Below, in pieces: positions 1-64,000 of a stretch of DNA of 64,000 nt; position 1 is the stretch's first letter; each line of letters opens with the position of its first letter. The DNA is from Prochlorococcus marinus str. AS9601 (lineage in GTDB: Bacteria > Cyanobacteriota > Cyanobacteriia > PCC-6307 > Cyanobiaceae), in contig NC_008816.1 of assembly GCF_000015645.1 (NCBI RefSeq), forward strand, positions 1,116,001-1,180,000. Reading direction: 5' to 3'. The position numbers and the translations under genes were made by a program. The notes beneath the pieces are model-generated. The model was given only the letters and a program-made list of their open reading frames with translations. It was not told the origin of the DNA and ran no database searches.

Positions 1-993
1 GGCTATGGTTCTATTGGGAAGAAATATGGAGACTATTTAAAGGATCAAGATAAATATGATATATCAATTGTAGATCCATCCTCTAAGGCACTTAAAGAAG
101 CAAAAACAAATAATTTCGAAGTTTTTGAAGAATTAAATGAAAAAGTTTTTAAAAACCAATTTGATTATGGGATTGTTTCAAACTGGGGTCCAGATCATAC
201 AAATACATGTGATTTGATTATCAAAAATCAAATAGAGAAAATCACGGTAGAAAAACCATTTTGTAATAATCTTTTTTTAGGAGAAAAGTTATTAGAAAAA
301 ATTAATAGAGATAAAATTAAAGTTAATGTTCACTTTAGATGGCCTTATATTGGCTTAATTGAGGAAATACAATTTATTGAAAAAAAATTTAATCTTGGAA
401 CTATATCTTCAATTAATATTATTGGAGGCGCGAATTGCTTAAGCACAGGCGGCATTCATTGGATGGATTTTGCTTGTAGGCACTTTAAAAGTATGCCCAA
501 AATAATTTCTAGTTTAAATAATTGCGATAAAATAAATCCAAGGAGTAAAGAATTAATCTACATAGACGGCTCCAGCGTTTTTATTTTTGAAAATAATAAA
601 AGACTTTTTTTTAATTTAGACAACAATAGTTCAATTGCATCGGAAACCAAATTAGTTTATAAGCATGGATACATAACTATAGATTCCAAATCAATTATTA
701 GAGTTTACAAAAGAAATAAGAAGGAAATTGAAATTGCTGAGAATCAAATAACAAGGTATGGAATTGCAAATCTAATTTATGAATCAAAAATTCTTCAAAA
801 TAAATCATCAATTCCAAATGTTGTAGAAGAGATATTTGATGATAACAAAAATGAAATGATTTGTTCAGCTTTTGATGGATTAAGAGCCTCAAGAATGTTA
901 ATCTTATGTCTTGAAAGCTCTAAATTAGGCAAACAATTAAATTACCATCAACATGCGGAAATAGAGTTTAACAACTCCTGGAATATAAGCTAA
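1..993 (+). CDS. Gfo/Idh/MocA-type oxidoreductase, 5' end cut by window
   Basis: The reading frame is open from base 1 and begins with GYGSIGKKYG, a Rossmann GxGxxG dinucleotide-binding motif, so only about ten residues are missing. A VEKPF motif, the EKP signature of Gfo/Idh/MocA NAD(P)-dependent sugar dehydrogenases, follows at about residue 85, and GGIHWMD resembles the later catalytic region. A TTG at 214 is in frame but would remove the whole nucleotide-binding motif, so it is not the start. The gene overlaps the next oxidoreductase by one base and heads a co-directional glycan cluster. It probably oxidises or epimerises a nucleotide-linked sugar; the substrate cannot be read from the sequence. 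Confidence 0.85.
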   Translation, partial: GYGSIGKKYGDYLKDQDKYDISIVDPSSKALKEAKTNNFEVFEELNEKVFKNQFDYGIVSNWGPDHTNTCDLIIKNQIEKITVEKPFCNNLFLGEKLLEKINRDKIKVNVHFRWPYIGLIEEIQFIEKKFNLGTISSINIIGGANCLSTGGIHWMDFACRHFKSMPKIISSLNNCDKINPRSKELIYIDGSSVFIFENNKRLFFNLDNNSSIASETKLVYKHGYITIDSKSIIRVYKRNKKEIEIAENQITRYGIANLIYESKILQNKSSIPNVVEEIFDDNKNEMICSAFDGLRASRMLILCLESSKLGKQLNYHQHAEIEFNNSWNIS

Positions 994-1973
994 TGGAACT
1001 TCTTTACATAGGATCTGGACCAATTTCTAATTTTCACTTGCCCGCATTAGTGAAAAGTGGCTTCTCCATAAAAAAAATAGCTACAAGAGAGAATTCAGAT
1101 CGTTGTCAATCATTCTGCAAAGACCATGAATTAATTCATGCTTTTGAAAATAAAGGATATAAATTTGCTATTCAAAACGAGAAATTTGATTGTGCTGTGA
1201 TAGCTATAGACACTCAAGCAACCCCAAAAGTCCTTAAGGATATTATTAGCCTTAATATCCCTATTTTAGTTGAAAAGCCAGTTGGATGGCATCCTAAGCA
1301 GCTCAAAGAAATCCTAAATGAATATCAAAGTTTTTCAGAAAATATCTTAGTTGCTTACAATAGAAGATTTTATAAAGGTGTGAATATCTTAAAAGATTTC
1401 ATTCAAAATAATAAAGATGGCATTTTGAGAGTTTCTATTCCTGATTCGATTAATACAGTTAGACAATTTTTAGTCAATGGGTGTCATATGATTGACTTGA
1501 TAAATTATCTTATTCCTGAATTAGAAATCCAGTATAGTAAATCTAATATTGAATCAAACAATATTATTAAAAATTTTGCTGCAATTGCTAAAGGCGCAAA
1601 TAATTGGCAGGTGTTAATTGATAGCAAACCAGGAGTACCAGACAATTTCGAAATCTCTGCATCTTCAAATAATTGCGTCTATAAATTAAGACCAATTGAA
1701 GTATTAAAGATTTTTGAAGAAATGAGTATTTTGGAACCTACGAAAGAAATGCCACTGAGAAGATATGTCCCATCACTAAAAGAAGAATATATTGAAGATG
1801 CATCATTTAAGCCTGGTTTTCTTTCGCAAGCTCAAGCTTTTATGGAATTTTGTATAAACAAAAAAGAATCACCTGGAATATCAAAATTGGCTGATGCTTT
1901 AAGGACTTTAGAATTATGCCATAGGATAATAAATGAACAAAACATTTCTTACAGTCAATTTATAAACTTATGA
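993..1973 (+). CDS. Gfo/Idh/MocA-type oxidoreductase
   Basis: The 326-residue protein opens with LLYIGSGPISNFHLPAL, a variant of the GxGxxxxxH nucleotide-binding loop, and carries LVEKPVGWHP (EKP motif) and YNRRFY, all usual for the Gfo/Idh/MocA family. GCHMIDLINYL matches the conserved histidine region that follows the sheet domain. It overlaps the genes on both sides (1 and 4 bases), which points to translational coupling. Two different family members side by side, followed by a cytidylyltransferase, is a common pattern in nonulosonic-acid or amino-sugar clusters. The exact reaction is inferred only as sugar oxidation or reduction. Confidence 0.82.
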   Translation: MELLYIGSGPISNFHLPALVKSGFSIKKIATRENSDRCQSFCKDHELIHAFENKGYKFAIQNEKFDCAVIAIDTQATPKVLKDIISLNIPILVEKPVGWHPKQLKEILNEYQSFSENILVAYNRRFYKGVNILKDFIQNNKDGILRVSIPDSINTVRQFLVNGCHMIDLINYLIPELEIQYSKSNIESNNIIKNFAAIAKGANNWQVLIDSKPGVPDNFEISASSNNCVYKLRPIEVLKIFEEMSILEPTKEMPLRRYVPSLKEEYIEDASFKPGFLSQAQAFMEFCINKKESPGISKLADALRTLELCHRIINEQNISYSQFINL

Positions 1974-2692
1974 AAAAATACTATTGCTTAATACCTGCCA
2001 GGGGAGGCTCAAAAGGAATTAAAGGGAAAAATATTAAACTTTTAGAAGGGAAACCTCTTATTGCCTACACAATTGAATGTGCAAAAGAATCAAGAATTTT
2101 TGAAAAGATTTTTGTGAGCACCGACGATTCTCAAATAGCAAAAGTTGCGAAAGATTATGGAGCTCAAATACCTTTTATGAGAGATGCCTCTCTTGGAGGA
2201 GATAGAACACATATGTTTAAGGTTTATAAAGAATTTGCAAAAAAATTAACTGCAATCAAAGATGAAGATATCCTAATGATTCTATTGCCTACTAATCCCT
2301 TAAGGAATATAGAAGATATTCATTTAGTTAAAAATGCATATGAAAATGATAAAGATTTAGAATGGGTTTTTACTTGTAACGAATGTGAGCATCACCCATA
2401 TAGAGCAGTAAGGGTCTGTGAAAAAACAAACATTATGCAGCCTTTTTTTCCTATAGAAAATAAAGTAATGTGGTCAAATAGACAAGAATTACCTAAAGCT
2501 TATCGTTTTAATGGTGCAATAATATCTGGCAAAACTGGTTTAATTAGAAATAATGAAGAATACCCTATAGATAGTTTTAACTATATGGACGCCAAAGTAA
2601 AAGGTGTGGTCTCATCTGAGTATTCAAGGCTAGATATTGATACAATGCTTGACTTTAGATTTATCGAAAGCTTATTAAAAATAGTCAAATAG
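1970..2692 (+). CDS. acylneuraminate cytidylyltransferase-like (NeuA family)
   Basis: The N-terminus LIPARGGSKGIKGKNIK is the diagnostic nucleotide-binding loop of CMP-sialate, CMP-legionaminate and CMP-pseudaminate synthetases. PTNPLRN and the late LDIDTMLDF region also fit, and the 240-residue length is normal for a single-domain enzyme. It would activate a nonulosonic (sialic-like) acid as its CMP sugar in the cytoplasm. The ATG overlaps the previous stop as ATGA. The family is clear, but which nine-carbon acid is used is not visible, and no NeuB-type synthase lies inside the window; it may lie to the left of base 1. Confidence 0.88.
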   Translation: MKKYYCLIPARGGSKGIKGKNIKLLEGKPLIAYTIECAKESRIFEKIFVSTDDSQIAKVAKDYGAQIPFMRDASLGGDRTHMFKVYKEFAKKLTAIKDEDILMILLPTNPLRNIEDIHLVKNAYENDKDLEWVFTCNECEHHPYRAVRVCEKTNIMQPFFPIENKVMWSNRQELPKAYRFNGAIISGKTGLIRNNEEYPIDSFNYMDAKVKGVVSSEYSRLDIDTMLDFRFIESLLKIVK

Positions 2693-2698
2693 AATTTA

Positions 2699-3496
2699 AT
2701 GACAATAGTTTTAATAACGGGGACTCAAAATAGACACCTAAGTATAGCTTCAAAACTTATAGATAATTTTGAAGTTATTTGGATTAGATATAAAAGAAAA
2801 TTAGTTCCTCAAGTTGATCAAATTCAGTCGAATTTTCTTAAAGAGCATCTTGAAAAACTTGTTAAAGATGAGACAGATGAGTTAGGTATTTTTAATATAA
2901 ATGAGATTCTCAAGAGTAAGAATATTATTAAAAGTTTGGAAATCGATTCTTTAAAGAATTTCAATGAGTTATCTCCAAAGTTTCTAGAAAGTTTTGAATT
3001 TAATGCAGATGCTACTGTTATATATGGGAGCGGTATAATAGGTGATGATTTCATGAAAGTCCTGCCACAACCTCTTATAAATATCCATGGCGGGATTTCG
3101 CCATATTTCAAAGGTTCAAGTACACTTTTGTACGCTTTAGCCTTAGGTCAACCTGAACTATTAGGGATGACGATTCATGAGATTGATTCTGGCATAGATT
3201 CGGGAGATATATTTTGTCACTTGCTTCCTGATCTTAAGTTTGGGATGAGTCCAACAAAAATGTTTGCATCTTGTCAAAAAAAATTATACGAAGAAATTGA
3301 AAATATTATTAATAAAATAATAGAAGGGAGCTTGACTTCAGTGCCACAATCTAAGTTTGGAAGAACATTTATGGAAAGAGATTATAGAGAAGCTATTCTT
3401 AAAAGTATTTACACAATGTATGAAGAAGGTTTTTTTAATTTATCAATTTCTGAATTAAAGAAATTAAGAAATAAATATAAATTAAGAGAATGTTAG
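2699..3496 (+). CDS. formyltransferase-fold protein, probably sugar N-formyltransferase
   Basis: Of the 265 residues, the middle contains INIHGGISPYFKGSS and later IDSGIDSGDIF. These are the Asn/His and Asp motifs of the 10-formyl-tetrahydrofolate-dependent formyltransferase fold shared by methionyl-tRNA formyltransferase and sugar formyltransferases. The C-terminal tRNA-binding domain of Fmt is absent, and the genomic setting is a glycan cluster. It is therefore more likely to formylate an amino group on a sugar. It begins 6 bases after the NeuA-like gene and overlaps the following gene by 7 bases. Hydroxymethyl transfer is the main alternative. Confidence 0.8.
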   Translation: MTIVLITGTQNRHLSIASKLIDNFEVIWIRYKRKLVPQVDQIQSNFLKEHLEKLVKDETDELGIFNINEILKSKNIIKSLEIDSLKNFNELSPKFLESFEFNADATVIYGSGIIGDDFMKVLPQPLINIHGGISPYFKGSSTLLYALALGQPELLGMTIHEIDSGIDSGDIFCHLLPDLKFGMSPTKMFASCQKKLYEEIENIINKIIEGSLTSVPQSKFGRTFMERDYREAILKSIYTMYEEGFFNLSISELKKLRNKYKLREC

Positions 3497-4080
3497 AAGT
3501 AACTTTATTAGGAAATGGGCCTTCATTATCTAATATAAATTTTGGAGAAACTATTAATAAAAGTAATTTTATAATTAGTTGTAATAGAATTTTCCTCCAT
3601 GAACAATTTGATGAATTTTCAGAAAGAATAATTGTTTGTTTTTCCGATTTATCATTTAAAAATAAGTTTAAATTAATTTATTCTCTTTCAAAAAAGTGTA
3701 AAAACATTTATTGCCCCTCTGACTATGAATTTTATAATAAAGGGATTAAAAACATATCTAGTTATTTTTTAAAGAGGGAAAAAGAAGCAAAAAGTTTAGT
3801 TTGCGAAAATATTAAAAATTATCCAAATGTTGTAGATACTTGTTCAGTTTTATTTACTATAATGCTGCCATTATGTATGCAATATAATCCGAAAAAAATC
3901 AACCTATTCGGTTTTGATGGCACATATTCAAAAAACAGCAAATATTTTTATAAAGATTCTAAGAATATAGACTATAAATGGAATATAACTGAAGAGGAGC
4001 AATGGTCTAATTTATTTGAAAAAGAGATGAACTTATTTAGAGAATATTGCTCTAAAGAAAAAATAGAATTGAACAAATGA
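3490..4080 (+). CDS. GNGPSL-motif protein, GT42 sialyltransferase-like or MptE/DUF115-like
   Basis: This 196-residue protein starts with VTLLGNGPSLSNI and continues with IISCNRIFL. That pair occurs both in GT42 sialyltransferases (Cst type), which bind a CMP sugar through the loop, and in MptE-like DUF115 proteins of glycosylation clusters. Near residue 140 KINLFGFDGTY matches the later strand of the same fold. A clear counterpart of the Cst catalytic histidine was not found. Because it sits two genes after a CMP-nonulosonate synthetase-like gene, transfer of the activated acid is a reasonable inference but not shown. It overlaps both neighbours. Confidence 0.65.
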   Translation: MLEVTLLGNGPSLSNINFGETINKSNFIISCNRIFLHEQFDEFSERIIVCFSDLSFKNKFKLIYSLSKKCKNIYCPSDYEFYNKGIKNISSYFLKREKEAKSLVCENIKNYPNVVDTCSVLFTIMLPLCMQYNPKKINLFGFDGTYSKNSKYFYKDSKNIDYKWNITEEEQWSNLFEKEMNLFREYCSKEKIELNK

Positions 4081-5381
4081 AAGATATTTACAATGATTTA
4101 TCTTTTTTATTCAATAATAATAGAGGTATAGTTAGTGACTTAAATAATGATTTAAACAAAAGATTATGTGAATTAATTCCATTTAAAAAAATAAAATATA
4201 AATCTGGAGAAAAAATTGACAATTGGAAAGTTCCTTTATCTTGGGAATTAATTAGAGTAGAAGTTAAAATTAATTCCTTATCAATAAATCAAAAAGATAT
4301 ACCTTTGATTGTGCCTTTTGGAACCGCATCATTTAGAGTTTCAGGAAATTATATTGATCTTAAAAAATTTATTTATACTTTAGAGGATAAACCTTTAGCT
4401 ACTCCTTATAGAACAAATTACTATTCGCCCAAAAATTATAAGATCTGTTTACCCTTTAAATATTTATCCTGTCTAAATGATGAAGACCAAATATCAATAA
4501 ATGTAGAGTCAAGAACCAAGCCATCGAATTTAGAAGTTCTTGAAATAACCTTAGAAGGTAATTCAAAGCATGAAATTCTTTTTACAACTTATAACTGTCA
4601 TCCTGGATTAGGTAATGATAATTTTTCCGGTTTAATTGGATTGTGCAAATTATACAGACAACTTTCAAATCTTAATAACCTTCACTTTACTTATCGTTTT
4701 GCCGTTTTCCCAGAGACAATAGGTGCTATTTTTTATATAAACTATCTTCAAAAAAATGATGAATTACAAAATATTCTTTTTAGCTCAGTTTTAACATGCC
4801 TAGGAGGTAAATTAAAAAATTATAGTTTCAAAGAATCCCCAGTAAAATCATCTTATTCCGAAGCGTATAAAAACGAATTAAAAAAAGAAATCCCTAATAT
4901 AAAAATAATGCCATTTACTCCTGATGGCAGTGATGAGAGACAATTCTCTTCCCCAAATGTTGGAATTGCGAGTTCAAGCCTATGCAGAAACAGATACTAC
5001 GAATATGAAGAATATCATACATCTCTTGATACACTTGAATATATGGATATTTGTGCAGTAAACGAAAGCACAAATTTTATATTTAATGCAATTAAAAGTC
5101 TTGATAAAAATCTCAGGATTCCAAAGTCTCATGCCAGATTTGGAGAACCTTGCTTAAGTGCTTATGATTTGTTTTTACATGATGGGGGCTCATATACATC
5201 GAAAAAAACCAATTCTAATATAAATCAAAAAAAAATATTATTTACACTTTTATCAATTATTGATGGTAAACTCTCTTTCGAAGAGATAGTTAAACTTACT
5301 ATGAGTAAAATAGATTCCGAGAGATCAGATGTTGAGAAAGTTCTTCAAAAAGTAATAGATTTAAATATAGTTTATGATTAA
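4077..5381 (+). CDS. DUF4910 aminopeptidase-like protein of glycan cluster
   Basis: Motifs of the M28-like aminopeptidase fold are easy to see in the 434 residues: TYNCHPGLGNDNFSG, VFPETIGA, GSDERQFSSP and EEYHTSLD. These carry the likely zinc ligands His, Asp, Glu and His. The C-terminal 90 residues look like a winged-helix tail, as in DUF4910/DUF2172 proteins. Homologues are often found inside nonulosonic-acid and polysaccharide clusters rather than with peptide catabolism genes. A deacylase or peptidase acting on a sugar intermediate is possible, but the substrate is unknown. It overlaps the upstream gene by 4 bases and is followed after 6 bases by a methyltransferase. Confidence 0.75.
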   Translation: MKDIYNDLSFLFNNNRGIVSDLNNDLNKRLCELIPFKKIKYKSGEKIDNWKVPLSWELIRVEVKINSLSINQKDIPLIVPFGTASFRVSGNYIDLKKFIYTLEDKPLATPYRTNYYSPKNYKICLPFKYLSCLNDEDQISINVESRTKPSNLEVLEITLEGNSKHEILFTTYNCHPGLGNDNFSGLIGLCKLYRQLSNLNNLHFTYRFAVFPETIGAIFYINYLQKNDELQNILFSSVLTCLGGKLKNYSFKESPVKSSYSEAYKNELKKEIPNIKIMPFTPDGSDERQFSSPNVGIASSSLCRNRYYEYEEYHTSLDTLEYMDICAVNESTNFIFNAIKSLDKNLRIPKSHARFGEPCLSAYDLFLHDGGSYTSKKTNSNINQKKILFTLLSIIDGKLSFEEIVKLTMSKIDSERSDVEKVLQKVIDLNIVYD

Positions 5382-5387
5382 CTAATA

Positions 5388-6035
5388 ATGGCAAAATCTT
5401 ACAACGATGAATACTTTTTAAAGAGGTCTAAAAACAGAAATAAACTCGCTTACGAAAATGATTTCAAATTTATAAAAAATAATATAAATGATATAAGTAA
5501 CATTCTGGATTTTGGTTGTGGAGAAATGCTATTTACAAGATTTCTTTTAAAACTAACTTCTCAGGTTTATGTTTACGATCCATCACCAACAATACAAAAT
5601 TTATTTGAATATAAAAAACAGTTCAAGCAATATAATGAAGACCAACAATATGATGCTATTTGCTTAAGAGGAGTAATACAGCACCTCCCTACACCTTTTA
5701 AAACAATATCTAATTTGATTAATCATAATCTAAAAAGTGGAGGTTATTTAATTTTCACTGCTTCACCTAATACCTATTCACCCTACTATATTTTAAATAA
5801 AACATTGCCACCGCTAGTTGAAAATTTGAATTACTGGGTACCTTCAACAGTTGAATTAAGAAAGGTAATGAATAATTACAATATGCAGCATTTAAAAACA
5901 CAATATCCTTACCTCAATAGTGGATATGCGAATCCTATCCAAGATCATTATAAATTCATTTTAAACCTTCTTGGTATGAGATCTAAATATCCATTCTGGT
6001 TTAGTATTTTTAACAGTATTTATATAAAAAAATAG
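5388..6035 (+). CDS. class I SAM-dependent methyltransferase
   Basis: The 215-residue protein has motif I as ILDFGCGEMLFTRFL, an acidic motif II residue in VYVYDPSP, and the LRGVIQHLPTP and LKSGGYLIFTASPN strands. This is the usual layout of Methyltransf_11/23 enzymes. As the last gene of the + strand glycan run it probably methylates a sugar or lipid-linked intermediate in the cytoplasm. Its stop is only 19 bases from the stop of the convergent rhomboid gene. The acceptor cannot be told from the sequence. Confidence 0.75.
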   Translation: MAKSYNDEYFLKRSKNRNKLAYENDFKFIKNNINDISNILDFGCGEMLFTRFLLKLTSQVYVYDPSPTIQNLFEYKKQFKQYNEDQQYDAICLRGVIQHLPTPFKTISNLINHNLKSGGYLIFTASPNTYSPYYILNKTLPPLVENLNYWVPSTVELRKVMNNYNMQHLKTQYPYLNSGYANPIQDHYKFILNLLGMRSKYPFWFSIFNSIYIKK

Positions 6036-6054
6036 TGCTCATAATTATTCTAAA

Positions 6055-6657
6055 TTAGATTAAAAATAAACAACATCCTGAAATAAATCCACTTAAGTGC
6101 CCAAGTAAACTTACCCCCGGCAAAAAAGAGAAAATCAGACCTATCAGGCATATTGTTTTTAACATTTTTTGAACTTCATAATTAGACTTAAAACCAATTT
6201 CTTTACCTAAAAAATATTTCTTTCCATAAATAGAAGTTAACAATAAGAATCCCAAAAAAGCATAAATTATTCCACTAAATCCTATTGAGGCATAATTCGG
6301 AAAGATATTAAAGTACGATAGAGTCATCTCGTAAAACCAGATAATAAAAAAATTTAAAAAAGAACAAATTAAAATAAATTTCAAATAAAAAAATCTACTT
6401 TTAATTCTGAGTCTCATCAAAAAATATCTAGTGATGATAATTCCACTAAGATTAGTTAATAAATGATTTAAATCTGCATGAGTTAGAGTTGATGTGAAAA
6501 TCCTATAGGGTTGAACACTAATTAATCTTGGTACAAAGTAAAAATATTCCTTATCAATAACTCCAATTAAATCTGTAAAAATAAAAACTGAGATTAACAA
6601 AAATCCAGTTACAATAAACTGCCAATCATATTTTGATATTGAATTATTAAAAGGCAT
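6055..6657 (-). CDS. rhomboid-family intramembrane serine protease
   Basis: About six hydrophobic segments fill this 200-residue protein. The rhomboid catalytic serine is in GFSG (Ser128) and the catalytic histidine in GHLSG (His187), with the upstream oxyanion motif NHLLTN at about residue 64. It would cleave membrane-spanning proteins within the bilayer. It is alone on the minus strand between the glycan cluster and small genes, with no clear partner. Family membership is well supported; the substrate is unknown. Confidence 0.8.
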   Translation of the reverse strand: MPFNNSISKYDWQFIVTGFLLISVFIFTDLIGVIDKEYFYFVPRLISVQPYRIFTSTLTHADLNHLLTNLSGIIITRYFLMRLRIKSRFFYLKFILICSFLNFFIIWFYEMTLSYFNIFPNYASIGFSGIIYAFLGFLLLTSIYGKKYFLGKEIGFKSNYEVQKMLKTICLIGLIFSFLPGVSLLGHLSGFISGCCLFLI

Positions 6658-6745
6658 TTTTAAGTTTTAAATTTAAAAATATCTTCTTAAATATAAGAAA
6701 AAACCCTGACAAGGATCTTAATTAATATCTTAATTTATATTGCCT

Positions 6746-6904
6746 TTAGTAAACTTTGCAATGAGAACTTGTTGGGTGGTCTATGCATTCTTTTTCCCAA
6801 TATTCATGTCTAAGATCTTTGGGTAATTGATAATTAAAATCATGCATTCTCCAAATATCTGAAATTGAATTTCTAAGGGCAGCGAATGTAATGGTGAGTC
6901 TCAT
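6746..6904 (-). CDS. small conserved-looking protein, 52 aa
   Basis: An ATG at 6904 is preceded at ideal spacing by AAGGAGG, an almost perfect ribosome binding site that is rare in this AT-rich genome. The frame runs 52 codons, starting MRLTITFAALRNSISDIW and ending with ECIDHPTSSHCKVY. It is rich in charged and aromatic residues (HDFNYQLPKDLRHEYW) and has no membrane segment. I do not know a function. The strong ribosome site and balanced composition argue that it is translated. Confidence 0.72.
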   Translation of the reverse strand: MRLTITFAALRNSISDIWRMHDFNYQLPKDLRHEYWEKECIDHPTSSHCKVY

Positions 6905-6961
6905 AAAGCCTCCTTTATCTCTATTACTTAATTATCCTCCTATTCAATTAAAATTAATAGA

Positions 6962-6971
6962 GTATTAATAC
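6962..6971. promoter_or_regulatory. 10-bp perfect palindrome, candidate operator
   Basis: GTATTAATAC reads the same on both strands, and the half-site GTATT recurs 5 bases later at 6976. It lies 58 bases upstream of the minus-strand small ORF and upstream of a short plus-strand unit that ends in a terminator. It could be a shared operator for divergent transcripts, although AT-rich palindromes arise by chance. Confidence 0.25.
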
Positions 6972-6984
6972 CCGAGTATTAGTG

Positions 6985-7120
6985 CTTTGTCATTGTCACG
7001 ACTATCTTTTCTCATTAAACAGAAATAGGAATAATGCAGAATTCAAAACACTTCATCGACTTTGTGGACAGCGAGGTATAAAAGACTCGAAGAGGCCATA
7101 AATGCCCTCTTATTTTTTTT
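6985..7120 (+). ncRNA. candidate small RNA or leader with terminator
   Basis: About 135 bases of non-repetitive DNA end in a good intrinsic terminator (7091-7120). They contain only a 15-codon ORF (ATG at 7034, MQNSKHFIDFVDSEV). A short untranslated RNA, or a mini-gene, is the simplest reading. No known Yfr-family motif was recognised and no promoter is obvious, so the 5' end is a guess. Confidence 0.3.
7091..7120 (+). terminator. intrinsic terminator
   Basis: AGAGGCCAT pairs with ATGCCCTCT (8 of 9 positions, one C-C mismatch) around a very short loop and is followed by TATTTTTTTT. No listed gene ends just upstream, so it implies a short transcript of its own. Confidence 0.65.
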
Positions 7121-7238
7121 AATTTTATTAGTAATTTTTGTTAAAGAATTAAACTTATAAGGTAAAAATACTATTTCTTATTCAAAGAATAATGATTAAA
7201 ATCTTTTTTGATGAGTTCAAAAAGTATGCAGGGTAAGT

Positions 7239-7409
7239 ATGAGAACTAAATGGGATGACAAATCTTGGAAGAAAGATTTCTTAAACATGAAGTCTCTATC
7301 TCCTTCAGATGCAAAACTCTTAATGGGAGGCGTAAAAGGATTAAAAGATTCATGGCGGTTAGGTGTTTTACATGTTGAATGCAAAAGACTGAAGAAAATA
7401 CAGGAGTAA
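7239..7409 (+). CDS. small hypothetical protein, 56 aa
   Basis: The ATG at 7239 opens a 56-codon frame, MRTKWDDKSWKKDFLNMK at the start and CKRLKKIQE at the end. It has four tryptophan/aromatic anchors, a mixed basic-acidic composition and no membrane segment. A weak purine-rich GCAGGGTAAGT stretch precedes the start. Codon use looks like that of neighbouring genes. Function is unknown; small proteins of this kind are common in the variable regions of Prochlorococcus. Confidence 0.55.
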   Translation: MRTKWDDKSWKKDFLNMKSLSPSDAKLLMGGVKGLKDSWRLGVLHVECKRLKKIQE

Positions 7410-7459
7410 TAGCAAGAGCAATGTCAGGATAAATAAACTGGCAGAAAAAATTATAATAA

Positions 7460-7672
7460 AGTGGAAAATTTAATGATAATTTTTCAAAAATTTTCTAGAA
7501 CGTGGAGCTAAAAACTTTTGCAAGGAATCTATCTTGGATTTATGTATTCCAGATGAAGAAAAAAAGGTGTTATATAAAGATGATCCATTAAAAAATACAG
7601 TCAAATGAAATCGTCATTCAAAGTGATTTAGAAGATAATCAGGAAGAAATAAGAATTAAATCTTTTCTTTAA
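7460..7672 (+). pseudogene. possible decayed small gene with frameshifts
   Basis: Three consecutive frames read like one broken protein. A start MIIFQKF at 7472 shifts into FLERGAKNFCKESILDLCIPDEEK and later, after a second shift near 7600, into NEIVIQSDLEDNQEE before a stop at about 7672. No single frame has both a start codon and the full length. Protein-like composition suggests recent decay, but this could be chance. Confidence 0.28.
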
Positions 7673-7732
7673 AAATGGTTAGCTTTTCAGAGCGGCTCAT
7701 TGATAAAGCTTGTTATGAAAGTGATAATTTAA

Positions 7733-8890
7733 TTATTCGAATTCTATTTTTGTACGCGCTTTACGATGTAGCGATGTAAATATAGGCTTAGAAGCATCTA
7801 GAAGTATTAGATACTTAGACTTGCCTGTTCTCATTACAGGCGCAATATGATGGTAAAGATCAATTTTCATGCCAATCCTTCTGAATTCATCTTTCAAAAG
7901 ATCTTTTTTGACAAGCTTCTGCTTATATTTAGGATCAAAGCCTGTTATTTCATACAGATCTACAGATTCTCCGTATTTACGGTAGTTATTCATTGTAAAT
8001 CTGAAAAAGCGATTGCTATCTTCTTCTTTGTATATTAACCCAGCATTTCTTTCTCCTGTTTGATTCCCTAGATCGTAAAATTTACAGTTACTTTCATCCC
8101 ATTTCCCCTCATTAGAACTTATGAACTTATCTATACTCTTACCAAGCTTACATACCCTTAGAGATTTACTATTGTTGGACATAAGATAATCCACACCCTC
8201 ATAATTAGTGATTGCTGGATCATAGTGTCCAAGGCTATTTCCTACTAAATTTTGTAATTTTTTTACTTGTATTCTTCCATCCTTAGTGGGTTCTACCTCT
8301 GCAAATTTAATTGTATCTTGTGTGGCTGACTCGAATACAAACCCTATTCTATTTCCGAAACTATAAGGATAAGGAAAACTTACTTTGTAATCAGGATCAA
8401 AGATAATATCGCTTTTAATATTTTCGTTAACATTCATCGCTTGCTCAAGTGGAAAGTATTGAATATTGCATTGATAATCTGGTCTTTTCTTAGTTGATTT
8501 GGCCTTGAAGTAGCAGGGTTCATAGACAACATAAGAGCGTTCACTTTGTTGAGGTTTTTTTACTCTAAGAATGAACGGATCATATAATCTCAACTCAGAC
8601 TCTGGGTGTGCATCTCTTGGGTTAATGTTCAGACTTCTTATCGATAAAATCCTTGGCCTTTTGCTGAAGAGGTCCTCAACCTCAGCAAGGTAAATTTTCC
8701 AGTTATCGCCGATTAAAATATTTGAAGTGCTCTCTGGATAGATAAAGCTTTTAGCTGCCCTTCGCAATACCCTCTCTATTTTGGTGATTGGTTTTATGAC
8801 TAAAGGTAGGCTTGCAATAGCTATAAAAATAAGGGCAGCTATATAAATTGTTTTTCTTGTCTTAATTATGCCTATTATTAGTTTCAACAT
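7733..8890 (-). CDS. membrane-anchored beta-propeller protein, GH43/GINT1-N-like
   Basis: One N-terminal transmembrane helix (about residues 13-33, TIYIAALIFIAIASLPLVI) is followed by roughly 350 residues that look like a five-bladed propeller. Signs are the RLYDPFILRV blade with YVVYEPCYF, VSFPYPYSF with IGFVFES, and GHYDPAITNYEGVDYLMS. The alternation of these strands resembles glycoside hydrolase 43/32-type propellers and the N-terminal domain of glucosamine inositolphosphorylceramide transferases. It probably faces the periplasm and binds or trims sugar. It stands alone, next to the tRNA-Ser repeat array, and may be cargo of an old integration. Function is inferred only from fold-like motifs. 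Confidence 0.55.
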   Translation of the reverse strand: MLKLIIGIIKTRKTIYIAALIFIAIASLPLVIKPITKIERVLRRAAKSFIYPESTSNILIGDNWKIYLAEVEDLFSKRPRILSIRSLNINPRDAHPESELRLYDPFILRVKKPQQSERSYVVYEPCYFKAKSTKKRPDYQCNIQYFPLEQAMNVNENIKSDIIFDPDYKVSFPYPYSFGNRIGFVFESATQDTIKFAEVEPTKDGRIQVKKLQNLVGNSLGHYDPAITNYEGVDYLMSNNSKSLRVCKLGKSIDKFISSNEGKWDESNCKFYDLGNQTGERNAGLIYKEEDSNRFFRFTMNNYRKYGESVDLYEITGFDPKYKQKLVKKDLLKDEFRRIGMKIDLYHHIAPVMRTGKSKYLILLDASKPIFTSLHRKARTKIEFE

Positions 8891-8951
8891 AATGTTTTTT
8901 GATTAATATTTTAACCTAGCACTGGTTCTCGTCTTGGTGATTTGATTGGCC

Positions 8952-9000
8952 AGAGTCCAAATAGTTAAGAAAAATTCTAATTGGATCTATTTCGGACTCT
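8952..9000. repeat. long imperfect inverted repeat, no U-tract
   Basis: AGAGTCCAAATAG (8952-8964) is the reverse complement of CTATTTCGGACTCT (8987-9000) with a single unpaired C. The 22-base loop contains a further AGAA/TTCT pairing. No T-run follows on either strand, so it is not a normal terminator. The stretch 8891-9120 holds no other recognisable gene. Confidence 0.6.
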
Positions 9001-9120
9001 AGATCGCCCTAAGATTAATATGATCATCACAACCTAAACCCTCTAAAAACCGAGTCAGTAAAATGGTATTGACCATATTGAGCCCTAACTAACTATCTAA
9101 AAACAAAGAGGGTTAATTAC

Positions 9121-9204
9121 GAGTTCAACATCAGAGAACACTGTAGAACATACCTAAACAGATTTTTTATATCGTAAATCAAATTCCTCCCAACAAACCC
9201 GCCA
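9121..9204. repeat. repeat A, copy 1
   Basis: The first 30 bases, starting GAGTTCAACATCAGAGAACA, match 9357-9386 at 29 of 30 positions, and similarity then fades through the CCCGCCAA-type tail at 9187-9205. Both copies read in frame as EFNIREH.RT.LNR.FIS, which suggests they once coded for protein. A GAGGGT precedes each copy. Confidence 0.75.
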
Positions 9205-9232
9205 ATAGCGCATTGTTCTTAATGCTGAATTT

Positions 9233-9351
9233 AAGAATTAGATTTTAATTTAAATAGAGGCGAAATTAATTTATAGCTATAAACTCATGAAAATTTTAAT
9301 AAATTTATCATCCGTGAAATGGGACGATTTAAAATCGTACGGAGAGGGTGG
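9233..9351. repeat. repeat B, copy 1 (attachment-like)
   Basis: This stretch is similar along about 120 bases to 10301-10419, the DNA spanning the 3' end of tRNA-Ser. Exact blocks include CCGTGAAATGGGA and the final 19 bases AATCGTACGGAGAGGGTGG, of which the last 12 are tRNA sequence. It is therefore a duplicated tRNA 3' end and flank, as left by an element that integrates there. Confidence 0.8.
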
Positions 9352-9356
9352 AATAA

Positions 9357-9456
9357 GAGTTCAACATCAGAGAACACTATAGAACAAACCTGAACAGGGT
9401 TTTCATATCGAAAAAGAATTTCCCGCCAACAAACCCGCCAACAAACCCGCCAACAA
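9357..9456. repeat. repeat A, copy 2
   Basis: It starts 5 bases after repeat B copy 1 and matches copy 1 (9121) at 29 of its first 30 positions. It then runs into three copies of a 12-bp repeat. The spacing shows a unit of the form A then B, with A2 starting the second, longer unit that carries the cargo gene. Confidence 0.75.
9422..9456. repeat. 12-bp tandem repeat CCCGCCAACAAA x3
   Basis: CCCGCCAACAAA occurs three times head to tail. Related CCCGCCAAC words appear at 9187-9205 (diverged) and at 10232, 10254 and 10266 just before repeat B copy 2. In one frame they read PPTNPPTNPPT. Regular spacing near an attachment-like site suggests recombinase arm-type binding sites or the tail of a lost coding region. 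Confidence 0.7.
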
Positions 9457-9542
9457 TAATTTCAATTTAAAAATACAAAAATATAAGGTTTTACTTTAAT
9501 CAATTAGTTATTTATAATCAATTTCATTGAAATTAAAGTATT

Positions 9543-10187
9543 ATGAGCCTAAAAAAAAATATTGCAATTGCTTCTTTATTATTAACTGCAATAGGAATTT
9601 TTAATAATCAGTCAAGCGCTAATACTTTAAAAAATTTTGATGAAAAAGGGGTGGAAAAACTATATGCTTTTTTAAATAATTCTTATTCTTGGAAAGATAG
9701 CAATGGCAACAAATTCGTCATTAAAAAAGAAGACTGTGAATGCGTTATTTCAAAAACTTCAACAGAGAGAACAGGAATTGATTTAAGTCCTGGGAAAAAA
9801 CAAAGAACAACAGCTAGAAATAGATATAGGGCATATTGTTACTTGAAAGGTACTAAATTTACAACAACTGGTTTTAAATATGTTTTCAATAAAGGAACTT
9901 CTTGTGACGAAGACAATCATTTATGCCGTGCCGTTAATAAGTTTGGGTTAATTAAAAAGTATCAAATAGAAGCAGATAGATTAAATTCAGAAGAGAATGA
10001 TAGGCAAAGAGCATTTAGGAATGAAACAAAACAAGTTGATGACTTATATCGCGAACTTAAAATTAGGAAGAAATTATGTAATAACGCTTCTGGCGATAGC
10101 GCTACATTAAACAACAACGAATGTATTTATTATCAAATTTTGAGAAGAGATATGTCTAATAAAGGATACTCACTACCCCCTTATTAA
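9543..10187 (+). CDS. exported hypothetical protein, Cys-rich
   Basis: A clear signal peptide (basic KK, then ASLLLTAIGIF, cleavage after QSSA at about residue 26) precedes 188 mature residues with seven cysteines, including the close pair DCECV. A basic central part and a charged helical stretch at about 145-180 follow. No family was recognised. It is the only gene between two copies of the tRNA-Ser attachment-like repeat, so it is probably cargo of that element. Possible disulfides and export point to a periplasmic or surface role. Confidence 0.6.
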   Translation: MSLKKNIAIASLLLTAIGIFNNQSSANTLKNFDEKGVEKLYAFLNNSYSWKDSNGNKFVIKKEDCECVISKTSTERTGIDLSPGKKQRTTARNRYRAYCYLKGTKFTTTGFKYVFNKGTSCDEDNHLCRAVNKFGLIKKYQIEADRLNSEENDRQRAFRNETKQVDDLYRELKIRKKLCNNASGDSATLNNNECIYYQILRRDMSNKGYSLPPY

Positions 10188-10231
10188 AATTCATATCGTC
10201 TATTATGAAGAGTGTTTATCCATATCATAAT

Positions 10232-10275
10232 CCCGCCAACAGCTTTTTAAATTCCCGCCAACATACCCGCCAACA
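10232..10275. repeat. CCCGCCAAC word cluster before repeat B copy 2
   Basis: Three CCCGCCAAC words occur with uneven spacing, preceded by CATATCATAA, which resembles the CATATCGAAA of repeat A copy 2. It appears to be a decayed A-type tail belonging to the second unit. Confidence 0.55.
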
Positions 10276-10300
10276 GGAAGTCGTCTTTTAGGCTAGAAAT

Positions 10301-10419
10301 AAGAACTAGATTTAATTTTGGATAGAGGTGAAATTTACTTAAAGCTATTAAATCAGAGAAATTTTAGAAAATTTATAGTCCGTGAAATGGGAAGATTTGA
10401 AATCGTACGGAGAGGGTGG
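10301..10419. repeat. repeat B, copy 2 (tRNA-Ser 3' end and flank)
   Basis: This is the resident attachment-like site. It runs from AAGAACTAGA through CCGTGAAATGGGA into the last 12 bases of the tRNA-Ser gene and matches 9233-9351 over most of its length. Confidence 0.8.
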
Positions 10420-10492
10420 GATTCGAACCCACGAATAGTCACCTATTAAACGATTTCGAGTCGTTCGCTTTCGACCACTCAGCCACCTCTCC
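10408..10492 (-). tRNA. tRNA-Ser (CGA)
   Basis: Read on the minus strand, an acceptor stem GGAGAGG pairs with CCTCTCC, followed by discriminator G with no encoded CCA. The D-arm GGCTGAGTGGTCGAAAGC, the long variable arm expected of class II tRNAs and the T-loop GGTTCGAATCC are all present. The anticodon loop CTCGAAA gives anticodon CGA, reading UCG serine codons. Its 3' end is duplicated at 9340-9351. Confidence 0.95.
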
Positions 10493-10553
10493 GTCTATTT
10501 ATAAGTATGCACAAAATTAAGTGAAATTATAACCTATATAATTATCTTAATTT

Positions 10554-11576
10554 TTAATCCCAACCTGCATCTTTCATAAATTTAATAGCTTGAGAATTTT
10601 TTTCTCCAAGATCTTCTACTGTTACACTATCAGGTATAAATTCTCCAAAGTTTTTTACTATTTCATTTTGATTAACTTCCTTCAAAGGATGTTCAAAAGT
10701 TGGCGCTGCTAAACCTTTGCTTCCTTTAGGAGACGCTAGGAATTCAAGCAACTTAATCGCTTCATTTTTATTGGTTGCATATTTTGCAATACCTCCGGCA
10801 CTAATATTTACGTGAGCAGGATTCGGTGTAAGGACCTTTGTTTTTTTTGCATATAAAGCATCTCTTCTTCCGTTTACACCTGCTAACATTCTTGCGACAT
10901 AATAATGATTAACAATTCCTACTCCACATTTTTTCTTGGAAACTGCTCTAATTATTGAAATATCACCTGGGAAGAATGGTTGGGAAACATTTGAAATCAT
11001 TCCGCTTAACCAAGCTTTAGTTTCTGATTCACCTTTGTTAATTATTTGGTTAGCAACTAAAGATTGATTATATGGACTTTTTCTATTTCTTAAACATACT
11101 TTCCCTTTTAGAGAAGGATCAGCTAAATCAGTGTAATCATTAATCTTGCTAACATCTACCACTTTTGGATTTGCTATCATAACTCTTACTCTTCTGGTTA
11201 AGGCGTACCATTCCTTATTTGGATCTTTCAATCCAATTGGAACATCATTTTCTAAATTAGAAGATTCTATTGATTGAAGTAATCCAGCTTTGGCTGCATT
11301 AGTAATTCTTGCAGCATCAACTAATAAAATTAAATCTGCCTGAGAATTCTTACCCTCTCTCTTCAATCTCTCAATTAAAGATATACCTGCAGCTTCAATA
11401 AGCCTTACTTTAATCCCTGTTTCCTCTGCAAATTTTTTATAGACGCTCCTATCAGTGTTGTAATGCCTCCCTGAATAAACTTTGACTTCTTTTTCAGTAG
11501 AATTTACAGGTATATTTAAATTCATGAAACAACTAAACGCTAAAGCTGAAAAGAAGATTTTTTTAAACTTTTGCAC
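10554..11576 (-). CDS. idiA: ferric-iron ABC transporter substrate-binding protein (IdiA/FutA)
   Basis: The mature part of this 340-residue protein begins KEVKVYSGRHYNTDRSVYKKF, the highly conserved start of cyanobacterial FutA/IdiA iron-binding proteins. It keeps the tyrosine cluster (NHYYVAR) that ligates Fe(III). A GTG start gives a signal peptide (FFSALAFSCFMNLNI). It binds ferric iron in the periplasm for an ABC importer or protects photosystem II. The importer genes are not adjacent. It is divergent from the piuC-type gene, and the 100-base gap between them holds a perfect inverted repeat, which suggests shared control. Confidence 0.92.
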   Translation of the reverse strand: MQKFKKIFFSALAFSCFMNLNIPVNSTEKEVKVYSGRHYNTDRSVYKKFAEETGIKVRLIEAAGISLIERLKREGKNSQADLILLVDAARITNAAKAGLLQSIESSNLENDVPIGLKDPNKEWYALTRRVRVMIANPKVVDVSKINDYTDLADPSLKGKVCLRNRKSPYNQSLVANQIINKGESETKAWLSGMISNVSQPFFPGDISIIRAVSKKKCGVGIVNHYYVARMLAGVNGRRDALYAKKTKVLTPNPAHVNISAGGIAKYATNKNEAIKLLEFLASPKGSKGLAAPTFEHPLKEVNQNEIVKNFGEFIPDSVTVEDLGEKNSQAIKFMKDAGWD

Positions 11577-11643
11577 TTTTTTTAAATAGTATCTATGGTT
11601 ACTTTATATACATCAAAAGCACAAGAATCCTAAAAGATAGTTC

Positions 11644-11663
11644 TGATACATCAGGTTGTATCA
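11644..11663. promoter_or_regulatory. candidate operator, perfect 7-bp inverted repeat
   Basis: TGATACA-TCAGGT-TGTATCA is a perfect inverted repeat with a 6-base spacer, 15 bases before the hydroxylase gene and 67 bases from the start of idiA. The arrangement resembles a CRP/FNR-type or other dimer-binding operator controlling a divergent pair. The regulator is unknown. Confidence 0.5.
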
Positions 11664-11678
11664 TTTTTAATATGTAAA

Positions 11679-12344
11679 ATGAATTATTTAACGAGTCAAC
11701 TACTAATTAATGAAGAGATAGAAACAATAAATAATAATCTTAAAAATCAAAGCGATCTTTGGGAAGATGGTAAAAAGACTGCAGGCAGTTATGCATCAAA
11801 AGTCAAAAATAATTTGCAAATTAATAGAAATTCTGAGTTATCTAAAAAGTTAGCTGAATTAATAAAAAACAAACTCCTGGCCAACCCACTGATTAAAAGC
11901 TTTGCATTACCTAAATTAATACATGGAATAATGTTTACGAAATCCCAAAAGAATATGGGCTATGGCAGGCATGTCGACAACCCATTCATGTCTTCTGGAA
12001 GATCAGACTTATCATTCACAATTTCACTAACTCCAAAAGATTTATATGAAGGGGGAGAATTAATCATAGAAACAATTAATTCAGAAAATAAATTTAAACT
12101 TAACGCTGGAGAAATAATTATTTATCCAAGTACGTATCTACATTCTGTTGAAAAGATACTAAGTGGAGAAAGAATAGTATGTGTAGGTTGGATTGAAAGT
12201 TATGTAAAGTCTATTGAAAAAAGAGAATATTTATTCGATCTTGATGCAGGGGCTAAAGGATTATTGGCAAAACATGGGAGGTCAGATGAGCTTGATTTGA
12301 TATTCAAATCATATTCAAATCTTCTGAGATTACTTGGTAATTAG
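11679..12344 (+). CDS. piuC: Fe(II)/2-oxoglutarate-dependent hydroxylase, PiuC/PKHD type
   Basis: All features of the PKHD-type family are present in the 221 residues. The iron facial triad reads as HVD in GYGRHVDNPF and a distal His in YLHSVEKI, with the 2-oxoglutarate arginine in GERIVCVGW. GGELIIE is the characteristic strand between. Homologues sit beside iron-uptake genes, and here it is divergent from idiA. It uses oxygen and 2-oxoglutarate to hydroxylate an unknown substrate, perhaps a siderophore or protein. The gene symbol rests on family similarity. Confidence 0.88.
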   Translation: MNYLTSQLLINEEIETINNNLKNQSDLWEDGKKTAGSYASKVKNNLQINRNSELSKKLAELIKNKLLANPLIKSFALPKLIHGIMFTKSQKNMGYGRHVDNPFMSSGRSDLSFTISLTPKDLYEGGELIIETINSENKFKLNAGEIIIYPSTYLHSVEKILSGERIVCVGWIESYVKSIEKREYLFDLDAGAKGLLAKHGRSDELDLIFKSYSNLLRLLGN

Positions 12345-12366
12345 AGAATCATTTTATACACTCAAT

Positions 12367-12381
12367 AGATAATAATTCTTG
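12367..12381 (+). promoter_or_regulatory. possible Fur-like box
   Basis: AGATAATAATTCTTG matches 10 of 14 informative positions of the TGATAATnATTATCA consensus and lies 34 bases before the small exported-protein gene. In DNA this AT-rich the match is suggestive only. Confidence 0.25.
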
Positions 12382-12415
12382 AATTCTTTATTATATATAA
12401 AGTTATTAAAATAAA

Positions 12416-12655
12416 ATGCCAAGAAAAAGTCCAATTTCAATATTCTTAGCTGCTACAAGTATTCTTACGATAGCTGCAACTGAAGATATTGCATCAAAAG
12501 CGGGAGAGAATGATATCGGAGGATTAAAAGAATGGAGCACTGATATGCCGATTGATGCAGATTTCGTACTCGATGAAAATGCTCAAAAACTAGCCGATGA
12601 AGCTGCAAAATCAAGTGCTTGTGTTCCTATTGGGGAAGGAGAGAATTGTTGGTAA
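12416..12655 (+). CDS. small exported protein, 79 aa
   Basis: A short basic start (MPRK) and a hydrophobic stretch (ISIFLAATSILTIA) give a probable signal peptide. About 55 acidic residues follow (DMPIDADFVLDENAQKLADEA) and end in CVPIGEGENCW with two cysteines. It lies 71 bases after piuC and is followed by a strong terminator, so it is probably a member of the iron-related group. No family is recognised. The Cys-X8-Cys tail may form a disulfide loop. Confidence 0.62.
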   Translation: MPRKSPISIFLAATSILTIAATEDIASKAGENDIGGLKEWSTDMPIDADFVLDENAQKLADEAAKSSACVPIGEGENCW

Positions 12656-12693
12656 AAAACTAAAAGTTTTTAAAATATAAAAAAGCAAAAAAA

Positions 12694-12716
12694 AACACCC
12701 TTTCGGGTGTTTTTTA
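12694..12716. terminator. bidirectional intrinsic terminator
   Basis: AACACCC-TTTC-GGGTGTT is a 7-bp stem with a UUCG-like tetraloop, flanked by A-runs and T-runs. It can end both the small exported-protein gene and the convergent porin gene. Confidence 0.9.
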
Positions 12717-12731
12717 ATTTGTTCACTATAT

Positions 12732-14030
12732 TTAGAATTTAAATGTAGTTTGAACAACTGCTCCAAAAATATCTTCAGTTCCACCATCCCTATCAGTTCC
12801 ACCAAAAATAGTTGGTGTAACAGTCATGCCATCATTTACTTTATATGAATAATAAAGTTCATAAGCAAATGGATCATTAGTTTCATCATCAAACTTTGTT
12901 GGCTGTGCCATTGCTAAGCCAATTTTGTCATCAGGATTGAAAATATCCTTCCACTGGAGGCCGACAAACCACATATCAGTACTATCTGAAGTTCCAGAAG
13001 GAACACCTGAATACTGAGTCGTATCGTATCCTACGGAAATTGAAGGTGTAGCGGTTCCAGTTCCATCTGGTCTCCACCAACCTCTTAAACCAACAGCTGT
13101 ATGATTTCCGTCTGCACCAGAAATAGCAGCTTTAGCTGTCGTGGTGTGTAAATAACCGTCTGTCCAACCATTGTACTTTAAGTTAAAAATTGCAGAAACA
13201 GAGTATTGTGGCTGAGTATAACCAATCTGGGTTGCCCAACTTGTTTTTGTTTCGTCAGTGAGAAGTCCACTATCAACGTAACTACCACCTACTTTTTGGG
13301 TTGAATGTGATTTAGTACCTACGTTTGAACTAATCGAAAATCCATTATCTGCTTTAAAAGCCCAACCAGCACCAGTATCAGTACTTGCTCCATAAGCGCT
13401 ACCGTTTCCACCAAGTGTGAATTGTTTTGTAACAGGCTTATAAATTGAAGGGGCAGCACCATGCATGTAATAGTTTTCAATCTTTGGACCTACCCATACA
13501 GTATTGTTTTCCCCAACTGGGAAGGAGTACCAAATCTTATCAACAGTTAAGCTGTCACCTTTACCAACTGAGGTCAAGTAACCTCCGTCGACGTTACTTT
13601 TCATCCAGCCGCCATGATTACCAGAAAGGAGTCTCACATAGAGGTTGTCGTCTCCAGTAAAACTTGTATTAAGATTTGCTCTATAAGAGTAGGCAAATTT
13701 AGCAGCCTCATCGGAGCCATCGGTTTCACTGAGATCTATTGCACCAATATCAAATACAACTTTTTGATCCATTACAGTTGTATCTGAGAAGCCACCGGCT
13801 TCAAATTCTTTTTGTTTAACTTCAAGGCCATCAACACGACCCTTTAAGTTAGCGATATCAGCACTAACTTCGTTAATGAATGTTTTACTGTTAAGTCTCG
13901 AAGATTTTGATTGGCTACGTACATAGCTGTTCATTTCTTCAATGTTAACAACATCGGAAGCTTGGGCAGCAACTGGAGCTAATAAGCTCAAAGATGCACC
14001 AGCAACCAACATTTGTTGGAAGAGTTTCAT
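12732..14030 (-). CDS. outer-membrane porin, SomA/OprB-like
   Basis: It has a signal peptide (MKLFQQMLVAGASLSLLAP, cleavage near AQAS at 25), then about 50 residues that resemble a shortened SLH region and a coiled coil (ADIANLKGRVDGLEVKQ). A roughly 340-residue strand-rich barrel ends in TTFKF, the terminal-phenylalanine signature of outer-membrane barrels. Cyanobacterial Som porins normally carry a full SLH domain, which is reduced here. It would let small solutes, possibly iron complexes given the neighbours, cross the outer membrane. A 5' hairpin lies 20 bases upstream of the start. Confidence 0.88.
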   Translation of the reverse strand: MKLFQQMLVAGASLSLLAPVAAQASDVVNIEEMNSYVRSQSKSSRLNSKTFINEVSADIANLKGRVDGLEVKQKEFEAGGFSDTTVMDQKVVFDIGAIDLSETDGSDEAAKFAYSYRANLNTSFTGDDNLYVRLLSGNHGGWMKSNVDGGYLTSVGKGDSLTVDKIWYSFPVGENNTVWVGPKIENYYMHGAAPSIYKPVTKQFTLGGNGSAYGASTDTGAGWAFKADNGFSISSNVGTKSHSTQKVGGSYVDSGLLTDETKTSWATQIGYTQPQYSVSAIFNLKYNGWTDGYLHTTTAKAAISGADGNHTAVGLRGWWRPDGTGTATPSISVGYDTTQYSGVPSGTSDSTDMWFVGLQWKDIFNPDDKIGLAMAQPTKFDDETNDPFAYELYYSYKVNDGMTVTPTIFGGTDRDGGTEDIFGAVVQTTFKF

Positions 14031-14050
14031 TTTACCTCACACTAAAGTAG

Positions 14051-14067
14051 CCCAAAAATTTTTTGGG
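14051..14067 (-). promoter_or_regulatory. hairpin in the 5' leader of the porin gene
   Basis: CCCAAAAATTTTTTGGG is a near-perfect palindrome lying just upstream of the porin ribosome site (GAGGT, then ATG at 14030). A TATAGG -10-like element follows at 14074-14079, so the hairpin would lie at the very 5' end of the mRNA. It could stabilise the transcript. Confidence 0.45.
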
Positions 14068-14175
14068 TACCTATACTGTATCGAGCGTAACAGAAAAGGA
14101 AAGATATATAAGTTTCAGTCCCGTGTAACTTTTGATACTTTAAATTCTTTTTCTTATCTAAATATATATTATGTT

Positions 14176-15045
14176 TTAGTTCTTTATCAATGGATAGTTA
14201 AGGGATTCTCTTTCATCTACCCATGAAGATGCAACTTCTCTTGCTAGTTTTCTGATCTTCTCAATATATTGAGCACGATCTGTAACTGAAATAACACCCC
14301 TTGCATCAAGCAAATTAAATGTATGACTACATTTAAGAACATAATCAAGGGCCGGATAAGTTAATTTTTTTTCAATTAAATTATTTGCCTCATCTTGGTA
14401 AATTTCAAATAATTTCCTGAGGTTTTCAGCACTAGATTCAGTAAAATTATAAGAACATTGACTTTTTTCAAATTGAAGCCAAATATCGCTATATTTCAAA
14501 TTTTTGTTCCAATTTAAGTCCCAGATACTTTCCTTATCCTGCAAAAACATTGCAATCCTCTCTAGTCCATAAGTGATTTCAATTGGGATTGGATTACAAT
14601 CAATACCTCCGCATTGTTGGAAATAAGTAAATTGGGTAACTTCCATTCCGTCCAGCCAAACTTCCCAACCTACACCCCAGGCTCCGAGTGTTGGAGACTC
14701 CCAATTATCTTCCACAAATCTTATGTCATGATTTCTAGGATTAATTCCAAGAGATTCTAGAGACGTCAAATATTTTTCCTGTATTCCTTCCGGGGAAGGT
14801 TTTATTATTACTTGATATTGAAAGTAATGTTGCGCCCTATTTGGATTATCACCAAAACGCCCATCTGTAGGTCTTCTACATGGCTCCGCATAAGCTACAC
14901 TCCAAGGCTCTGGTCCAATAGCCCTTAAAAAAGTATGCGGATTCATTGTCCCAGCACCCTTTTCAGTATCATATGGCTGCATAATCAAACAACCTTCTTC
15001 TGACCAAAAATTATTTAGATTTTGAATTATCTCCTGAAAAAACAT
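14176..15045 (-). CDS. glyQ: glycine--tRNA ligase alpha subunit
   Basis: The N-terminus [25 protein letters not shown] and the [19 protein letters not shown] segment are invariant in GlyRS alpha subunits of the alpha2beta2 type, and [21 protein letters not shown] is the motif 3 region. The 289-residue length is normal. The beta subunit gene (glyS) is not in the window, which is usual in cyanobacteria. It charges tRNA-Gly in the cytoplasm. Confidence 0.97.
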
Positions 15046-15200
15046 TTAGATTAGGATGGTAGAAAATGTAGATCAATGCCAGTAGTCATAATAACAAAGC
15101 TTTAAGGTAAAGTTATCTTTAATTCCAAGTTCTCAAAAATATCATCTGATTAAAAAGTTTCATTAAAATAGATCCTTGATAAAAATAAATGGAGAATTAA

Positions 15201-15587
15201 TTATGTAAAAAAATCTAATGGTAATGGCCCAAAAGTATTAGATTCTTTAAGACCATCGTCATACTGACATGTTATTAAAATTCCTTCTCCAAGACCATTT
15301 TCAGATCTAACAAAAACATTACTAGTTTTTTGATTAGCTTTTAAAAAAACGCTTCCATCAGCATGAAGGGGGCCTAGATTCTCAAATTTAATTGAGGAAT
15401 ATTTCTTAGAAATTGATTTCAATGTTTCAATAGCTTTAATATCACTTGGTGCCATTATTCCTATTGTTATCCAATCTGCATTAAAAATATTTGATTCTAA
15501 TTCCTCTAAAAGTTTTTTTTCTTGACTATTACTTAATTGAGGTGCGCTTCTTAGATTATTTAAATCGACTAATTTATTTATTTCCAC
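15201..15587 (-). CDS. DUF1824 family protein
   Basis: ADWITIGIMAPS, GSVFLKANQKTSNVFVR and GLGEGILITCQ are hallmarks of the cyanobacterial DUF1824 family, and the 128-residue length fits. No catalytic function is established for the family. It is the last gene of a probable three-gene minus-strand operon with a tautomerase-like gene and a small ORF. Confidence 0.85.
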   Translation of the reverse strand: MEINKLVDLNNLRSAPQLSNSQEKKLLEELESNIFNADWITIGIMAPSDIKAIETLKSISKKYSSIKFENLGPLHADGSVFLKANQKTSNVFVRSENGLGEGILITCQYDDGLKESNTFGPLPLDFFT

Positions 15588-15607
15588 TGGCTATATAAAT
15601 AAAAATT

Positions 15608-15940
15608 CTAACCAAATATTCTTCCATTCCAAGCCCACAATGAAGCTGGAACATCCTCAAAAGAGATATAAATCCTATCTATTGGGATCCCTATTTTCTC
15701 ATATATAAAATCTGATATTGGCTTTGCCATTTCTGAAGGATTTAGAGAACCTATTGATTTGATTTCTAAAAAGCAAGAAGGGGTCTCATCAACAAAATAC
15801 ATTTGGCAATTATCATCTATTTTCGCCATAACAAAACTTCTTGATTTGTTAGTTAAATCTGAAATAAGAATTGAAATTTCTTCGAGTAATTTTTGTTTAT
15901 TCTCTATTTTTGCAGAAGTCGAAACATTTATATAAGGCAT
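15608..15940 (-). CDS. MIF/phenylpyruvate tautomerase-superfamily protein
   Basis: The protein starts MPYINVSTS, with the catalytic proline expected at position 2 after Met removal. RSFVMAKI (around residue 39) and WAWNGRIFG at the C-terminus are typical of the macrophage migration inhibitory factor family. At 110 residues it is one subunit of a trimer. It may be a keto-enol tautomerase; substrate unknown. It follows the small upstream ORF by 2 bases and precedes DUF1824 by 20 bases. Confidence 0.85.
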   Translation of the reverse strand: MPYINVSTSAKIENKQKLLEEISILISDLTNKSRSFVMAKIDDNCQMYFVDETPSCFLEIKSIGSLNPSEMAKPISDFIYEKIGIPIDRIYISFEDVPASLWAWNGRIFG

Positions 15941-15942
15941 CT

Positions 15943-16116
15943 CTATGCTGCAAAAGAATCTTTTTGAGGATCACTCTTTAGAGAAATAATTTTATTTTTT
16001 AAACTTCTTTTTGATGAAAGATATGCCATATCATATGAACTTATTCCGTTTTTATAAGGATTGAAAAGAGCACTTTTCGACCTGTTTTTTTTGCTCCTTT
16101 TGAACTCAATCATCAT
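15943..16116 (-). CDS. small hypothetical protein, 57 aa, upstream of the tautomerase gene
   Basis: An ATG at 16116 (or the next at 16113) opens a 57-codon frame ending just 2 bases before the tautomerase start, which suggests coupled translation. It is basic at the start (EFKRSKKNRSKS) and serine- and lysine-rich later (SSKRSLKNKIISLKSD), and has no membrane segment. No strong ribosome site is visible. Function unknown; position and length support it as a real gene. Confidence 0.55.
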   Translation of the reverse strand: MMIEFKRSKKNRSKSALFNPYKNGISSYDMAYLSSKRSLKNKIISLKSDPQKDSFAA

Positions 16117-16265
16117 TATTCAAGTATTATTAATAATTTAACTTTTTTTTAATAGATGTCTAGTTTTATTGAGAATTTTTAATTTTTTAAATTAAAGCAA
16201 ATTTCTAATACACAATTAGAATTTCTTTTTACTAGATTCGGAATGTAGATTATTAATTAGTTGCT

Positions 16266-16904
16266 TTGGAAGTTTTAAATAATTATCAAAGAAAAAAACT
16301 TGATGAAAGCAATGATGAAGAATTTTATTCTGATCCAAAATTTGTTTATCATCTAGATGCAAACTTCAGACAAAATCTATCAGATTTATATGAAAGAGAA
16401 ATTGATAATAATTCAACTGTCCTTGATTTAATGTCAAGTTGGGATAGTTATTTACCTAAAGGGAAAAAATATAAAAAAGTTATTGGACATGGTTTAAACA
16501 AACAAGAACTTGAAAGAAATAAAATTTTTGATTCTTATTGGATACAAAATTTTAATTTAAGTCAACAAATTCCGCTAGATAATGAAAGCGTTAATTATTG
16601 CTTGATGGTGGCCGCATGGCAATATTTACAATATCCAGAGAATTTAACTAAAGAAATCGCGAGAATATTGAGCAGAGAGGGCAAGATTATTATTGCTTTT
16701 TCAAACAGAGCATTTTGGCATAAAGCTCCTAATATATGGACTTCATCTAGTGAAGAAGAGAGGGTTAAATATGTAAGAAAAGTATTAATCTCAAACGGAT
16801 TTAATGAGCCAAAAATTCTCAAAAAGTTTACTGAACCAGGACTTAATATCTTCAATTTTTTAAATAAAGACCCATTTTATTGTTTAATCGCTACGAAAGA
16901 GTAA
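16266..16904 (+). CDS. class I SAM-dependent methyltransferase
   Basis: After the start, LDESNDEEFYSDPKFVYHLD is the characteristic opening of a cyanobacterial methyltransferase family, and STVLDLMSSWDSYLP supplies the SAM-binding motif I region. VNYCLMVAAWQYLQYPE and IARILSREGKIIIAFSNR are the later strands. The only in-frame starts at the right place are a TTG at 16266 or internal codons, and the TTG fits the family N-terminus. The substrate is unknown. It stands alone between the minus-strand tautomerase group and a small + gene. Confidence 0.75.
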   Translation: MEVLNNYQRKKLDESNDEEFYSDPKFVYHLDANFRQNLSDLYEREIDNNSTVLDLMSSWDSYLPKGKKYKKVIGHGLNKQELERNKIFDSYWIQNFNLSQQIPLDNESVNYCLMVAAWQYLQYPENLTKEIARILSREGKIIIAFSNRAFWHKAPNIWTSSSEEERVKYVRKVLISNGFNEPKILKKFTEPGLNIFNFLNKDPFYCLIATKE

Positions 16905-17015
16905 ATTTTTAATTGGATTGCACCAAGCAAAAATTTAATGAAAAAGTTATCAAATTTTTTTTCATAGCCATACTTTTAAATTTTGACTAATATTGGATAG
17001 TTTAAAATTTATCAA

Positions 17016-17261
17016 ATGGGTTCTAAAAGAGAAAAATATCCTGAAAGATGCCCTTGGGATCTAGGACCTAATCAACATTTAGCCAAAGAAGAGAACTGGA
17101 CTTTAAGGTTAGGAGAGGCAAATGTATGCTTTAGCAAAAATAAATTAGATAATAATTATTTTCATGTTATCAGTAATGAAAATGAGGAACAAATTCTAGC
17201 TTTTAGAGCAAGACTCTTATATCAAAAACTACTTGATAAAGGGTTTAGACTGGTTGAATAA
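17016..17261 (+). CDS. conserved hypothetical protein, 81 aa
   Basis: A basic start (MGSKREKYPERCPWDLGPN) is followed by a tryptophan-containing region and a helical, charged tail (FRARLLYQKLLDKGF). There is no membrane segment or signal peptide. The reading frame is clean and ends 6 bases from the convergent DUF3386 gene. No function recognised. Confidence 0.7.
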   Translation: MGSKREKYPERCPWDLGPNQHLAKEENWTLRLGEANVCFSKNKLDNNYFHVISNENEEQILAFRARLLYQKLLDKGFRLVE

Positions 17262-17267
17262 AAAAAC

Positions 17268-17945
17268 CTATCTTAATAAGCATAGATCCTCGAAAACAAA
17301 CTTTTGTGTTTCTTCCTCTTGATTTTGGTTTGTGTATTTTATTATCCTCGAACTTAATATCCAATTGTCCTCTCTATCTATATTTATGAATTCATCTTCG
17401 TATTCAAATTTTTGAGAATTTGCCTCAAGTGTTTCTGGATCAATTTGTTGACTACTATATTTTTTACTAAGATAACCTATTCCTGTATCTAAGAATTCTT
17501 CAACATAGATCTCAATAATAGTTCCATGAATTTTTCTATAGACCATATTAATACAGTTATTTTTAACCCTATATTTATCACCTTGATTCTTACCTGAAAC
17601 AATCATTTCAATCCCACTTTCAGAATTTTTAAGCAAATTAAAATTATTTTCTGAATGCACTGATTCAAATTCTCTCTTTACCCTATGTATACACACTTCA
17701 AATAATTGAGAGGCAATACTTTTAACAACTTTCTCATCTTCTATTTTTTGAATATTTGGTTTAAAGTCTTTACCTAATATGAAGTCACCTTTATAAATAT
17801 TATTATTACTCAAAAAAATACATTTACCTTGATAACCATGAAAATCATTCTGCCAGGTATAACGATTTTCATAAGCCTTTTTGAAAATCTTATTACAATT
17901 AATTTCTTTTGGATTATCCATTAATTTTTTAAATATTTTGAACAA
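17268..17945 (-). CDS. DUF3386 family protein
   Basis: The AYENRYTWQNDFHGYQG motif near residue 24 is the signature of the DUF3386 family found across cyanobacteria, and the 225-residue length matches. The family is of unknown function. The protein is predicted soluble. It begins just after the terminator that ends the upstream pcb gene, so it has its own promoter or receives read-through. Confidence 0.82.
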   Translation of the reverse strand: MFKIFKKLMDNPKEINCNKIFKKAYENRYTWQNDFHGYQGKCIFLSNNNIYKGDFILGKDFKPNIQKIEDEKVVKSIASQLFEVCIHRVKREFESVHSENNFNLLKNSESGIEMIVSGKNQGDKYRVKNNCINMVYRKIHGTIIEIYVEEFLDTGIGYLSKKYSSQQIDPETLEANSQKFEYEDEFINIDREDNWILSSRIIKYTNQNQEEETQKFVFEDLCLLR

Positions 17946-17958
17946 TTCTACAAAAAAA

Positions 17959-17988
17959 AACCTCCCTGTTAGAGGAGAGGTTTTTTAT
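17959..17988 (-). terminator. intrinsic terminator after pcb
   Basis: AACCTC pairs with GAGGTT around a 12-base loop, with a T-rich tail on the minus-strand side. It separates the pcb transcript from the DUF3386 gene. Confidence 0.7.
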
Positions 17989-17997
17989 TAGATTAAA

Positions 17998-19056
17998 CTA
18001 GTTTTGAGTAATTTTTGTATTTTCAATATTATCAAAAGCTTGACCAATTTTCTTAAAGTCAAATCCCATTGCTCTTAGTGCGTGCCAAAGATGACCTTGT
18101 AAGAAAAAGAAACCCAAATAAAAATGAGTATTAGCAAGCCAAGCTCTTGAGCTGTACGCTCCTGAACCTAAATCTACTGTATCAGTAAAATAAGGGGCGA
18201 ATTCAAATTGAAGCTTCAAGGGTTCTCCATATAGATCAACTGGATATATAGTTGTATTAGAAGCACACCAAAAAGCAGCAACAAAAGCCATATAAGAAAC
18301 ACCAACAACTGAGTATGACAAGATTGCCTCAGCGCCAAGTAATCCTTTTCCTTTAAATTCTGTATATTCTCCAAATTGTTTAGTACAAATATGGAAAACT
18401 CCTCCAATTATTTCGAGGAAAGCTAGGAAAGCATGTCCTCCCATAACATCTTCCAAACTATCTATTTTTAAAAAATCAAATTGATGATTCCAGATAGCGG
18501 CAATATCTAAGTTGTAAATAACTTGTCTCGTGGATCCTATTGCTGGGTCGTAAATTCCATGAATTCGAGCCCATTCAACGAACATAATTGCTCCAAGTCC
18601 AAGAAAGATTAGATGATGACCAAGAATAAAAGTTAATTTATCTGGATCATCCCATTCAAAATCAAATTTTTGTGGCTTACTATTTTCTGGATAGTCTCCA
18701 AGATCACCTGCAAATTTATTGGAGTGTAATAATCCACCAGCACCCAATACTGCTGAGAAAATTAGATGTAATGTGCAAATTACAACTATTCCATATGGTT
18801 CAGTAATAACACCATTTTCAATGCCACCAATTCCAATACCCGCTAGGTGAGGCAAAACAATTGCTTTCTGTGCGCCCATTGGAATACTGGCGTCGTAACG
18901 AGCCAATTCAAATAATCCAAAAGCTCCTGCCCAAAACATCATTAGGCCTGCATGGGCAGCATGAGCAGCTATGAATTTACCTGAACGGCCAACAACACCA
19001 GAATTCCCTGCGTACCAGTCATAGGTGACATCAGATTTTCCGTAAGTTTGTAACAC
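17998..19056 (-). CDS. pcb: Pcb-type divinyl chlorophyll a/b-binding antenna protein
   Basis: The start VTYDWYAGNSGVVGRSGKFIAAHAAHAG, the repeated HLIF and HHLIF helices, and the C-terminal WHALRAMGFDFKKIG are those of the six-helix CP43/IsiA/Pcb family. At 352 residues it lacks the large CP43 lumenal loop, as expected of Pcb. It binds chlorophylls around a photosystem as an antenna. A GTG start is used. Its partner upstream is flavodoxin isiB, the arrangement known for iron-stress IsiA in other cyanobacteria, so it is probably an iron-stress antenna. A weak Fur-like site (GCATATTGCTTATCA) is at 19082. Confidence 0.9.
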   Translation of the reverse strand: MLQTYGKSDVTYDWYAGNSGVVGRSGKFIAAHAAHAGLMMFWAGAFGLFELARYDASIPMGAQKAIVLPHLAGIGIGGIENGVITEPYGIVVICTLHLIFSAVLGAGGLLHSNKFAGDLGDYPENSKPQKFDFEWDDPDKLTFILGHHLIFLGLGAIMFVEWARIHGIYDPAIGSTRQVIYNLDIAAIWNHQFDFLKIDSLEDVMGGHAFLAFLEIIGGVFHICTKQFGEYTEFKGKGLLGAEAILSYSVVGVSYMAFVAAFWCASNTTIYPVDLYGEPLKLQFEFAPYFTDTVDLGSGAYSSRAWLANTHFYLGFFFLQGHLWHALRAMGFDFKKIGQAFDNIENTKITQN

Positions 19057-19081
19057 TTGATTTAAGTAAACAGCACATTGA

Positions 19082-19096
19082 GCATATTGCTTATCA
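19082..19096 (-). promoter_or_regulatory. weak Fur-like site before pcb
   Basis: On the minus strand TGATAAGCAATATGC matches about 10 of 14 informative positions of the Fur 7-1-7 consensus, 25 bases before the GTG start of pcb. It is plausible given the isiB linkage but weak by sequence alone. Confidence 0.25.
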
Positions 19097-19199
19097 GAAT
19101 TGTTTTTACATGTTCTTTACAGATTTAATTACTTATGTAAAAAAAACATATTGTGAAAGAACAAATGTTACAAATTTAGAAAATAATATCTGAGAAAGC

Positions 19200-19724
19200 T
19201 TACGCCAATGAGGGGATTTCACCCTTAAGCTGAGAAGCCCATGTTTCAAGACGAGAATCGGTCAAATCTGATTCACTATCCTCATCAAGAGGTAATCCAC
19301 AAAAGCTTTCTCCAATTACACTTTTAGACTCATCAAATGTATAAGAAGATTTATCTACGTAACCGACCATTTCGGCGCCTGCTTTTGTGAAGTAGCTATG
19401 AAGTTCTTCCATAGCATCACAATAGTTTTCTGTATATGTAGAAGAATCTCCTAAACCAAAAATCGCAACCTTTTTTCCTGATAAACTTAGCTCACCAATA
19501 TCCTCTAAGATTGAATCCCATGCAGTTCCCGATCTTTCTTCATCGGCGCCTGTATTCCATGTAGGTATCCCACAGATAATTCCATCAAGACCTTCAAATT
19601 CTGAAAGATCATCTACATCAGATACATCTTTAGGTGCTTCTGCTGAAGAAATAAAGTTGTGAAGACGATCTGCTACGTCTTCAGTTTTTCCAGTTGTAGT
19701 TGCGTAATAAATTCCTACAGTCAT
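19200..19724 (-). CDS. isiB: flavodoxin
   Basis: The FMN phosphate-binding loop is seen as TTTGKTED at residues 9-16, with later isoalloxazine regions IPTWNTGA and FGLGDSSTYTENYCDAM. The 174-residue length is that of a long-chain cyanobacterial flavodoxin. It replaces ferredoxin in electron transfer from photosystem I when iron is short. It lies 143 bases upstream of the pcb gene on the same strand, and a good Fur-like box lies about 110 bases before its start. Confidence 0.96.
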   Translation of the reverse strand: MTVGIYYATTTGKTEDVADRLHNFISSAEAPKDVSDVDDLSEFEGLDGIICGIPTWNTGADEERSGTAWDSILEDIGELSLSGKKVAIFGLGDSSTYTENYCDAMEELHSYFTKAGAEMVGYVDKSSYTFDESKSVIGESFCGLPLDEDSESDLTDSRLETWASQLKGEIPSLA

Positions 19725-19832
19725 AATTCAAAATGTTTACATTAAAATAATAAAATCTAAAAACGTTAAATTAATTTCTTTAAAAACTTTTTCATGTAAA
19801 ATTTTATACTAATTAAGGTAAGAAAATTTTTT

Positions 19833-19847
19833 TGAGAATAATTTACA
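19833..19847. promoter_or_regulatory. candidate Fur box between isiB and peroxiredoxin-like gene
   Basis: TGAGAATAATTTACA matches 12 of 14 informative positions of TGATAATnATTATCA. It lies in the divergent gap between the flavodoxin gene and the gene starting at 19864, 16 bases before the latter and 109 before the former. Flavodoxin is a known Fur target in cyanobacteria; Fur control here is inferred. Confidence 0.5.
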
Positions 19848-19863
19848 AAACATTTCAACCATC

Positions 19864-20592
19864 GTGACTGATAAATTTCAAAATGATATTAAAAATCTTG
19901 TTGAAGAATTTAACTTTAATGGGCAGAAAAAGTTCAAATTAATCGTATTATTTGGTTTATTGGGAGATTTTGATAGCTTTGAATATGCAATAAACTTAAA
20001 AAATTTTATTAAGAATCAAGATAACAATTTAGACGTTTTTGCCATTGCTATTGGCAACCAAAATGGGAAACAAAAATTCTGTCAATTTACTGGCTTTCCC
20101 AAAGAGAATTTAATAGTTGTTTCTGATAATCAAATCCACAATAAATTAAAAGTCTCAAGAGGATTAGATATTGGTTTCGGAGGTTGGATAAATATGCTTT
20201 TGATGCTATCAGGGATAAATTCTTTTAAAACAATTAGAGAGGTTATTAGAGGTTATGTCGGCGACCGCAAAGCAAAGCAAATCTATTCAGAATATGACAA
20301 AATCGATGTATTAAAATTTATAAAATTTTCAGGTAATTCTTTTAAAAAGGTTTTCGGAAAAGGTTATTTAAGACCATTTGAATTAGCAACATTTAGATTA
20401 AATAATATGAATGAAATAATCCAAAATTGGAGTGATTATATTCTTAATGAAGAATATCTTCCACAAAGGGGAGCTTCCTTTTTATTAAATGATCAAAATC
20501 AAGTTGTTTATAAATTTTTTTCAAGTTATGTTCTTGGATATTCATCAAACATGAGAGATCCTTTAGGATTTTTATCTGATTTAATTAAATAA
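19864..20592 (+). CDS. peroxiredoxin-like AhpC/TSA-family protein
   Basis: The thioredoxin-like fold is suggested by FKLIVLFGLLGDFD and the YLPQRGASFLLNDQNQVVYKFFSSYVLGYSSN region near the C-terminus. This resembles the PRX_like2 family, in which the last part gives the hydrophobic strand and the cis-proline region. The only cysteine (KFCQF, about residue 76) would be the candidate peroxidatic or other redox residue. A GTG start is used. It is divergent from isiB with a Fur-like box between, which fits an oxidative-stress role in low-iron cells; the assignment is tentative. Confidence 0.6.
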   Translation: MTDKFQNDIKNLVEEFNFNGQKKFKLIVLFGLLGDFDSFEYAINLKNFIKNQDNNLDVFAIAIGNQNGKQKFCQFTGFPKENLIVVSDNQIHNKLKVSRGLDIGFGGWINMLLMLSGINSFKTIREVIRGYVGDRKAKQIYSEYDKIDVLKFIKFSGNSFKKVFGKGYLRPFELATFRLNNMNEIIQNWSDYILNEEYLPQRGASFLLNDQNQVVYKFFSSYVLGYSSNMRDPLGFLSDLIK

Positions 20593-20606
20593 TTTCTAAA
20601 AATTTT

Positions 20607-20864
20607 ATGAATGTAGATATATTCGGATACCTTGCAGCGATTTTAACAACCGCGGCATTCCTACCTCAATTGATAAAAACTTTAAAAACAAAAAAGGCAG
20701 ATGATGTTTCTTTGACAACATTAGTAATGTTTATTATCGGTGTTTTGTCTTGGATTATTTACGGTTATAAAATTTCTTCTACACCAATATTGATAGCGAA
20801 TTTAATTACCCTAATCTTAAATCTTTTGATATTAATATCTAAAATATATTTTTCAAAAAACTAA
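20607..20864 (+). CDS. SemiSWEET-type sugar transporter, 85 aa
   Basis: Three hydrophobic helices and the FLPQLIKTLKTK motif (PQ-loop) identify a SemiSWEET half-transporter. It would form a dimeric facilitator for sugars in the inner membrane. It starts 14 bases after the peroxiredoxin-like gene and is probably cotranscribed. Direction and substrate are not visible. Confidence 0.85.
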   Translation: MNVDIFGYLAAILTTAAFLPQLIKTLKTKKADDVSLTTLVMFIIGVLSWIIYGYKISSTPILIANLITLILNLLILISKIYFSKN

Positions 20865-20949
20865 AATGAATAAAATATTTTTTTATAAAGTAATAAATTT
20901 TTAATTTATTACTAAACATTGATTAATATAGAACAAAAATTTTCTGATC

Positions 20950-21174
20950 TTGAAAACTGCAAAATGCTGGGTTTGGTTTAAAGGTAGCCTTAATAATGGT
21001 GGATATTGGAAAGAAGGATTTACATGTACTTTTGATGAGAAACCAGGAGTTTTAATAGAAAGTCCTGCTTACGTAACTTGTCGGGTTCCTACTTGGAGAG
21101 TTTTGACTAAAGAACCAGAAAATTTATATAAATCACCTTTAATTCCTGACAAAGCAATCTGGAAAATAATTTAA
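20950..21174 (+). CDS. conserved hypothetical protein, 74 aa
   Basis: A TTG at 20950 is the best start in this frame. The protein has many aromatic residues (CWVWFKGSLNNGGYWKEGF), VTCRVPTWRV in the middle, and no membrane segment. It resembles small picocyanobacterial conserved proteins, but no function is known. It precedes the AEC-type gene by about 70 bases that contain an inverted repeat. Confidence 0.6.
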   Translation: MKTAKCWVWFKGSLNNGGYWKEGFTCTFDEKPGVLIESPAYVTCRVPTWRVLTKEPENLYKSPLIPDKAIWKII

Positions 21175-21244
21175 ATTCTCAATGAATTAGAAAAAACTTT
21201 TTGCCTGCACTACGGCAAGTTAATATTGCTTTAATAAATATTTA

Positions 21245-22165
21245 ATTAATACCATCTACTCTCTTTTCATAAATATTATTCCTTTCTTAATCCTTGGTTT
21301 TCTTCTCGGGAAAAAGAATCCAAAGATTTCAAAGTATATTGCAAGACCTCTAATAAGATTTGGCATTCCATTAAGTGTAATGGGTCTATTATTAAAGGAA
21401 GGCATAGATATAAACCTAATTAAAAGTGCATTTTTAGCATTCTTTGTAATTGGATTTTTAATAACTTTAATAAATATAATCCCAATATTTAAGAAAAGGC
21501 TTCCAAATTACACATTGCAGCTAGCAGGTCTAATAGGTAATACATCATTTCTTGGAATACCAATTGCGCTTGCTCTTCTACCTTCAACAACTATAAATTT
21601 TACTATTGGATTTGATTTAGGAACAACACTTTTCGCTTGGATATTTGGACCTTTTTTTCTTCAAGAAAAATCCAACAGCAATAATATCCCAAACATCAAT
21701 GGACTATTAAATGCTTTGATAAATAGCCCTGCATCAAGAGGGATTATTGGTGTACTTCTTGCATATCTTTTCCAAATAGATGAAATTATAGGCAATTATC
21801 TTTGGATTCCTGCAAGGTTAGTTATTGCATTGGCAATAATAATTGTGGGAACAAGACTTGGAATAATAACAAATCAAAAGGGAAGGATTTTAGATCTAAA
21901 TAAAGAAATTAAATTTTCAATTTTATTAAAATTATTTATTCTTCCTTTATTAATTTTTTTAATATGTAAATCTTTAAACTTTAATTTCTATGAATCATCA
22001 GCAATAATTCTACAGGCAGCCACCCCAACAGCAATATCCACAATATTAATGGCAGAGGCTTACGGTGTAAAACAACAAATCGCTTCAAAAATTCTTTTTA
22101 CTACAACTCTAATTTCAATAATTACAATTCCTTTATTAAAAATATGTATGAACTTATATATTTAA
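21245..22165 (+). CDS. AEC (auxin efflux carrier) family permease, non-canonical start
   Basis: Downstream of 21380 the sequence is a classic AEC/Mem_trans permease: about ten helices, GNTSFLGIPIALALLP, and QAATPTAISTILMAEAYGV near the end. The frame stays open, with clearly coding helix sequence (LFINIIPFLILGFLLGKKNPK), back to a TAA at 21221. No ATG, GTG or TTG precedes 21380, so either translation starts at a rare codon such as ATT (about 21245) or the gene is slightly damaged. It probably exports small organic compounds. The start is uncertain. Confidence 0.65.
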   Translation: MNTIYSLFINIIPFLILGFLLGKKNPKISKYIARPLIRFGIPLSVMGLLLKEGIDINLIKSAFLAFFVIGFLITLINIIPIFKKRLPNYTLQLAGLIGNTSFLGIPIALALLPSTTINFTIGFDLGTTLFAWIFGPFFLQEKSNSNNIPNINGLLNALINSPASRGIIGVLLAYLFQIDEIIGNYLWIPARLVIALAIIIVGTRLGIITNQKGRILDLNKEIKFSILLKLFILPLLIFLICKSLNFNFYESSAIILQAATPTAISTILMAEAYGVKQQIASKILFTTTLISIITIPLLKICMNLYI

Positions 22166-22172
22166 GCAACTT

Positions 22173-22193
22173 AATGGGAGAAAACCCGTTTTT
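22173..22193 (+). terminator. probable intrinsic terminator after the AEC gene
   Basis: AATGGG and CCCGTT form a 6-bp stem (one G-U) with a hexaloop, followed directly by TTT. It fits the end of the AEC permease transcript, 8 bases after its stop. Confidence 0.5.
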
Positions 22194-22262
22194 GGCAGCA
22201 TGATTAATGAAAATTGTAAAGTTTATATCCTGATAACTACATAATGTCTTAAGATTTAGGTT

Positions 22263-22514
22263 ATGAAGTCAGCAAACCCTGAAAATGAATATATCCCTTT
22301 AGATCTAAGGATTTCTGTAAGGAGGGATACTCTTAGGCTTATCTCAGAGATGGCTCAAGATATGGGAATAAGCATTAATGAAGTTTTTAGTTTTTTAGCC
22401 GAAGATTCTGTCATTGATCTTGAATTAATGGAAGATTTAAATAAAGTTGACATCCCAAGTAAGTGCAGCGTTGATGATCTAAAAAAAGCTCTTCTAAAAA
22501 AAAGACTTTGTTAA
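22263..22514 (+). CDS. small ribbon-helix-helix-like protein, 83 aa
   Basis: DLRISVRRDTLRLISEMAQDMGISINEVFSFL looks like a beta strand followed by two helices with a CopG/Arc-type pattern, which is a DNA-binding fold. The rest is a charged helical tail. Its final codons overlap the convergent glycosyltransferase gene by 4 bases. The DNA-binding role is an inference from the pattern only. Confidence 0.5.
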   Translation: MKSANPENEYIPLDLRISVRRDTLRLISEMAQDMGISINEVFSFLAEDSVIDLELMEDLNKVDIPSKCSVDDLKKALLKKRLC

Positions 22515-24316
22515 AATTTTTCAACTTTTCTATTTTTCCAGTCAGATTTAAAACCGTTAATCATTAAAAATTCCGAATACCTATTCAAATCACTTTTTTG
22601 AATTCGCCATAAATTATAAATTCCATATTTGCCCAATTTTTGATGATTAATTTTTGACCATTGCTTTTGTCGGGAAGAATATTCATCTATCACAACCAAT
22701 ATAGATTCGTATTCATAATCAGGTTGATCTTCATAATTATTTCTCCTATCAGTATTAAGCCTTTCTGAGAGATTAATCAATCCCTCTTCTGTGCTTCCTT
22801 CATAAAAAACTATTTGTCTCGAATAATAATGTAATGACGGTTTTCTTACCCCTATCATTGCTAAAGTTTCATTCCCCTTTCGATTATCTATAATTAATTT
22901 TGATATATTCCTCAAAGGTAGTTGCCTAGAAGTATCTGCTAATTTTCTAATTGGCGACATCAATAAAAATTGTCCAATCAAAAGTAGAATTTGAAGATAA
23001 AAGAGGATATTTTTGAACTTTAAAGAAAATAAGATTATTGCAAGAAGGGTAAATGAAGAGAAGAACAATTTTGCCTTGAAAATAATACCAGAGCTTACAA
23101 GTTCTGAGGCAAGATTAGGCATTTCGGGATCATTAATTGAACTCAGCCAAACATCCGAGAAAAAGAATGCTATTGAGAAGCCAAACAAAATTAAAATATT
23201 AAAAATCCAAAAATATAAATAACTTTTATTTATATTTTTTAAGCTTACAAAGCTATTACTTGTTAATAATGCCGCCGCTGGAATTGCTGGCAACCAATAG
23301 CTAGGAAGTTTCGTTGCAGAAAGGCTAAAGAAGATTAAAACTGACGATAACCAACATAGAGAATATATATAAAGTGTGTCAGATACATTACAACTTTCTT
23401 TTGAACTTTTTAAGAAATCCTTAAAGGTTTTAAATATCCCGTGGCACAAAAAAGGGGTAAATGGTAGTGAAGCCAATATCATTATGTAAAGAAAAAACCA
23501 GAATGGTTCTGCATGATTATTTACAACTGAGGTATATCTTTGAAAATTATGGTAACCAAAAAAATTATCCCAGAAAGGCTTTCCCTCTTTTAGAAGTTCT
23601 AATATGTACCATGGAACACTTATTAATATTGTTATTAAAAAACCTTTCTTTGGATTTATCTTACTGAGCAAAGTTTTCCAATTCTTCTGACAAAAGAAGA
23701 AGCACGTAATAGTAAATAATGCCAAAACAAATGCAACAGGTCCTTTAGTTAAAATTGCAAACCCTAAAAATACCCAGGCTGAAATGCATTGATCATTATT
23801 TTCACTTGCCATTCTTCTCCAAAACAATAGCAAGCTAATACCTAAGGTTCCAGTTAAAAGAGCATCACTCACGGCAGTTCTACTCCAAATAATTATTAAT
23901 GGAGAAAGAGCAAAGCCTAATGTTGCAACTATTGGAGTGAGGAATTGCCTATCACTCTTCTGTGGCCAACAAAACAGCGTATCTCCAATCATCAACATCA
24001 AAAATAATGATGCCAAAGCTGAAGGTAGTCTTGCAGAGAGAGTCCCGAAATTATCCCAAATCTCGTTTTTCGGTAATGAGTAAAAAAAACCCATTAGCCA
24101 ATATATCAGTGGAGGCTTATCAAAACGGAATATTCCATTGACTTTTGGAGTTAACCAATCACCAGATTCACTCATTGCCCGTGCTGCAGCGGCAAACAAG
24201 GGGGGGGTTTCATCCACCAATCCTGTGGAGCCTAAACCTAAGAAAAATATAATGATCCCACAAACTAAAACTATCAATAAGGTTATAAGCCTTTTTTTTG
24301 AGTTAATAAGAATCAT
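22511..24316 (-). CDS. ArnT-like (GT39/GT83) glycosyltransferase
   Basis: The 601-residue membrane protein has about eleven hydrophobic helices and LVDETPPLFAAAARAM at about residue 33, whose Asp/Glu are the catalytic acids of lipid-linked sugar transferases. FDKPPLIYWLMG follows as in ArnT homologues. It would move a sugar from a polyprenyl carrier to a lipid or glycan on the outer face of the membrane. It is followed after 6 bases by a cytoplasmic glycosyltransferase gene on the same strand, which suggests a joint role in an envelope glycan. Confidence 0.82.
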   Translation of the reverse strand: MILINSKKRLITLLIVLVCGIIIFFLGLGSTGLVDETPPLFAAAARAMSESGDWLTPKVNGIFRFDKPPLIYWLMGFFYSLPKNEIWDNFGTLSARLPSALASLFLMLMIGDTLFCWPQKSDRQFLTPIVATLGFALSPLIIIWSRTAVSDALLTGTLGISLLLFWRRMASENNDQCISAWVFLGFAILTKGPVAFVLALFTITCFFFCQKNWKTLLSKINPKKGFLITILISVPWYILELLKEGKPFWDNFFGYHNFQRYTSVVNNHAEPFWFFLYIMILASLPFTPFLCHGIFKTFKDFLKSSKESCNVSDTLYIYSLCWLSSVLIFFSLSATKLPSYWLPAIPAAALLTSNSFVSLKNINKSYLYFWIFNILILFGFSIAFFFSDVWLSSINDPEMPNLASELVSSGIIFKAKLFFSSFTLLAIILFSLKFKNILFYLQILLLIGQFLLMSPIRKLADTSRQLPLRNISKLIIDNRKGNETLAMIGVRKPSLHYYSRQIVFYEGSTEEGLINLSERLNTDRRNNYEDQPDYEYESILVVIDEYSSRQKQWSKINHQKLGKYGIYNLWRIQKSDLNRYSEFLMINGFKSDWKNRKVEKF

Positions 24317-24322
24317 TTAATA

Positions 24323-25399
24323 TTATTTATATTCATGCATTACCTTATTAAGCCATTTCACAACCTTGTTAGCAAATATATCTGCGGAGGCATTTTTTTC
24401 TACCCATTCTCTACATTTCTGACGCTTTATTTTTTCAATAATCTCTACATAAGAAAGCATATTTTTTTTATCATCAGGATCAGCAAGATAACCTGTTTGG
24501 CCATGCTGAATAATTTCACTAGGTCCTCCTCTTTTATAAGCTACAACAGGTACCCCACAGGCTAAAGCTTCAACAATAACGTTCCCATATGCCTCATTCC
24601 ATTTCGGAGTATTTAGCAACCCTCTGCATTTGCCAAGTTCTTTTTGTAATTCATCGGTTGATAAAAACCCCATCCAATCTATAGCTCCGTGAGGGAATGA
24701 TTTTTCTATCTTTGAGGCATACATCTCATCTTCTATAAATCCCCAAACTTTTAATTTTTCGCCAAGTTGATTTGCTATATAAACTGCATCCTCCAAACCT
24801 TTCTCAGGAGCCACTCTTCCAACCCATGCTAAGGGTCCCTTAACTGAATCTTGAAAAATATAATTATCTAAGTTAAACCCATTCCCAATAATTGTTGGTT
24901 TTTTTATAAATGGATAATCATTAGCTTGCATTTTCGAATGAAAAGCAAAGTTATTTGGATATTTAGCATATACCTTAGAGATTAAATTACTAATTACTGA
25001 ACTTTCAGAACCCATGCTAATTATATGTGCAATGGGTATCTCTAAATTTAGAGTCATCCAGATAGGCAGCCAATCATAGGACATGTTCAACAATACATCT
25101 GAATGTTTAGCGATATCTAATCCCTTCTCAAGCATTCCTACTAAAAGAGAATTGTCTGGGATAGTCACGGGAGAATTATAATTTTGATGCTGCCAACTAA
25201 TTTGATCTTCACCTTCCACAAAATGTAATTTTGCCTTTACGTTACTTTCATGTAACTTAGAATTTTTTGGAGCTATAACCTCAACAGAATGGCCTAAAGA
25301 AATTAAACCTGAAACTAAAGAATTTAAAGTCAATTCAACTCCACCACCCTTACCACTCCCTAAGAACCCTATTGGAGTACTAATCAAAACTATTCGCAT
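24323..25399 (-). CDS. GT4-family glycosyltransferase
   Basis: The N-terminal GSGKGGGVELTLNSL donor/acceptor loop, WVGRVAPEKGLEDAV, and the E-x7-E-like WNEAYGNVIVEALACGVPVVAY define a GT4/GT-B enzyme of 358 residues. It is cytoplasmic, uses a nucleotide-sugar donor, and is paired with the downstream ArnT-like gene (6-base gap). Upstream lies a DMT transporter. The acceptor cannot be told. Confidence 0.85.
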   Translation of the reverse strand: MRIVLISTPIGFLGSGKGGGVELTLNSLVSGLISLGHSVEVIAPKNSKLHESNVKAKLHFVEGEDQISWQHQNYNSPVTIPDNSLLVGMLEKGLDIAKHSDVLLNMSYDWLPIWMTLNLEIPIAHIISMGSESSVISNLISKVYAKYPNNFAFHSKMQANDYPFIKKPTIIGNGFNLDNYIFQDSVKGPLAWVGRVAPEKGLEDAVYIANQLGEKLKVWGFIEDEMYASKIEKSFPHGAIDWMGFLSTDELQKELGKCRGLLNTPKWNEAYGNVIVEALACGVPVVAYKRGGPSEIIQHGQTGYLADPDDKKNMLSYVEIIEKIKRQKCREWVEKNASADIFANKVVKWLNKVMHEYK

Positions 25400-25427
25400 T
25401 ATTATACTTTTTACAAAAAGAAACTAA

Positions 25428-26369
25428 TTAAATAGTAGTATCAGAAAATTTATTTTCCCATAAACTCTTTCTCTGGCTAACAAAAAATACTGAGATAAGG
25501 ACAAACACCACTCCTATCCACTGCACAATAGTGAGTCTTTCATCTAACCAAACACCTCCACTGAGAAGAGCAAATACAGGGGTTAAAAATGCAAGAGTGC
25601 TAAATCCAGTAATTTCTTTATTATTAGCAAAGTAGAAAAACAATCCATAAGCTATTGCTCCTCCAAAAATACTTGCAAATGACATAAGTCCCCAATCAAA
25701 TATTGACCAATCTGGAATAATTGTGAAATTTGATTGTAAGCAGTGCTTAATAATTAAGGGCAAACTCCCTAAAACCATATGCCAACCTGTAACTGCAACT
25801 GGATCACTTTTAGTACAAGTGAATCTAATTAAAATTGTTCCTAATGCCATAGCAAGAGAAGCTGCAAGCATCCAAAGTTCTCCAAAGTTAAAAGCAACAT
25901 CATTTACAGACTTATCAGACATCAACCACCAATTCCCTAAAAATTCTTGTGGAACTCCTAAAAATACTATTCCTCCTAAGCCAAAAAGTAGTCCCAACCA
26001 TCCTATTGGATTAATTAAATTCCCAAAAATTGCCCTCGCTAAAATAGCTACCAAAAGCGGTTGAGAATCAATTAAGACAGAACCTAGACCTGCTCCAGTC
26101 TTTTCAATACCATAAGTTAAAAACAACTGAAAAAAAGTGGCATCAACAATCGTAAAAACAAAAAACCACTTCAAATCACACTTATAAATTTTTAAATCTC
26201 TTTTAAACAAATATGTTGTAATTAGAACAAGGACTCCTGCAGGAAGTAATCTCAAAGAAGCCACAAACTCCGGTCCAGCACTAGATACTAGGGGAGTCAT
26301 CGCCGCCATTGAAGTGCCCCAAAGTGCAAAAGGGAGAATCATTAAAAACCAATTTAGGATTGAATTCAT
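25428..26369 (-). CDS. EamA/RhaT-type DMT-family transporter
   Basis: Ten hydrophobic helices in 313 residues, with two EamA repeats. The first contains PLVSSAGPEFVASLRLLP and IEKTGAGLGSVLIDSQPL; the second contains WMLAASLAMALGTIL and TGFSTLAFLTPVFALLSG. This is the drug/metabolite transporter layout. It exports or imports a small metabolite across the inner membrane. Its start lies 52 bases from the divergent sppA gene. Confidence 0.85.
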   Translation of the reverse strand: MNSILNWFLMILPFALWGTSMAAMTPLVSSAGPEFVASLRLLPAGVLVLITTYLFKRDLKIYKCDLKWFFVFTIVDATFFQLFLTYGIEKTGAGLGSVLIDSQPLLVAILARAIFGNLINPIGWLGLLFGLGGIVFLGVPQEFLGNWWLMSDKSVNDVAFNFGELWMLAASLAMALGTILIRFTCTKSDPVAVTGWHMVLGSLPLIIKHCLQSNFTIIPDWSIFDWGLMSFASIFGGAIAYGLFFYFANNKEITGFSTLAFLTPVFALLSGGVWLDERLTIVQWIGVVFVLISVFFVSQRKSLWENKFSDTTI

Positions 26370-26421
26370 TAGGTCTGCTGATAGTCTTTTTAAAGTAGTT
26401 TTATGTATTTACCTTAAAAGA

Positions 26422-27231
26422 ATGATTTGGCCTTTTAGACGAAAGTCAAAAAAAAGAATGGCTCGTATAGTAATTGATGAGCCTATTACAAGTTCAACAA
26501 GAGTTTCTTTCCTTAAAGCACTTAAACAAGTTGAGGATAGAGAATTTCCTGCTTTAATCGTGAGAATCGATTCTCCCGGGGGCACTGTTGGTGATAGCCA
26601 AGAAATATACTCTGCTATTAAAAGACTAAAAGATAAAGGATGTAAAGTCATTGCTAGTTTTGGGAACATCTCAGCATCAGGAGGTGTTTACATTGGTGTT
26701 GCATCTGACAAAATAGTTGCGAATCCAGGCACAATTACAGGGTCTATTGGTGTGATTATAAGAGGAAATAATTTATCTGAATTATTAGATAAGATCGGCA
26801 TTAAATTTGAGACTGTTAAAAGTGGTGTATTTAAAGATATACTTTCTCCAGATAAACCTCTAAGTGAGGAAGGAAGAGGTCTACTTCAAGGCTTAATAGA
26901 TGAAAGTTACAAACAATTTACTGAAGCTGTTGCTGAAGGAAGAAATTTACCTGTTGAAGAAGTAAGAAAATTTGCTGATGGAAGAATTTTCACTGGTACT
27001 CAAGCGAAAGAATTAGGACTAGTTGATAAGATTGGAGATGAATTTGTTGCTAGGGAACTTGCAGCAGAAATGGTTAATATTGATCCTAAGATTCAGCCCT
27101 TGACATTTGGGAAGAAAAAGAAAAAAATACTTGGGCTAATTCCTGGGAGTAGAGTGATTGAGAAAATTATTAAAAATATCTTTTTTGAGTTTGACTCGTC
27201 AAATAAAGTACTTTGGTTATACAAACCTTAA
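26422..27231 (+). CDS. sppA: signal peptide peptidase SppA, short form
   Basis: RIDSPGGTVGDSQEIY and SASGGVY supply the nucleophile Ser86, and KSGVFKD gives the general-base Lys138, at the 52-residue spacing typical of the short (67K-independent) SppA form. I chose the ATG at 26422 because an upstream ATG at 26314 would add 36 residues that read as the antisense of the neighbouring transporter. It cleaves leftover signal peptides in the inner membrane. It precedes aroH by 6 bases. Confidence 0.92.
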   Translation: MIWPFRRKSKKRMARIVIDEPITSSTRVSFLKALKQVEDREFPALIVRIDSPGGTVGDSQEIYSAIKRLKDKGCKVIASFGNISASGGVYIGVASDKIVANPGTITGSIGVIIRGNNLSELLDKIGIKFETVKSGVFKDILSPDKPLSEEGRGLLQGLIDESYKQFTEAVAEGRNLPVEEVRKFADGRIFTGTQAKELGLVDKIGDEFVARELAAEMVNIDPKIQPLTFGKKKKKILGLIPGSRVIEKIIKNIFFEFDSSNKVLWLYKP

Positions 27232-27237
27232 ATCGAT

Positions 27238-27621
27238 ATGTTTGAAAAAATGAAAGATGATTATAAAATTACATTTATTCGTGGAGCTACAACAGCATCT
27301 GGGAATTCTATTAAGGAAATAGAAGTTGCCGTAGTGGAATTAATGGATGAATTAATTTCACGAAACAATCTAATTAAGACAAACATACTATCCATTACAT
27401 TCACAGCAACAAAAGATTTAAATGCATGTTTCCCTGCCTCAGTTGCAAGAAAATTTAATGGACTTGATTCAGTTGCCTTTTTAGACTGCCAACAAATGCA
27501 CGTATCCAATGATATTAATTTTTGTATAAGAATAATGGCTCAAGTTTTATTGCCACCAAAATACGCAATAAAGCACCCTTATTTAAGAGGCGCTGCAAAA
27601 TTAAGGACAGATAGATGTTAA
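27238..27621 (+). CDS. aroH: chorismate mutase, AroH class
   Basis: At 127 residues this is a monofunctional AroH-type enzyme. It begins with FIRGATTASGNSIKEIEVAVVELM and has SITFTATKDLNACFPA and VAFLDCQQMHVS, all conserved around the trimer active site (Arg, Cys and Glu). It converts chorismate to prephenate for phenylalanine and tyrosine. It follows sppA by 6 bases and may share its transcript. Confidence 0.93.
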   Translation: MFEKMKDDYKITFIRGATTASGNSIKEIEVAVVELMDELISRNNLIKTNILSITFTATKDLNACFPASVARKFNGLDSVAFLDCQQMHVSNDINFCIRIMAQVLLPPKYAIKHPYLRGAAKLRTDRC

Positions 27622-27691
27622 TCTTAGTGAAATTATTTTTCTGCTTTAAATTTGAATAGCACGAACTCAACCTTTAAATTCCATTCCAGTA

Positions 27692-28270
27692 ATGTTAAAA
27701 ATCACAAAAAACCATAATTTAAATCTTAAAATTTTAAGATTTTTTATTATCCCTATAATTTTAGTTTTAACTCCTTTTTTTAATAATTTACAAGAGGCTA
27801 AATCGGGGTTGGAATTCCAGTGGGATCAAGACGATAGTTTTAGAAGATTGAAGTGGTTTCAAAAACAAAAAAAAAGGCAATTTAAGAATACAATTTATTT
27901 TTTCTTGAGGCCATCTGATAGAAAAACTGATCTCTTAAAAATTAATCTAGCAATTCCTAAGACCTTTAAATCCACGTTAAAAAACGAAAAAATTAGTTTT
28001 TGTAAAGTAAAAATAGGCGGTTTTGATAGTAATACAAAATGTTTAGAAGACATTCCATCTGATATCGAAATTAATACTGATGAATCAGGCTTACGTTCAC
28101 TAGATATTTACCCCTACAGTCCAATTTCTTCTGACAAAGACAGTTATGCAATTGTATTAAAAATCTTTAATCCCAAAAGATCAGGTTTATTTCAATTTCA
28201 TTCATTTGGGCAACCTAAAGGGAAATCATATTCAAGTTATTTAGGAAGCTGGACCGTAGTGATCGATTAA
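27692..28270 (+). CDS. DUF2808 family exported protein
   Basis: A hydrophobic N-terminal signal (LRFFIIPIILVLTPFF) precedes about 155 residues. LEFQWDQDDSFRRLKWFQ, YFFLRPSDRKTDLLKINLAIPKTF and YPYSPISSDKDSYAIVLKIFNPKRSGLFQFHSF are the pattern of the cyanobacterial DUF2808 family. It is probably periplasmic; function unknown. It lies just upstream of rpmH. Confidence 0.78.
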   Translation: MLKITKNHNLNLKILRFFIIPIILVLTPFFNNLQEAKSGLEFQWDQDDSFRRLKWFQKQKKRQFKNTIYFFLRPSDRKTDLLKINLAIPKTFKSTLKNEKISFCKVKIGGFDSNTKCLEDIPSDIEINTDESGLRSLDIYPYSPISSDKDSYAIVLKIFNPKRSGLFQFHSFGQPKGKSYSSYLGSWTVVID

Positions 28271-28300
28271 ATGATAAATTAAATAAGGATAATTAAAAAA

Positions 28301-28438
28301 ATGACTAAAAGAACTTTTGGCGGAACTTCAAGAAAAAGAAAACGTGTATCTGGTTTTAGAGTAAGAATGCGTTCTCATACAGGTAGAAGAGTTATTAAAA
28401 GCAGAAGACAAAAAGGTAGAGAAAGAATAGCTGTATAA
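28301..28438 (+). CDS. rpmH: 50S ribosomal protein L34
   Basis: The 45-residue frame starts [20 protein letters not shown] and is arginine/lysine-rich, with [18 protein letters not shown], the L34 sequence. A short ORF below common length cut-offs, it sits directly before rnpA, the universal rpmH-rnpA order. Confidence 0.97.
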
Positions 28439-28450
28439 CTTCAAATATTA

Positions 28451-28837
28451 ATGGCCATACCTAAGGATATGCGTTTAAAAGGTCACAGGACTTTTAATTA
28501 TATTCACAAAAATTCAATGACATATCATGGGAAATTAATGACATTTAAAGTTGCAAGATCAAATCCAGAAATACTCTTAACCCATAAACTCACAAATACC
28601 TCAAACAATTTTAGGGTTGCAATTGCTATTAGCAAAAAAGTTTCAAAAAAAGCTGTAGAAAGAAATAAATTAAGAAGAATTCTGCAAGAGTGGTTATTAA
28701 CAAATATTCAAAAAATTAATAACCACAAACCTTATTGGTTACTTGTTAACCTTAAATTTGGGGATTTCCGCAATGACAAAAGTAAGCTTTTGGAGGAATT
28801 TCAAAACTTAATGTTTAAATCTCGTCTAATCAAATGA
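28451..28837 (+). CDS. rnpA: ribonuclease P protein component
   Basis: The central SNNFRVAIAISKKVSKKAVERNKLRRILQEWL is the RNase P protein signature, including the RNR motif (KAVERNKLRR). At 128 residues the length is normal. It supports the catalytic RNase P RNA in tRNA 5' maturation. It starts 12 bases after rpmH and overlaps the next gene as ATGA. Confidence 0.96.
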   Translation: MAIPKDMRLKGHRTFNYIHKNSMTYHGKLMTFKVARSNPEILLTHKLTNTSNNFRVAIAISKKVSKKAVERNKLRRILQEWLLTNIQKINNHKPYWLLVNLKFGDFRNDKSKLLEEFQNLMFKSRLIK

Positions 28838-29247
28838 TTAACATGAATGAAGAAACCTTTTATGAAGGTGGGCCCGCAAAAAGCGATTTAATAATAAATC
28901 TTCTTGCAGGTATAACTATTCTTGGGTTGCCATTTACCTTTGCCGCAATTGTTAGAGCATTGTGGTTGAGATATAAAATTACAAACAAAAGAATAACAAT
29001 AGATGGAGGATGGTTTGGTAAAAACAAAACACAAGTCTCATTAAGTAAAATTGAAGAAATCAGATCTATTCCAAGGGGATTCGGATCATATGGTGATATG
29101 GTTCTTATTCTTGATGATGGGTCAAAGGTTGAAATGAAATCATTACCTTTATTCAGAGAAAAGCAAAAATTTATAGAAGAGAATATAAATAAAGGATCAC
29201 AAATCCCAAATCTCAATGAGGTTGAGGGATTTGCAACTAAATCCTAA
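28834..29247 (+). CDS. PH-domain membrane protein (YdbT/bPH2-like)
   Basis: Two hydrophobic helices (IINLLAGITILGLPFTFAAIV) precede a bacterial PH-like domain: RYKITNKRITIDGGWFGKN, then SLSKIEEIRSIPRGFGSYGDMVLILDDG. The 137-residue protein is coupled to rnpA by a 4-base overlap and precedes yidC. In many cyanobacteria this gene is found between rnpA and yidC. It probably assists envelope or membrane-protein processes; no activity is known. Confidence 0.8.
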   Translation: MINMNEETFYEGGPAKSDLIINLLAGITILGLPFTFAAIVRALWLRYKITNKRITIDGGWFGKNKTQVSLSKIEEIRSIPRGFGSYGDMVLILDDGSKVEMKSLPLFREKQKFIEENINKGSQIPNLNEVEGFATKS

Positions 29248-29319
29248 ACAAATTAATTACAAAAACCTTTTTTTCCTGTAAAATAAAATGTCTAGTAAAA
29301 TTACACTCTTTTTAATATC

Positions 29320-30462
29320 GTGATAGGGTTCATTTCTGAAAAACTACTTATCCCGATTCTAGATTTTTTCTATGGCCTAGTACCCAGCTACGGATTGGCG
29401 ATTGTTGCACTAACAGTAGTAATAAGGATTGCTCTTTTCCCTTTAAGTGCTGGGTCAATTAGAAGTGCAAGAAGAATGAAAATTGCACAACCAGTAATGC
29501 AAAAAAAGCAAGCAGAAATAAAATCTAAGTTTTCAGGTGATCCAAAGAAACAGCAAGAAGAATTAGGAAAATTAATGAATGAGTTTGGCAGTCCTCTTGC
29601 AGGTTGCCTTCCTTTGATTGTCCAAATGCCCGTGCTATTTGCATTGTTTGCAACCCTTAGAGGATCTCCATTTGCTGATGTTCCTTACAACATAAATCTT
29701 AAGGTCGTCCCTCAAGATCAAATTGCTGCTATTGACCCAAAACCCTATAAATCACCAAGACATTCTATTTTTATTACAGAAAAATCACATTTTCCTGTAG
29801 TAGCAACTATTCCAAATGGAACAAAATTAGGTACAGAAGATTCAATAAAAATAAATTTGCAAACAACAAATGGAAATAGCTACTCAGAAGTTTTATCCAA
29901 TTACGAAAATGGATCCAAATTCCTCCCTACTTGGACGGTTTCAAAAGGTTCTGAAAATTTAAAAGTTTCCCAAGACGGTACAGTCACTGCAATTAAACCA
30001 GGCGATGCAACAATTGAAGCAAAAATTCCAGGTCTAGCTGCTAAGAGCGGTTTTCTATTTATTAAAGCCCTCGGTCAAGTGGGTTTTTATGTAGATGGGG
30101 CTGTTAATTGGGATATCGCTGCATTAGTTGGTGCCTTTGGATTAACTCTACTTCTTTCCCAAGTTTTATCTAGTCAAGGGATGCCTGCGAATCCTCAACA
30201 ATCAACAGCTAACAAGATTACACCAGTTATGATTACTGGAATGTTCCTGTTCTTCCCATTACCTGCAGGAGTATTACTTTATATGGTTGTTGCCAATATA
30301 TTTCAAGCATTTCAGACCTTTCTTCTTAATAAAGAAGCTCTTCCTGAGAATCTACAGAAAATTCTGGATCAACAATTATTGGCAAAAGATGAAGTAATAA
30401 CAACTTCTGCTTCAACTATTTCAGAGAAAAGATTGCCTTTTGAACCTAACAGTAAAAAATAG
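29320..30462 (+). CDS. yidC: YidC/Oxa1 membrane-protein insertase with Ig-like insert
   Basis: GTG start; [47 protein letters not shown] and the late [25 protein letters not shown] are the conserved core helices. It inserts proteins into the membrane alone or with SecYEG. Between the second and third core helices lies a long soluble segment. It includes [27 protein letters not shown], which resembles a bacterial Ig-like (Big_2) domain facing the periplasm or lumen. Part of the standard rpmH-rnpA-yidC order. Confidence 0.95.
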
Positions 30463-30478
30463 TCTTATATCTTAAGTA

Positions 30479-31945
30479 ATGAATTCTTGGAGTAGAAATT
30501 TAGAGTTACTTATAAAATCAAGAACATCATTAATTTGGATAAGGACTAAAGAAGAGGAAAGATTAGAAAAACTGGTTAAATTTTCTTGTGAAAGACTAAA
30601 TATAAAAAGATTCATTAGCTGGGATTGTGTTAACGGTTTAAAAGGATTAATAAATGAAGAAGGTAAATTTTCTAATAATCCATTAGGAGTGCTCAATTGG
30701 CTTAAAGAACAAAATTCTGAAGTCTCAGCAGTTTTATTATTAAAAGATTTCCACAAATTTTATGATGATCCATCAATTAATAGAACTATTAAAGAACTAT
30801 CTTCAGCGCTTAAGAAAACTAGTCATAATTTAATTATTAGTTCTCATTTATTTCCATCATCAGAAGAGCTGGATGAATTAATGACAATTGTAAATCTACC
30901 TTTACCTGATCAAAAAGAATTGAAAAATCTAATAAAAAAAATTGCTATTAATACCAATTCAAATCTTGAGGAACAAGACTTAAACGAACTTTCTATAGCT
31001 TCAAGTGGATTAACGGAAATAAAAGTAAAGCAAGTCACTGCAAAGGCCCTCGCTCAAAGAGGAAAAATAAGTAAAGAAGATATTAAAGATATTCTTGAAG
31101 AGAAAAAGCAAGTTATCGCGAGAAGTGAAATTTTAGAATTTTTCGAGGCTAAATCAAGTCAAGATGATATTGGTGGTTTAAATGTCTTAAAAGTTTGGCT
31201 CAACCAAAGATACAGGGCCTTTTCTAAAGAAGCTAGAGATTATGGGTTACCTATTCCCAAGGGCGTCTTACTCGTCGGTGCGCAAGGAACAGGGAAATCT
31301 CTTACCGCAAAATCAATTTCCAAGAGTTGGTCAATGCCGCTACTCAAGTTAGATGTTGGGAGACTTTTTTCTAGCCTTGTTGGTTCAAGCGAAGCAAGAA
31401 CTAGAGAAACAATTTCAAGAGCTGAGGCTATGTCTCCGTGTATCTTGTGGATAGACGAAATAGACAAGGGCTTTGGTGGCGATGCTAGAAGCGATGGGGG
31501 AACAAGTCAGAGGGTTTTGGCAAGTTTGCTAACTTGGATGGCTGAAAAAGAATCCGCCGTATTTGTCATTGCTACCGCTAATGCTATAGATAAGCTTCCT
31601 GCTGAATTATTAAGGAAAGGTAGGTTTGATGAGATATTTTTTCTTGATTTGCCAAATTCCGAAGAAAGATTAAGTATTCTGGATTTGCACCTAAAAAAAA
31701 GGAGACCAAGTTACAGTTTTCCTCTATCTACTATCATCGATAGAACAGATGGATTCTCAGGGGCAGAACTTGAACAAGCAGTAATAGAGGGGATGCATAT
31801 TTCATTTTCTGAAAATAGAGAGCTTATGGAGAAAGATTTAATAAAGGCAGTTTCTGAACTAGTTCCTTTATCAAGAACTGCTAAAGAGCAAATTGAATTT
31901 CTAAAAGAATGGTCATCAACAGGACGGGCCCGCTCTGCATCATGA
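30479..31945 (+). CDS. Ycf46-type AAA+ ATPase
   Basis: The 488-residue protein has GAQGTGKS (Walker A, about residue 265), CILWIDEIDKGF (Walker B) and the arginine-finger region LRKGRFDEIF. A roughly 200-residue N-terminal domain precedes it (RTKEEERLEKLV...). This layout matches the Ycf46 family of cyanobacteria and plastids, which is linked to inorganic-carbon or CO2 responses in published work. It follows yidC by 16 bases. Confidence 0.88.
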   Translation: MNSWSRNLELLIKSRTSLIWIRTKEEERLEKLVKFSCERLNIKRFISWDCVNGLKGLINEEGKFSNNPLGVLNWLKEQNSEVSAVLLLKDFHKFYDDPSINRTIKELSSALKKTSHNLIISSHLFPSSEELDELMTIVNLPLPDQKELKNLIKKIAINTNSNLEEQDLNELSIASSGLTEIKVKQVTAKALAQRGKISKEDIKDILEEKKQVIARSEILEFFEAKSSQDDIGGLNVLKVWLNQRYRAFSKEARDYGLPIPKGVLLVGAQGTGKSLTAKSISKSWSMPLLKLDVGRLFSSLVGSSEARTRETISRAEAMSPCILWIDEIDKGFGGDARSDGGTSQRVLASLLTWMAEKESAVFVIATANAIDKLPAELLRKGRFDEIFFLDLPNSEERLSILDLHLKKRRPSYSFPLSTIIDRTDGFSGAELEQAVIEGMHISFSENRELMEKDLIKAVSELVPLSRTAKEQIEFLKEWSSTGRARSAS

Positions 31946-32067
31946 ATAAAATTTAATTTCTAAAGTATTCCATAAGTTAGGAATCATTAATTTAGTTAAT
32001 TTTTAATCAAAAAACCCAAATAATGAATTGAGATTAACTATCTTAATTAATGTAATAAAAAAAAAGA

Positions 32068-33345
32068 GTGTTAGATCAAAAATTAATAAGAGAAAACCCA
32101 ACATCTGTTGAAGAGAATTTATCCTTAAGAGGAAAAGTTTATAAGATATCTCATATACACGAATTAACTGTTAAGAAAAAAGAAATTGACATAGAAATAT
32201 CCAGTCTCCAATCTGAGAGTAAAAAATTAAGCAAATTAATCAGTCAAGTTATTGGAAAGTCCCAAGATAATAATTCACAAGAATTAAATGATTTAAAGAA
32301 AAAAGGAAACGAATACAGAATTAAAATTTCTGAACTCGAAGAGAAACAAAGAATATTAAACAAAAAAGTAGATGATGAAATTTATAATTTGCCAAATTTC
32401 CCTAGCAAAGATGCACCTATTGGGAAAGATGAAAGTGAAAATTTACAAATTAAAACTTGGGGGGATCCTCTAATAAAAGAGAATATAAAATCACACTGGG
32501 AAATCGGAGAAAGTCTTAATATTTTTGACTCTATAAAATCAACAAAAATATCAAAAAGTCGTTTTATCACTCTTATAGGCAATGGTGCCAGATTAGAGAG
32601 GGCATTAATTAATTTTATGCTCGATATGCATACTAAGAATGGTTACTTGGAGTTAATGCCGCCAGCTTTAGTAAATTCAGAAAGTCTTACCGGATCTGGT
32701 CAATTGCCTAAATTTTCAAATGAAAGTTTCAAGTGTTCCAATGACGATTTATGGCTTTCTCCAACAGCTGAAGTTCCACTAACTGCTTTACATAGAAACG
32801 AGCTTATTGATCCCAAGCACTTACCCCTTAAATACGTTGCATATAGCCCATGTTTTAGGAGAGAAGCTGGAAGTTATGGAAGGGATACTAAAGGTTTAAT
32901 AAGACTTCATCAATTTAATAAGGTTGAACTTTATTGGTTTTGTGATCCAAGTAAATCTTTAGAAGCTCATAAAGAGATTACTACTGATGCAGAAAGCATT
33001 TTAAAAAAGCTCAACTTACCCTACAGATTAGTAGATATTTGTACTGGAGACTTAGGCTTTTCTTCTAGTAGAACTTTTGATCTTGAAGTTTGGCTTCCCA
33101 GTAGTAAATGTTATAGAGAAATTTCAAGTTGCAGTAATTGCCTTGACTTTCAAGCACGAAGATCATCAATAAGATCAAAAATTGATAAAAAAAATACATA
33201 TATCCACACCTTAAATGGCAGTGGTCTTGCTATTGGAAGAACAATGGCAGCGATTCTTGAGAATGGCCAACAAACAGATGGTAGCGTTAAGATTCCAGAT
33301 GCTCTGGTTCCATATTTTGGATCAAATCTATTAAAAACTGCTTAA
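32068..33345 (+). CDS. serS: serine--tRNA ligase
   Basis: Residues 1-115 form the lysine- and glutamate-rich coiled-coil arm, and the class II motifs follow: [21 protein letters not shown] (motif 2) and [18 protein letters not shown] (motif 3). A GTG start gives [11 protein letters not shown], as usual for SerRS. It charges both serine tRNA isoacceptor sets. It is followed by rseP after 9 bases. Confidence 0.97.
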
Positions 33346-33354
33346 TATAAAAAA

Positions 33355-34434
33355 ATGAATGTTTTAACCTCCATAACAGTACTTGGATTCCTTATATTTT
33401 TTCATGAGATGGGACATTTTCTTGCGGCCATTTTACAAGGAATTTATGTTGATGGATTTTCAATTGGCTTTGGGCCCTCAATTATTCAAAAAAAGTTTAG
33501 AGATATTACTTATTCATTCAGAGCCTTTCCTCTTGGAGGCTTTGTATCCTTCCCTGATGAAGAACTAAAAAATATTGACCCTAAAGATCCAAATCTTTTA
33601 AAAAATAGGCCAATAATTCAAAGAGTTATCGTAATTTCCGCTGGAGTATTTGCCAACTTGATACTTGCTTACTCAATCTTGATTATAAATGTAACTACTG
33701 TTGGTATTCCATTTGATCCGGAGCCAGGGATTCTAGTTTTGGCTACTCAACCTGAGAAGGCTGCCTCTCTTGCTGGTTTAGAACCAGGGGATAAAATATT
33801 AGAAATCGAAACTAGTACTTTAGGAGTTGGGGATCAAGCCGTTTCCACTTTAGTAAAAGAAATTCAAAATTCATCAGACGAACCAATTTCAATAAAAATT
33901 GAAAGGGATGGGAGTTTCAAAGATTTAACTTTGGTACCAAAAAATATTGATGGGAAAGGAACAATAGGTGCTCAATTGCAACCGAATATAAGAAAAGAAA
34001 CTAAAAAGACAAAAAACGTTTTCGAACTTTTTAAATACACAAATAATGAATTTTCATCACTTTTAGTAAAAACAATTCAAGGTTATAAAGGTTTAATAAC
34101 AAATTTCTCATCAACAGCTCAACAATTAAGTGGACCGGTAAAAATTGTTGAAATCGGAGCACAATTATCTCAACAAGGTGGAACAGGCATATTATTATTT
34201 GCAGCTTTAATTTCTATTAATTTAGCAGTACTTAATTCATTGCCTTTGCCATTGTTAGATGGAGGACAACTTGTTTTTACTATAATTGAAGGTTTAAGAG
34301 GGAAACCCGTTCCAGTCAAGGTGCAAATGGTTGTTACTCAGTCCAGTTTTTTTCTTTTAGTTGGACTAAGTGTTCTGCTTATTATCAGAGATACTAGTCA
34401 ACTATTAATCGTACAAAGATTATTAAACCAATAA
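33355..34434 (+). CDS. rseP: site-2 protease (RseP family)
   Basis: A zinc-binding HEMGH lies at residues 17-21 in the first helix, and the third zinc ligand is in LNSLPLPLLDGGQLVF near residue 300. A PDZ domain (residues about 115-200, with AASLAGLEPGDKILEIE) lies in between. It cleaves membrane-anchored regulators within the bilayer. The 359-residue length is typical of single-PDZ cyanobacterial members. It sits between serS and rpsN. Confidence 0.94.
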   Translation: MNVLTSITVLGFLIFFHEMGHFLAAILQGIYVDGFSIGFGPSIIQKKFRDITYSFRAFPLGGFVSFPDEELKNIDPKDPNLLKNRPIIQRVIVISAGVFANLILAYSILIINVTTVGIPFDPEPGILVLATQPEKAASLAGLEPGDKILEIETSTLGVGDQAVSTLVKEIQNSSDEPISIKIERDGSFKDLTLVPKNIDGKGTIGAQLQPNIRKETKKTKNVFELFKYTNNEFSSLLVKTIQGYKGLITNFSSTAQQLSGPVKIVEIGAQLSQQGGTGILLFAALISINLAVLNSLPLPLLDGGQLVFTIIEGLRGKPVPVKVQMVVTQSSFFLLVGLSVLLIIRDTSQLLIVQRLLNQ

Positions 34435-34498
34435 AGAAATTTTAAAAACTGTTCGCCAAGCTGTTAATATAGTTAATAGTTTTAAATATTCTGACTAA

Positions 34499-34801
34499 AT
34501 GGCTAAAAAGTCCATGATTGCGAGAGAAGTTAAACGCAAAAAACTTGTGAAGAAATATTCTGCAAAAAGAAAAGCATTATTAGATGAATTTAATGCCGCA
34601 AAAGATCCTATGGAAAGATTAGAAATTCATAGAAAGATTCAAGGTCTGCCAAGGAACTCTGCACCAAATAGAGTAAGAAATAGATGTTGGGCAACTGGTA
34701 AACCTAGAGGAGTATATAGAGATTTTGGTCTTTGCAGGAATCAGTTAAGACAAAGAGCTCATAACGGTGAACTCCCCGGGGTAGTAAAATCAAGTTGGTA
34801 G
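34499..34801 (+). CDS. rpsN: 30S ribosomal protein S14
   Basis: A 100-residue basic protein starting [17 protein letters not shown] and ending [42 protein letters not shown]. It lacks the four-cysteine zinc site, so it is the C-minus form used by cyanobacteria. It binds 16S rRNA in the small subunit head. Confidence 0.97.
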
Positions 34802-34971
34802 TATGTGATTTCAACTTAAGTACTATATTTCTCAAGAAAAAATAAAACTTTTGGAAAATAAACTCTTTTTTAGGACATTTTTAAAAATTTTTATAGCTTA
34901 TCTAAATAATTTACTCAATATGTCCCTATTAAATGTAAGAATAAATTATGTATAGATTTATAATTTAAAAA

Positions 34972-37137
34972 GTGGAAGGACAAAATAAGTCGATCACGTT
35001 TGACGGACGAGAGATACGACTAACTACAGGACTATACGCTCCTCAAGCAAGTGGATCAGTAATGATTGAGTGTGGTGATACCTCACTATTAGTTACAGCT
35101 ACAAAAACTGCCAAAAAAGAACCATCAGACTTTCTCCCTCTGATATGCGACTATGAAGAAAAACTTTTTGCTGCAGGGAGAATTCCTGGTGGTTTTATGA
35201 GGAGAGAAGGTCGCCCACCAGAAAGAGCGACTTTAATTGCAAGATTAATTGATAGGCCAATGAGGCCACTTTTCCCCACATGGATGGGGGATGAGATTCA
35301 AATAGTCGCATCATGCCTTTCTCTAGATGAAAGAGTTCCAGCAGATGTTTTGGCTGTTACCGGGGCTTCAATAGCAACTTTAGTTGGAGAGATTCCATTT
35401 TATGGGCCAATGGCTGCTGTAAGAGTTGGGCTGATAGGCGATGATTTCATCTTAAATCCTAGTTATAGAGAGATTGAAAAGGGAGATTTAGACATTGTTG
35501 TTGCAGGATCACCAGACGGTATCGTCATGATTGAAGCAGGTGCAAATCAATTGTCAGAGCAAGATACAATCGAAGCTATAGATTTCGGATATGAGGCTGT
35601 TACTGAACTTATTAAATCGCAAGAAGATTTACTACAAGATTTAGGAATAAAACAGATTAAGCCATCTGAACCTGAAGAAGATAAAACATTACCCTCTTAT
35701 TTAGAGAAAAATTGTACAAAACCTATTGAGTTAGTTTTAAAGAAATTTGACCTTTCAAAGGAAGAAAGAGATCTTGAACTCGAAAAAATTAAAACTGAAA
35801 CTCAAAGCAAAATTGATTCACTTAAAGATGACAATCAAGTAAAAGTTCTAACCTCAGAAAATGAAAAATTGCTTCATTCCGACTTTAAAAAATTAACAAA
35901 AAAATTAATGAGGTCGCAAATCATAAATGATGGGAAAAGAGTTGATGGAAGGGATCTCGATGAAGTTAGAAAAATATCAGCCTCTGCAGGAATTCTTCCA
36001 AAAAGAGTTCATGGCTCTGCACTTTTTCAAAGAGGCCTAACTCAAGTCTTATCTACTACTACTCTTGGCACGCCAAGCGATGCGCAAGAGATGGATGATT
36101 TAAATCCAAGTACTGAAAAAACATATTTGCATCACTATAATTTTCCTCCTTATTCAGTGGGAGAAACAAGACCAATGAGAACTCCAGGCAGAAGAGAAAT
36201 TGGTCATGGAGCATTAGCTGAAAGAGCAATAATACCTGTGCTGCCTGGTAAAGAAACATTTCCTTATGTTTTAAGGGTAGTAAGTGAAGTTTTAAGTTCT
36301 AACGGATCAACCTCAATGGGTTCTGTATGCGGCAGCACTCTTTCGTTACTAGATGCAGGAGTCCCTTTAAAGGCTCCTGTAAGTGGGACTGCTATGGGCT
36401 TAATCAAGGAAGGTAAAGAAGTCCGAATTCTCACAGATATTCAAGGAATTGAAGACTTTCTTGGAGACATGGACTTTAAAGTTGCAGGTACTGACAAGGG
36501 TATAACCGCTTTACAAATGGATATGAAAATTACAGGCTTACCAGTATCTATTATTTCTGATGCAATTAAAAAAGCTCGTCCTGCAAGAATACATATTTTA
36601 GAAAAGATGCAAGGGGCAATAGATAAGCCTCAAGAATCTCTTTCTCCTCATGCCCCCCGACTTTTAAGCTTTAGAATTGACCCTGAGCTTATAGGAACAG
36701 TTATTGGACCCGGCGGTAGAACTATCAAAGGAATCACTGAAAGAACAAATACAAAAATAGATATAGAAGATGGTGGCATTGTAACTATTGCTTCTCATGA
36801 TGGAGCTGCGGCAGAGGAAGCTCAAAAGATAATAGAAGGATTAACACGAAAGGTTCATGAAGGTGAGATTTTCTCCGGAGTCGTAACACGAATAATACCA
36901 ATAGGTGCTTTTGTAGAAATATTGCCAGGCAAAGAAGGGATGGTTCACATTTCTCAATTATCTGAAGCAAGGGTGGAGAGAGTCGAAGATGTAGTAAGGC
37001 AAGGTGATGAAGTAACCGTAAGAGTTAGAGAGATTGATAGTAGAGGGAGAATTAATCTTACTTTGAGAGGAGTAGGCCAAAATAATGGAATGTCTTATCC
37101 AGAACCAACTCCTACTCCAGTTGCTCCGCTTAATTAA
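34972..37137 (+). CDS. pnp: polyribonucleotide nucleotidyltransferase
   Basis: GTG start; two RNase PH-like domains (residues about 1-220 and 320-540) flank a helical linker. [15 protein letters not shown] gives the KH domain, and [33 protein letters not shown] the S1 domain. The 721-residue length is normal. It degrades RNA from the 3' end with phosphate and can add tails. The 170-base gap upstream is AT-rich with no clear structure, though pnp leaders are often regulated. Confidence 0.98.
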
Positions 37138-37139
37138 AA

Positions 37140-38042
37140 CTAAAGAGGATAGATTCCATAATCCTCAATAATTTTCTTTATTTCTAAGCAAATATTTCCG
37201 TGAGTTTTCTTGTCATTTGTAGCAATTATAATTCCTCCTTGCTCGAAACTACTTTTCCCGTAGGATAGTTCTTGATTATCTAAATTTGTAATTGCCCCAC
37301 CAGCTGCTTTCAGGATAGTTTCTGGCGCAGCAAAATCCCAATCTTTTGGTGAGCTTTTACCCGGTAAGCTAAGACAAATATAAATATCACTGTCCCCTCT
37401 GACTATAGATGCAATTTTGCAGCCAATGCTTCCCATAATTTCTACTTTGCGAAAATTGATTTTTTGAATTAAATTTCTCAAAATCTCATTTCCATGATTT
37501 TTACTTGTTACTACAGTCATCTCTTGAAGATTTTTTTTATTTGAGAGACTTAGTTTATATTTTTTACCATCTCTTTTTTCACACCATGTTTTTTTTCCAT
37601 CTGTAATCCATAATTGATTTTTATCTGGAATCAGAACAAACCCGATATATGGTTTTTGTTTAAAGTTCAATGCCAAATGCATTGCATAGTTACCTGTTCC
37701 CTGGATGAAATCCTTCGTTCCATCGAGAGGATCAAGAACCCAGATCCAGTCAGTCTTATTATCAAAAATTTCTGAAGAATTTTTTACATTTTCTTCGCTC
37801 AAAATATCCCAGTTAATATTTTTATATTTTTCATTTATTCTTTCAATAATTAATTCATTAACTTTTAAATCAGCCAAAGTAACAGGATCGTCTTCATTAT
37901 TATTTTTGACTATATTTCTTTTATCATCTGAATTTTCTAACAATCTAGAGTAATAAAGCAAAACATCTGCTGCTTGCCAGCTGAAAATTCTTATATCATC
38001 GATAAGATTATTAATATCAACACCAGACGGTAATTCAATCAT
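37140..38042 (-). CDS. cysQ: 3'(2'),5'-bisphosphate nucleotidase / inositol-phosphatase family
   Basis: The metal-binding motifs DILSEENV, WVLDPLDGTKDFIQGTGNYAMH and KDWDFAAPETILKAAGGAIT define the lithium-sensitive phosphatase family. The 300-residue length and the DPLDGTKDFI form favour CysQ, which removes PAP from sulfate assimilation. Start at 38042 leaves only 3 bases to the divergent rsmI start, so its promoter must lie inside rsmI. Inositol monophosphatase is a less likely alternative. Confidence 0.85.
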   Translation of the reverse strand: MIELPSGVDINNLIDDIRIFSWQAADVLLYYSRLLENSDDKRNIVKNNNEDDPVTLADLKVNELIIERINEKYKNINWDILSEENVKNSSEIFDNKTDWIWVLDPLDGTKDFIQGTGNYAMHLALNFKQKPYIGFVLIPDKNQLWITDGKKTWCEKRDGKKYKLSLSNKKNLQEMTVVTSKNHGNEILRNLIQKINFRKVEIMGSIGCKIASIVRGDSDIYICLSLPGKSSPKDWDFAAPETILKAAGGAITNLDNQELSYGKSSFEQGGIIIATNDKKTHGNICLEIKKIIEDYGIYPL

Positions 38043-38045
38043 TAA

Positions 38046-38906
38046 ATGAATAATAATTCCTCATTATCCCATAGAAAGGAGGAACCGGAAAACGGTATTT
38101 TATATATAGTCGGCACTCCAATTGGGAATCTAAATGATATCTCCCAAAGAGCACTAAATATTCTACAGAATGTTTCTTTTATTGCTTGTGAGGATACAAG
38201 ACAAACAAAAAAGATAATGAATAAGTTCAATATTTCAAATAAACTTATAAGTTTTAATAAACATAATTCTTTAATAAAAATTCCAAAAATAGTAAAAGAT
38301 CTTAAGGATGGGAAATCAATTGCCATTGTAAGTGACGCTGGCATGCCAGGGATTTGCGATCCGGGAGAAGAAATTGCAAGGAGCGTAAAATATGAGGGGA
38401 TTGATATGATTTGCGTTCCTGGAGCATGTGCTGCAATAACAGCGCTGGTTTCAAGCGGACTTCCCTCCTCAAGATTTGTATTTGAAGGCTTTCTTCCGAA
38501 AAAGAAAATTGATAGAGAAAAAATTCTTTTAGAGATAAGTAAAAATGAAAAAACAACCATAATTTATGAATCACCTAAGAGACTTAGTAAATTATTAGAT
38601 GAATTACTTAAATTCTGTGGAGGAGATCGAGAAATTATGGTAGCCAGAGAATTAACAAAGAAATTTGAAGAACATGTTGGTCATGATATTAATAACGTTA
38701 TTGAATTTTTCAGAGATAAGGATATTATCGGTGAAATAACAATAGTTATAAAAGGTATAAGAAAAACAGATTTCAATCCTAATAAATCAACTATAAAGAA
38801 AGATCTCAATGATTTAATAGATGCCGGCCTAAGTTTGTCAGCAGCATCAAAGTACTTAGCGAAGAAAAATAGTTTAAAGAAAAGCGAAGTTTATAATTTG
38901 ATTTAA
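38046..38906 (+). CDS. rsmI: 16S rRNA (cytidine(1402)-2'-O)-methyltransferase
   Basis: Typical segments ILYIVGTPIGNLNDISQRA, VSDAGMPGICDPGEE and VPGACAAITALVSSGLPSSRFVFEGFLP are all present, and the 286-residue length fits. It uses SAM to methylate the decoding-centre cytidine. The ATG at 38046 begins 3 bases from the divergent cysQ start. An AAAGGAGGAA at 38076-38085 sits inside the coding frame but has no start codon at correct spacing. Confidence 0.96.
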   Translation: MNNNSSLSHRKEEPENGILYIVGTPIGNLNDISQRALNILQNVSFIACEDTRQTKKIMNKFNISNKLISFNKHNSLIKIPKIVKDLKDGKSIAIVSDAGMPGICDPGEEIARSVKYEGIDMICVPGACAAITALVSSGLPSSRFVFEGFLPKKKIDREKILLEISKNEKTTIIYESPKRLSKLLDELLKFCGGDREIMVARELTKKFEEHVGHDINNVIEFFRDKDIIGEITIVIKGIRKTDFNPNKSTIKKDLNDLIDAGLSLSAASKYLAKKNSLKKSEVYNLI

Positions 38907-38930
38907 AATTAAATTAAAGTATTAATCTAT

Positions 38931-39149
38931 ATGAGCTTATTTATTAAAAAATTTTTATACTCAGCAATTTTCAATTCTTGTTTATTTGTGCTTCTATTTA
39001 TTGGGATACAAAATAGTTCAAATAAAAGCAAAGTAAACTTTTTAATTAACGAAACTGTTGAACTCCCAATAAGTTTTTTAATTGGGTCTAGTTTTATATT
39101 AGGTTCTATTTTAGGAAGCTTTATTGATTTAAATATAAATAATAAATAA
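38931..39149 (+). CDS. small two-helix membrane protein, LapA-like
   Basis: Two hydrophobic helices (FNSCLFVLLFIGI and SFLIGSSFILGSILGSFI) with a short NETVELPISF linker and a polar tail resemble the DUF1049/LapA family (72 residues). It begins 24 bases after rsmI. Function is unclear; in other bacteria the family supports lipopolysaccharide assembly. Confidence 0.6.
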   Translation: MSLFIKKFLYSAIFNSCLFVLLFIGIQNSSNKSKVNFLINETVELPISFLIGSSFILGSILGSFIDLNINNK

Positions 39150-39156
39150 AAACAGC

Positions 39157-39840
39157 TCAAAGAGCTATTAGATTTTCAGCGCAAACTATTCTTGAAATGC
39201 CTTTAGAAATAAGAACAGGTGATACGATTCTAAATACATCAGTATTTGGTACTTTAAGTACCTTTTGCTCTTTATTACAAGATCTTTTTGCAAGATTTAT
39301 ATCAAAAAATATTTCTATCGTTTTTCTACTCAAATCATCTTGAGGTAAAAATTGCCATTCTGGAAAATCTTTTAATAATTTAATCACTAACTCAATTTTC
39401 TTATCCACTACCATATAAACAATTTTAGGGAAATCTACCTCTGATAAAGGAACTGAAGACAGTTCTTTTCGAGATGAATTATCTATCTCGTAATCTAAAG
39501 GAGCAATTTCAAAAAATGAATCAATTGGCGCAAAATTTGAAGTAGTTATATTTTCATTAAAAACTTTTGGATCATTTGCATCATTTCTAAAATTTTCATG
39601 AGCAGAACATTTTTTAACTAAATTATTTGTTTGATTTTTATTGGTTTTAGATTTTTCCTTCAATAATTTACTTTTGGTGAACAACTCATGAAATTTTAAT
39701 TCTCCAAGTTTTTTTTTCAAATTCCTTGTAATTGTTGAGATTGTGCAGGCATATTTTTTTGACAAAAGATCAATAGAAGTACCTGATTCAAACCTTTTTA
39801 CTATTTCTTCTTTTTGTTTTTCAGTAAGTCTTCTTGCCAA
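39157..39840 (-). CDS. helix-turn-helix protein of picocyanobacterial type
   Basis: LTEKQKEEIVKRFESGTSIDLLSKKYACTISTITRNLKKKLGE is a clear helix-turn-helix at the N-terminus. A lysine- and asparagine-rich linker follows, and the last 100 residues (EVDFPKIVYMVVDKKIELV...) are well ordered. I prefer the TTG at 39840 (MARRLTEKQ), because upstream codons read LNKNRIRLIIVVLLT without DNA-binding sense. It is divergent from tRNA-Arg. It is probably a regulator; its target is unknown. Confidence 0.7.
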   Translation of the reverse strand: MARRLTEKQKEEIVKRFESGTSIDLLSKKYACTISTITRNLKKKLGELKFHELFTKSKLLKEKSKTNKNQTNNLVKKCSAHENFRNDANDPKVFNENITTSNFAPIDSFFEIAPLDYEIDNSSRKELSSVPLSEVDFPKIVYMVVDKKIELVIKLLKDFPEWQFLPQDDLSRKTIEIFFDINLAKRSCNKEQKVLKVPNTDVFRIVSPVLISKGISRIVCAENLIAL

Positions 39841-39975
39841 GGTTAAAAGTACAACAATAATTAATCTTATGCGATTTTTATTCAATTCGAACAAAACAAA
39901 ATATTTTTACTGAAAATCTTAAAAAGAATTTATTTAGTTTGTTTAGGCTTATGGTGTCAGATATAATAATAAGAT

Positions 39976-40049
<74 letters not shown>

Positions 40050-40151
40050 TATAGTAAATTATATATAAACAAATTGATTTTATTTCTATATTCATATGAT
40101 GATTCAAAATAAAATCCCTAAATTTAAGATTAATTTTCATAACTAAAAGTA

Positions 40152-41402
40152 ATGAAAATAGAAAAGCCTCTTTTTAAATTTTTTTATATTGGCATTTTTT
40201 TATTACCTTCAGCTCCTAGCATTGGATCTATTTTTCTTTTTTTATGTCTCATTTGCTCATTAATAAATAACTTTTTAGAATTAATCAAAGATAGATGGAA
40301 TATTACTTTTTTTATATCTATTTTTTTGTTTCCAATAATTTGCTTAATACAGAGTAGTAGATTTTTCTACAAATTTAATAATTTTGATAAGTCACTTACA
40401 TGGATTGGTTTAAATAATTGGATTCCTTTAATTTTATGTTTCATCGCCTTTCAAAAATTTGTTAATAGCAAATCAGATAGGGAAATTATTGGAAAGCTTT
40501 TAATAGCTGGTAGTTTTCCCCTCATAATTTCAGGAATTGGTCAATATTGGTTTAATTGGTATGGACCATTCGAATTTTTAAATGGATTTATTATTTGGTT
40601 TCAAAGACCTATGCAAACCGAAACTGGATTAACTAGTTTATTTAGCAACCAAAATTATGCGGGATCTTGGTTTTGTATAGTTTGGCCATTTTGTCTATCC
40701 TTTTTTATTCAATCATTCAGAAATAATTTACATAGATTTATATCACTAGGATTTTTGATTTCCATTTCAACATGTCTGATATTAACAACTTCCAGAAATG
40801 CATGGGGAGGATTATTGTTATTGATTACTTTATTAAGAGGAGCCTCCCTTTTTTGGCCAATATTTATAGGTATAACTATTACAATAATTAGTGTTTTTCT
40901 ACTAAATATTCTAATCCCACTAGATATACAAACGACTATAAGTAACCTATTTCCTTCTTGGATTAATCAAGAATTCACTTCAACTCATTTTCAATTTAGA
41001 GAGTCAAGGCCTGAAATATGGTGGGAAGCCATAAAACTAATATTCAAAAATCCCCTATTAGGTTTGGGAGCTGGTGCATTTCCTATTATCTATCAATCCT
41101 TAAAGAATGCTTATGCAGGACATACACATAATTTAGTATTCGAATTAGCTTTAAGTTATGGTATCCCAATCACATTAATAGTTTTTGTACCAATATTTCT
41201 AATTTGTTTTTTTTCCTTTAAAGAAATTTATATCAAGAAAACAAATAATATTGATATAAATGAAAGAGCATGGTTCGCTTCATTTTTTACACTATTATGC
41301 ACTCAACAAGTTGATGTACAGTACTTTGATCTAAGAATAAGTATAATTTTCTGGGTTTTACTAGCAGGGCTTAAAACACGTATAAGCCCCCAAATAATTT
41401 AA
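40152..41402 (+). CDS. O-antigen ligase/polymerase family protein (Wzy_C)
   Basis: About eleven hydrophobic helices in 416 residues, with the Wzy_C signature: TSRNAWGGLLLL (helix start with Arg), FRESRPEIWWEA (the loop arginine), NPLLGLGAGAFP and GHTHNLVFELALSYGIP. It joins or polymerises undecaprenyl-linked glycan on the outer face of the membrane. Its stop overlaps the convergent ugd gene by 4 bases. Ligase versus polymerase cannot be decided. Confidence 0.82.
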   Translation: MKIEKPLFKFFYIGIFLLPSAPSIGSIFLFLCLICSLINNFLELIKDRWNITFFISIFLFPIICLIQSSRFFYKFNNFDKSLTWIGLNNWIPLILCFIAFQKFVNSKSDREIIGKLLIAGSFPLIISGIGQYWFNWYGPFEFLNGFIIWFQRPMQTETGLTSLFSNQNYAGSWFCIVWPFCLSFFIQSFRNNLHRFISLGFLISISTCLILTTSRNAWGGLLLLITLLRGASLFWPIFIGITITIISVFLLNILIPLDIQTTISNLFPSWINQEFTSTHFQFRESRPEIWWEAIKLIFKNPLLGLGAGAFPIIYQSLKNAYAGHTHNLVFELALSYGIPITLIVFVPIFLICFFSFKEIYIKKTNNIDINERAWFASFFTLLCTQQVDVQYFDLRISIIFWVLLAGLKTRISPQII

Positions 41403-42823
41403 CAATAATTTGAATTCCCAATTGACCAATAATTAATATCTAAATCCTTTAATTCTTCATAATTAGTAATTGATCTAGTATCAAATAACCAAGCAGGCTT
41501 TCTCATGACTTTTACTAATTTATGCCAAGACAATGATTTATAAACTTTCCACTCAGTTATAATCACAACCGCATCAACCCCCATGGCTGCCTCATATATA
41601 TCTTTATGATATCTCCACTTACCTTGTCCACTTCCATTTTTAAATACATTCTCCTCAATTCCAAGATCTAGTGCAATAATATCAGGGTCAACTTGTGGGT
41701 CTGAGATTATTATTTCGGCTCCATTTTCGAGAAGGTCTTTAACTATTTTGATAGCGGGAGATTCCCTTGTGTCATTAGTATTAGCTTTATAAGAAAAGCC
41801 CAGAATTAATATTTTCTTAAGGGCAACAGTATCAAACAATTTCTCGACTATCAATTTAGAAATTCTTTTTGTATGCCATTCATTAAACTTAACTACCTGT
41901 TCCCAGTATTCTGCAACTTCATTCAGGCCAAAATATCTACATAAATATACCAGGTTTAATATATCTTTTTTAAAACAACTTCCTCCAAATCCAGGTCCTG
42001 CAGAAAGAAATTTAAAACCTATCCTACTATCAAATCCTATTGCATTGGACACTTCATTAACTTCTGCACCTGTAGCCTCGCATATTGCAGATATCGAATT
42101 AATTGAGCTTATTCTTTGAGCTAAAAAAGCATTGGCAGCAAGCTTAGATAATTCACTACTCCAAAGATTTGTTGTAATAATTTTATCTTCAGGAACCCAT
42201 TTTTCATAAATGTTTTTTAAGGCATTAATAGAATCCTCCTCATCTCCCCCAATTAAAACTCTATCTGGGTTATTTAAATCTTCTATAGCCGTACCTTCGG
42301 CTAAAAACTCTGGATTAGAAAGGATAGAAAAAGATTTCTCGGTTTTATTTTCGAACTCTTCATCGAAAGAACTAATTAGAATTTGTTTAATTACTTTTGC
42401 GGTACGAACTGGAAGCGTACTTTTTTCTATTACAATTGTATGTCCAACAGCATTTTGAGCAACCTGCCTTGCAGAAGCTTCGACCCATTTTAAATCACTA
42501 GCATAACCTGCTCCAAATCCTGATGTTTTTGTGGGAGTATTAACAGAGATAAAAATCATATCAGCATTCTTAATTGAGTTTTTTAAGTCAATAGTAAAAA
42601 ATAAATTTCGATTTCTAACTCTTTTGATTATTTCCTTGAGACCAGGCTCATATACAGGCAAATTATCAAAATCGGAGGAATTCCATTTTGATATTCTTTC
42701 TTCATTAATATCTACAACAGTTATATTTAGATAATTACAGTTGTCGGCTATCACAGCCATAGTTGGCCCACCAACATAACCTGCACCTATACAACAAATA
42801 TTTTTTACCTTTTTTTTTAACAT
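41399..42823 (-). CDS. ugd: UDP-glucose 6-dehydrogenase, animal-type
   Basis: The NAD loop GAGYVGGPT, the catalytic cysteine in GFGGSCFKKDILNLVYLCRYF (about residue 280) and the C-terminal GFSYKANTNDTRESPAIKI define UDP-glucose dehydrogenase. The 474-residue length and N-terminal sequence are closer to the animal/plant type than to the short bacterial type. It makes UDP-glucuronate, the substrate of the epimerase at 49644. Confidence 0.93.
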   Translation of the reverse strand: MLKKKVKNICCIGAGYVGGPTMAVIADNCNYLNITVVDINEERISKWNSSDFDNLPVYEPGLKEIIKRVRNRNLFFTIDLKNSIKNADMIFISVNTPTKTSGFGAGYASDLKWVEASARQVAQNAVGHTIVIEKSTLPVRTAKVIKQILISSFDEEFENKTEKSFSILSNPEFLAEGTAIEDLNNPDRVLIGGDEEDSINALKNIYEKWVPEDKIITTNLWSSELSKLAANAFLAQRISSINSISAICEATGAEVNEVSNAIGFDSRIGFKFLSAGPGFGGSCFKKDILNLVYLCRYFGLNEVAEYWEQVVKFNEWHTKRISKLIVEKLFDTVALKKILILGFSYKANTNDTRESPAIKIVKDLLENGAEIIISDPQVDPDIIALDLGIEENVFKNGSGQGKWRYHKDIYEAAMGVDAVVIITEWKVYKSLSWHKLVKVMRKPAWLFDTRSITNYEELKDLDINYWSIGNSNYC

Positions 42824-42928
42824 TGCATTATCAAGCTTATTAAATCTAAATCATTATATAACAGGTTTAGTTTGTTAATAAAAAAATAATTAATTTAATT
42901 TTTATGTCTTGACTTATTAGGATAACCA

Positions 42929-44086
42929 TTAAGAATCTAAAATTTTAAATACTGTATTAGTTGAAATAGAATTATCGTATTTTTGCCTTAAATTGTTGAA
43001 TATATTTTTATTAATATCAAGATATTGATAGTAATTTTCACAAATTTTTTTTATTATCCTACTTACTCCATATGGTTCATAGTCCATAGTTAATTCTCCT
43101 GCAACTCCGTCAATAAACAAAGATGATATACCTCTATTGTGAACTGCCGCAATTGGAATACCAAGGAACCCTGCTTCTAATGCGACTCTTGATAGACCCT
43201 CACCATAAATAGTTGGCAGAACAACAACTTTAGATTGTGCATAATAAGAAATTGGATCGTTTAAATATGGCTTTATATCAAAATTATTTTTTATTAAAAA
43301 AGTCTTTAATTCAATATCAATTTTCTCAATATCTGAAATTGGAGAAACTATTCTAAACTTTAAATCTTTAAATTTTTTATCGTCAAGTAAAAATAAAGCT
43401 GCAGAAATAAATCTAAAGAACCCTTTATCCTCTGAAATTCTTCCAATAAAAGTAATAAACATTTCATCAATTTTTAATGTTTTATCTTTATTAAACAGAT
43501 TTAACTTTTCTCTTTTTTGAATTAAATTATCAGGATTATATTTAGTTGAATCTACACCAGTACCAGGAATAATATTGAGCTTTTTAATAGGAGCAATTTT
43601 GTTTTCTAGTAAATAAGCAAAATCAACATAATTAAGTACAAATATAGCTTTATACTTTTTTTCAAAAATAAATTTATATATCCGTTTCACTATTAATTTC
43701 ACTATCCGCATATAGATCTTTCTAGAAGAAAAGACCCTTCCTAAACCTTCCAAAGTTGCATATTTTTCTACTTTATTAAAAGGATAAAAAGAAGATAAAA
43801 TAATTGGACCTATAGTAAAACTTAATAATTTAACATTCTTACTTATAAATTTCTTTCTATTTAAAAGACTTCTAATATAAAGAGATAAAAATAGTGAGTA
43901 ATTATAGCAAGTTATTTTGTGGGATTTAAAAAACTCTTTAGATAATGATGGACCTTCTCTTAAAAATAAAACCTTTACATTATATTTTTCTTGTATTAAT
44001 TTTTCTATTAATGATTCTTTGAATTTTGATATAAACCATAGTGTATTTGCAAATAAAATAATATCTTCCTTATTATCTAAGCTCAC
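42929..44086 (-). CDS. GT4-like glycosyltransferase, diverged
   Basis: TFIGRISEDKGFFRFISA and GEGLSRVALEAGFLGIPIAAVHNRG place this 385-residue protein in the GT4/GT-B group, though the N-terminal half is diverged and lysine-rich. It probably adds a sugar to the lipid-linked chain. It leads a minus-strand run with three more transferases. Confidence 0.72.
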   Translation of the reverse strand: MSLDNKEDIILFANTLWFISKFKESLIEKLIQEKYNVKVLFLREGPSLSKEFFKSHKITCYNYSLFLSLYIRSLLNRKKFISKNVKLLSFTIGPIILSSFYPFNKVEKYATLEGLGRVFSSRKIYMRIVKLIVKRIYKFIFEKKYKAIFVLNYVDFAYLLENKIAPIKKLNIIPGTGVDSTKYNPDNLIQKREKLNLFNKDKTLKIDEMFITFIGRISEDKGFFRFISAALFLLDDKKFKDLKFRIVSPISDIEKIDIELKTFLIKNNFDIKPYLNDPISYYAQSKVVVLPTIYGEGLSRVALEAGFLGIPIAAVHNRGISSLFIDGVAGELTMDYEPYGVSRIIKKICENYYQYLDINKNIFNNLRQKYDNSISTNTVFKILDS

Positions 44087-44133
44087 TTTTCAGAATATTT
44101 TTAATATTAATAATAATAGTATTTAATAACTTA

Positions 44134-45288
44134 TTAAGATTCTAAAACAATTTTTATTAATTCAAACAAATTTTTAGAGGAATTTTGCCAGCTCCATTTT
44201 TTGATAACTTCTTTTGAATTTGGTCTTAGATCATTTTTCAAATAACATGAAATCTTATTAACATCTTCAGTAATTTCTCGTAAATTAATAATACATGAAT
44301 GCTTGGGCGATATTTCTCTTAAAGCAGGAATATTACTTATTACAATCTTAGCGCCTCTACTTGCAGCTTCAATGACTGGTATACCAAATCCTTCTTCTTT
44401 TGAAATCAAGAAAAATGATTTACAGTTCCTGTAAAGGAAATCTAATGTTAAATCTGAAGGATTTACAATCTCATGAACTAAGGAATTATTTTTAGTAATT
44501 AATTTATTAAGCTTTAAATTCTTATACTTATTTGATCCAGCTAAAATTAAAATAGTATTTTTAGAAAATTTTTTATTAATAGCTTTGACTAGTTTAATTA
44601 AGTAAATAATATTTTTATGGGGTCTTCTATCTCCTACATAGAGAAAGAAATCTTTGTTAATTAACTCTTTAATTTCAACATATTTTTTTTTATCTAAACT
44701 TAACAAGTCTATTCCATTAGAAATAATACTTGCATTTTTAATCTTACTTTTAAAGCTATTTGGGATCCAATTAAATCTATTAATTAATTTTTTTTTCGTG
44801 GCAGATGAGACCACTAATAAATTATCACAAATTAATATCGTTATTAATATTCTAAAATATGCAACTAATCTTTTTAATAGAGATAAGTGCTGAAAATAAT
44901 CTTTTACTTCAATAAATATTAAATCATGAATAGTTGCGATAACTTTTACAAATGGAATAAATGGAGGATCAATATAAGGAGATATGAATAAATTAGGTTT
45001 AATTTCTTTAACTAATAATAAAATATCTAAATCAAATAAAACAAATGGTATTTTCCATTTTAATCCTCTTTTTTGTCTCCAAAATATTTTTTTAAAGTTT
45101 TTTAAATCAGAGGGAAAGTCATCAATAAAATGTTTACTGCATTCTTTAGGAGGAAGTAATAAATAATAAAAATAGTTTTTAGATGAATTTTTGATTAAAT
45201 TTTTAAAAATGTTTACAGTAAACCTAGTTAGACCAGTATGAGGTTCTTCAGCATATCTCATATCAACTATTACTCGATATTTTTTCAT
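44134..45288 (-). CDS. GT4-family glycosyltransferase
   Basis: YVGDRRPHKNIIYLIKLV and EEGFGIPVIEAASRGAKIVISNIPALREISP define a GT4 enzyme of the mannosyltransferase-like subgroup, 384 residues. The gene abuts the next by one base, so these transferase genes are one operon. The acceptor is unknown. Confidence 0.82.
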   Translation of the reverse strand: MKKYRVIVDMRYAEEPHTGLTRFTVNIFKNLIKNSSKNYFYYLLLPPKECSKHFIDDFPSDLKNFKKIFWRQKRGLKWKIPFVLFDLDILLLVKEIKPNLFISPYIDPPFIPFVKVIATIHDLIFIEVKDYFQHLSLLKRLVAYFRILITILICDNLLVVSSATKKKLINRFNWIPNSFKSKIKNASIISNGIDLLSLDKKKYVEIKELINKDFFLYVGDRRPHKNIIYLIKLVKAINKKFSKNTILILAGSNKYKNLKLNKLITKNNSLVHEIVNPSDLTLDFLYRNCKSFFLISKEEGFGIPVIEAASRGAKIVISNIPALREISPKHSCIINLREITEDVNKISCYLKNDLRPNSKEVIKKWSWQNSSKNLFELIKIVLES

Positions 45289-46254
45289 TTAAATATTTTC
45301 AGAAAAATCTTTGTATTTAATAGATAAGATAATTGTCCTAAAACTTGAAAGAAACTTCTTAATAAATAAAAGGGGATTTCCAAAAGAAAACTTAATAAAA
45401 TATTTGATTATTAAAAATGGCCTAAATGAGAAGCAATAATTTTTAAAGTTAATATAATCTTTTGCAAAATTATATTGTCTTTTGTCCAGGTAATTTTTGT
45501 TTTCTTCAAGCAGCAACAATTCATATTTTAATGAATCCTTCTTTTCTTCACCGTATGAAACATATTGATCTAACAATATAGATTCAGTAGAAATCATTGA
45601 AATATTATTAATAGCAGCTTTAACTGCTATATCCAAATCTTCGAATCTTCTTAATTTATGATTAAATCCACCCAATGACCTTAATGTTTTTAATCTAGCA
45701 AATAATACGCAAGTTGCTGTGCTGCCTGGGCTGGCTTTAATTGGGAAGTGACCGCACGATAATAAAGCATAAGAAGTTTTTTTATTAGATATTTTTCTAA
45801 AATCAGCATATATTGATTTAACTAAAATTTTTTTTTCGCTTTTTCTTAAATATCTATTGCAATAACATAAGGGTGATTTCTCAAAATTTATAATATTTAT
45901 ATTAGATTCTTTTTCAAACTCTCTTATTTTACTCAACTGGTTAGAAATACGATTTTTATAGCTAAAATCATCGTCATCAAAAAAAGCTATAAATTCACCA
46001 TTAGATTCATTCAATAAGACATCTCTACAGTAACCGATACCCATATTTTTTTTATTTGAAATAATTCTAAAAGGGAAGGGAGAATTATTTGAAAGATTTA
46101 ATAGGATTTTTATTGTATTATCAGAAGAATAATCATCAACTATTATTATCTCAATATTTACATAGTCCTGATTAAAAGCTGACCTAATTGCCATTTCAAT
46201 TGAATCACTTGAATTAAATGTAGTAAATGCGCATGTAACCAGATTTGTTACCAT
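45289..46254 (-). CDS. GT2-family glycosyltransferase
   Basis: The GT-A fold is shown by VDDYSSDNT near the start and FFDDDDFSYKNR, which supplies the metal-binding DxD. RRFEDLDIAVKAA supplies the catalytic ED region. It is 321 residues with a C-terminal hydrophobic stretch. It probably adds a sugar to the growing lipid-linked glycan. Confidence 0.85.
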   Translation of the reverse strand: MVTNLVTCAFTTFNSSDSIEMAIRSAFNQDYVNIEIIIVDDYSSDNTIKILLNLSNNSPFPFRIISNKKNMGIGYCRDVLLNESNGEFIAFFDDDDFSYKNRISNQLSKIREFEKESNINIINFEKSPLCYCNRYLRKSEKKILVKSIYADFRKISNKKTSYALLSCGHFPIKASPGSTATCVLFARLKTLRSLGGFNHKLRRFEDLDIAVKAAINNISMISTESILLDQYVSYGEEKKDSLKYELLLLEENKNYLDKRQYNFAKDYINFKNYCFSFRPFLIIKYFIKFSFGNPLLFIKKFLSSFRTIILSIKYKDFSENI

Positions 46255-46264
46255 TTTTTACCTT

Positions 46265-47356
46265 TCATAGATTATCGATTAATTTATTCCAAAGTTTCTT
46301 TGGACTCTTAAAATAAAGTTTATAGTATTTTAACTTACTTTCATAACTCATTCTCTTAAGAATATTTTCATTTTCAATTAAGTAAGATAATGCTTTAAAT
46401 AATTTAGAATCATCAACAATTAATCCATTAACATTATGTTCAATAAAGTCACTTAAATTTGCCATTCTGCTAGTAGTTATTATAGGCAACCCAACCCTTA
46501 AAGCTTCAACTAATGCATTTGGATAACCTTCCCATAATGAAGGGAAGCAAAAAATAGATCCTTTTAAAAGAAAATTATCTACATCCTTAATATTTCCGAC
46601 AAGTTTAACTTTATTAGAATCCAAAATATCCTTATATTCATATTCAAATTTAGTTCTTAGTTCCCCTTCACCAGCTATTTTAATTTCGAATGGCTTGGAA
46701 TCTATATTTTTAAATTGATCTAAAATTAAGGAATAATTTTTTTGAGCACATAACCTTCCAAGCATTAAAACTTTTTTAGAATTTAATGCAGGATTTTTAG
46801 ATTTCGGCAAAGGAGGTTTTATGAAATTTGGGATAACCTCAATTTTATTTTTGAATAATTTAGGATATTCATCAACATATGCATCTAACTGAACAGTTAT
46901 TTTATTCGCAAAGATTAAACTTAAAAAACCTAAATTGAATTTGGATAATTTTATATATTTATAATTATTTAAACTATTTCTTTCTGAAACTATATTCTTG
47001 ATAGGAAGAAATAAAGAGGCTAATAATGATCTTGGGAATAAACCATGATGAAAGGTTATTAAATGCGTTACTTTTCGAAATAAAAGTTTTTTTCTGAGAA
47101 AAAAAATTTGCTTTAATCTTCTTAAAATTGGGGCTCCCTGATGAGGGCTTAAACCAATACCACATTTAACCCATTCAATATCTTTAGGAACTTTATAAAA
47201 AGATTCTGCTGATTTGTTGTCATATGTAATAAGAATAACTTTAAAACCGCTATCTGATAAAGATTTTGCTGTTCTTATTATTTGTCTTTCTAACCCACCT
47301 GCCATTTTATCTAGACTCATACAAACAAATGCGAGTATTTTTTTATTTTCCTTCAT
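46265..47356 (-). CDS. GT4-family glycosyltransferase
   Basis: LDKMAGGLERQIIRTAKSL gives the acceptor/donor side, and MLGRLCAQKNYSLIL with SLWEGYPNALVEALRVGLPIITTS the donor-binding side. It resembles PglH/PglJ-like N-acetylgalactosamine transferases, but that is only similarity by eye. It is the first gene of the transferase run (start at 47356). Confidence 0.83.
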   Translation of the reverse strand: MKENKKILAFVCMSLDKMAGGLERQIIRTAKSLSDSGFKVILITYDNKSAESFYKVPKDIEWVKCGIGLSPHQGAPILRRLKQIFFLRKKLLFRKVTHLITFHHGLFPRSLLASLFLPIKNIVSERNSLNNYKYIKLSKFNLGFLSLIFANKITVQLDAYVDEYPKLFKNKIEVIPNFIKPPLPKSKNPALNSKKVLMLGRLCAQKNYSLILDQFKNIDSKPFEIKIAGEGELRTKFEYEYKDILDSNKVKLVGNIKDVDNFLLKGSIFCFPSLWEGYPNALVEALRVGLPIITTSRMANLSDFIEHNVNGLIVDDSKLFKALSYLIENENILKRMSYESKLKYYKLYFKSPKKLWNKLIDNL

Positions 47357-47507
47357 TTATTGATTTTTATTTCTTACGGTTACCAATTCTTTTAATTTGT
47401 AACTCTTCAAAATTCTTACGTAAAATTTTGTTTTATAATATCATAATATTAATATAGAGATTAGAATTTAAAAAGTTTAAAAAAAGATTACTAACTTATA
47501 AAATTAA

Positions 47508-48449
47508 ATGCTTATTACAATAGGTATAACATGCTTTAATGCTGAAGATAAGATTGAGAAAGTTATAAAAAATGCAATCCAACAAACTTGGACAAAAAAA
47601 GAAATTATTATTATTGACGATTGTTCAACTGACGATTCAATTAAAGCTATAAATAAATTCAAGAGTCGAAATAATATACAAATATTTAAGAATAAAAGAA
47701 ATAAGGGAATATCTTTTTGCAGAAATAAAATTGTTAATCAAGCAAAAGGAAGAATTATTTTTTTTATGGATGATGATGACATTTCTGATTTACAAAGAAT
47801 AGATTTACAAATAAAGGAGATTATAAATTCAGGATATCCAAATGAAAAATATATAGCTTGTACAGCCTCAATGGAAAGAGAATATAGATCAGGACATAAA
47901 AGAACTTTAATTGCGATGGGTTCAAAAGGAAGATTACCTAAAGATGACGAGCTGGCAAATTTTTTACTATTTTATGAAAAGAAAAAAGGGGTTGATTATG
48001 GCTTCGGATTACCAACATGCTCTATGGCAATAACTAAAGAATGTTTTGAAAAAGTTGGTCTATTTGATGAGTCTTTGGAAAGAGTTGAAGATATGGATTT
48101 TTCTATAAGGTTATCATTAAATGGCATAATTTTCACATCAGTTAAAAATATTCTCATACATCAAGAGTCATCCTCTAGCAATAATAAAAACTACAAAAAC
48201 TTTTTATCTGAGGTAAAGCTAATAAAAAAATATTCAACTTATTTAAAACAAAATAAACTATTATGGCATGCCTTGCAGTGGCCTTATCTTAGATACTATT
48301 ACTTTAGTAAAAAATTTATCAGAGCATTTGTTGTAATCGTTTTACTTTTTATAGGAAATCCAAGAAGAACTTTCATACATATCTATAAGACTGGGAAATC
48401 AAGACTAATTCTAGATTTGAAAATTTTCTTTAAAAATTTTTCTAGATAA
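47508..48449 (+). CDS. GT2-family glycosyltransferase
   Basis: IIDDCSTDDSIKAI and FMDDDDISDLQRIDLQ give the GT-A nucleotide-sugar and metal-binding motifs; RVEDMDFSIRLSLNG supplies the catalytic ED region. It is 313 residues with a basic C-terminus. It stands on the opposite strand from the transferase run and precedes the WecA-type gene. Confidence 0.85.
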   Translation: MLITIGITCFNAEDKIEKVIKNAIQQTWTKKEIIIIDDCSTDDSIKAINKFKSRNNIQIFKNKRNKGISFCRNKIVNQAKGRIIFFMDDDDISDLQRIDLQIKEIINSGYPNEKYIACTASMEREYRSGHKRTLIAMGSKGRLPKDDELANFLLFYEKKKGVDYGFGLPTCSMAITKECFEKVGLFDESLERVEDMDFSIRLSLNGIIFTSVKNILIHQESSSSNNKNYKNFLSEVKLIKKYSTYLKQNKLLWHALQWPYLRYYYFSKKFIRAFVVIVLLFIGNPRRTFIHIYKTGKSRLILDLKIFFKNFSR

Positions 48450-48535
48450 ATTATGTTTAATTTAAAGCTTTTATAATAACAATTTTGTTTTTTGCATAGT
48501 CTTCATTAGAATGAATTAAATAATCTTAAGGAACA

Positions 48536-49594
48536 TTGATTTTTGCATTCTCAAGATTAGAAACAGTAATATTAATAGCCGCAACTTCTTACTTTCTGAC
48601 GCTTATATCATTACCAATACCAAAAAAAATTGGATTAAAATTAAAACTATTTGATAAACCTTCTTCTAGAAAACAACCTAAAAAAAACCTTGTTCGAATT
48701 GGAGGTATATCTCTAGTAGTAGGATTCGCGATTTCAACTTTTTTGATAAATTTAATAACAGATTTTTCTTTATTTTCAAACGATATTACTTTAAATATAG
48801 TAATCGCATCAATCATCATTTTTTTAATAGGATTATGCGATGATTTATACAATATTTCACCATTTATAAGATTAATCTTACAAGTTTTTATTTCAATTAT
48901 TTTATGGAGTAAAGGTTTAAGAATTGAAAAAATTGATATAGTTTGGCTACAAATTTCAGAAATCTATTTTTCAAATTTATTTAGTGTAATCTTTACATCT
49001 ATTTGGATTGTTGGAATAACAAATGCAATTAATTGGCTTGATGGCCTCGATGGGCTTGCATCCGGGATTGTTGGGTTTGCCTCTTTGGGTTTAAGTACAA
49101 TTACTTTTCAAAATGGACAAATTATTGAGCCCATGTTAGGAGCTGCTGTTTTAGGATCCAGTTTTGGATTTTTAAGATACAATTTTTTCCCTGCTAAAAT
49201 ATTAATGGGCGACGGAGGTTCTAATTTTCTAGGGTTTTTATTAGCTACTATAAGTTTAAAAAGTATTTCTAGTAATGTAAATCCGATAGGTTTATTTGTT
49301 CCGTTACTCCTTCTTGGATTACCAATACTTGATATGGCATATGTGATTTACAGAAGATTAAGAAAAAGAAAGTCCCCTTTTATTGCAGATAGAGAACATA
49401 TCCACCATAGATTAATGAATTCAGGATTAACCGAAATTGGTACAGTTTTAAATTTATATGGTATTTCACAATGGATAACTGTTTTAACTATTACTTTAGC
49501 TTCTCTAAATAATTCATTCTATTTAATATTCTTTATGTTTTCTTCAATACTATTATTCTTGAGTAGTTTCCTAACCAAGTTCATAAATTTTTAA
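48536..49594 (+). CDS. WecA/TagO-type undecaprenyl-phosphate sugar-1-phosphate transferase
   Basis: Ten hydrophobic helices and the family motifs DKPSSRKQPKKNLVRIGG, GLCDDLYN, NAINWLDGLDGLASG, MGDGGSNFLG and DREHIHHRLMNSGL are all present, with a TTG start. It begins lipid-linked glycan synthesis by moving GlcNAc-1-phosphate or a related sugar onto undecaprenyl phosphate. It is the likely initiating enzyme of this region. Confidence 0.92.
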   Translation: MIFAFSRLETVILIAATSYFLTLISLPIPKKIGLKLKLFDKPSSRKQPKKNLVRIGGISLVVGFAISTFLINLITDFSLFSNDITLNIVIASIIIFLIGLCDDLYNISPFIRLILQVFISIILWSKGLRIEKIDIVWLQISEIYFSNLFSVIFTSIWIVGITNAINWLDGLDGLASGIVGFASLGLSTITFQNGQIIEPMLGAAVLGSSFGFLRYNFFPAKILMGDGGSNFLGFLLATISLKSISSNVNPIGLFVPLLLLGLPILDMAYVIYRRLRKRKSPFIADREHIHHRLMNSGLTEIGTVLNLYGISQWITVLTITLASLNNSFYLIFFMFSSILLFLSSFLTKFINF

Positions 49595-49643
49595 TATTTA
49601 ACAATAGAAAAAATTATTAGCCTAAGTTAAGAACTTAAACTTT

Positions 49644-50672
49644 CTATTCATAGAAATCTAAATACCATTTTGAGAATTCTCTAATCCCCTTTTCAAAAGA
49701 TACTTTTGGTTTATAACCTATCCATTTTTGAATTTTTGATATATCAGCGTAGGTAAATTTTACATCTCCTGGCTGAAGAGGCATTAAGTTTATAATTGCC
49801 TTTTTGTTGAAATTTAGCTCAAGCATACTTATAAAATAATCTATTTTTATAGGATTACTATTTCCAATATTGAATATTTGAAAAGGTGCGTTTGAATAAG
49901 ATTTATTTTGATAGTTTGAACTAAAATTTTCGCTTTTTATTGCAGGCTTATAACAGCAACCAAACAAGCCATTTACGATATCATCAATATAGGTGAAGTC
50001 TCTATGTAAATTCCCATAATTAAAAATATTTATTGGTTTAGAATTTAAGATCGCATTAGCAAAAATCATTGGTGCCATATCTGGCCTACCAAAAGGACCA
50101 TATACCGTAAAAAATCTTAATCCTGTAGTTGGTATATCATAAAGGTGACTGTAACTATGAGCCATAAGTTCATTGGACTTTTTTGTTGCTGCATAAAAAC
50201 TTATTGGATGATCAACATTATCATCCTCTACAAATGGAATTTTTTTATTAAGTCCATAAACTGAGCTACTAGATGCAAAAACAAAATTTTTAACTTTATT
50301 TTCTTTGCAGAATTCCAAAATATTAAAGAATCCGATTAAGTTTGAATCTGCATAAGATTTTGGATTATCTAATGAATATCTGACACCTGCTTGAGCTGCA
50401 AGATGAATAACGATGCTAGGGCTATATTTTTCTGTAATAAAATCTAATGATTTCTTATCTTCAATATGGAATTCATGAAAAATCCAATTTGCTTTAAGCT
50501 TTTTTGATTTTTCAGTAATTAATTTTAATCTAGATTTTTTAAGTCTTACATCATAATAATTATTTAAATTATCAACTCCAATAATAGTTTTTTCGTTTTC
50601 TAATAATCTTAAAATTAGAGCAGAACCTATAAATCCTGCAGCCCCAGTTATCAAGATGCGATTATTATTCAA
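49644..50672 (-). CDS. NAD-dependent epimerase, UDP-glucuronate 4-epimerase type
   Basis: ITGAAGFIGSALILRLL (NAD loop) and YAATKKSNELMAH (YxxxK) define an extended SDR. The NPKSYADSNLIGFFNILEFCK and RFFTVYGPFGRPDMA regions match the CapI/LpsL group that converts UDP-GlcA to UDP-GalA. This goes well with ugd at 41399. It is divergent from manC. Confidence 0.85.
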   Translation of the reverse strand: MNNNRILITGAAGFIGSALILRLLENEKTIIGVDNLNNYYDVRLKKSRLKLITEKSKKLKANWIFHEFHIEDKKSLDFITEKYSPSIVIHLAAQAGVRYSLDNPKSYADSNLIGFFNILEFCKENKVKNFVFASSSSVYGLNKKIPFVEDDNVDHPISFYAATKKSNELMAHSYSHLYDIPTTGLRFFTVYGPFGRPDMAPMIFANAILNSKPINIFNYGNLHRDFTYIDDIVNGLFGCCYKPAIKSENFSSNYQNKSYSNAPFQIFNIGNSNPIKIDYFISMLELNFNKKAIINLMPLQPGDVKFTYADISKIQKWIGYKPKVSFEKGIREFSKWYLDFYE

Positions 50673-50740
50673 AAAGGATTCTTTTCTGTTTAAATATTAT
50701 AACTACTTTATTAATATAATAAATAATTATATATATATTT

Positions 50741-52183
50741 ATGAATTCCAAAGTGATCATACCTGTTATTCTTTGTGGGGGATCTGGTTCGAGACTTTGG
50801 CCTTTATCAAGAAAAAGTCTTCCTAAACAATTTTTATCTCTTAATCCAGAAAATAAAAAATCTTTACTTCAGCAAACTTATCAAAGAGTTAAAAATATAA
50901 AAAATTGTTCTGGTCCAATAATTATTTGTAATGAAGAACATAGATTTATTGTCGCAGAACAAATGCGTGAAATAAAAATAAAACCAACAGCGATAATATT
51001 AGAACCTTTCGGAAGAAATACTTGTCCTGCAATTACTTTGGCATGCCTTGAGGCAATTAAATATAGTAAAGATCCTTTTTTATTAATCTTATCTTCTGAC
51101 CATATAGTACAATCTGAAAAAAAATTTCAAGAAGTTATCTCTAAGGGAACAAATTATGCAGAACAAGGACGAATAGTTACATTTGGAATTATCCCAAAAT
51201 CACCACAGACTGGTTTTGGTTATATAGAGTCAGAGTACCCATTCAAAGAAAACTCATTAGATGGGCATAACATAATTAGATTTATAGAGAAGCCAGATTT
51301 AAAAACTGCAAAGAAATTTATTAAAGATAGAAAATTCGTTTGGAATAGCGGTATTTTCTTATTCCAACCAAGTGTGATTTTAAAAGAAATTCAGAAATTC
51401 AATCCTGAAATTATTAAATGCTGCAAAAAATCTCTTTCCAATAAGGAGATTGATCTAGATTTTACAAGAATTAACCAAGAAGAATTTTCAAAATGTCCTA
51501 ATTTATCAATTGACTTTTCAATTATGGAAAAAACGGACTTAGGAACTGTATTGCCTCTAGATGCGGGATGGGATGATATAGGAAGTTGGGAATCTCTTTG
51601 GCAAATATCAAAAAAAGATTCTAAAGGGAATGTATTCCAGGGAAACGTTATCGGAGAAAAAACAGAAAATTGCTATTTGAGAAGTGAAAATAGGTTAATT
51701 GTTGGGTTAGGGATAAAAGATCTAATAACAATCGAGACAAGAGATGCAATACTCGTTGCAGATAAACAAAAATCGCAAGATGTTAAAGATATTGTTAGTT
51801 TATTGAAAAAATCTAATATACCTGAAGGTCTTACACATAAAAAAGTTTATAGGCCTTGGGGAAATTATTTATCATTAGTAGAAGATTCAAAATGGCAAGT
51901 TAAATTAATATCTGTTAATCCCGGAGAAAAACTTTCATTACAAAGACACAAGTTTAGAGCAGAACATTGGGTGGTAGTAGAGGGTGTCGCAAAAGTCGAA
52001 ATTGACAAAAAAGTACTCATCTTAGAGGATAACCAGAGTACCTTTATACCTGTTGGAGCAAAACACAGATTGAGTAATTGCGGTAAAGAAATACTAAATA
52101 TAATTGAGGTGCAAAGTGGTACATACTTAGGAGAAGATGACATAGAACGTTTTGAAGATAATTATGGGAGATTAAATTCTTAA
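50741..52183 (+). CDS. manC: mannose-1-phosphate guanylyltransferase / mannose-6-phosphate isomerase
   Basis: The N-terminal CGGSGSRLWPLSRKSLPKQF is the guanylyltransferase loop, followed by FIEKPD, and the C-terminal RPWGNYLSLVE with HKFRAEHWVVVEGVAKVE is the cupin isomerase domain. At 480 residues both domains are present. It makes GDP-mannose for gmd and fcl, which follow downstream. Confidence 0.95.
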   Translation: MNSKVIIPVILCGGSGSRLWPLSRKSLPKQFLSLNPENKKSLLQQTYQRVKNIKNCSGPIIICNEEHRFIVAEQMREIKIKPTAIILEPFGRNTCPAITLACLEAIKYSKDPFLLILSSDHIVQSEKKFQEVISKGTNYAEQGRIVTFGIIPKSPQTGFGYIESEYPFKENSLDGHNIIRFIEKPDLKTAKKFIKDRKFVWNSGIFLFQPSVILKEIQKFNPEIIKCCKKSLSNKEIDLDFTRINQEEFSKCPNLSIDFSIMEKTDLGTVLPLDAGWDDIGSWESLWQISKKDSKGNVFQGNVIGEKTENCYLRSENRLIVGLGIKDLITIETRDAILVADKQKSQDVKDIVSLLKKSNIPEGLTHKKVYRPWGNYLSLVEDSKWQVKLISVNPGEKLSLQRHKFRAEHWVVVEGVAKVEIDKKVLILEDNQSTFIPVGAKHRLSNCGKEILNIIEVQSGTYLGEDDIERFEDNYGRLNS

Positions 52184-52546
52184 CTTTTTTAAAAAATTTT
52201 TTTAAATGAATTTTAATTTCTTGCTTATATTTGACTAGGCAATTAAGTATAATTTTCAAATAAATTTATGAAATATATCTCACTATTTTTTTTTGAATTT
52301 TAGTTCAAATAACAAAACTGCCAAATATGCTAATTATTTTTTTTATTTTTAATAATATTAATAATGCTTAAAAAAAATAAAATAAATTTAATTATAAAAA
52401 GCTTTATATATATATTTTATAAATTTTAAAAATAATCAAATTATATTAATTAGTAAATTTTTTTACTCACTTTTAAATAGAATAACTTAGAAGTAATTTA
52501 TTTATGTATCCCAAAATTTATATGACAAGTTTCAATAGGATTTAAA
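52184..52546. other. 363-base AT-rich gap with no gene seen
   Basis: No ORF with a start and sensible composition, no tRNA-like fold and no clear hairpin terminator was found. The DNA is extremely AT-rich with short homopolymer runs. It probably carries the promoter of gmd, but no site is convincing. Confidence 0.5.
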
Positions 52547-53689
52547 ATGATAAAGAATCAAAAAGTTGCTCTAATTACTGGTATTACCGGTCAAGATGGC
52601 AGCTATCTTGCGGAATTTTTATTGAATAAAGGTTATATAGTTCATGGAATAAAAAGAAGGTCCAGTAGTTTAAATACTGAGAGAATTGACCATATTTATC
52701 AAGATCCGCATTTAAGTAACCCCTCATTGATATTGCATTACGGAGATTTAACTGATAGTACAAACCTTATAAGAATAATCAAATATGTAAAGCCAGATGA
52801 GATTTACAATCTTGGGGCTCAAAGTCATGTGAGTGTTAGCTTTGAAACTCCAGAATACACAGCTAACTGTGATGCGTTAGGGACCTTAAGAATATTAGAA
52901 GCAATTAGATTATTAAAACTTGAAAAAATTACTAAATTTTATCAAGCTAGTACAAGCGAATTATATGGTTTAGTGCAAGAAACCCCTCAAACTGAGAAAA
53001 CACCTTTTTACCCTAGAAGTCCTTATGGAGTAGCTAAACTTTACTCATATTGGATAACTGTAAATTACAGAGAATCCTATGGAATATTTGCTTGCAATGG
53101 AATTCTTTTTAATCATGAAAGTCCAAGAAGAGGAGAGACATTTGTTACAAGAAAAATAACAAGAGGATTATCTCGAATAGATCAGGGCTTAGAAAATTGT
53201 ATTTATCTTGGTAATCTTGATGCATTAAGAGATTGGGGACATGCTGTTGATTATGTAGAAATGCAGTGGAAGATGTTACAGCAAAAAGACCCAAAAGATT
53301 ATGTAATTTCAACAGGCAGGCAGGAAAGTGTAAGAAGATTTATTCATTTAGCAGCTTTGGCATTGGGGTGGAAAACAAATGCAGAGAATAATGCTATTGT
53401 TTGGGAGGGTTCAGGATTAGATGAAGTAGGAAGAAGAGTTGATACAAATGAAATTATTATAAGGATTGATCCAAAATATTTCAGACCATCAGAAGTTGAA
53501 ACACTCCTTGGAGATTCTTCAAAAGCATATGAAGAACTTAATTGGAAACCAAAAATAAGTTTAGAAGAGCTTATAAAAGAAATGATAAATGCAGATATTG
53601 AGTTAGCAAAAAAAGAAGCTTTTTTATTTAGAAAAGGATTTAACATCCCTAAATCAATTGAAAACCCTCCGAGCATTTTTGAAAAATAA
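52547..53689 (+). CDS. gmd: GDP-mannose 4,6-dehydratase
   Basis: [31 protein letters not shown] and [21 protein letters not shown] contain the NADP loop, and the active-site YxxxK is in [10 protein letters not shown]. The 380-residue length and [21 protein letters not shown] segment are diagnostic. It makes GDP-4-keto-6-deoxymannose, the substrate of fcl 12 bases downstream. Confidence 0.96.
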
Positions 53690-53701
53690 ATATACATTAT
53701 A

Positions 53702-54670
53702 ATGAAAAAATTAATTACCAAAGAAGATAAAATATTTATTGCTGGTCATAAAGGAATGGTTGGTAGGTCAATTAAAAAAAATTTAATTTCTAAGAATTAC
53801 ACTAATTTAATTACTGTAGAAAAGAATGATTTAAATTTATTAGATGATTTAAAAGTAAAGAATTGGTTTAAAAAAAACAAACCTGATATTGTAATACTCG
53901 CGGCAGCAAAAGTTGGCGGGATTATGGCTAATAATAAATACCCTGCAAACTTTATTCTGGAAAATCTTAAAATTCAAACAAATGTTATAGAAGCATCTTG
54001 GGAAAATAATATAAAAAGATTTTTATTTCTAGGAAGTAGTTGTATCTATCCAAAATACGCTAATCAGCCAATTAATGAAGAGGAATTATTAAACGGATAT
54101 TTAGAACCTACAAATCAATGGTATGCAATTGCAAAAATTGCAGGAATTAAATTATGTGAAGCACTAAGAAAGCAATATGATTTTGATGCCATAAGTTTAA
54201 TGCCTACAAATTTATATGGACCAGGGGATAACTATGATCCAAACAATAGTCATGTACTTCCATCTCTAATAAGAAAATTTTATGAAGCCAAAATAAATAA
54301 TTTGGATAAAGTAATTTGCTGGGGTACTGGTTATCCGATGAGAGAGTTTCTGCATGTAGATGATCTTAGCGAAGCATCTATTTATGCTTTAGAAAATTGG
54401 TATCCTAAAAAAGAGGAGTTAAAATATATGAATGTTGGAACTGGTAAGGATATAAGTATTAGAGAATTAGCAACTATAATCGCAAAAGAAATTGGTTTCG
54501 AAGGGGAAATAGAATGGGATGTTTCTAAACCTGATGGAACGCCAAAAAAACAATTAAATATTTCAAAATTCAGCAAATTAGGATGGTCCTCAAAAATAAA
54601 ACTTTCAGATGGAATTAAAAATACAATTGATTGCTACATTAATGAAAATAAAAAAATAAATAATATTTAA
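53702..54670 (+). CDS. fcl: GDP-L-fucose synthase
   Basis: IFIAGHKGMVGRSIKKNL (NADP loop) and YAIAKIAGIKLCEALRKQY (YxxxK) with SLMPTNLYGPGDNYDPNNSHVLPSLIRKF are diagnostic of WcaG/Fcl. It epimerises and reduces the gmd product to GDP-fucose. It follows gmd directly, completing the manC-gmd-fcl pathway. Confidence 0.95.
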   Translation: MKKLITKEDKIFIAGHKGMVGRSIKKNLISKNYTNLITVEKNDLNLLDDLKVKNWFKKNKPDIVILAAAKVGGIMANNKYPANFILENLKIQTNVIEASWENNIKRFLFLGSSCIYPKYANQPINEEELLNGYLEPTNQWYAIAKIAGIKLCEALRKQYDFDAISLMPTNLYGPGDNYDPNNSHVLPSLIRKFYEAKINNLDKVICWGTGYPMREFLHVDDLSEASIYALENWYPKKEELKYMNVGTGKDISIRELATIIAKEIGFEGEIEWDVSKPDGTPKKQLNISKFSKLGWSSKIKLSDGIKNTIDCYINENKKINNI

Positions 54671-54787
54671 TTCTGAATTTTTTAAAAAATTGAAAATCTA
54701 TGACTCTTAAATTACTTTGGTATTAGATCTTTAATACTTTATAATTATAAAGATAAGTGCCACAACTCTAGAGTAAGGAGATTTAAA

Positions 54788-56512
54788 TTGAGTGATATCC
54801 TTTTAAAAGAAAGTGAATTTGAAAAAGATGAATTTGATATTAGAAGACTATATGAAATTATTTTTAGAAATAAAAAAGCTATTGCTTCTATAACCGGAAT
54901 TAGTGTTTTAGTGAGTGGAATTATTGCATTAAATCTGAAAAAAATTTGGCAGGGAGAATTTCAAATAGTTTTATCAGATACAAACGTTAATAATAGTCAA
55001 AGTCTAGCGAGATCTATTTTGATTGATAACTCTCTAATTGGGGATTCTTTAAATATAGGAAGTAATAGAGAGTTAAAGACAGAGTTAGAGGTCTTAAAAA
55101 GTCCCTCCATATTGATGCCTACTTATAATTATGTGTTAGATAATAAAAATAAAAATTGGAAATATGCAGAAAAATGGAGATTTAAAGAGTGGAGAGAAAA
55201 TAGTTTTAAATTTGAACTAATGAAAGGTACATCAGCTTTAAATATAAAATTTCGAGATAAAGATAAAAATATTATCTTACCTGCTTTAAAACAAATTTCC
55301 GCATCATATCAAAAGTATTCTGGGAGAGACAGAGAAAGAGAAATCACAAATGGTTTAAATTATCTAGTAGATGAGATAAAAAAATTTAAAAAAAAATCAG
55401 TTAATTCAAGTACAAAAGCAAGAGAATTTGCATTAAAACATGATCTATTATTCATATCCCCAAATCTAATTAGTGATAAAGGAAACTATTCTAATTTAAC
55501 AAAATCTGACGTGGAATTAGAAAGAATAACAGCTTCAAATCAAATAAGAAGAATAGATAGTCTCTTATCGCAACTTGATAAGATATACAACGAAAATGAA
55601 CTTAATGTTTTATTTTTGAGTAAAAACTACATTTCTAACTATGGTTCTGAATCTGAACTTAAAGGAGTTCCACAAGAAATTGATCTTATTAACAATAAAT
55701 TGGCCGTTCTAAGAACAAACTATAAAGAAAAAAATAGAAATATCCAAAATCTAATAAATAAAAGGTCAACCCTATTAAAAAGCCTTAAAGAACAATTCAA
55801 GAGTTACTTAATAACTAAAAAATTTGAACTTAATTCTGAGATAGATGCTAATACTAGAGAAGATGGAATAATTTTAAAATTTAAAGAATTATCTGCAGAA
55901 TCAATAAGAGATGAAAATACATTAAGTAATTTAGAAAAATTGAGATTACAGTTTGAATTAGAGAAAAATAAAATTAAAGATCCTTGGGAGCTTATTACTA
56001 GACCTACTCTTTTGGAAGTTCCTGTAGGTCCTAATAAAAAATTATTAATAATGGCTGGAGCAATAGGGGGGGGTATATTAGGAATTATTTACTCCATATT
56101 TTTAGAAAAAAAGAAAAATCTAATTTATAATATTGAAGATATTAACAGAATATTAAAAATTCCTTTCTTAGATAATTACGTTATAAATTCAAATATAGTA
56201 TTAGAAAATTCTCTACAATATCTCTCTAAGATCCTTACAGATAATATTGAAGCAAAATCAATTACTATAATTTCCTCAAAAAGTGTCTCTGAATTGGAAT
56301 TAAAACTATTTATTGATGAGCTTAAAAAACTTACTGGTAAAGTATCAATAAACTATACATTTAATATTTTTGATGCCCAAAAAGTAGGATTAAAAGTTTT
56401 TGTATGTAAACTTGGAGAAGAAACATTTAATGATATAAAAGACTTAAACAAAAAACTTGAGATACTTAAGATAGATATGATTGGATGGATCAATTTCATT
56501 AACGAAACTTGA
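54788..56512 (+). CDS. Wzz-like polysaccharide chain-length/co-polymerase protein
   Basis: A helix near residues 30-48 (KAIASITGISVLVSGIIAL), a long coiled-coil central part and a second helix near 419-439 (LLIMAGAIGGGILGIIYSIFLE) give the Wzz/PCP layout. There is no complete tyrosine-kinase domain. The TTG start at 54788 follows a good AAGGAG ribosome site. It sets the length of chains made by a Wzy-type polymerase. The roughly 130-residue cytoplasmic tail is unidentified. Confidence 0.8.
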   Translation: MSDILLKESEFEKDEFDIRRLYEIIFRNKKAIASITGISVLVSGIIALNLKKIWQGEFQIVLSDTNVNNSQSLARSILIDNSLIGDSLNIGSNRELKTELEVLKSPSILMPTYNYVLDNKNKNWKYAEKWRFKEWRENSFKFELMKGTSALNIKFRDKDKNIILPALKQISASYQKYSGRDREREITNGLNYLVDEIKKFKKKSVNSSTKAREFALKHDLLFISPNLISDKGNYSNLTKSDVELERITASNQIRRIDSLLSQLDKIYNENELNVLFLSKNYISNYGSESELKGVPQEIDLINNKLAVLRTNYKEKNRNIQNLINKRSTLLKSLKEQFKSYLITKKFELNSEIDANTREDGIILKFKELSAESIRDENTLSNLEKLRLQFELEKNKIKDPWELITRPTLLEVPVGPNKKLLIMAGAIGGGILGIIYSIFLEKKKNLIYNIEDINRILKIPFLDNYVINSNIVLENSLQYLSKILTDNIEAKSITIISSKSVSELELKLFIDELKKLTGKVSINYTFNIFDAQKVGLKVFVCKLGEETFNDIKDLNKKLEILKIDMIGWINFINET

Positions 56513-56557
56513 TAATTTTTTTGAACCTAAATCCTTACTTTTAGAAAAGAAATAAAT

Positions 56558-57439
56558 TTAACTAATGGGAAATTTTTTAGGTTTTGTTTTACTTAATTTA
56601 TATACTTTTTCGAAACCTGATAAATTAGATCCGATTCTTAAAATTGCACCAAAAAATTTATTATTAAATATCAGAAGTGGAGAAAATATAAAATAAAAAA
56701 ACTTTGATGGGATTTCTAAAATTATACATTTTTTAGCCTTATGTTTTTTGGGTAAAGATTTTTTAATTGCGATGAGCATTTCAAAGTAACTTATTTCTTC
56801 ATCTCCACCTAGATTAATTATCTCTTTAGCCTTATTTTCGTTTGATCCTTTAAGTAAAAATTGAGAAATTTTTATAATATATTCAGAAAGCTGACTTGTA
56901 TGAATAGGCTGTCTTAAGCCAGATTTAGAAGGTAATGGAATCAGTGGTAAAATAGTCATTGCCTTTAAGATATTACTTATATTTTTATCTTCATAATTAA
57001 GATAATCTCCATAAATCAAAGTCGGTCTAATAAGTCTTATAGGTATTTTATTTTTTTTGGCTTCATTAACAATTTTATTCTCACTTAATAATAATAATGA
57101 GACTAATTTTTTATCAAACTCATTATTAGCGAATCTTTTTGTAATAACCGAAGATGATGAACAAATTATTAAACCTTTTAAATTTTTTAAAAAGGTTTTA
57201 TTTTCTTTTGATATAAAAGCAAAGAAATCTGCAAATAACCAAATTGGTGCAAGGGAAACAATAATAAACGGCGAATTTGAATTAGAAATAACATTATTTT
57301 TTTTACTTAAATCAATAAATTTATAAGAAGGATTTGACCTTGAGTAACCAATAAGTTTCAATAATTTATTTTTTTTAATTTTTTGAGCTAGGCTTTTTCC
57401 AGTAGGTGAAGAAGCTCCAAATAAGTGTAACTCAAACAT
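56558..57439 (-). CDS. NAD(P)-dependent epimerase/dehydratase-like protein
   Basis: LFGASSPTGKSLAQKIKKNKLLKLIGY is a Rossmann loop (GxxxxxG), and IRLIRPTLIYGDYLNYE and EIINLGGDEEISYFEM match the extended SDR family. YxxxK is not clearly present, so it may be a diverged or non-catalytic member, about 293 residues. It is followed on the same strand by a GT2 gene 4 bases away. Confidence 0.65.
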   Translation of the reverse strand: MFELHLFGASSPTGKSLAQKIKKNKLLKLIGYSRSNPSYKFIDLSKKNNVISNSNSPFIIVSLAPIWLFADFFAFISKENKTFLKNLKGLIICSSSSVITKRFANNEFDKKLVSLLLLSENKIVNEAKKNKIPIRLIRPTLIYGDYLNYEDKNISNILKAMTILPLIPLPSKSGLRQPIHTSQLSEYIIKISQFLLKGSNENKAKEIINLGGDEEISYFEMLIAIKKSLPKKHKAKKCIILEIPSKFFYFIFSPLLIFNNKFFGAILRIGSNLSGFEKVYKLSKTKPKKFPIS

Positions 57440-57443
57440 AATT

Positions 57444-58250
57444 TTATTTTATTATGGAAGATAATATTTTCCGAAAATATCGAGTAAAAATTGGCAATAA
57501 ATACAAAAAGGGATAGTTAAGTTTATAGGATTTAAATACTTCATTTATTCTTTTTAGAGGTTTGCGTCCACTTATGCCACCTTTTGCCAAATATACTGCT
57601 TCATAATCAATATAAGTCACATTTAAATCACTTTTATTACTAAACCTCAGAAAAAAATCCAAATCAGCGGTTAATTCATATTGAGAATCATATAGTGGTT
57701 CGAAACATAAACTTTTTTTAGAAAAGATTGTTGCCTGATGAGAAGGAATATAACCTTTGAATAATGCTTTTCTAAACTCTTTAGAATTAAAATGATTAAT
57801 TACATTATCCTTTTTTTTTAGAAATCTTCCTTTCCTTGAAGGATTTTCGTTTCTGTCGACATATGTACAATTACTAATTAAAAGATCTGGAAATTTCTTA
57901 TCAAATATACATTTATTTATATATTTATTTAAACTTTCGAAAACATTACTCGAAGAAGCCCAATCATCAGAACCCCAAAATAAAGTCCATTCATCTTTTT
58001 TTGCTTTTGTAGCACCATAATTCATAGCTGAATAAATACCCGGTTTTGTTTTTAATTGGTAGGACCATGAAAAATGATTATTTTCTTTGCAAATCTTTTT
58101 TAGAAAATTAATGTGTTCTTTAGTTGAAAAACCGTCGACAAATAAAACTCTCCAAAAAGGATAAGTTTGCTTTTCTAAAGAATAAATTAATTTAGATAAA
58201 ATTTTATAAGAATTAAATGTAGGTACAACTATAAGGAATTTATAATTCAT
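57444..58250 (-). CDS. GT2-family glycosyltransferase
   Basis: VVPTFNSYKILSKLIYSLEKQ and FVDGFSTKEHINFL with FWGSDDWAS give a GT-A fold of the WcaA/WbbL-like type, 268 residues. PSHQATIFSK and ELTADLDFFLRFS are later conserved parts. It pairs with the epimerase-like gene on the same strand. Confidence 0.85.
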   Translation of the reverse strand: MNYKFLIVVPTFNSYKILSKLIYSLEKQTYPFWRVLFVDGFSTKEHINFLKKICKENNHFSWSYQLKTKPGIYSAMNYGATKAKKDEWTLFWGSDDWASSSNVFESLNKYINKCIFDKKFPDLLISNCTYVDRNENPSRKGRFLKKKDNVINHFNSKEFRKALFKGYIPSHQATIFSKKSLCFEPLYDSQYELTADLDFFLRFSNKSDLNVTYIDYEAVYLAKGGISGRKPLKRINEVFKSYKLNYPFLYLLPIFTRYFRKILSSIIK

Positions 58251-58328
58251 ATAAATCCTATTTCCCCTTGAAACTATCTACATTATATATTTAAATTTCG
58301 GAATACAAATAGCATAAACAGTTATAAT

Positions 58329-59612
58329 TCAATTTTCTTCAAAAATGTAATCTTCTCGGTATTTATAACCACAATTTACAATAATCAAAATAGTAATTAA
58401 GAAAATATCTAAAGTAAAAGATGATAATAATGCCATACTTTTTGTATTAAGTAAAAGCATAAATATTGAATAAGTTGAAATGTAGAATTTAAGTTTTTTA
58501 TATAAATCTTTATTTTCAATAATCTTTTCTGCACGCTCAAATGATTTTTTAAGAAAATAGAAAAAAGTAGATAGTGTAAATATTAAAAAAAGAATACCCC
58601 CTTTATTCAATAATCTATACCATCCTGAATCAATCTCAATTAAATCAATTGAGGAATCACCAGAACCTATCATTAATTCTGTAAATCCCATCCTTGATTT
58701 AAAATAATCAGCAAAAATATCATAATTAGCATAACCTAGTTTATCAAAAACCCCAATATTACTAGATGTTGTATTTGAAAAATAAGAGGCATCTCCAAAA
58801 ATTTGTACCAATTGACTTATTGATAAATTTTGACCAAGAATATTAACCAAAAGCAAATATATTGTTAATAAAAATCCTGAAAGTGAAACAACTGAAATTA
58901 AAATTTTTACTGAGATATTTTTTGAAATTTTTAAATTAAAAATTAATTTCTTTAATGTCACAAATATCAAACTTGCAAATTGAAAAAATATTAATAAGAA
59001 TGAAGCTAATACGCCAAATCTTCCTGTAGCAGCAGAAGAAAAAATACCTAAATAAAACATAGTTTGACTCTTATTAACTAGTCCCAAAATTGATAAACTG
59101 ATACATGCTAGAGACGAATATTCATATGCTCCAACTAAACCCATAGCTCTATATTTAACTGGCAAAGTATCAACTACATTACCAAAGTTATATAAATATT
59201 TCAAAAAATCATTTAATTGAGGAAAAAATAAACATAGTAAAATAACTAAAGAATTTAATACTAAAAATCCAGTAAAAAATTTTTCTAATTTATTAATTAA
59301 TTTATGATAACGGTGAATATTCTTAACAGCATTACAAAAGATAACTATAAGAAAAAAATATCGTACAGTTGAAAAATACTCTCTAAAAATTCTTAAAAGA
59401 TTTGAACTTGAATTAAATTCAAAATTTATTGAGTTCCCAAATATTAAAGCAATACTTAAAGCAAATATACAAACCAAAAAATCTCTTAAAACTTTTCTAG
59501 GAATAGTTATTTTATTAAATAAACTAAAAACTATTAATGGAAAAAGTATTATATATGATCTAAAAGGTAGAAAAAGAGATAAACATAAAATATAAGATTT
59601 TGATATTTTCAA
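58329..59612 (-). CDS. Wzy-like O-antigen polymerase (multi-helix membrane protein)
   Basis: About eleven hydrophobic helices in 427 residues, with GLVGAYEYSSLACISLSILGLV and LINLIEIDSGWYRLLNKGGILFLIF-like loops in the right places for a polymerase. No Wzy_C motif pattern was found, unlike the gene at 40152. A Wzz-like gene lies nearby, which supports polymerase over flippase. Confidence 0.6.
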   Translation of the reverse strand: MKISKSYILCLSLFLPFRSYIILFPLIVFSLFNKITIPRKVLRDFLVCIFALSIALIFGNSINFEFNSSSNLLRIFREYFSTVRYFFLIVIFCNAVKNIHRYHKLINKLEKFFTGFLVLNSLVILLCLFFPQLNDFLKYLYNFGNVVDTLPVKYRAMGLVGAYEYSSLACISLSILGLVNKSQTMFYLGIFSSAATGRFGVLASFLLIFFQFASLIFVTLKKLIFNLKISKNISVKILISVVSLSGFLLTIYLLLVNILGQNLSISQLVQIFGDASYFSNTTSSNIGVFDKLGYANYDIFADYFKSRMGFTELMIGSGDSSIDLIEIDSGWYRLLNKGGILFLIFTLSTFFYFLKKSFERAEKIIENKDLYKKLKFYISTYSIFMLLLNTKSMALLSSFTLDIFLITILIIVNCGYKYREDYIFEEN

Positions 59613-59790
59613 ATTTTTTATTTCAGCATTAAGCTCAATTTTAAAGTATTTATTGATATTTGAAATTAATAAAATAAAAAAATCACAATTTTGAAAATTT
59701 TTTTTAAAGTATGGTTAATTTTTTATTAAAAATTGCAAAAATTTATTTCGCATTCTATTTAGAAAATAAATATTTCTTTAATTAAATATC

Positions 59791-60110
59791 AAAACTTTTA
59801 TTCTTGGAATTTCATGTTTTTATCATGACAGCGCTGCTTTTCTTATAGATGTTGGCGAAATAATTTCTGCAGTTCAGGAAGAAAGATTTTCTAGGAGGGG
59901 ACATGATCCTAGATTTCCCAATAATGCAATAATATAAATACTTAAATCTAATCAAATTGATCTTAGTCAAATTAAAGAAATTATTTACTATGAGAAACCA
60001 CTCTTAACTATTGATAGACTTTTAGAAACATATTTAGCAGTTGCTTCTAAAGGAATAAGATCATTTATTGCATTCATTGAAATATGGTTTAAAGAGAAAT
60101 TATTTTATAA
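59791..60110 (+). pseudogene. NodU-type carbamoyltransferase fragment, broken
   Basis: A strong NodU/HypF-like N-terminus (ILGISCFYHDSAAFLI and QEERFSRRGHDPRFPNNAI) is interrupted by a TAA at 59935 and continues in the same frame (ILKSNQIDLSQIKEIIYYEKPLL, LETYLAVASKGIRSF). It lacks a start codon and most of the usual 550-600 residues, and ends at the stop of the convergent gene at 60105. It was a sugar O-carbamoyltransferase gene, now dead. Confidence 0.88.
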
Positions 60111-61313
60111 ATTATTCCAAACCTTTAAATTCGGAATAGCAGTAACAAGCTGATGGTTTTTTAATTGAGATCTGATTTCTGAAATAATATTCCAAGGTAA
60201 AACTATTATTGAATCAGGTTTCTCATTCAATAGAGTTTTAGGTGAAACAATTGGTATCAAACTACCAGGCATAAACTTATTTTGTTTACTAATAGATTTA
60301 TCTGCTACCAAAGATATTAAATCAGATTTTATTCCAGCAAAATTTAAAAAAGTATTACCTTTTGCAGCGGCTCCATATGCCATTATTTTTTTATTTTTAT
60401 TTTTAGCTTTTATAAGAAAATCTAAGAATTGATATTTAGCTTTTAAGGCGCTCGCGCGAAATTCTTCAAAAATTTTTAGAGACTCTAATTCCTCTTGAAC
60501 CTCTAAATTTAGTATTCTCTCAACAGAAGAATCAATCTCAAAATTATTTTTTTTGGAAAGCCATACCCTTAAACTACCTCCATGAGTACTTAATTCGGAA
60601 ACTTTGAATATTTCCAGTCCAACAGATGAAGCTATTCTTTGAACTGTTCTAAGACTTAGATAACTAAAATGTTCATGATAAATAGTATCGAATTGTTTCC
60701 CCTTTATCATTCTTAATAAGTGGGGAAATTCAATTGATGCTTTTCCTTTTGGCTTTAAAACTTCATGTATACCCCCCATGAAATCGTTAATATCAGGTAC
60801 ATGAGCTAAAACATTATTAGCTATAACAAGATCTGCCTTATCCATATCCTTAGCCATTTCTAAGCCAAAGAAGCTTTCTATTGTATTAATCCCCTTAGAT
60901 CTTGCGATTTCAGCAGCAGCTCTAGTTGGTTCAACACCTAAACAAGGTATTCCCCTAGATTTCAAATATTGCAATAAATATCCATCGTTGCTTGCTAATT
61001 CAACAACAAAACTTTTTTGCGAAAGATTATGATCTGAGACAGCTTCATTTACAAATTTCTCAGCATGAGCACACCAACTAGTTGATGTACTTGAAAAATA
61101 AGCATAATCTGGCGTGAACAATTCCTCTGATGTGGCATGTTCAGGAAGTTGAATTAACCAACAATGTTCACATGCATAGACTTTTAAGGGATACGTAATT
61201 TCAGGTCTCAATATTTGATTTTTATCCAAATATGCATTACTTGGAGGCTGGTTGCCCAAATCAATAACTTCATGATTTAGAGTTTTTCCACAATGTCTAC
61301 ATTTAAGATTCAT
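60105..61313 (-). CDS. sugar C-methyltransferase, zinc-binding type
   Basis: Four cysteines in CRHCGKTL and CEHCWLIQ give the N-terminal zinc site; FVVELASNDGYLLQYLKSRG is the SAM-binding motif, and MAYGAAAKGNTFLNFAGIKS is the C-terminal Methyltransf_14 signature. It is about 402 residues, like the TylC3/NovU C-methyltransferases of deoxysugar synthesis. It overlaps rfbC by 4 bases and acts on a CDP- or dTDP-keto sugar. Confidence 0.85.
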   Translation of the reverse strand: MNLKCRHCGKTLNHEVIDLGNQPPSNAYLDKNQILRPEITYPLKVYACEHCWLIQLPEHATSEELFTPDYAYFSSTSTSWCAHAEKFVNEAVSDHNLSQKSFVVELASNDGYLLQYLKSRGIPCLGVEPTRAAAEIARSKGINTIESFFGLEMAKDMDKADLVIANNVLAHVPDINDFMGGIHEVLKPKGKASIEFPHLLRMIKGKQFDTIYHEHFSYLSLRTVQRIASSVGLEIFKVSELSTHGGSLRVWLSKKNNFEIDSSVERILNLEVQEELESLKIFEEFRASALKAKYQFLDFLIKAKNKNKKIMAYGAAAKGNTFLNFAGIKSDLISLVADKSISKQNKFMPGSLIPIVSPKTLLNEKPDSIIVLPWNIISEIRSQLKNHQLVTAIPNLKVWNNL

Positions 61314-61855
61314 TTCTCAGATAAATAAGGCAAATTTTGATCTCTTTCACTTAAATTAACAGCCTGCAAAGGCCATGAAATTGCTATTTGAGGATCATTC
61401 CATCTTATACCAGTTTCAGATTCCTTAATCCAATCCCCAGAATGCAAATATAATATCTCACTATCCTCTTCAAGAACTTGAAATCCATGAGCGCAACCTT
61501 CTGGAATTACAATGGCATTTGCAAATTTTGGGCTTAACTCTACACAATGCCATGAAAGATATGTTGAAGAATCTTCTCGCAAATCAACAGCAACATCCCA
61601 AACACAACCTTTTATACATCTAACCATTTTCTTTTCTGCGTAGGGATTTAATTGATAATGCAAACCTCTTAATGTACCTTTAAAACTATTTTTACTCAAA
61701 TTAACTTGTTTTATTTCTTTATCAAACCAACAATTTTTAAAAGCTTTTTCTGATGATCTAAAAAAATTAATAAAGGAACCTCTTTGATCATTAAAAATAT
61801 CTGTTTGAATTTCAAAAACTCCGTCAATACTTGTAGGCTTTAGCATATGAGCCAT
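61310..61855 (-). CDS. rfbC: dTDP-4-dehydrorhamnose 3,5-epimerase-like (RfbC)
   Basis: GTLRGLHYQLNPYAEKKMVRCIKGCVWDVAVDLRE contains the active-site His and conserved arginine, and IPEGCAHGFQVLEEDSEILYLHS is the second conserved part. At 181 residues it is a cupin-fold epimerase. In this setting it probably acts on a CDP-4-keto-6-deoxy sugar. It follows the rfbF gene, whose product supplies the CDP sugar. Confidence 0.88.
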   Translation of the reverse strand: MAHMLKPTSIDGVFEIQTDIFNDQRGSFINFFRSSEKAFKNCWFDKEIKQVNLSKNSFKGTLRGLHYQLNPYAEKKMVRCIKGCVWDVAVDLREDSSTYLSWHCVELSPKFANAIVIPEGCAHGFQVLEEDSEILYLHSGDWIKESETGIRWNDPQIAISWPLQAVNLSERDQNLPYLSEK

Positions 61856-61968
61856 TATTTATATTGCTTTGAATTGCAGATTAATATTATCATTTAAAGC
61901 ATTTAAACTTCTTAGATTTTATAACCTTAGGTCATAAAATCAAAATCAAACAAATTGATTTTCAAATT

Positions 61969-62742
61969 TTACCATTTTATCCATGGTGCATTTCCTTTTT
62001 TGCATAGTAAATCTAGAGAATTTCTATCGCGCAAAGTATCCATTGGGTGCCAAAAACCCCTATGTTTATATGCTCCTAACTGATTTTTCAAGACCAATTT
62101 AGGTAATATATCTTCTTCCCATATAACTTGATCATTTTCAATAAGTTCTACTACTTCAGGTTCTAAGACGAAAAAACCACCATTTATCCAAGAGTTATCG
62201 CCATCTGGTTTTTCCTGGAAATTTGATACTAAATCATTATCTAATCTTAAAGCTCCAAATCTTCCTGGAGGCTTAACGGTAGTCACAGTAGCAAGTTTTT
62301 CTGACTCTTTATGTTTTTCAAGAAGATCTTTAATATTAACATCAGAGACCCCATCACCATATGTAAAACAAAAAGTCTCAGAATCTAAATATTTAAAAAC
62401 TCTCTTAAGTCTGCCTCCAGTTTGAGTCAGGTCTCCAGTATCAACTAAGGTTACTTTCCAGGGTTCGCTTTTTCTTTGATGTACTTCCATATAGTTATCA
62501 TTATCCATATGAAAAGTTATATCACTTGTATGTAAAAAATAATTCGCAAAATATTCTTTTATCAAATATCCCTTGTAACCGCAGCATATAATAAAATCAT
62601 TAATCTCGTAATGACTAAATATTTTTAAGATGTGCCAAAGAATTGGTTTCCCCCCAATCTCAATCATTGGTTTAGGCTTTAAGGATGTCTCTTCGCTCAA
62701 ACGTGTCCCTAGTCCGCCAGCTAAAATTACTGCTTTAGTCAA
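61969..62742 (-). CDS. rfbF: glucose-1-phosphate cytidylyltransferase
   Basis: ILAGGLGTRLSEETSLKPKPMIEIGGKPILWHILKIF and FCFTYGDGVSDVNIKDLLEKH are the nucleotide loop and aspartate region of RfbF, 257 residues. It makes CDP-glucose. The expected next enzyme, CDP-glucose 4,6-dehydratase (rfbG), is not between here and rfbC, so it may lie to the right or be missing. Confidence 0.92.
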   Translation of the reverse strand: MTKAVILAGGLGTRLSEETSLKPKPMIEIGGKPILWHILKIFSHYEINDFIICCGYKGYLIKEYFANYFLHTSDITFHMDNDNYMEVHQRKSEPWKVTLVDTGDLTQTGGRLKRVFKYLDSETFCFTYGDGVSDVNIKDLLEKHKESEKLATVTTVKPPGRFGALRLDNDLVSNFQEKPDGDNSWINGGFFVLEPEVVELIENDQVIWEEDILPKLVLKNQLGAYKHRGFWHPMDTLRDRNSLDLLCKKGNAPWIKW

Positions 62743-62878
62743 ATCAATTTTAAAAGTGTGGTCTTAAATAAAATCCAATAAATTTTAATTTAAGATTTTA
62801 GAAAGTTTAACATATGTTAATTCGTTAAATTTTTTAATTTAAATCAATAAGAAATTTTTCAAAATATTTCTTTAAAAT

Positions 62879-64000
62879 TTATTTAATAGCTCTATAAATT
62901 GTTTTTACAAAATCATCCCTATTTCTACAAGTTAATTTAAATGGTTTAATCTTTTTTGATTCCAAAATAAAGCTAAGAATATCATCTTTTTTAGAAACTC
63001 CCCTTTTAAACAAATTAGCCTCTTCAAGATCTTGAAATGCAAATTGATATGAGTTTCCTTTGATCAAACTTGGACAAAGACCAAGAGATTTTATCCCATA
63101 TATAGCTGTGTCGTAACAAATTTGGCTATTCATAGTAATATGACAATCTACATAAGGCAAAAGATAGGGTAATGATACTGAAGTTGCCTGTCTCCAATCA
63201 ACATTTTTATTTTTCTTACAAATTTGATCTAATAATTTCTTTTGATTATTATATTTCATCTTTGCTTCTTGCTTGGGGTGTCTTCTAATAAACCAAAAAA
63301 TATTTTGATTCTGATCTTCTAATAGTTCCATTAAATTTGATGGAATTAAACCATTTTTAATTACATTCTTTCTATATAAATAAGTTCCTTCATCACCGTC
63401 ATAACCACAGGTTAAAGATAAAAGAACAACTTTTTTATTTTTTATTGGACTATTTTTTTTACTTAGGAATGAAATTGAGCCGAAAGAACCTTCCTTAAAA
63501 TTTTCAAATTGAGAGTACCAAGGATGTTCTATCTCTTCCAGAATAATGCCCATACCTTCAAGAGGTTTAAAAACTTTTGTGCTTGCTCTATCAAGACTCC
63601 ATATATGTGTCGGTAGATTTTTAATTTCTTCATAACTCCATCCCCATGGAATCTTTGAGTAGCCTAAACCATGAAGTAACTCAACAATATTAATTTTACT
63701 TTCCCTACATGCTTGACAAATATATTTATTAGCTCCAATGCAAATTACTAATCTAATACCGAATTTTTTTATAAAATTTTGGTAAAACTTATCCTCTGTC
63801 AAAGAACATTTATTCAGAAAAATTTCAATGCCATTGTATAAATTTATTTTTTGAAGCACCTTTCGTATAACTTTGATAAAAAAAATTTCTAGATTGACAG
63901 AAATTGCATTTGAGTAAGTTGATCCGCCATATCTTCTTGCAAAAGGCAAAGCTAAACTAAGAGATTTTAGATTGTACGTTTCCAACAATATTTTCAAGCT
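62879..64000 (-). CDS. unknown GT-B-like surface-glycan protein, 5' end cut
   Basis: The frame is open to the right window edge; an in-frame TTG at 63997 is not certain to be the start. The later half (WFIRRHPKQEAK, WRQATSVSLPYLLPYVDCHITMNSQICYDTAIYG) looks like the C-terminal half of polysialyl- or teichoic-type GT-B enzymes. I do not assign a family. It lies upstream of rfbF, separated by 136 bases of AT-rich sequence. Confidence 0.5.
   Translation of the reverse strand, partial: SLKILLETYNLKSLSLALPFARRYGGSTYSNAISVNLEIFFIKVIRKVLQKINLYNGIEIFLNKCSLTEDKFYQNFIKKFGIRLVICIGANKYICQACRESKINIVELLHGLGYSKIPWGWSYEEIKNLPTHIWSLDRASTKVFKPLEGMGIILEEIEHPWYSQFENFKEGSFGSISFLSKKNSPIKNKKVVLLSLTCGYDGDEGTYLYRKNVIKNGLIPSNLMELLEDQNQNIFWFIRRHPKQEAKMKYNNQKKLLDQICKKNKNVDWRQATSVSLPYLLPYVDCHITMNSQICYDTAIYGIKSLGLCPSLIKGNSYQFAFQDLEEANLFKRGVSKKDDILSFILESKKIKPFKLTCRNRDDFVKTIYRAIK

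Follow-up and report, generated by a model that had tools for sequence, protein, structure and literature searches.

At the tRNA-Ser(CGA) gene of Prochlorococcus marinus AS9601, direct repeats surround a single small gene and no integrase-like ORF is present. Do these repeats mark the remains of elements that have lost their integrase, or do they bound small elements which are moved by an enzyme encoded elsewhere? The window, i.e. the whole stretch of 64,000 nucleotides analysed here (G000:C1:1116001-1180000), is a part of the 1.67-Mb genome of this strain (G000). A sequence-only reading had interpreted the repeats as scars of two successive insertions at the tRNA, the second of them carrying one exported-protein gene and no integrase being left, and had regarded the result as a minimal satellite or a decayed element of the tycheposon type.

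Repeats, cores and elements at the tRNA-Ser(CGA) locus

The integration target is the tRNA-Ser(CGA) gene (10407–10493, minus strand; found with ARAGORN and Rfam RF00005), the 3′ end of which faces left. It accounted for all proper-strand matches in the Rfam scan. Two direct repeats were confirmed to be real and not due to chance: repeat A of 99 nt (9107–9205 and 9343–9441, 84% identity) and repeat B of 174 nt (9181–9354 and 10249–10422, 78% identity). Their order, A-B-A-cargo-B-tRNA, is as first read, and bounding cores at 9104, 9340 and 10408 can now be added, which gives core 1-A-B-core 2-A-gene-B-core 3/tRNA from left to right. Each A lies directly to the right of a core and each B directly to the left of one; since A abuts a core just as B does, three cores are recognized. 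Core 3 (CGGAGAGGGTGG; 10408–10419, plus strand) lies inside the tRNA 3′ end, core 2 (9340–9351, plus strand) is an exact copy of CGGAGAGGGTGG, and core 1 (9104–9115, plus strand; CAAAGAGGGTTA) is degenerate, with three mismatches in the first 11 bases, and has an A end in register at +86/+98. The tRNA 3′ end is duplicated at the far boundary (cores at 9340 and 10408). The positions of A and B relative to the cores indicate that the three cores bound two head-to-tail units, E1 and E2. The 19-bp repeat previously proposed as the attachment core does exist as a match, but the core common to the element families comprises only about 11–12 bp (CGGAGAGGGTG followed by one variable base, G, T or A). 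The rest of the match is the B end of the window's family, because other families differ in sequence there. The motif CYNCCAACA occurs 11 times in the window compared with 1.7 expected, and seven of these copies lie inside E1 or E2.

Element E2 (9340–10407, plus strand, 1068 bp) consists of an A end, one gene and a B end, and belongs to the A2/B2 family, which was also found at loci L039, L044, L050 and L059. Its A end contains GAACA motifs with 10-bp spacing (at 9372, 9382 and 9392; 9372–9398, plus strand), which are putative sites of an Xis/AlpA-like directionality factor, and three 12-bp-spaced CCGCCAACA repeats (9423–9455, plus strand; CCAAC at +86, +98 and +110 from the core), which are candidate integrase arm-type sites. 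Further CCGCCAACA repeats are found towards the B end (at 10233, 10255 and 10267; 10233–10275, plus strand). The B end itself (10249–10407, plus strand), as delimited by repeat comparison, also forms the present 3′ trailer of the tRNA. The single gene (9543–10187, plus strand) encodes a cysteine-containing protein of 214 aa with an apparent signal peptide, as judged by eye. The protein had no match in Pfam, PHROG, PADLOC or NCBIfam, and a search of 265 further genomes of the genus yielded no homologue of the gene. Because the gene of E2 is absent from these genomes, the evidence of recent mobility described below comes from other elements.

Element E1 (9104–9339, plus strand, 236 bp) is gene-free, with the A end joined directly to the B end (9181–9339, plus strand, from repeat comparison), and resembles elements of 206–295 bp in relatives. 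Its 10-bp-spaced A-end motifs (at 9136, 9146 and 9156; 9136–9162, plus strand) are in register with those of E2. A and B overlap in this element: it has a lone arm-site pair (CTCCCAACA and a decayed CCGCCAATA; 9187–9207, plus strand), so that A and B share two CCAAC copies, which lie at +86/+98 of A and at −162/−150 of B. Since its outer core is degenerate, E1 itself is probably immobile by now.

Older layers and empty sites

Two older insertion layers were distinguished to the left of E1. The first (7656–9103) contains a gene for a 385-aa protein (7733–8890, minus strand; weak PF24793 match), its own core is not recognizable, and it is absent from genome G252. The second (7121–7655) contains a broken copy of a 60-aa gene (7239–7409) which is a common cargo of tRNA-linked elements. 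This gene resembles phrog_16908 and phrog_869, is often found beside a 76-aa gene and recurs in tRNA-linked elements across the genus. In G252 (locus L187), the site is empty: the homologue of window positions 6042–7655 ends 29 bp from the tRNA, and nothing of 7656–10406 is present. At loci L135 and L242, there are no repeats and cobQ lies 280 bp from the tRNA, and in another group of genomes the tRNA follows directly after the homologue of window position 7120. These empty or shorter arrangements in relatives suggest that the island is composed of layers, i.e. the DNA up to 7120, 7121–7655, 7656–9103, E1, E2 and the tRNA. The arrangement is thus not fixed among the relatives, in which an empty site exists and both the occupancy of the tRNA and the end family vary from genome to genome. 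All this is in agreement with two successive site-specific insertions, the youngest next to the tRNA, as the sequence-only reading had proposed; its statement that no integrase is left at the window locus also held.

Related elements in 142 genomes

The tRNA-Ser(CGA) loci of 142 genomes (the window and 141 relatives, many of them partial single-cell genomes) were compared; 21 of the 142 were selected for matching the A/B ends of the window and 120 by their flank alone. The A and B ends occur at the same tRNA in other Prochlorococcus genomes with other cargo. Altogether, 81 elements of 97 bp to 7.3 kb, belonging to several end families, were delimited between successive cores, and at least one was present at 47 of the 120 flank-chosen loci and at 12 of the 22 loci made up of the window and the end-matched ones. 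By length, 18 elements were below 300 bp, 14 were of 300–1000 bp, 35 of 1–3 kb and 14 above 3 kb; the 18 shortest contained no ORF of at least 60 aa. An integrase was encoded in a single element and absent from the remaining 80. Left and right end families were paired non-randomly (statistic 428, compared with a maximum of 168 in 10,000 shuffles). In an earlier, smaller set of loci, 463 kb of DNA left of the tRNA in relatives contained 44 core copies with at most one mismatch on the plus strand and none on the minus strand, where shuffling gave an expectation of 0.6.

Two loci deserve separate mention. One 7.6-kb contig (L054, G107:C31) contains two copies of tRNA-Ser(CGA) together with the flanking gene, 2.8 kb apart, which may be a real tandem duplication or, as the genome comes from a single cell, an error of assembly. 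At a tRNA-Asn gene of G042 (L443), two more distal copies of the tRNA-Asn 3′ end delimit units of 623 and 1498 bp, so small units can also be stacked beside tRNA genes other than tRNA-Ser.

Geometry of the element ends

In 44 non-redundant A ends, a direct periodicity of 10 bp was found at +12 to +66 (z 13.7) and one of 12 bp at +60 to +125 (z 11.7), and no other shift was nearly as strong. The 12-bp motif, CYNCCAACA, is shared by many otherwise unlike families. CCAAC was located at +86 in 35 and at +98 in 33 of the 81 elements, and E1 and E2 fit both offsets. The spacing was also found in a scan for a core, a gap and a double arm in one genome per species across GTDB: the gap between core and arm pair was 75 in 45 of 46 picocyanobacterial matches and 74 in the remaining one; in 23 matching loci of other taxa the gaps ranged from 66 to 82, with no peak and none of 75. 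In 41 whole genomes, the double arm motif gave 30 matches, nearly all at the tRNA-Ser(CGA) locus, and the reversed pattern used as a control gave none. Two double-arm matches which were checked elsewhere (in G008 and G017) adjoin tRNA-Ser(TGA), the 3′ end of which is similar. The one in G008 belongs to an element without cargo (L249, region of G008:C1:625289), which is about 249 bp long and keeps the +86 offset, and the one in G017 is a CCAAC arm pair (L252).

Tyrosine integrases use arm-type sites and directionality-factor sites. By analogy with these, the 12-bp repeats may well be arm-type sites and the 10-bp repeats directionality-factor sites.

Mobility of elements lacking an integrase

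An element of 1919 bp without an integrase is 99.6–99.8% identical at loci L178, L183 and L191, whereas the cobQ genes of the hosts are only 80.5–85.3% identical and the right flank, measurable in one pair, 85.3%. On either side of the element, L178 and L183 are only about 85% identical, compared with 99.7% within it, and to the left of the distal core their sequences are unrelated. Similarly, the 257-bp element of L058 and L218, which has no ORF of 60 aa, is 97.8% identical compared with 88.3% for cobQ, and the element of L040 and L174 is 97.9% identical compared with 81.9% for the right flank. Judged by these identities, integrase-less copies are mobile and have spread recently between divergent hosts.

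It could be argued that E1 and E2 descend from autonomous tRNA-Ser elements, lost their integrase after arrival and can no longer move, a plain decay of the kind known for cis-mobilizable elements (CIMEs). The degenerate outer core and mutated arm site of E1, the broken 60-aa gene nearby and the existence of integrase-bearing relatives at the same tRNA all fit such a history. Nevertheless, elements without an integrase, and even without any ORF, which are 97–99.8% identical in hosts with only 80–88% identical neighbouring DNA are not what decay would leave behind, the exact spacing of the ends is kept while the cargo differs, and the lack of an integrase in 80 of 81 elements is too uniform for independent losses. 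We therefore consider the remnant explanation unlikely. Near-identical copies in distant hosts imply that a missing integrase does not mean a dead element, and the description of the locus as decayed is not sustained.

Another explanation would be that ordinary homologous recombination between islands reshuffles the locus, the short repeats being mere anchors. The repeats at both ends could indeed serve as homology, some cargo (the rhomboid, 182-aa and 60-aa genes) recurs widely, and at L039 and L044 the cobQ genes (93%) are more alike than the elements (86%). The abrupt fall in identity on both sides of the L178/L183 element argues against it, as do the ends of the elements, which are sharply set at the 11-bp core, a length too short for efficient homologous exchange. 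This makes recombination of that kind a highly improbable cause of the pattern. We thus return to elements moved by a site-specific enzyme and to the source of that enzyme.

Candidate integrases

All ORFs left of the tRNA in the loci were compared with 30 recombinases of the genus. A recombinase-like ORF was found in one locus only: the 5016-bp element at tRNA-Ser(CGA) of G202 (L216) encodes a 409-aa integrase (PF13356, PF22022 and PF00589), an AlpA factor (PF05930) and a serine resolvase. Its arms have the sequence ACATGTG and lie at +73/+85, and several units of 339–589 bp elsewhere share this class of motif and these offsets; a second integrase element at tRNA-Ser(CGA), in G104, has arms at +73/+85 too. 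Of 266 genomes, 22 contained homologues, located for instance at tRNA-Ser(GCT) and tRNA-Asn, and most of those with a delimitable A end show a clear 12-bp-spaced pair there. One of them, L424 (G147), combines a core of the tRNA-Ser(TGA) type, CCAAC at +86/+98, an AlpA factor, a 426-aa integrase and a resolvase. Because of its CCAAC sites at +86/+98, its integrase is the strongest candidate for a helper of the CCAAC families, that of the window among them, although its core corresponds to tRNA-Ser(TGA) and not to tRNA-Ser(CGA). An integrase element at the same tRNA exists (L216), but no genome was found to hold an integrase together with the A2/B2 ends of the window's family. Autonomous elements of about 5–8 kb with a phage-type integrase, often an AlpA factor and a serine resolvase were observed at tRNA-Ser(GCT), tRNA-Ser(CGA) and tRNA-Asn (L424, with its core of the tRNA-Ser(TGA) type, L426–L430, L432, L434, L438, L442 and L443).

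The genome of the window, G000, has neither an L216-type nor an L424-type integrase. It does encode a 389-aa tyrosine recombinase (G000:C1:505148-505567; PF00589, weakly XerA-like), of which nearly all genomes of the genus have a single copy. A second protein of G000, of about 359 aa, has a stronger PF00589 match (G000:C1:379736-380209) and is encoded far from tRNA-Ser; PF00589 matches of the same frame length were seen in G006 and G246. In the near-complete, element-bearing genomes G026, G027, G029 and G021, the 389-aa protein is the sole PF00589 match, so either this protein acts on the elements or a resident helper is usually missing. In the first case, the elements would make use of a host recombinase, in the way that IMEX use host Xer, and the protein does keep motifs resembling the catalytic H-x-x-R, GH and Y. 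Against this, one enzyme would not need arm motifs that differ between element families, the protein gave no match to the arm-binding domain, its gene is not near tRNA-Ser, and L424, which has the CCAAC geometry, encodes a dedicated integrase. Overall, the resident recombinase appears to be a very unlikely candidate.

Proposed mechanism

It is probable that E1 and E2 represent two successive insertions of non-autonomous integrative elements at the 3′ end of tRNA-Ser(CGA), with the integrase provided in trans. The anatomy of the elements, the fixed geometry and pairing of their ends, the empty site, the missing integrase and the recent spread of integrase-less copies between divergent hosts were established by comparing the sequences of the loci; we infer in addition the action of an integrase in trans from a rarer autonomous relative. 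Each element would constitute an attP-like module. The A end, read from the core outward, would comprise the 10-bp-spaced sites bound by a directionality factor and then the 12-bp-spaced CCAAC arm pair; the B end would carry another set of arm sites and give the tRNA a new 3′ trailer, and any cargo would be located between the two sets. A circular form is predicted to recombine with the tRNA core by means of a tyrosine integrase acting in trans, for which the 426-aa integrase of L424 or the 409-aa integrase of L216 are the candidates. Every such insertion would keep the tRNA intact and push older insertions away. As helper candidates and exact sites can be named, trans mobilization by a rare parent is directly testable.

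Cargo of the elements

In loaded units, the cargo lies between the arm pair of the A end and that of the B end, and in short units (E1 and those of the A0/B0 and A1/B4 families) one arm pair does both duties. In the A0/B0 family, each of the seven short units is more similar to a loaded unit than to any other short unit, which indicates that empty and loaded forms interconverted repeatedly. Loss of cargo by recombination between the flanking repeats seems to be the simplest reading, and gain may also occur. Accordingly read, E1 would be E2-like DNA which lost its cargo through recombination between arm-site repeats.

The cargo includes a type III restriction-modification pair, carried in G042 (L148) by a 7269-bp integrase-less unit at tRNA-Ser(CGA), HNH and GIY-YIG nucleases, an MrcB_N/NOV_C protein, HSDR_N, 2OG-Fe(II) oxygenases, an arylsulfotransferase, TPR and MORN proteins, a DnaB-like helicase and many small exported proteins. 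Two small proteins are encoded repeatedly close to B ends; both match PHROG families to which no function has been assigned. Similar proteins were found in different end families and also in integrase-bearing elements at tRNA-Asn. Although its genomes are very small, Prochlorococcus has a large pool of flexible genes; mini-elements which stack at one tRNA and carry single genes, such as those of restriction systems, nucleases, oxygenases and secreted proteins, are a concrete vehicle for this pool. With the +86/+98 signature as a search pattern, elements of this kind can be found even in genomes that are not assembled or annotated.

Comparison with known systems

An integrase of its own, characteristic of tyrosine-integrase integrative elements, is missing at the window locus. 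The closest known kinds include CIMEs, MITEs and CALINs, and additive flexible islands. CIMEs are described as decayed ICEs or IMEs moved in cis with a newly accreted ICE (PMC5704250). E1 and E2 are likewise flanked by att sites, lack genes for integration and transfer, and are stacked head-to-tail by tandem accretion at a tRNA 3′ end (PMC5704250). Unlike CIMEs, the elements described here are of 0.2–2 kb, many of them are gene-free, they fall into many families and they occur in new hosts on their own. In the part of the L216 and L424 ORFs that was scanned, no gene for conjugation or a relaxase was recognized.

A phage origin of the ends was not supported by phage and viral collections: A and B ends had no match beyond tRNA genes in 50,697 phage records, and exact A or arm patterns had none in IMG/VR. 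Among the looser IMG/VR hits, a core-plus-arms match (L279) was discarded as GC-rich coding sequence and AT-rich triple-arm matches as proline-rich or repetitive coding DNA. The phage-type integrase and AlpA factor of L216 and L424, and the PF13356 arm-binding domain in L216, are reminiscent of P4-type elements; however, no capsid-related or P4 replication genes were recognized in these two, E1 and E2 carry neither integrase nor AlpA, and no packaging or phage-hijacking genes are present in E1 or E2.

The assignment to tycheposons was not supported either. The authors who originally described tycheposons reportedly listed seven tRNA genes as their integration sites. The common features are the genus, integration at a tRNA, the presence of cargo and, in larger members, the lineage of the tyrosine recombinase, as far as the excerpts of the two sources go (PMC10872708, PMC11389934). 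Nevertheless, neither E1, which is gene-free, nor E2, with one non-recombinase gene, carries a recombinase or another hallmark gene, and their lengths of 236 and 1068 bp are below the range of 4–200 kb quoted for tycheposons in an excerpt of one source (PMC10872708). The integrase elements of 5–8 kb could be small tycheposons or a separate group.

Additive islands built of tRNA-repeat cassettes have been described in marine Actinomarinales, Methylophilaceae and Alteromonas (PMC7771536, PMC10872708, PMC4119200, in excerpt). They resemble the present locus in having tRNA-inserted cassettes split by repeats of the tRNA 3′ end and a highly variable content, but the descriptions in these excerpts do not include conserved ends, arm geometry, cargo-free units or a helper integrase. 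Integrase-less stacking (CIMEs), dependence in trans (MITEs and CALINs) and additive islands with tRNA repeats are thus already known. For tyrosine-integrase elements directed to a tRNA, the literature searched contained no description of a conserved grammar of the ends, of mobile ORF-free units below 300 bp or of a helper matching them.

MITEs (about 300 nt) and CALINs have been termed hitchers that depend on an enzyme from elsewhere (PMC11389934). The forms of about 206–295 bp without an ORF of at least 60 aa are similar to the former and the gene cassettes without an integrase to the latter. In contrast to both, the ends resemble a directional tyrosine-integrase attP, with core and putative arm sites, and have one tRNA as the target. 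Terminal inverted repeats as in MITEs are absent, A being different from B and the end repeats being direct, and the A/B ends form two-sided attP-like modules instead of the single, folded attC sites of integrons and CALINs. As a tentative suggestion, which we hold to be possible more than probable, cargo-free attP modules of about 215–260 bp which are moved in trans and repeatedly gain and lose cargo at the seam of the 12-bp-spaced arm pair might be a tyrosine-integrase counterpart of MITEs, i.e. a gene-capture cassette system which builds the tRNA-Ser island of Prochlorococcus.
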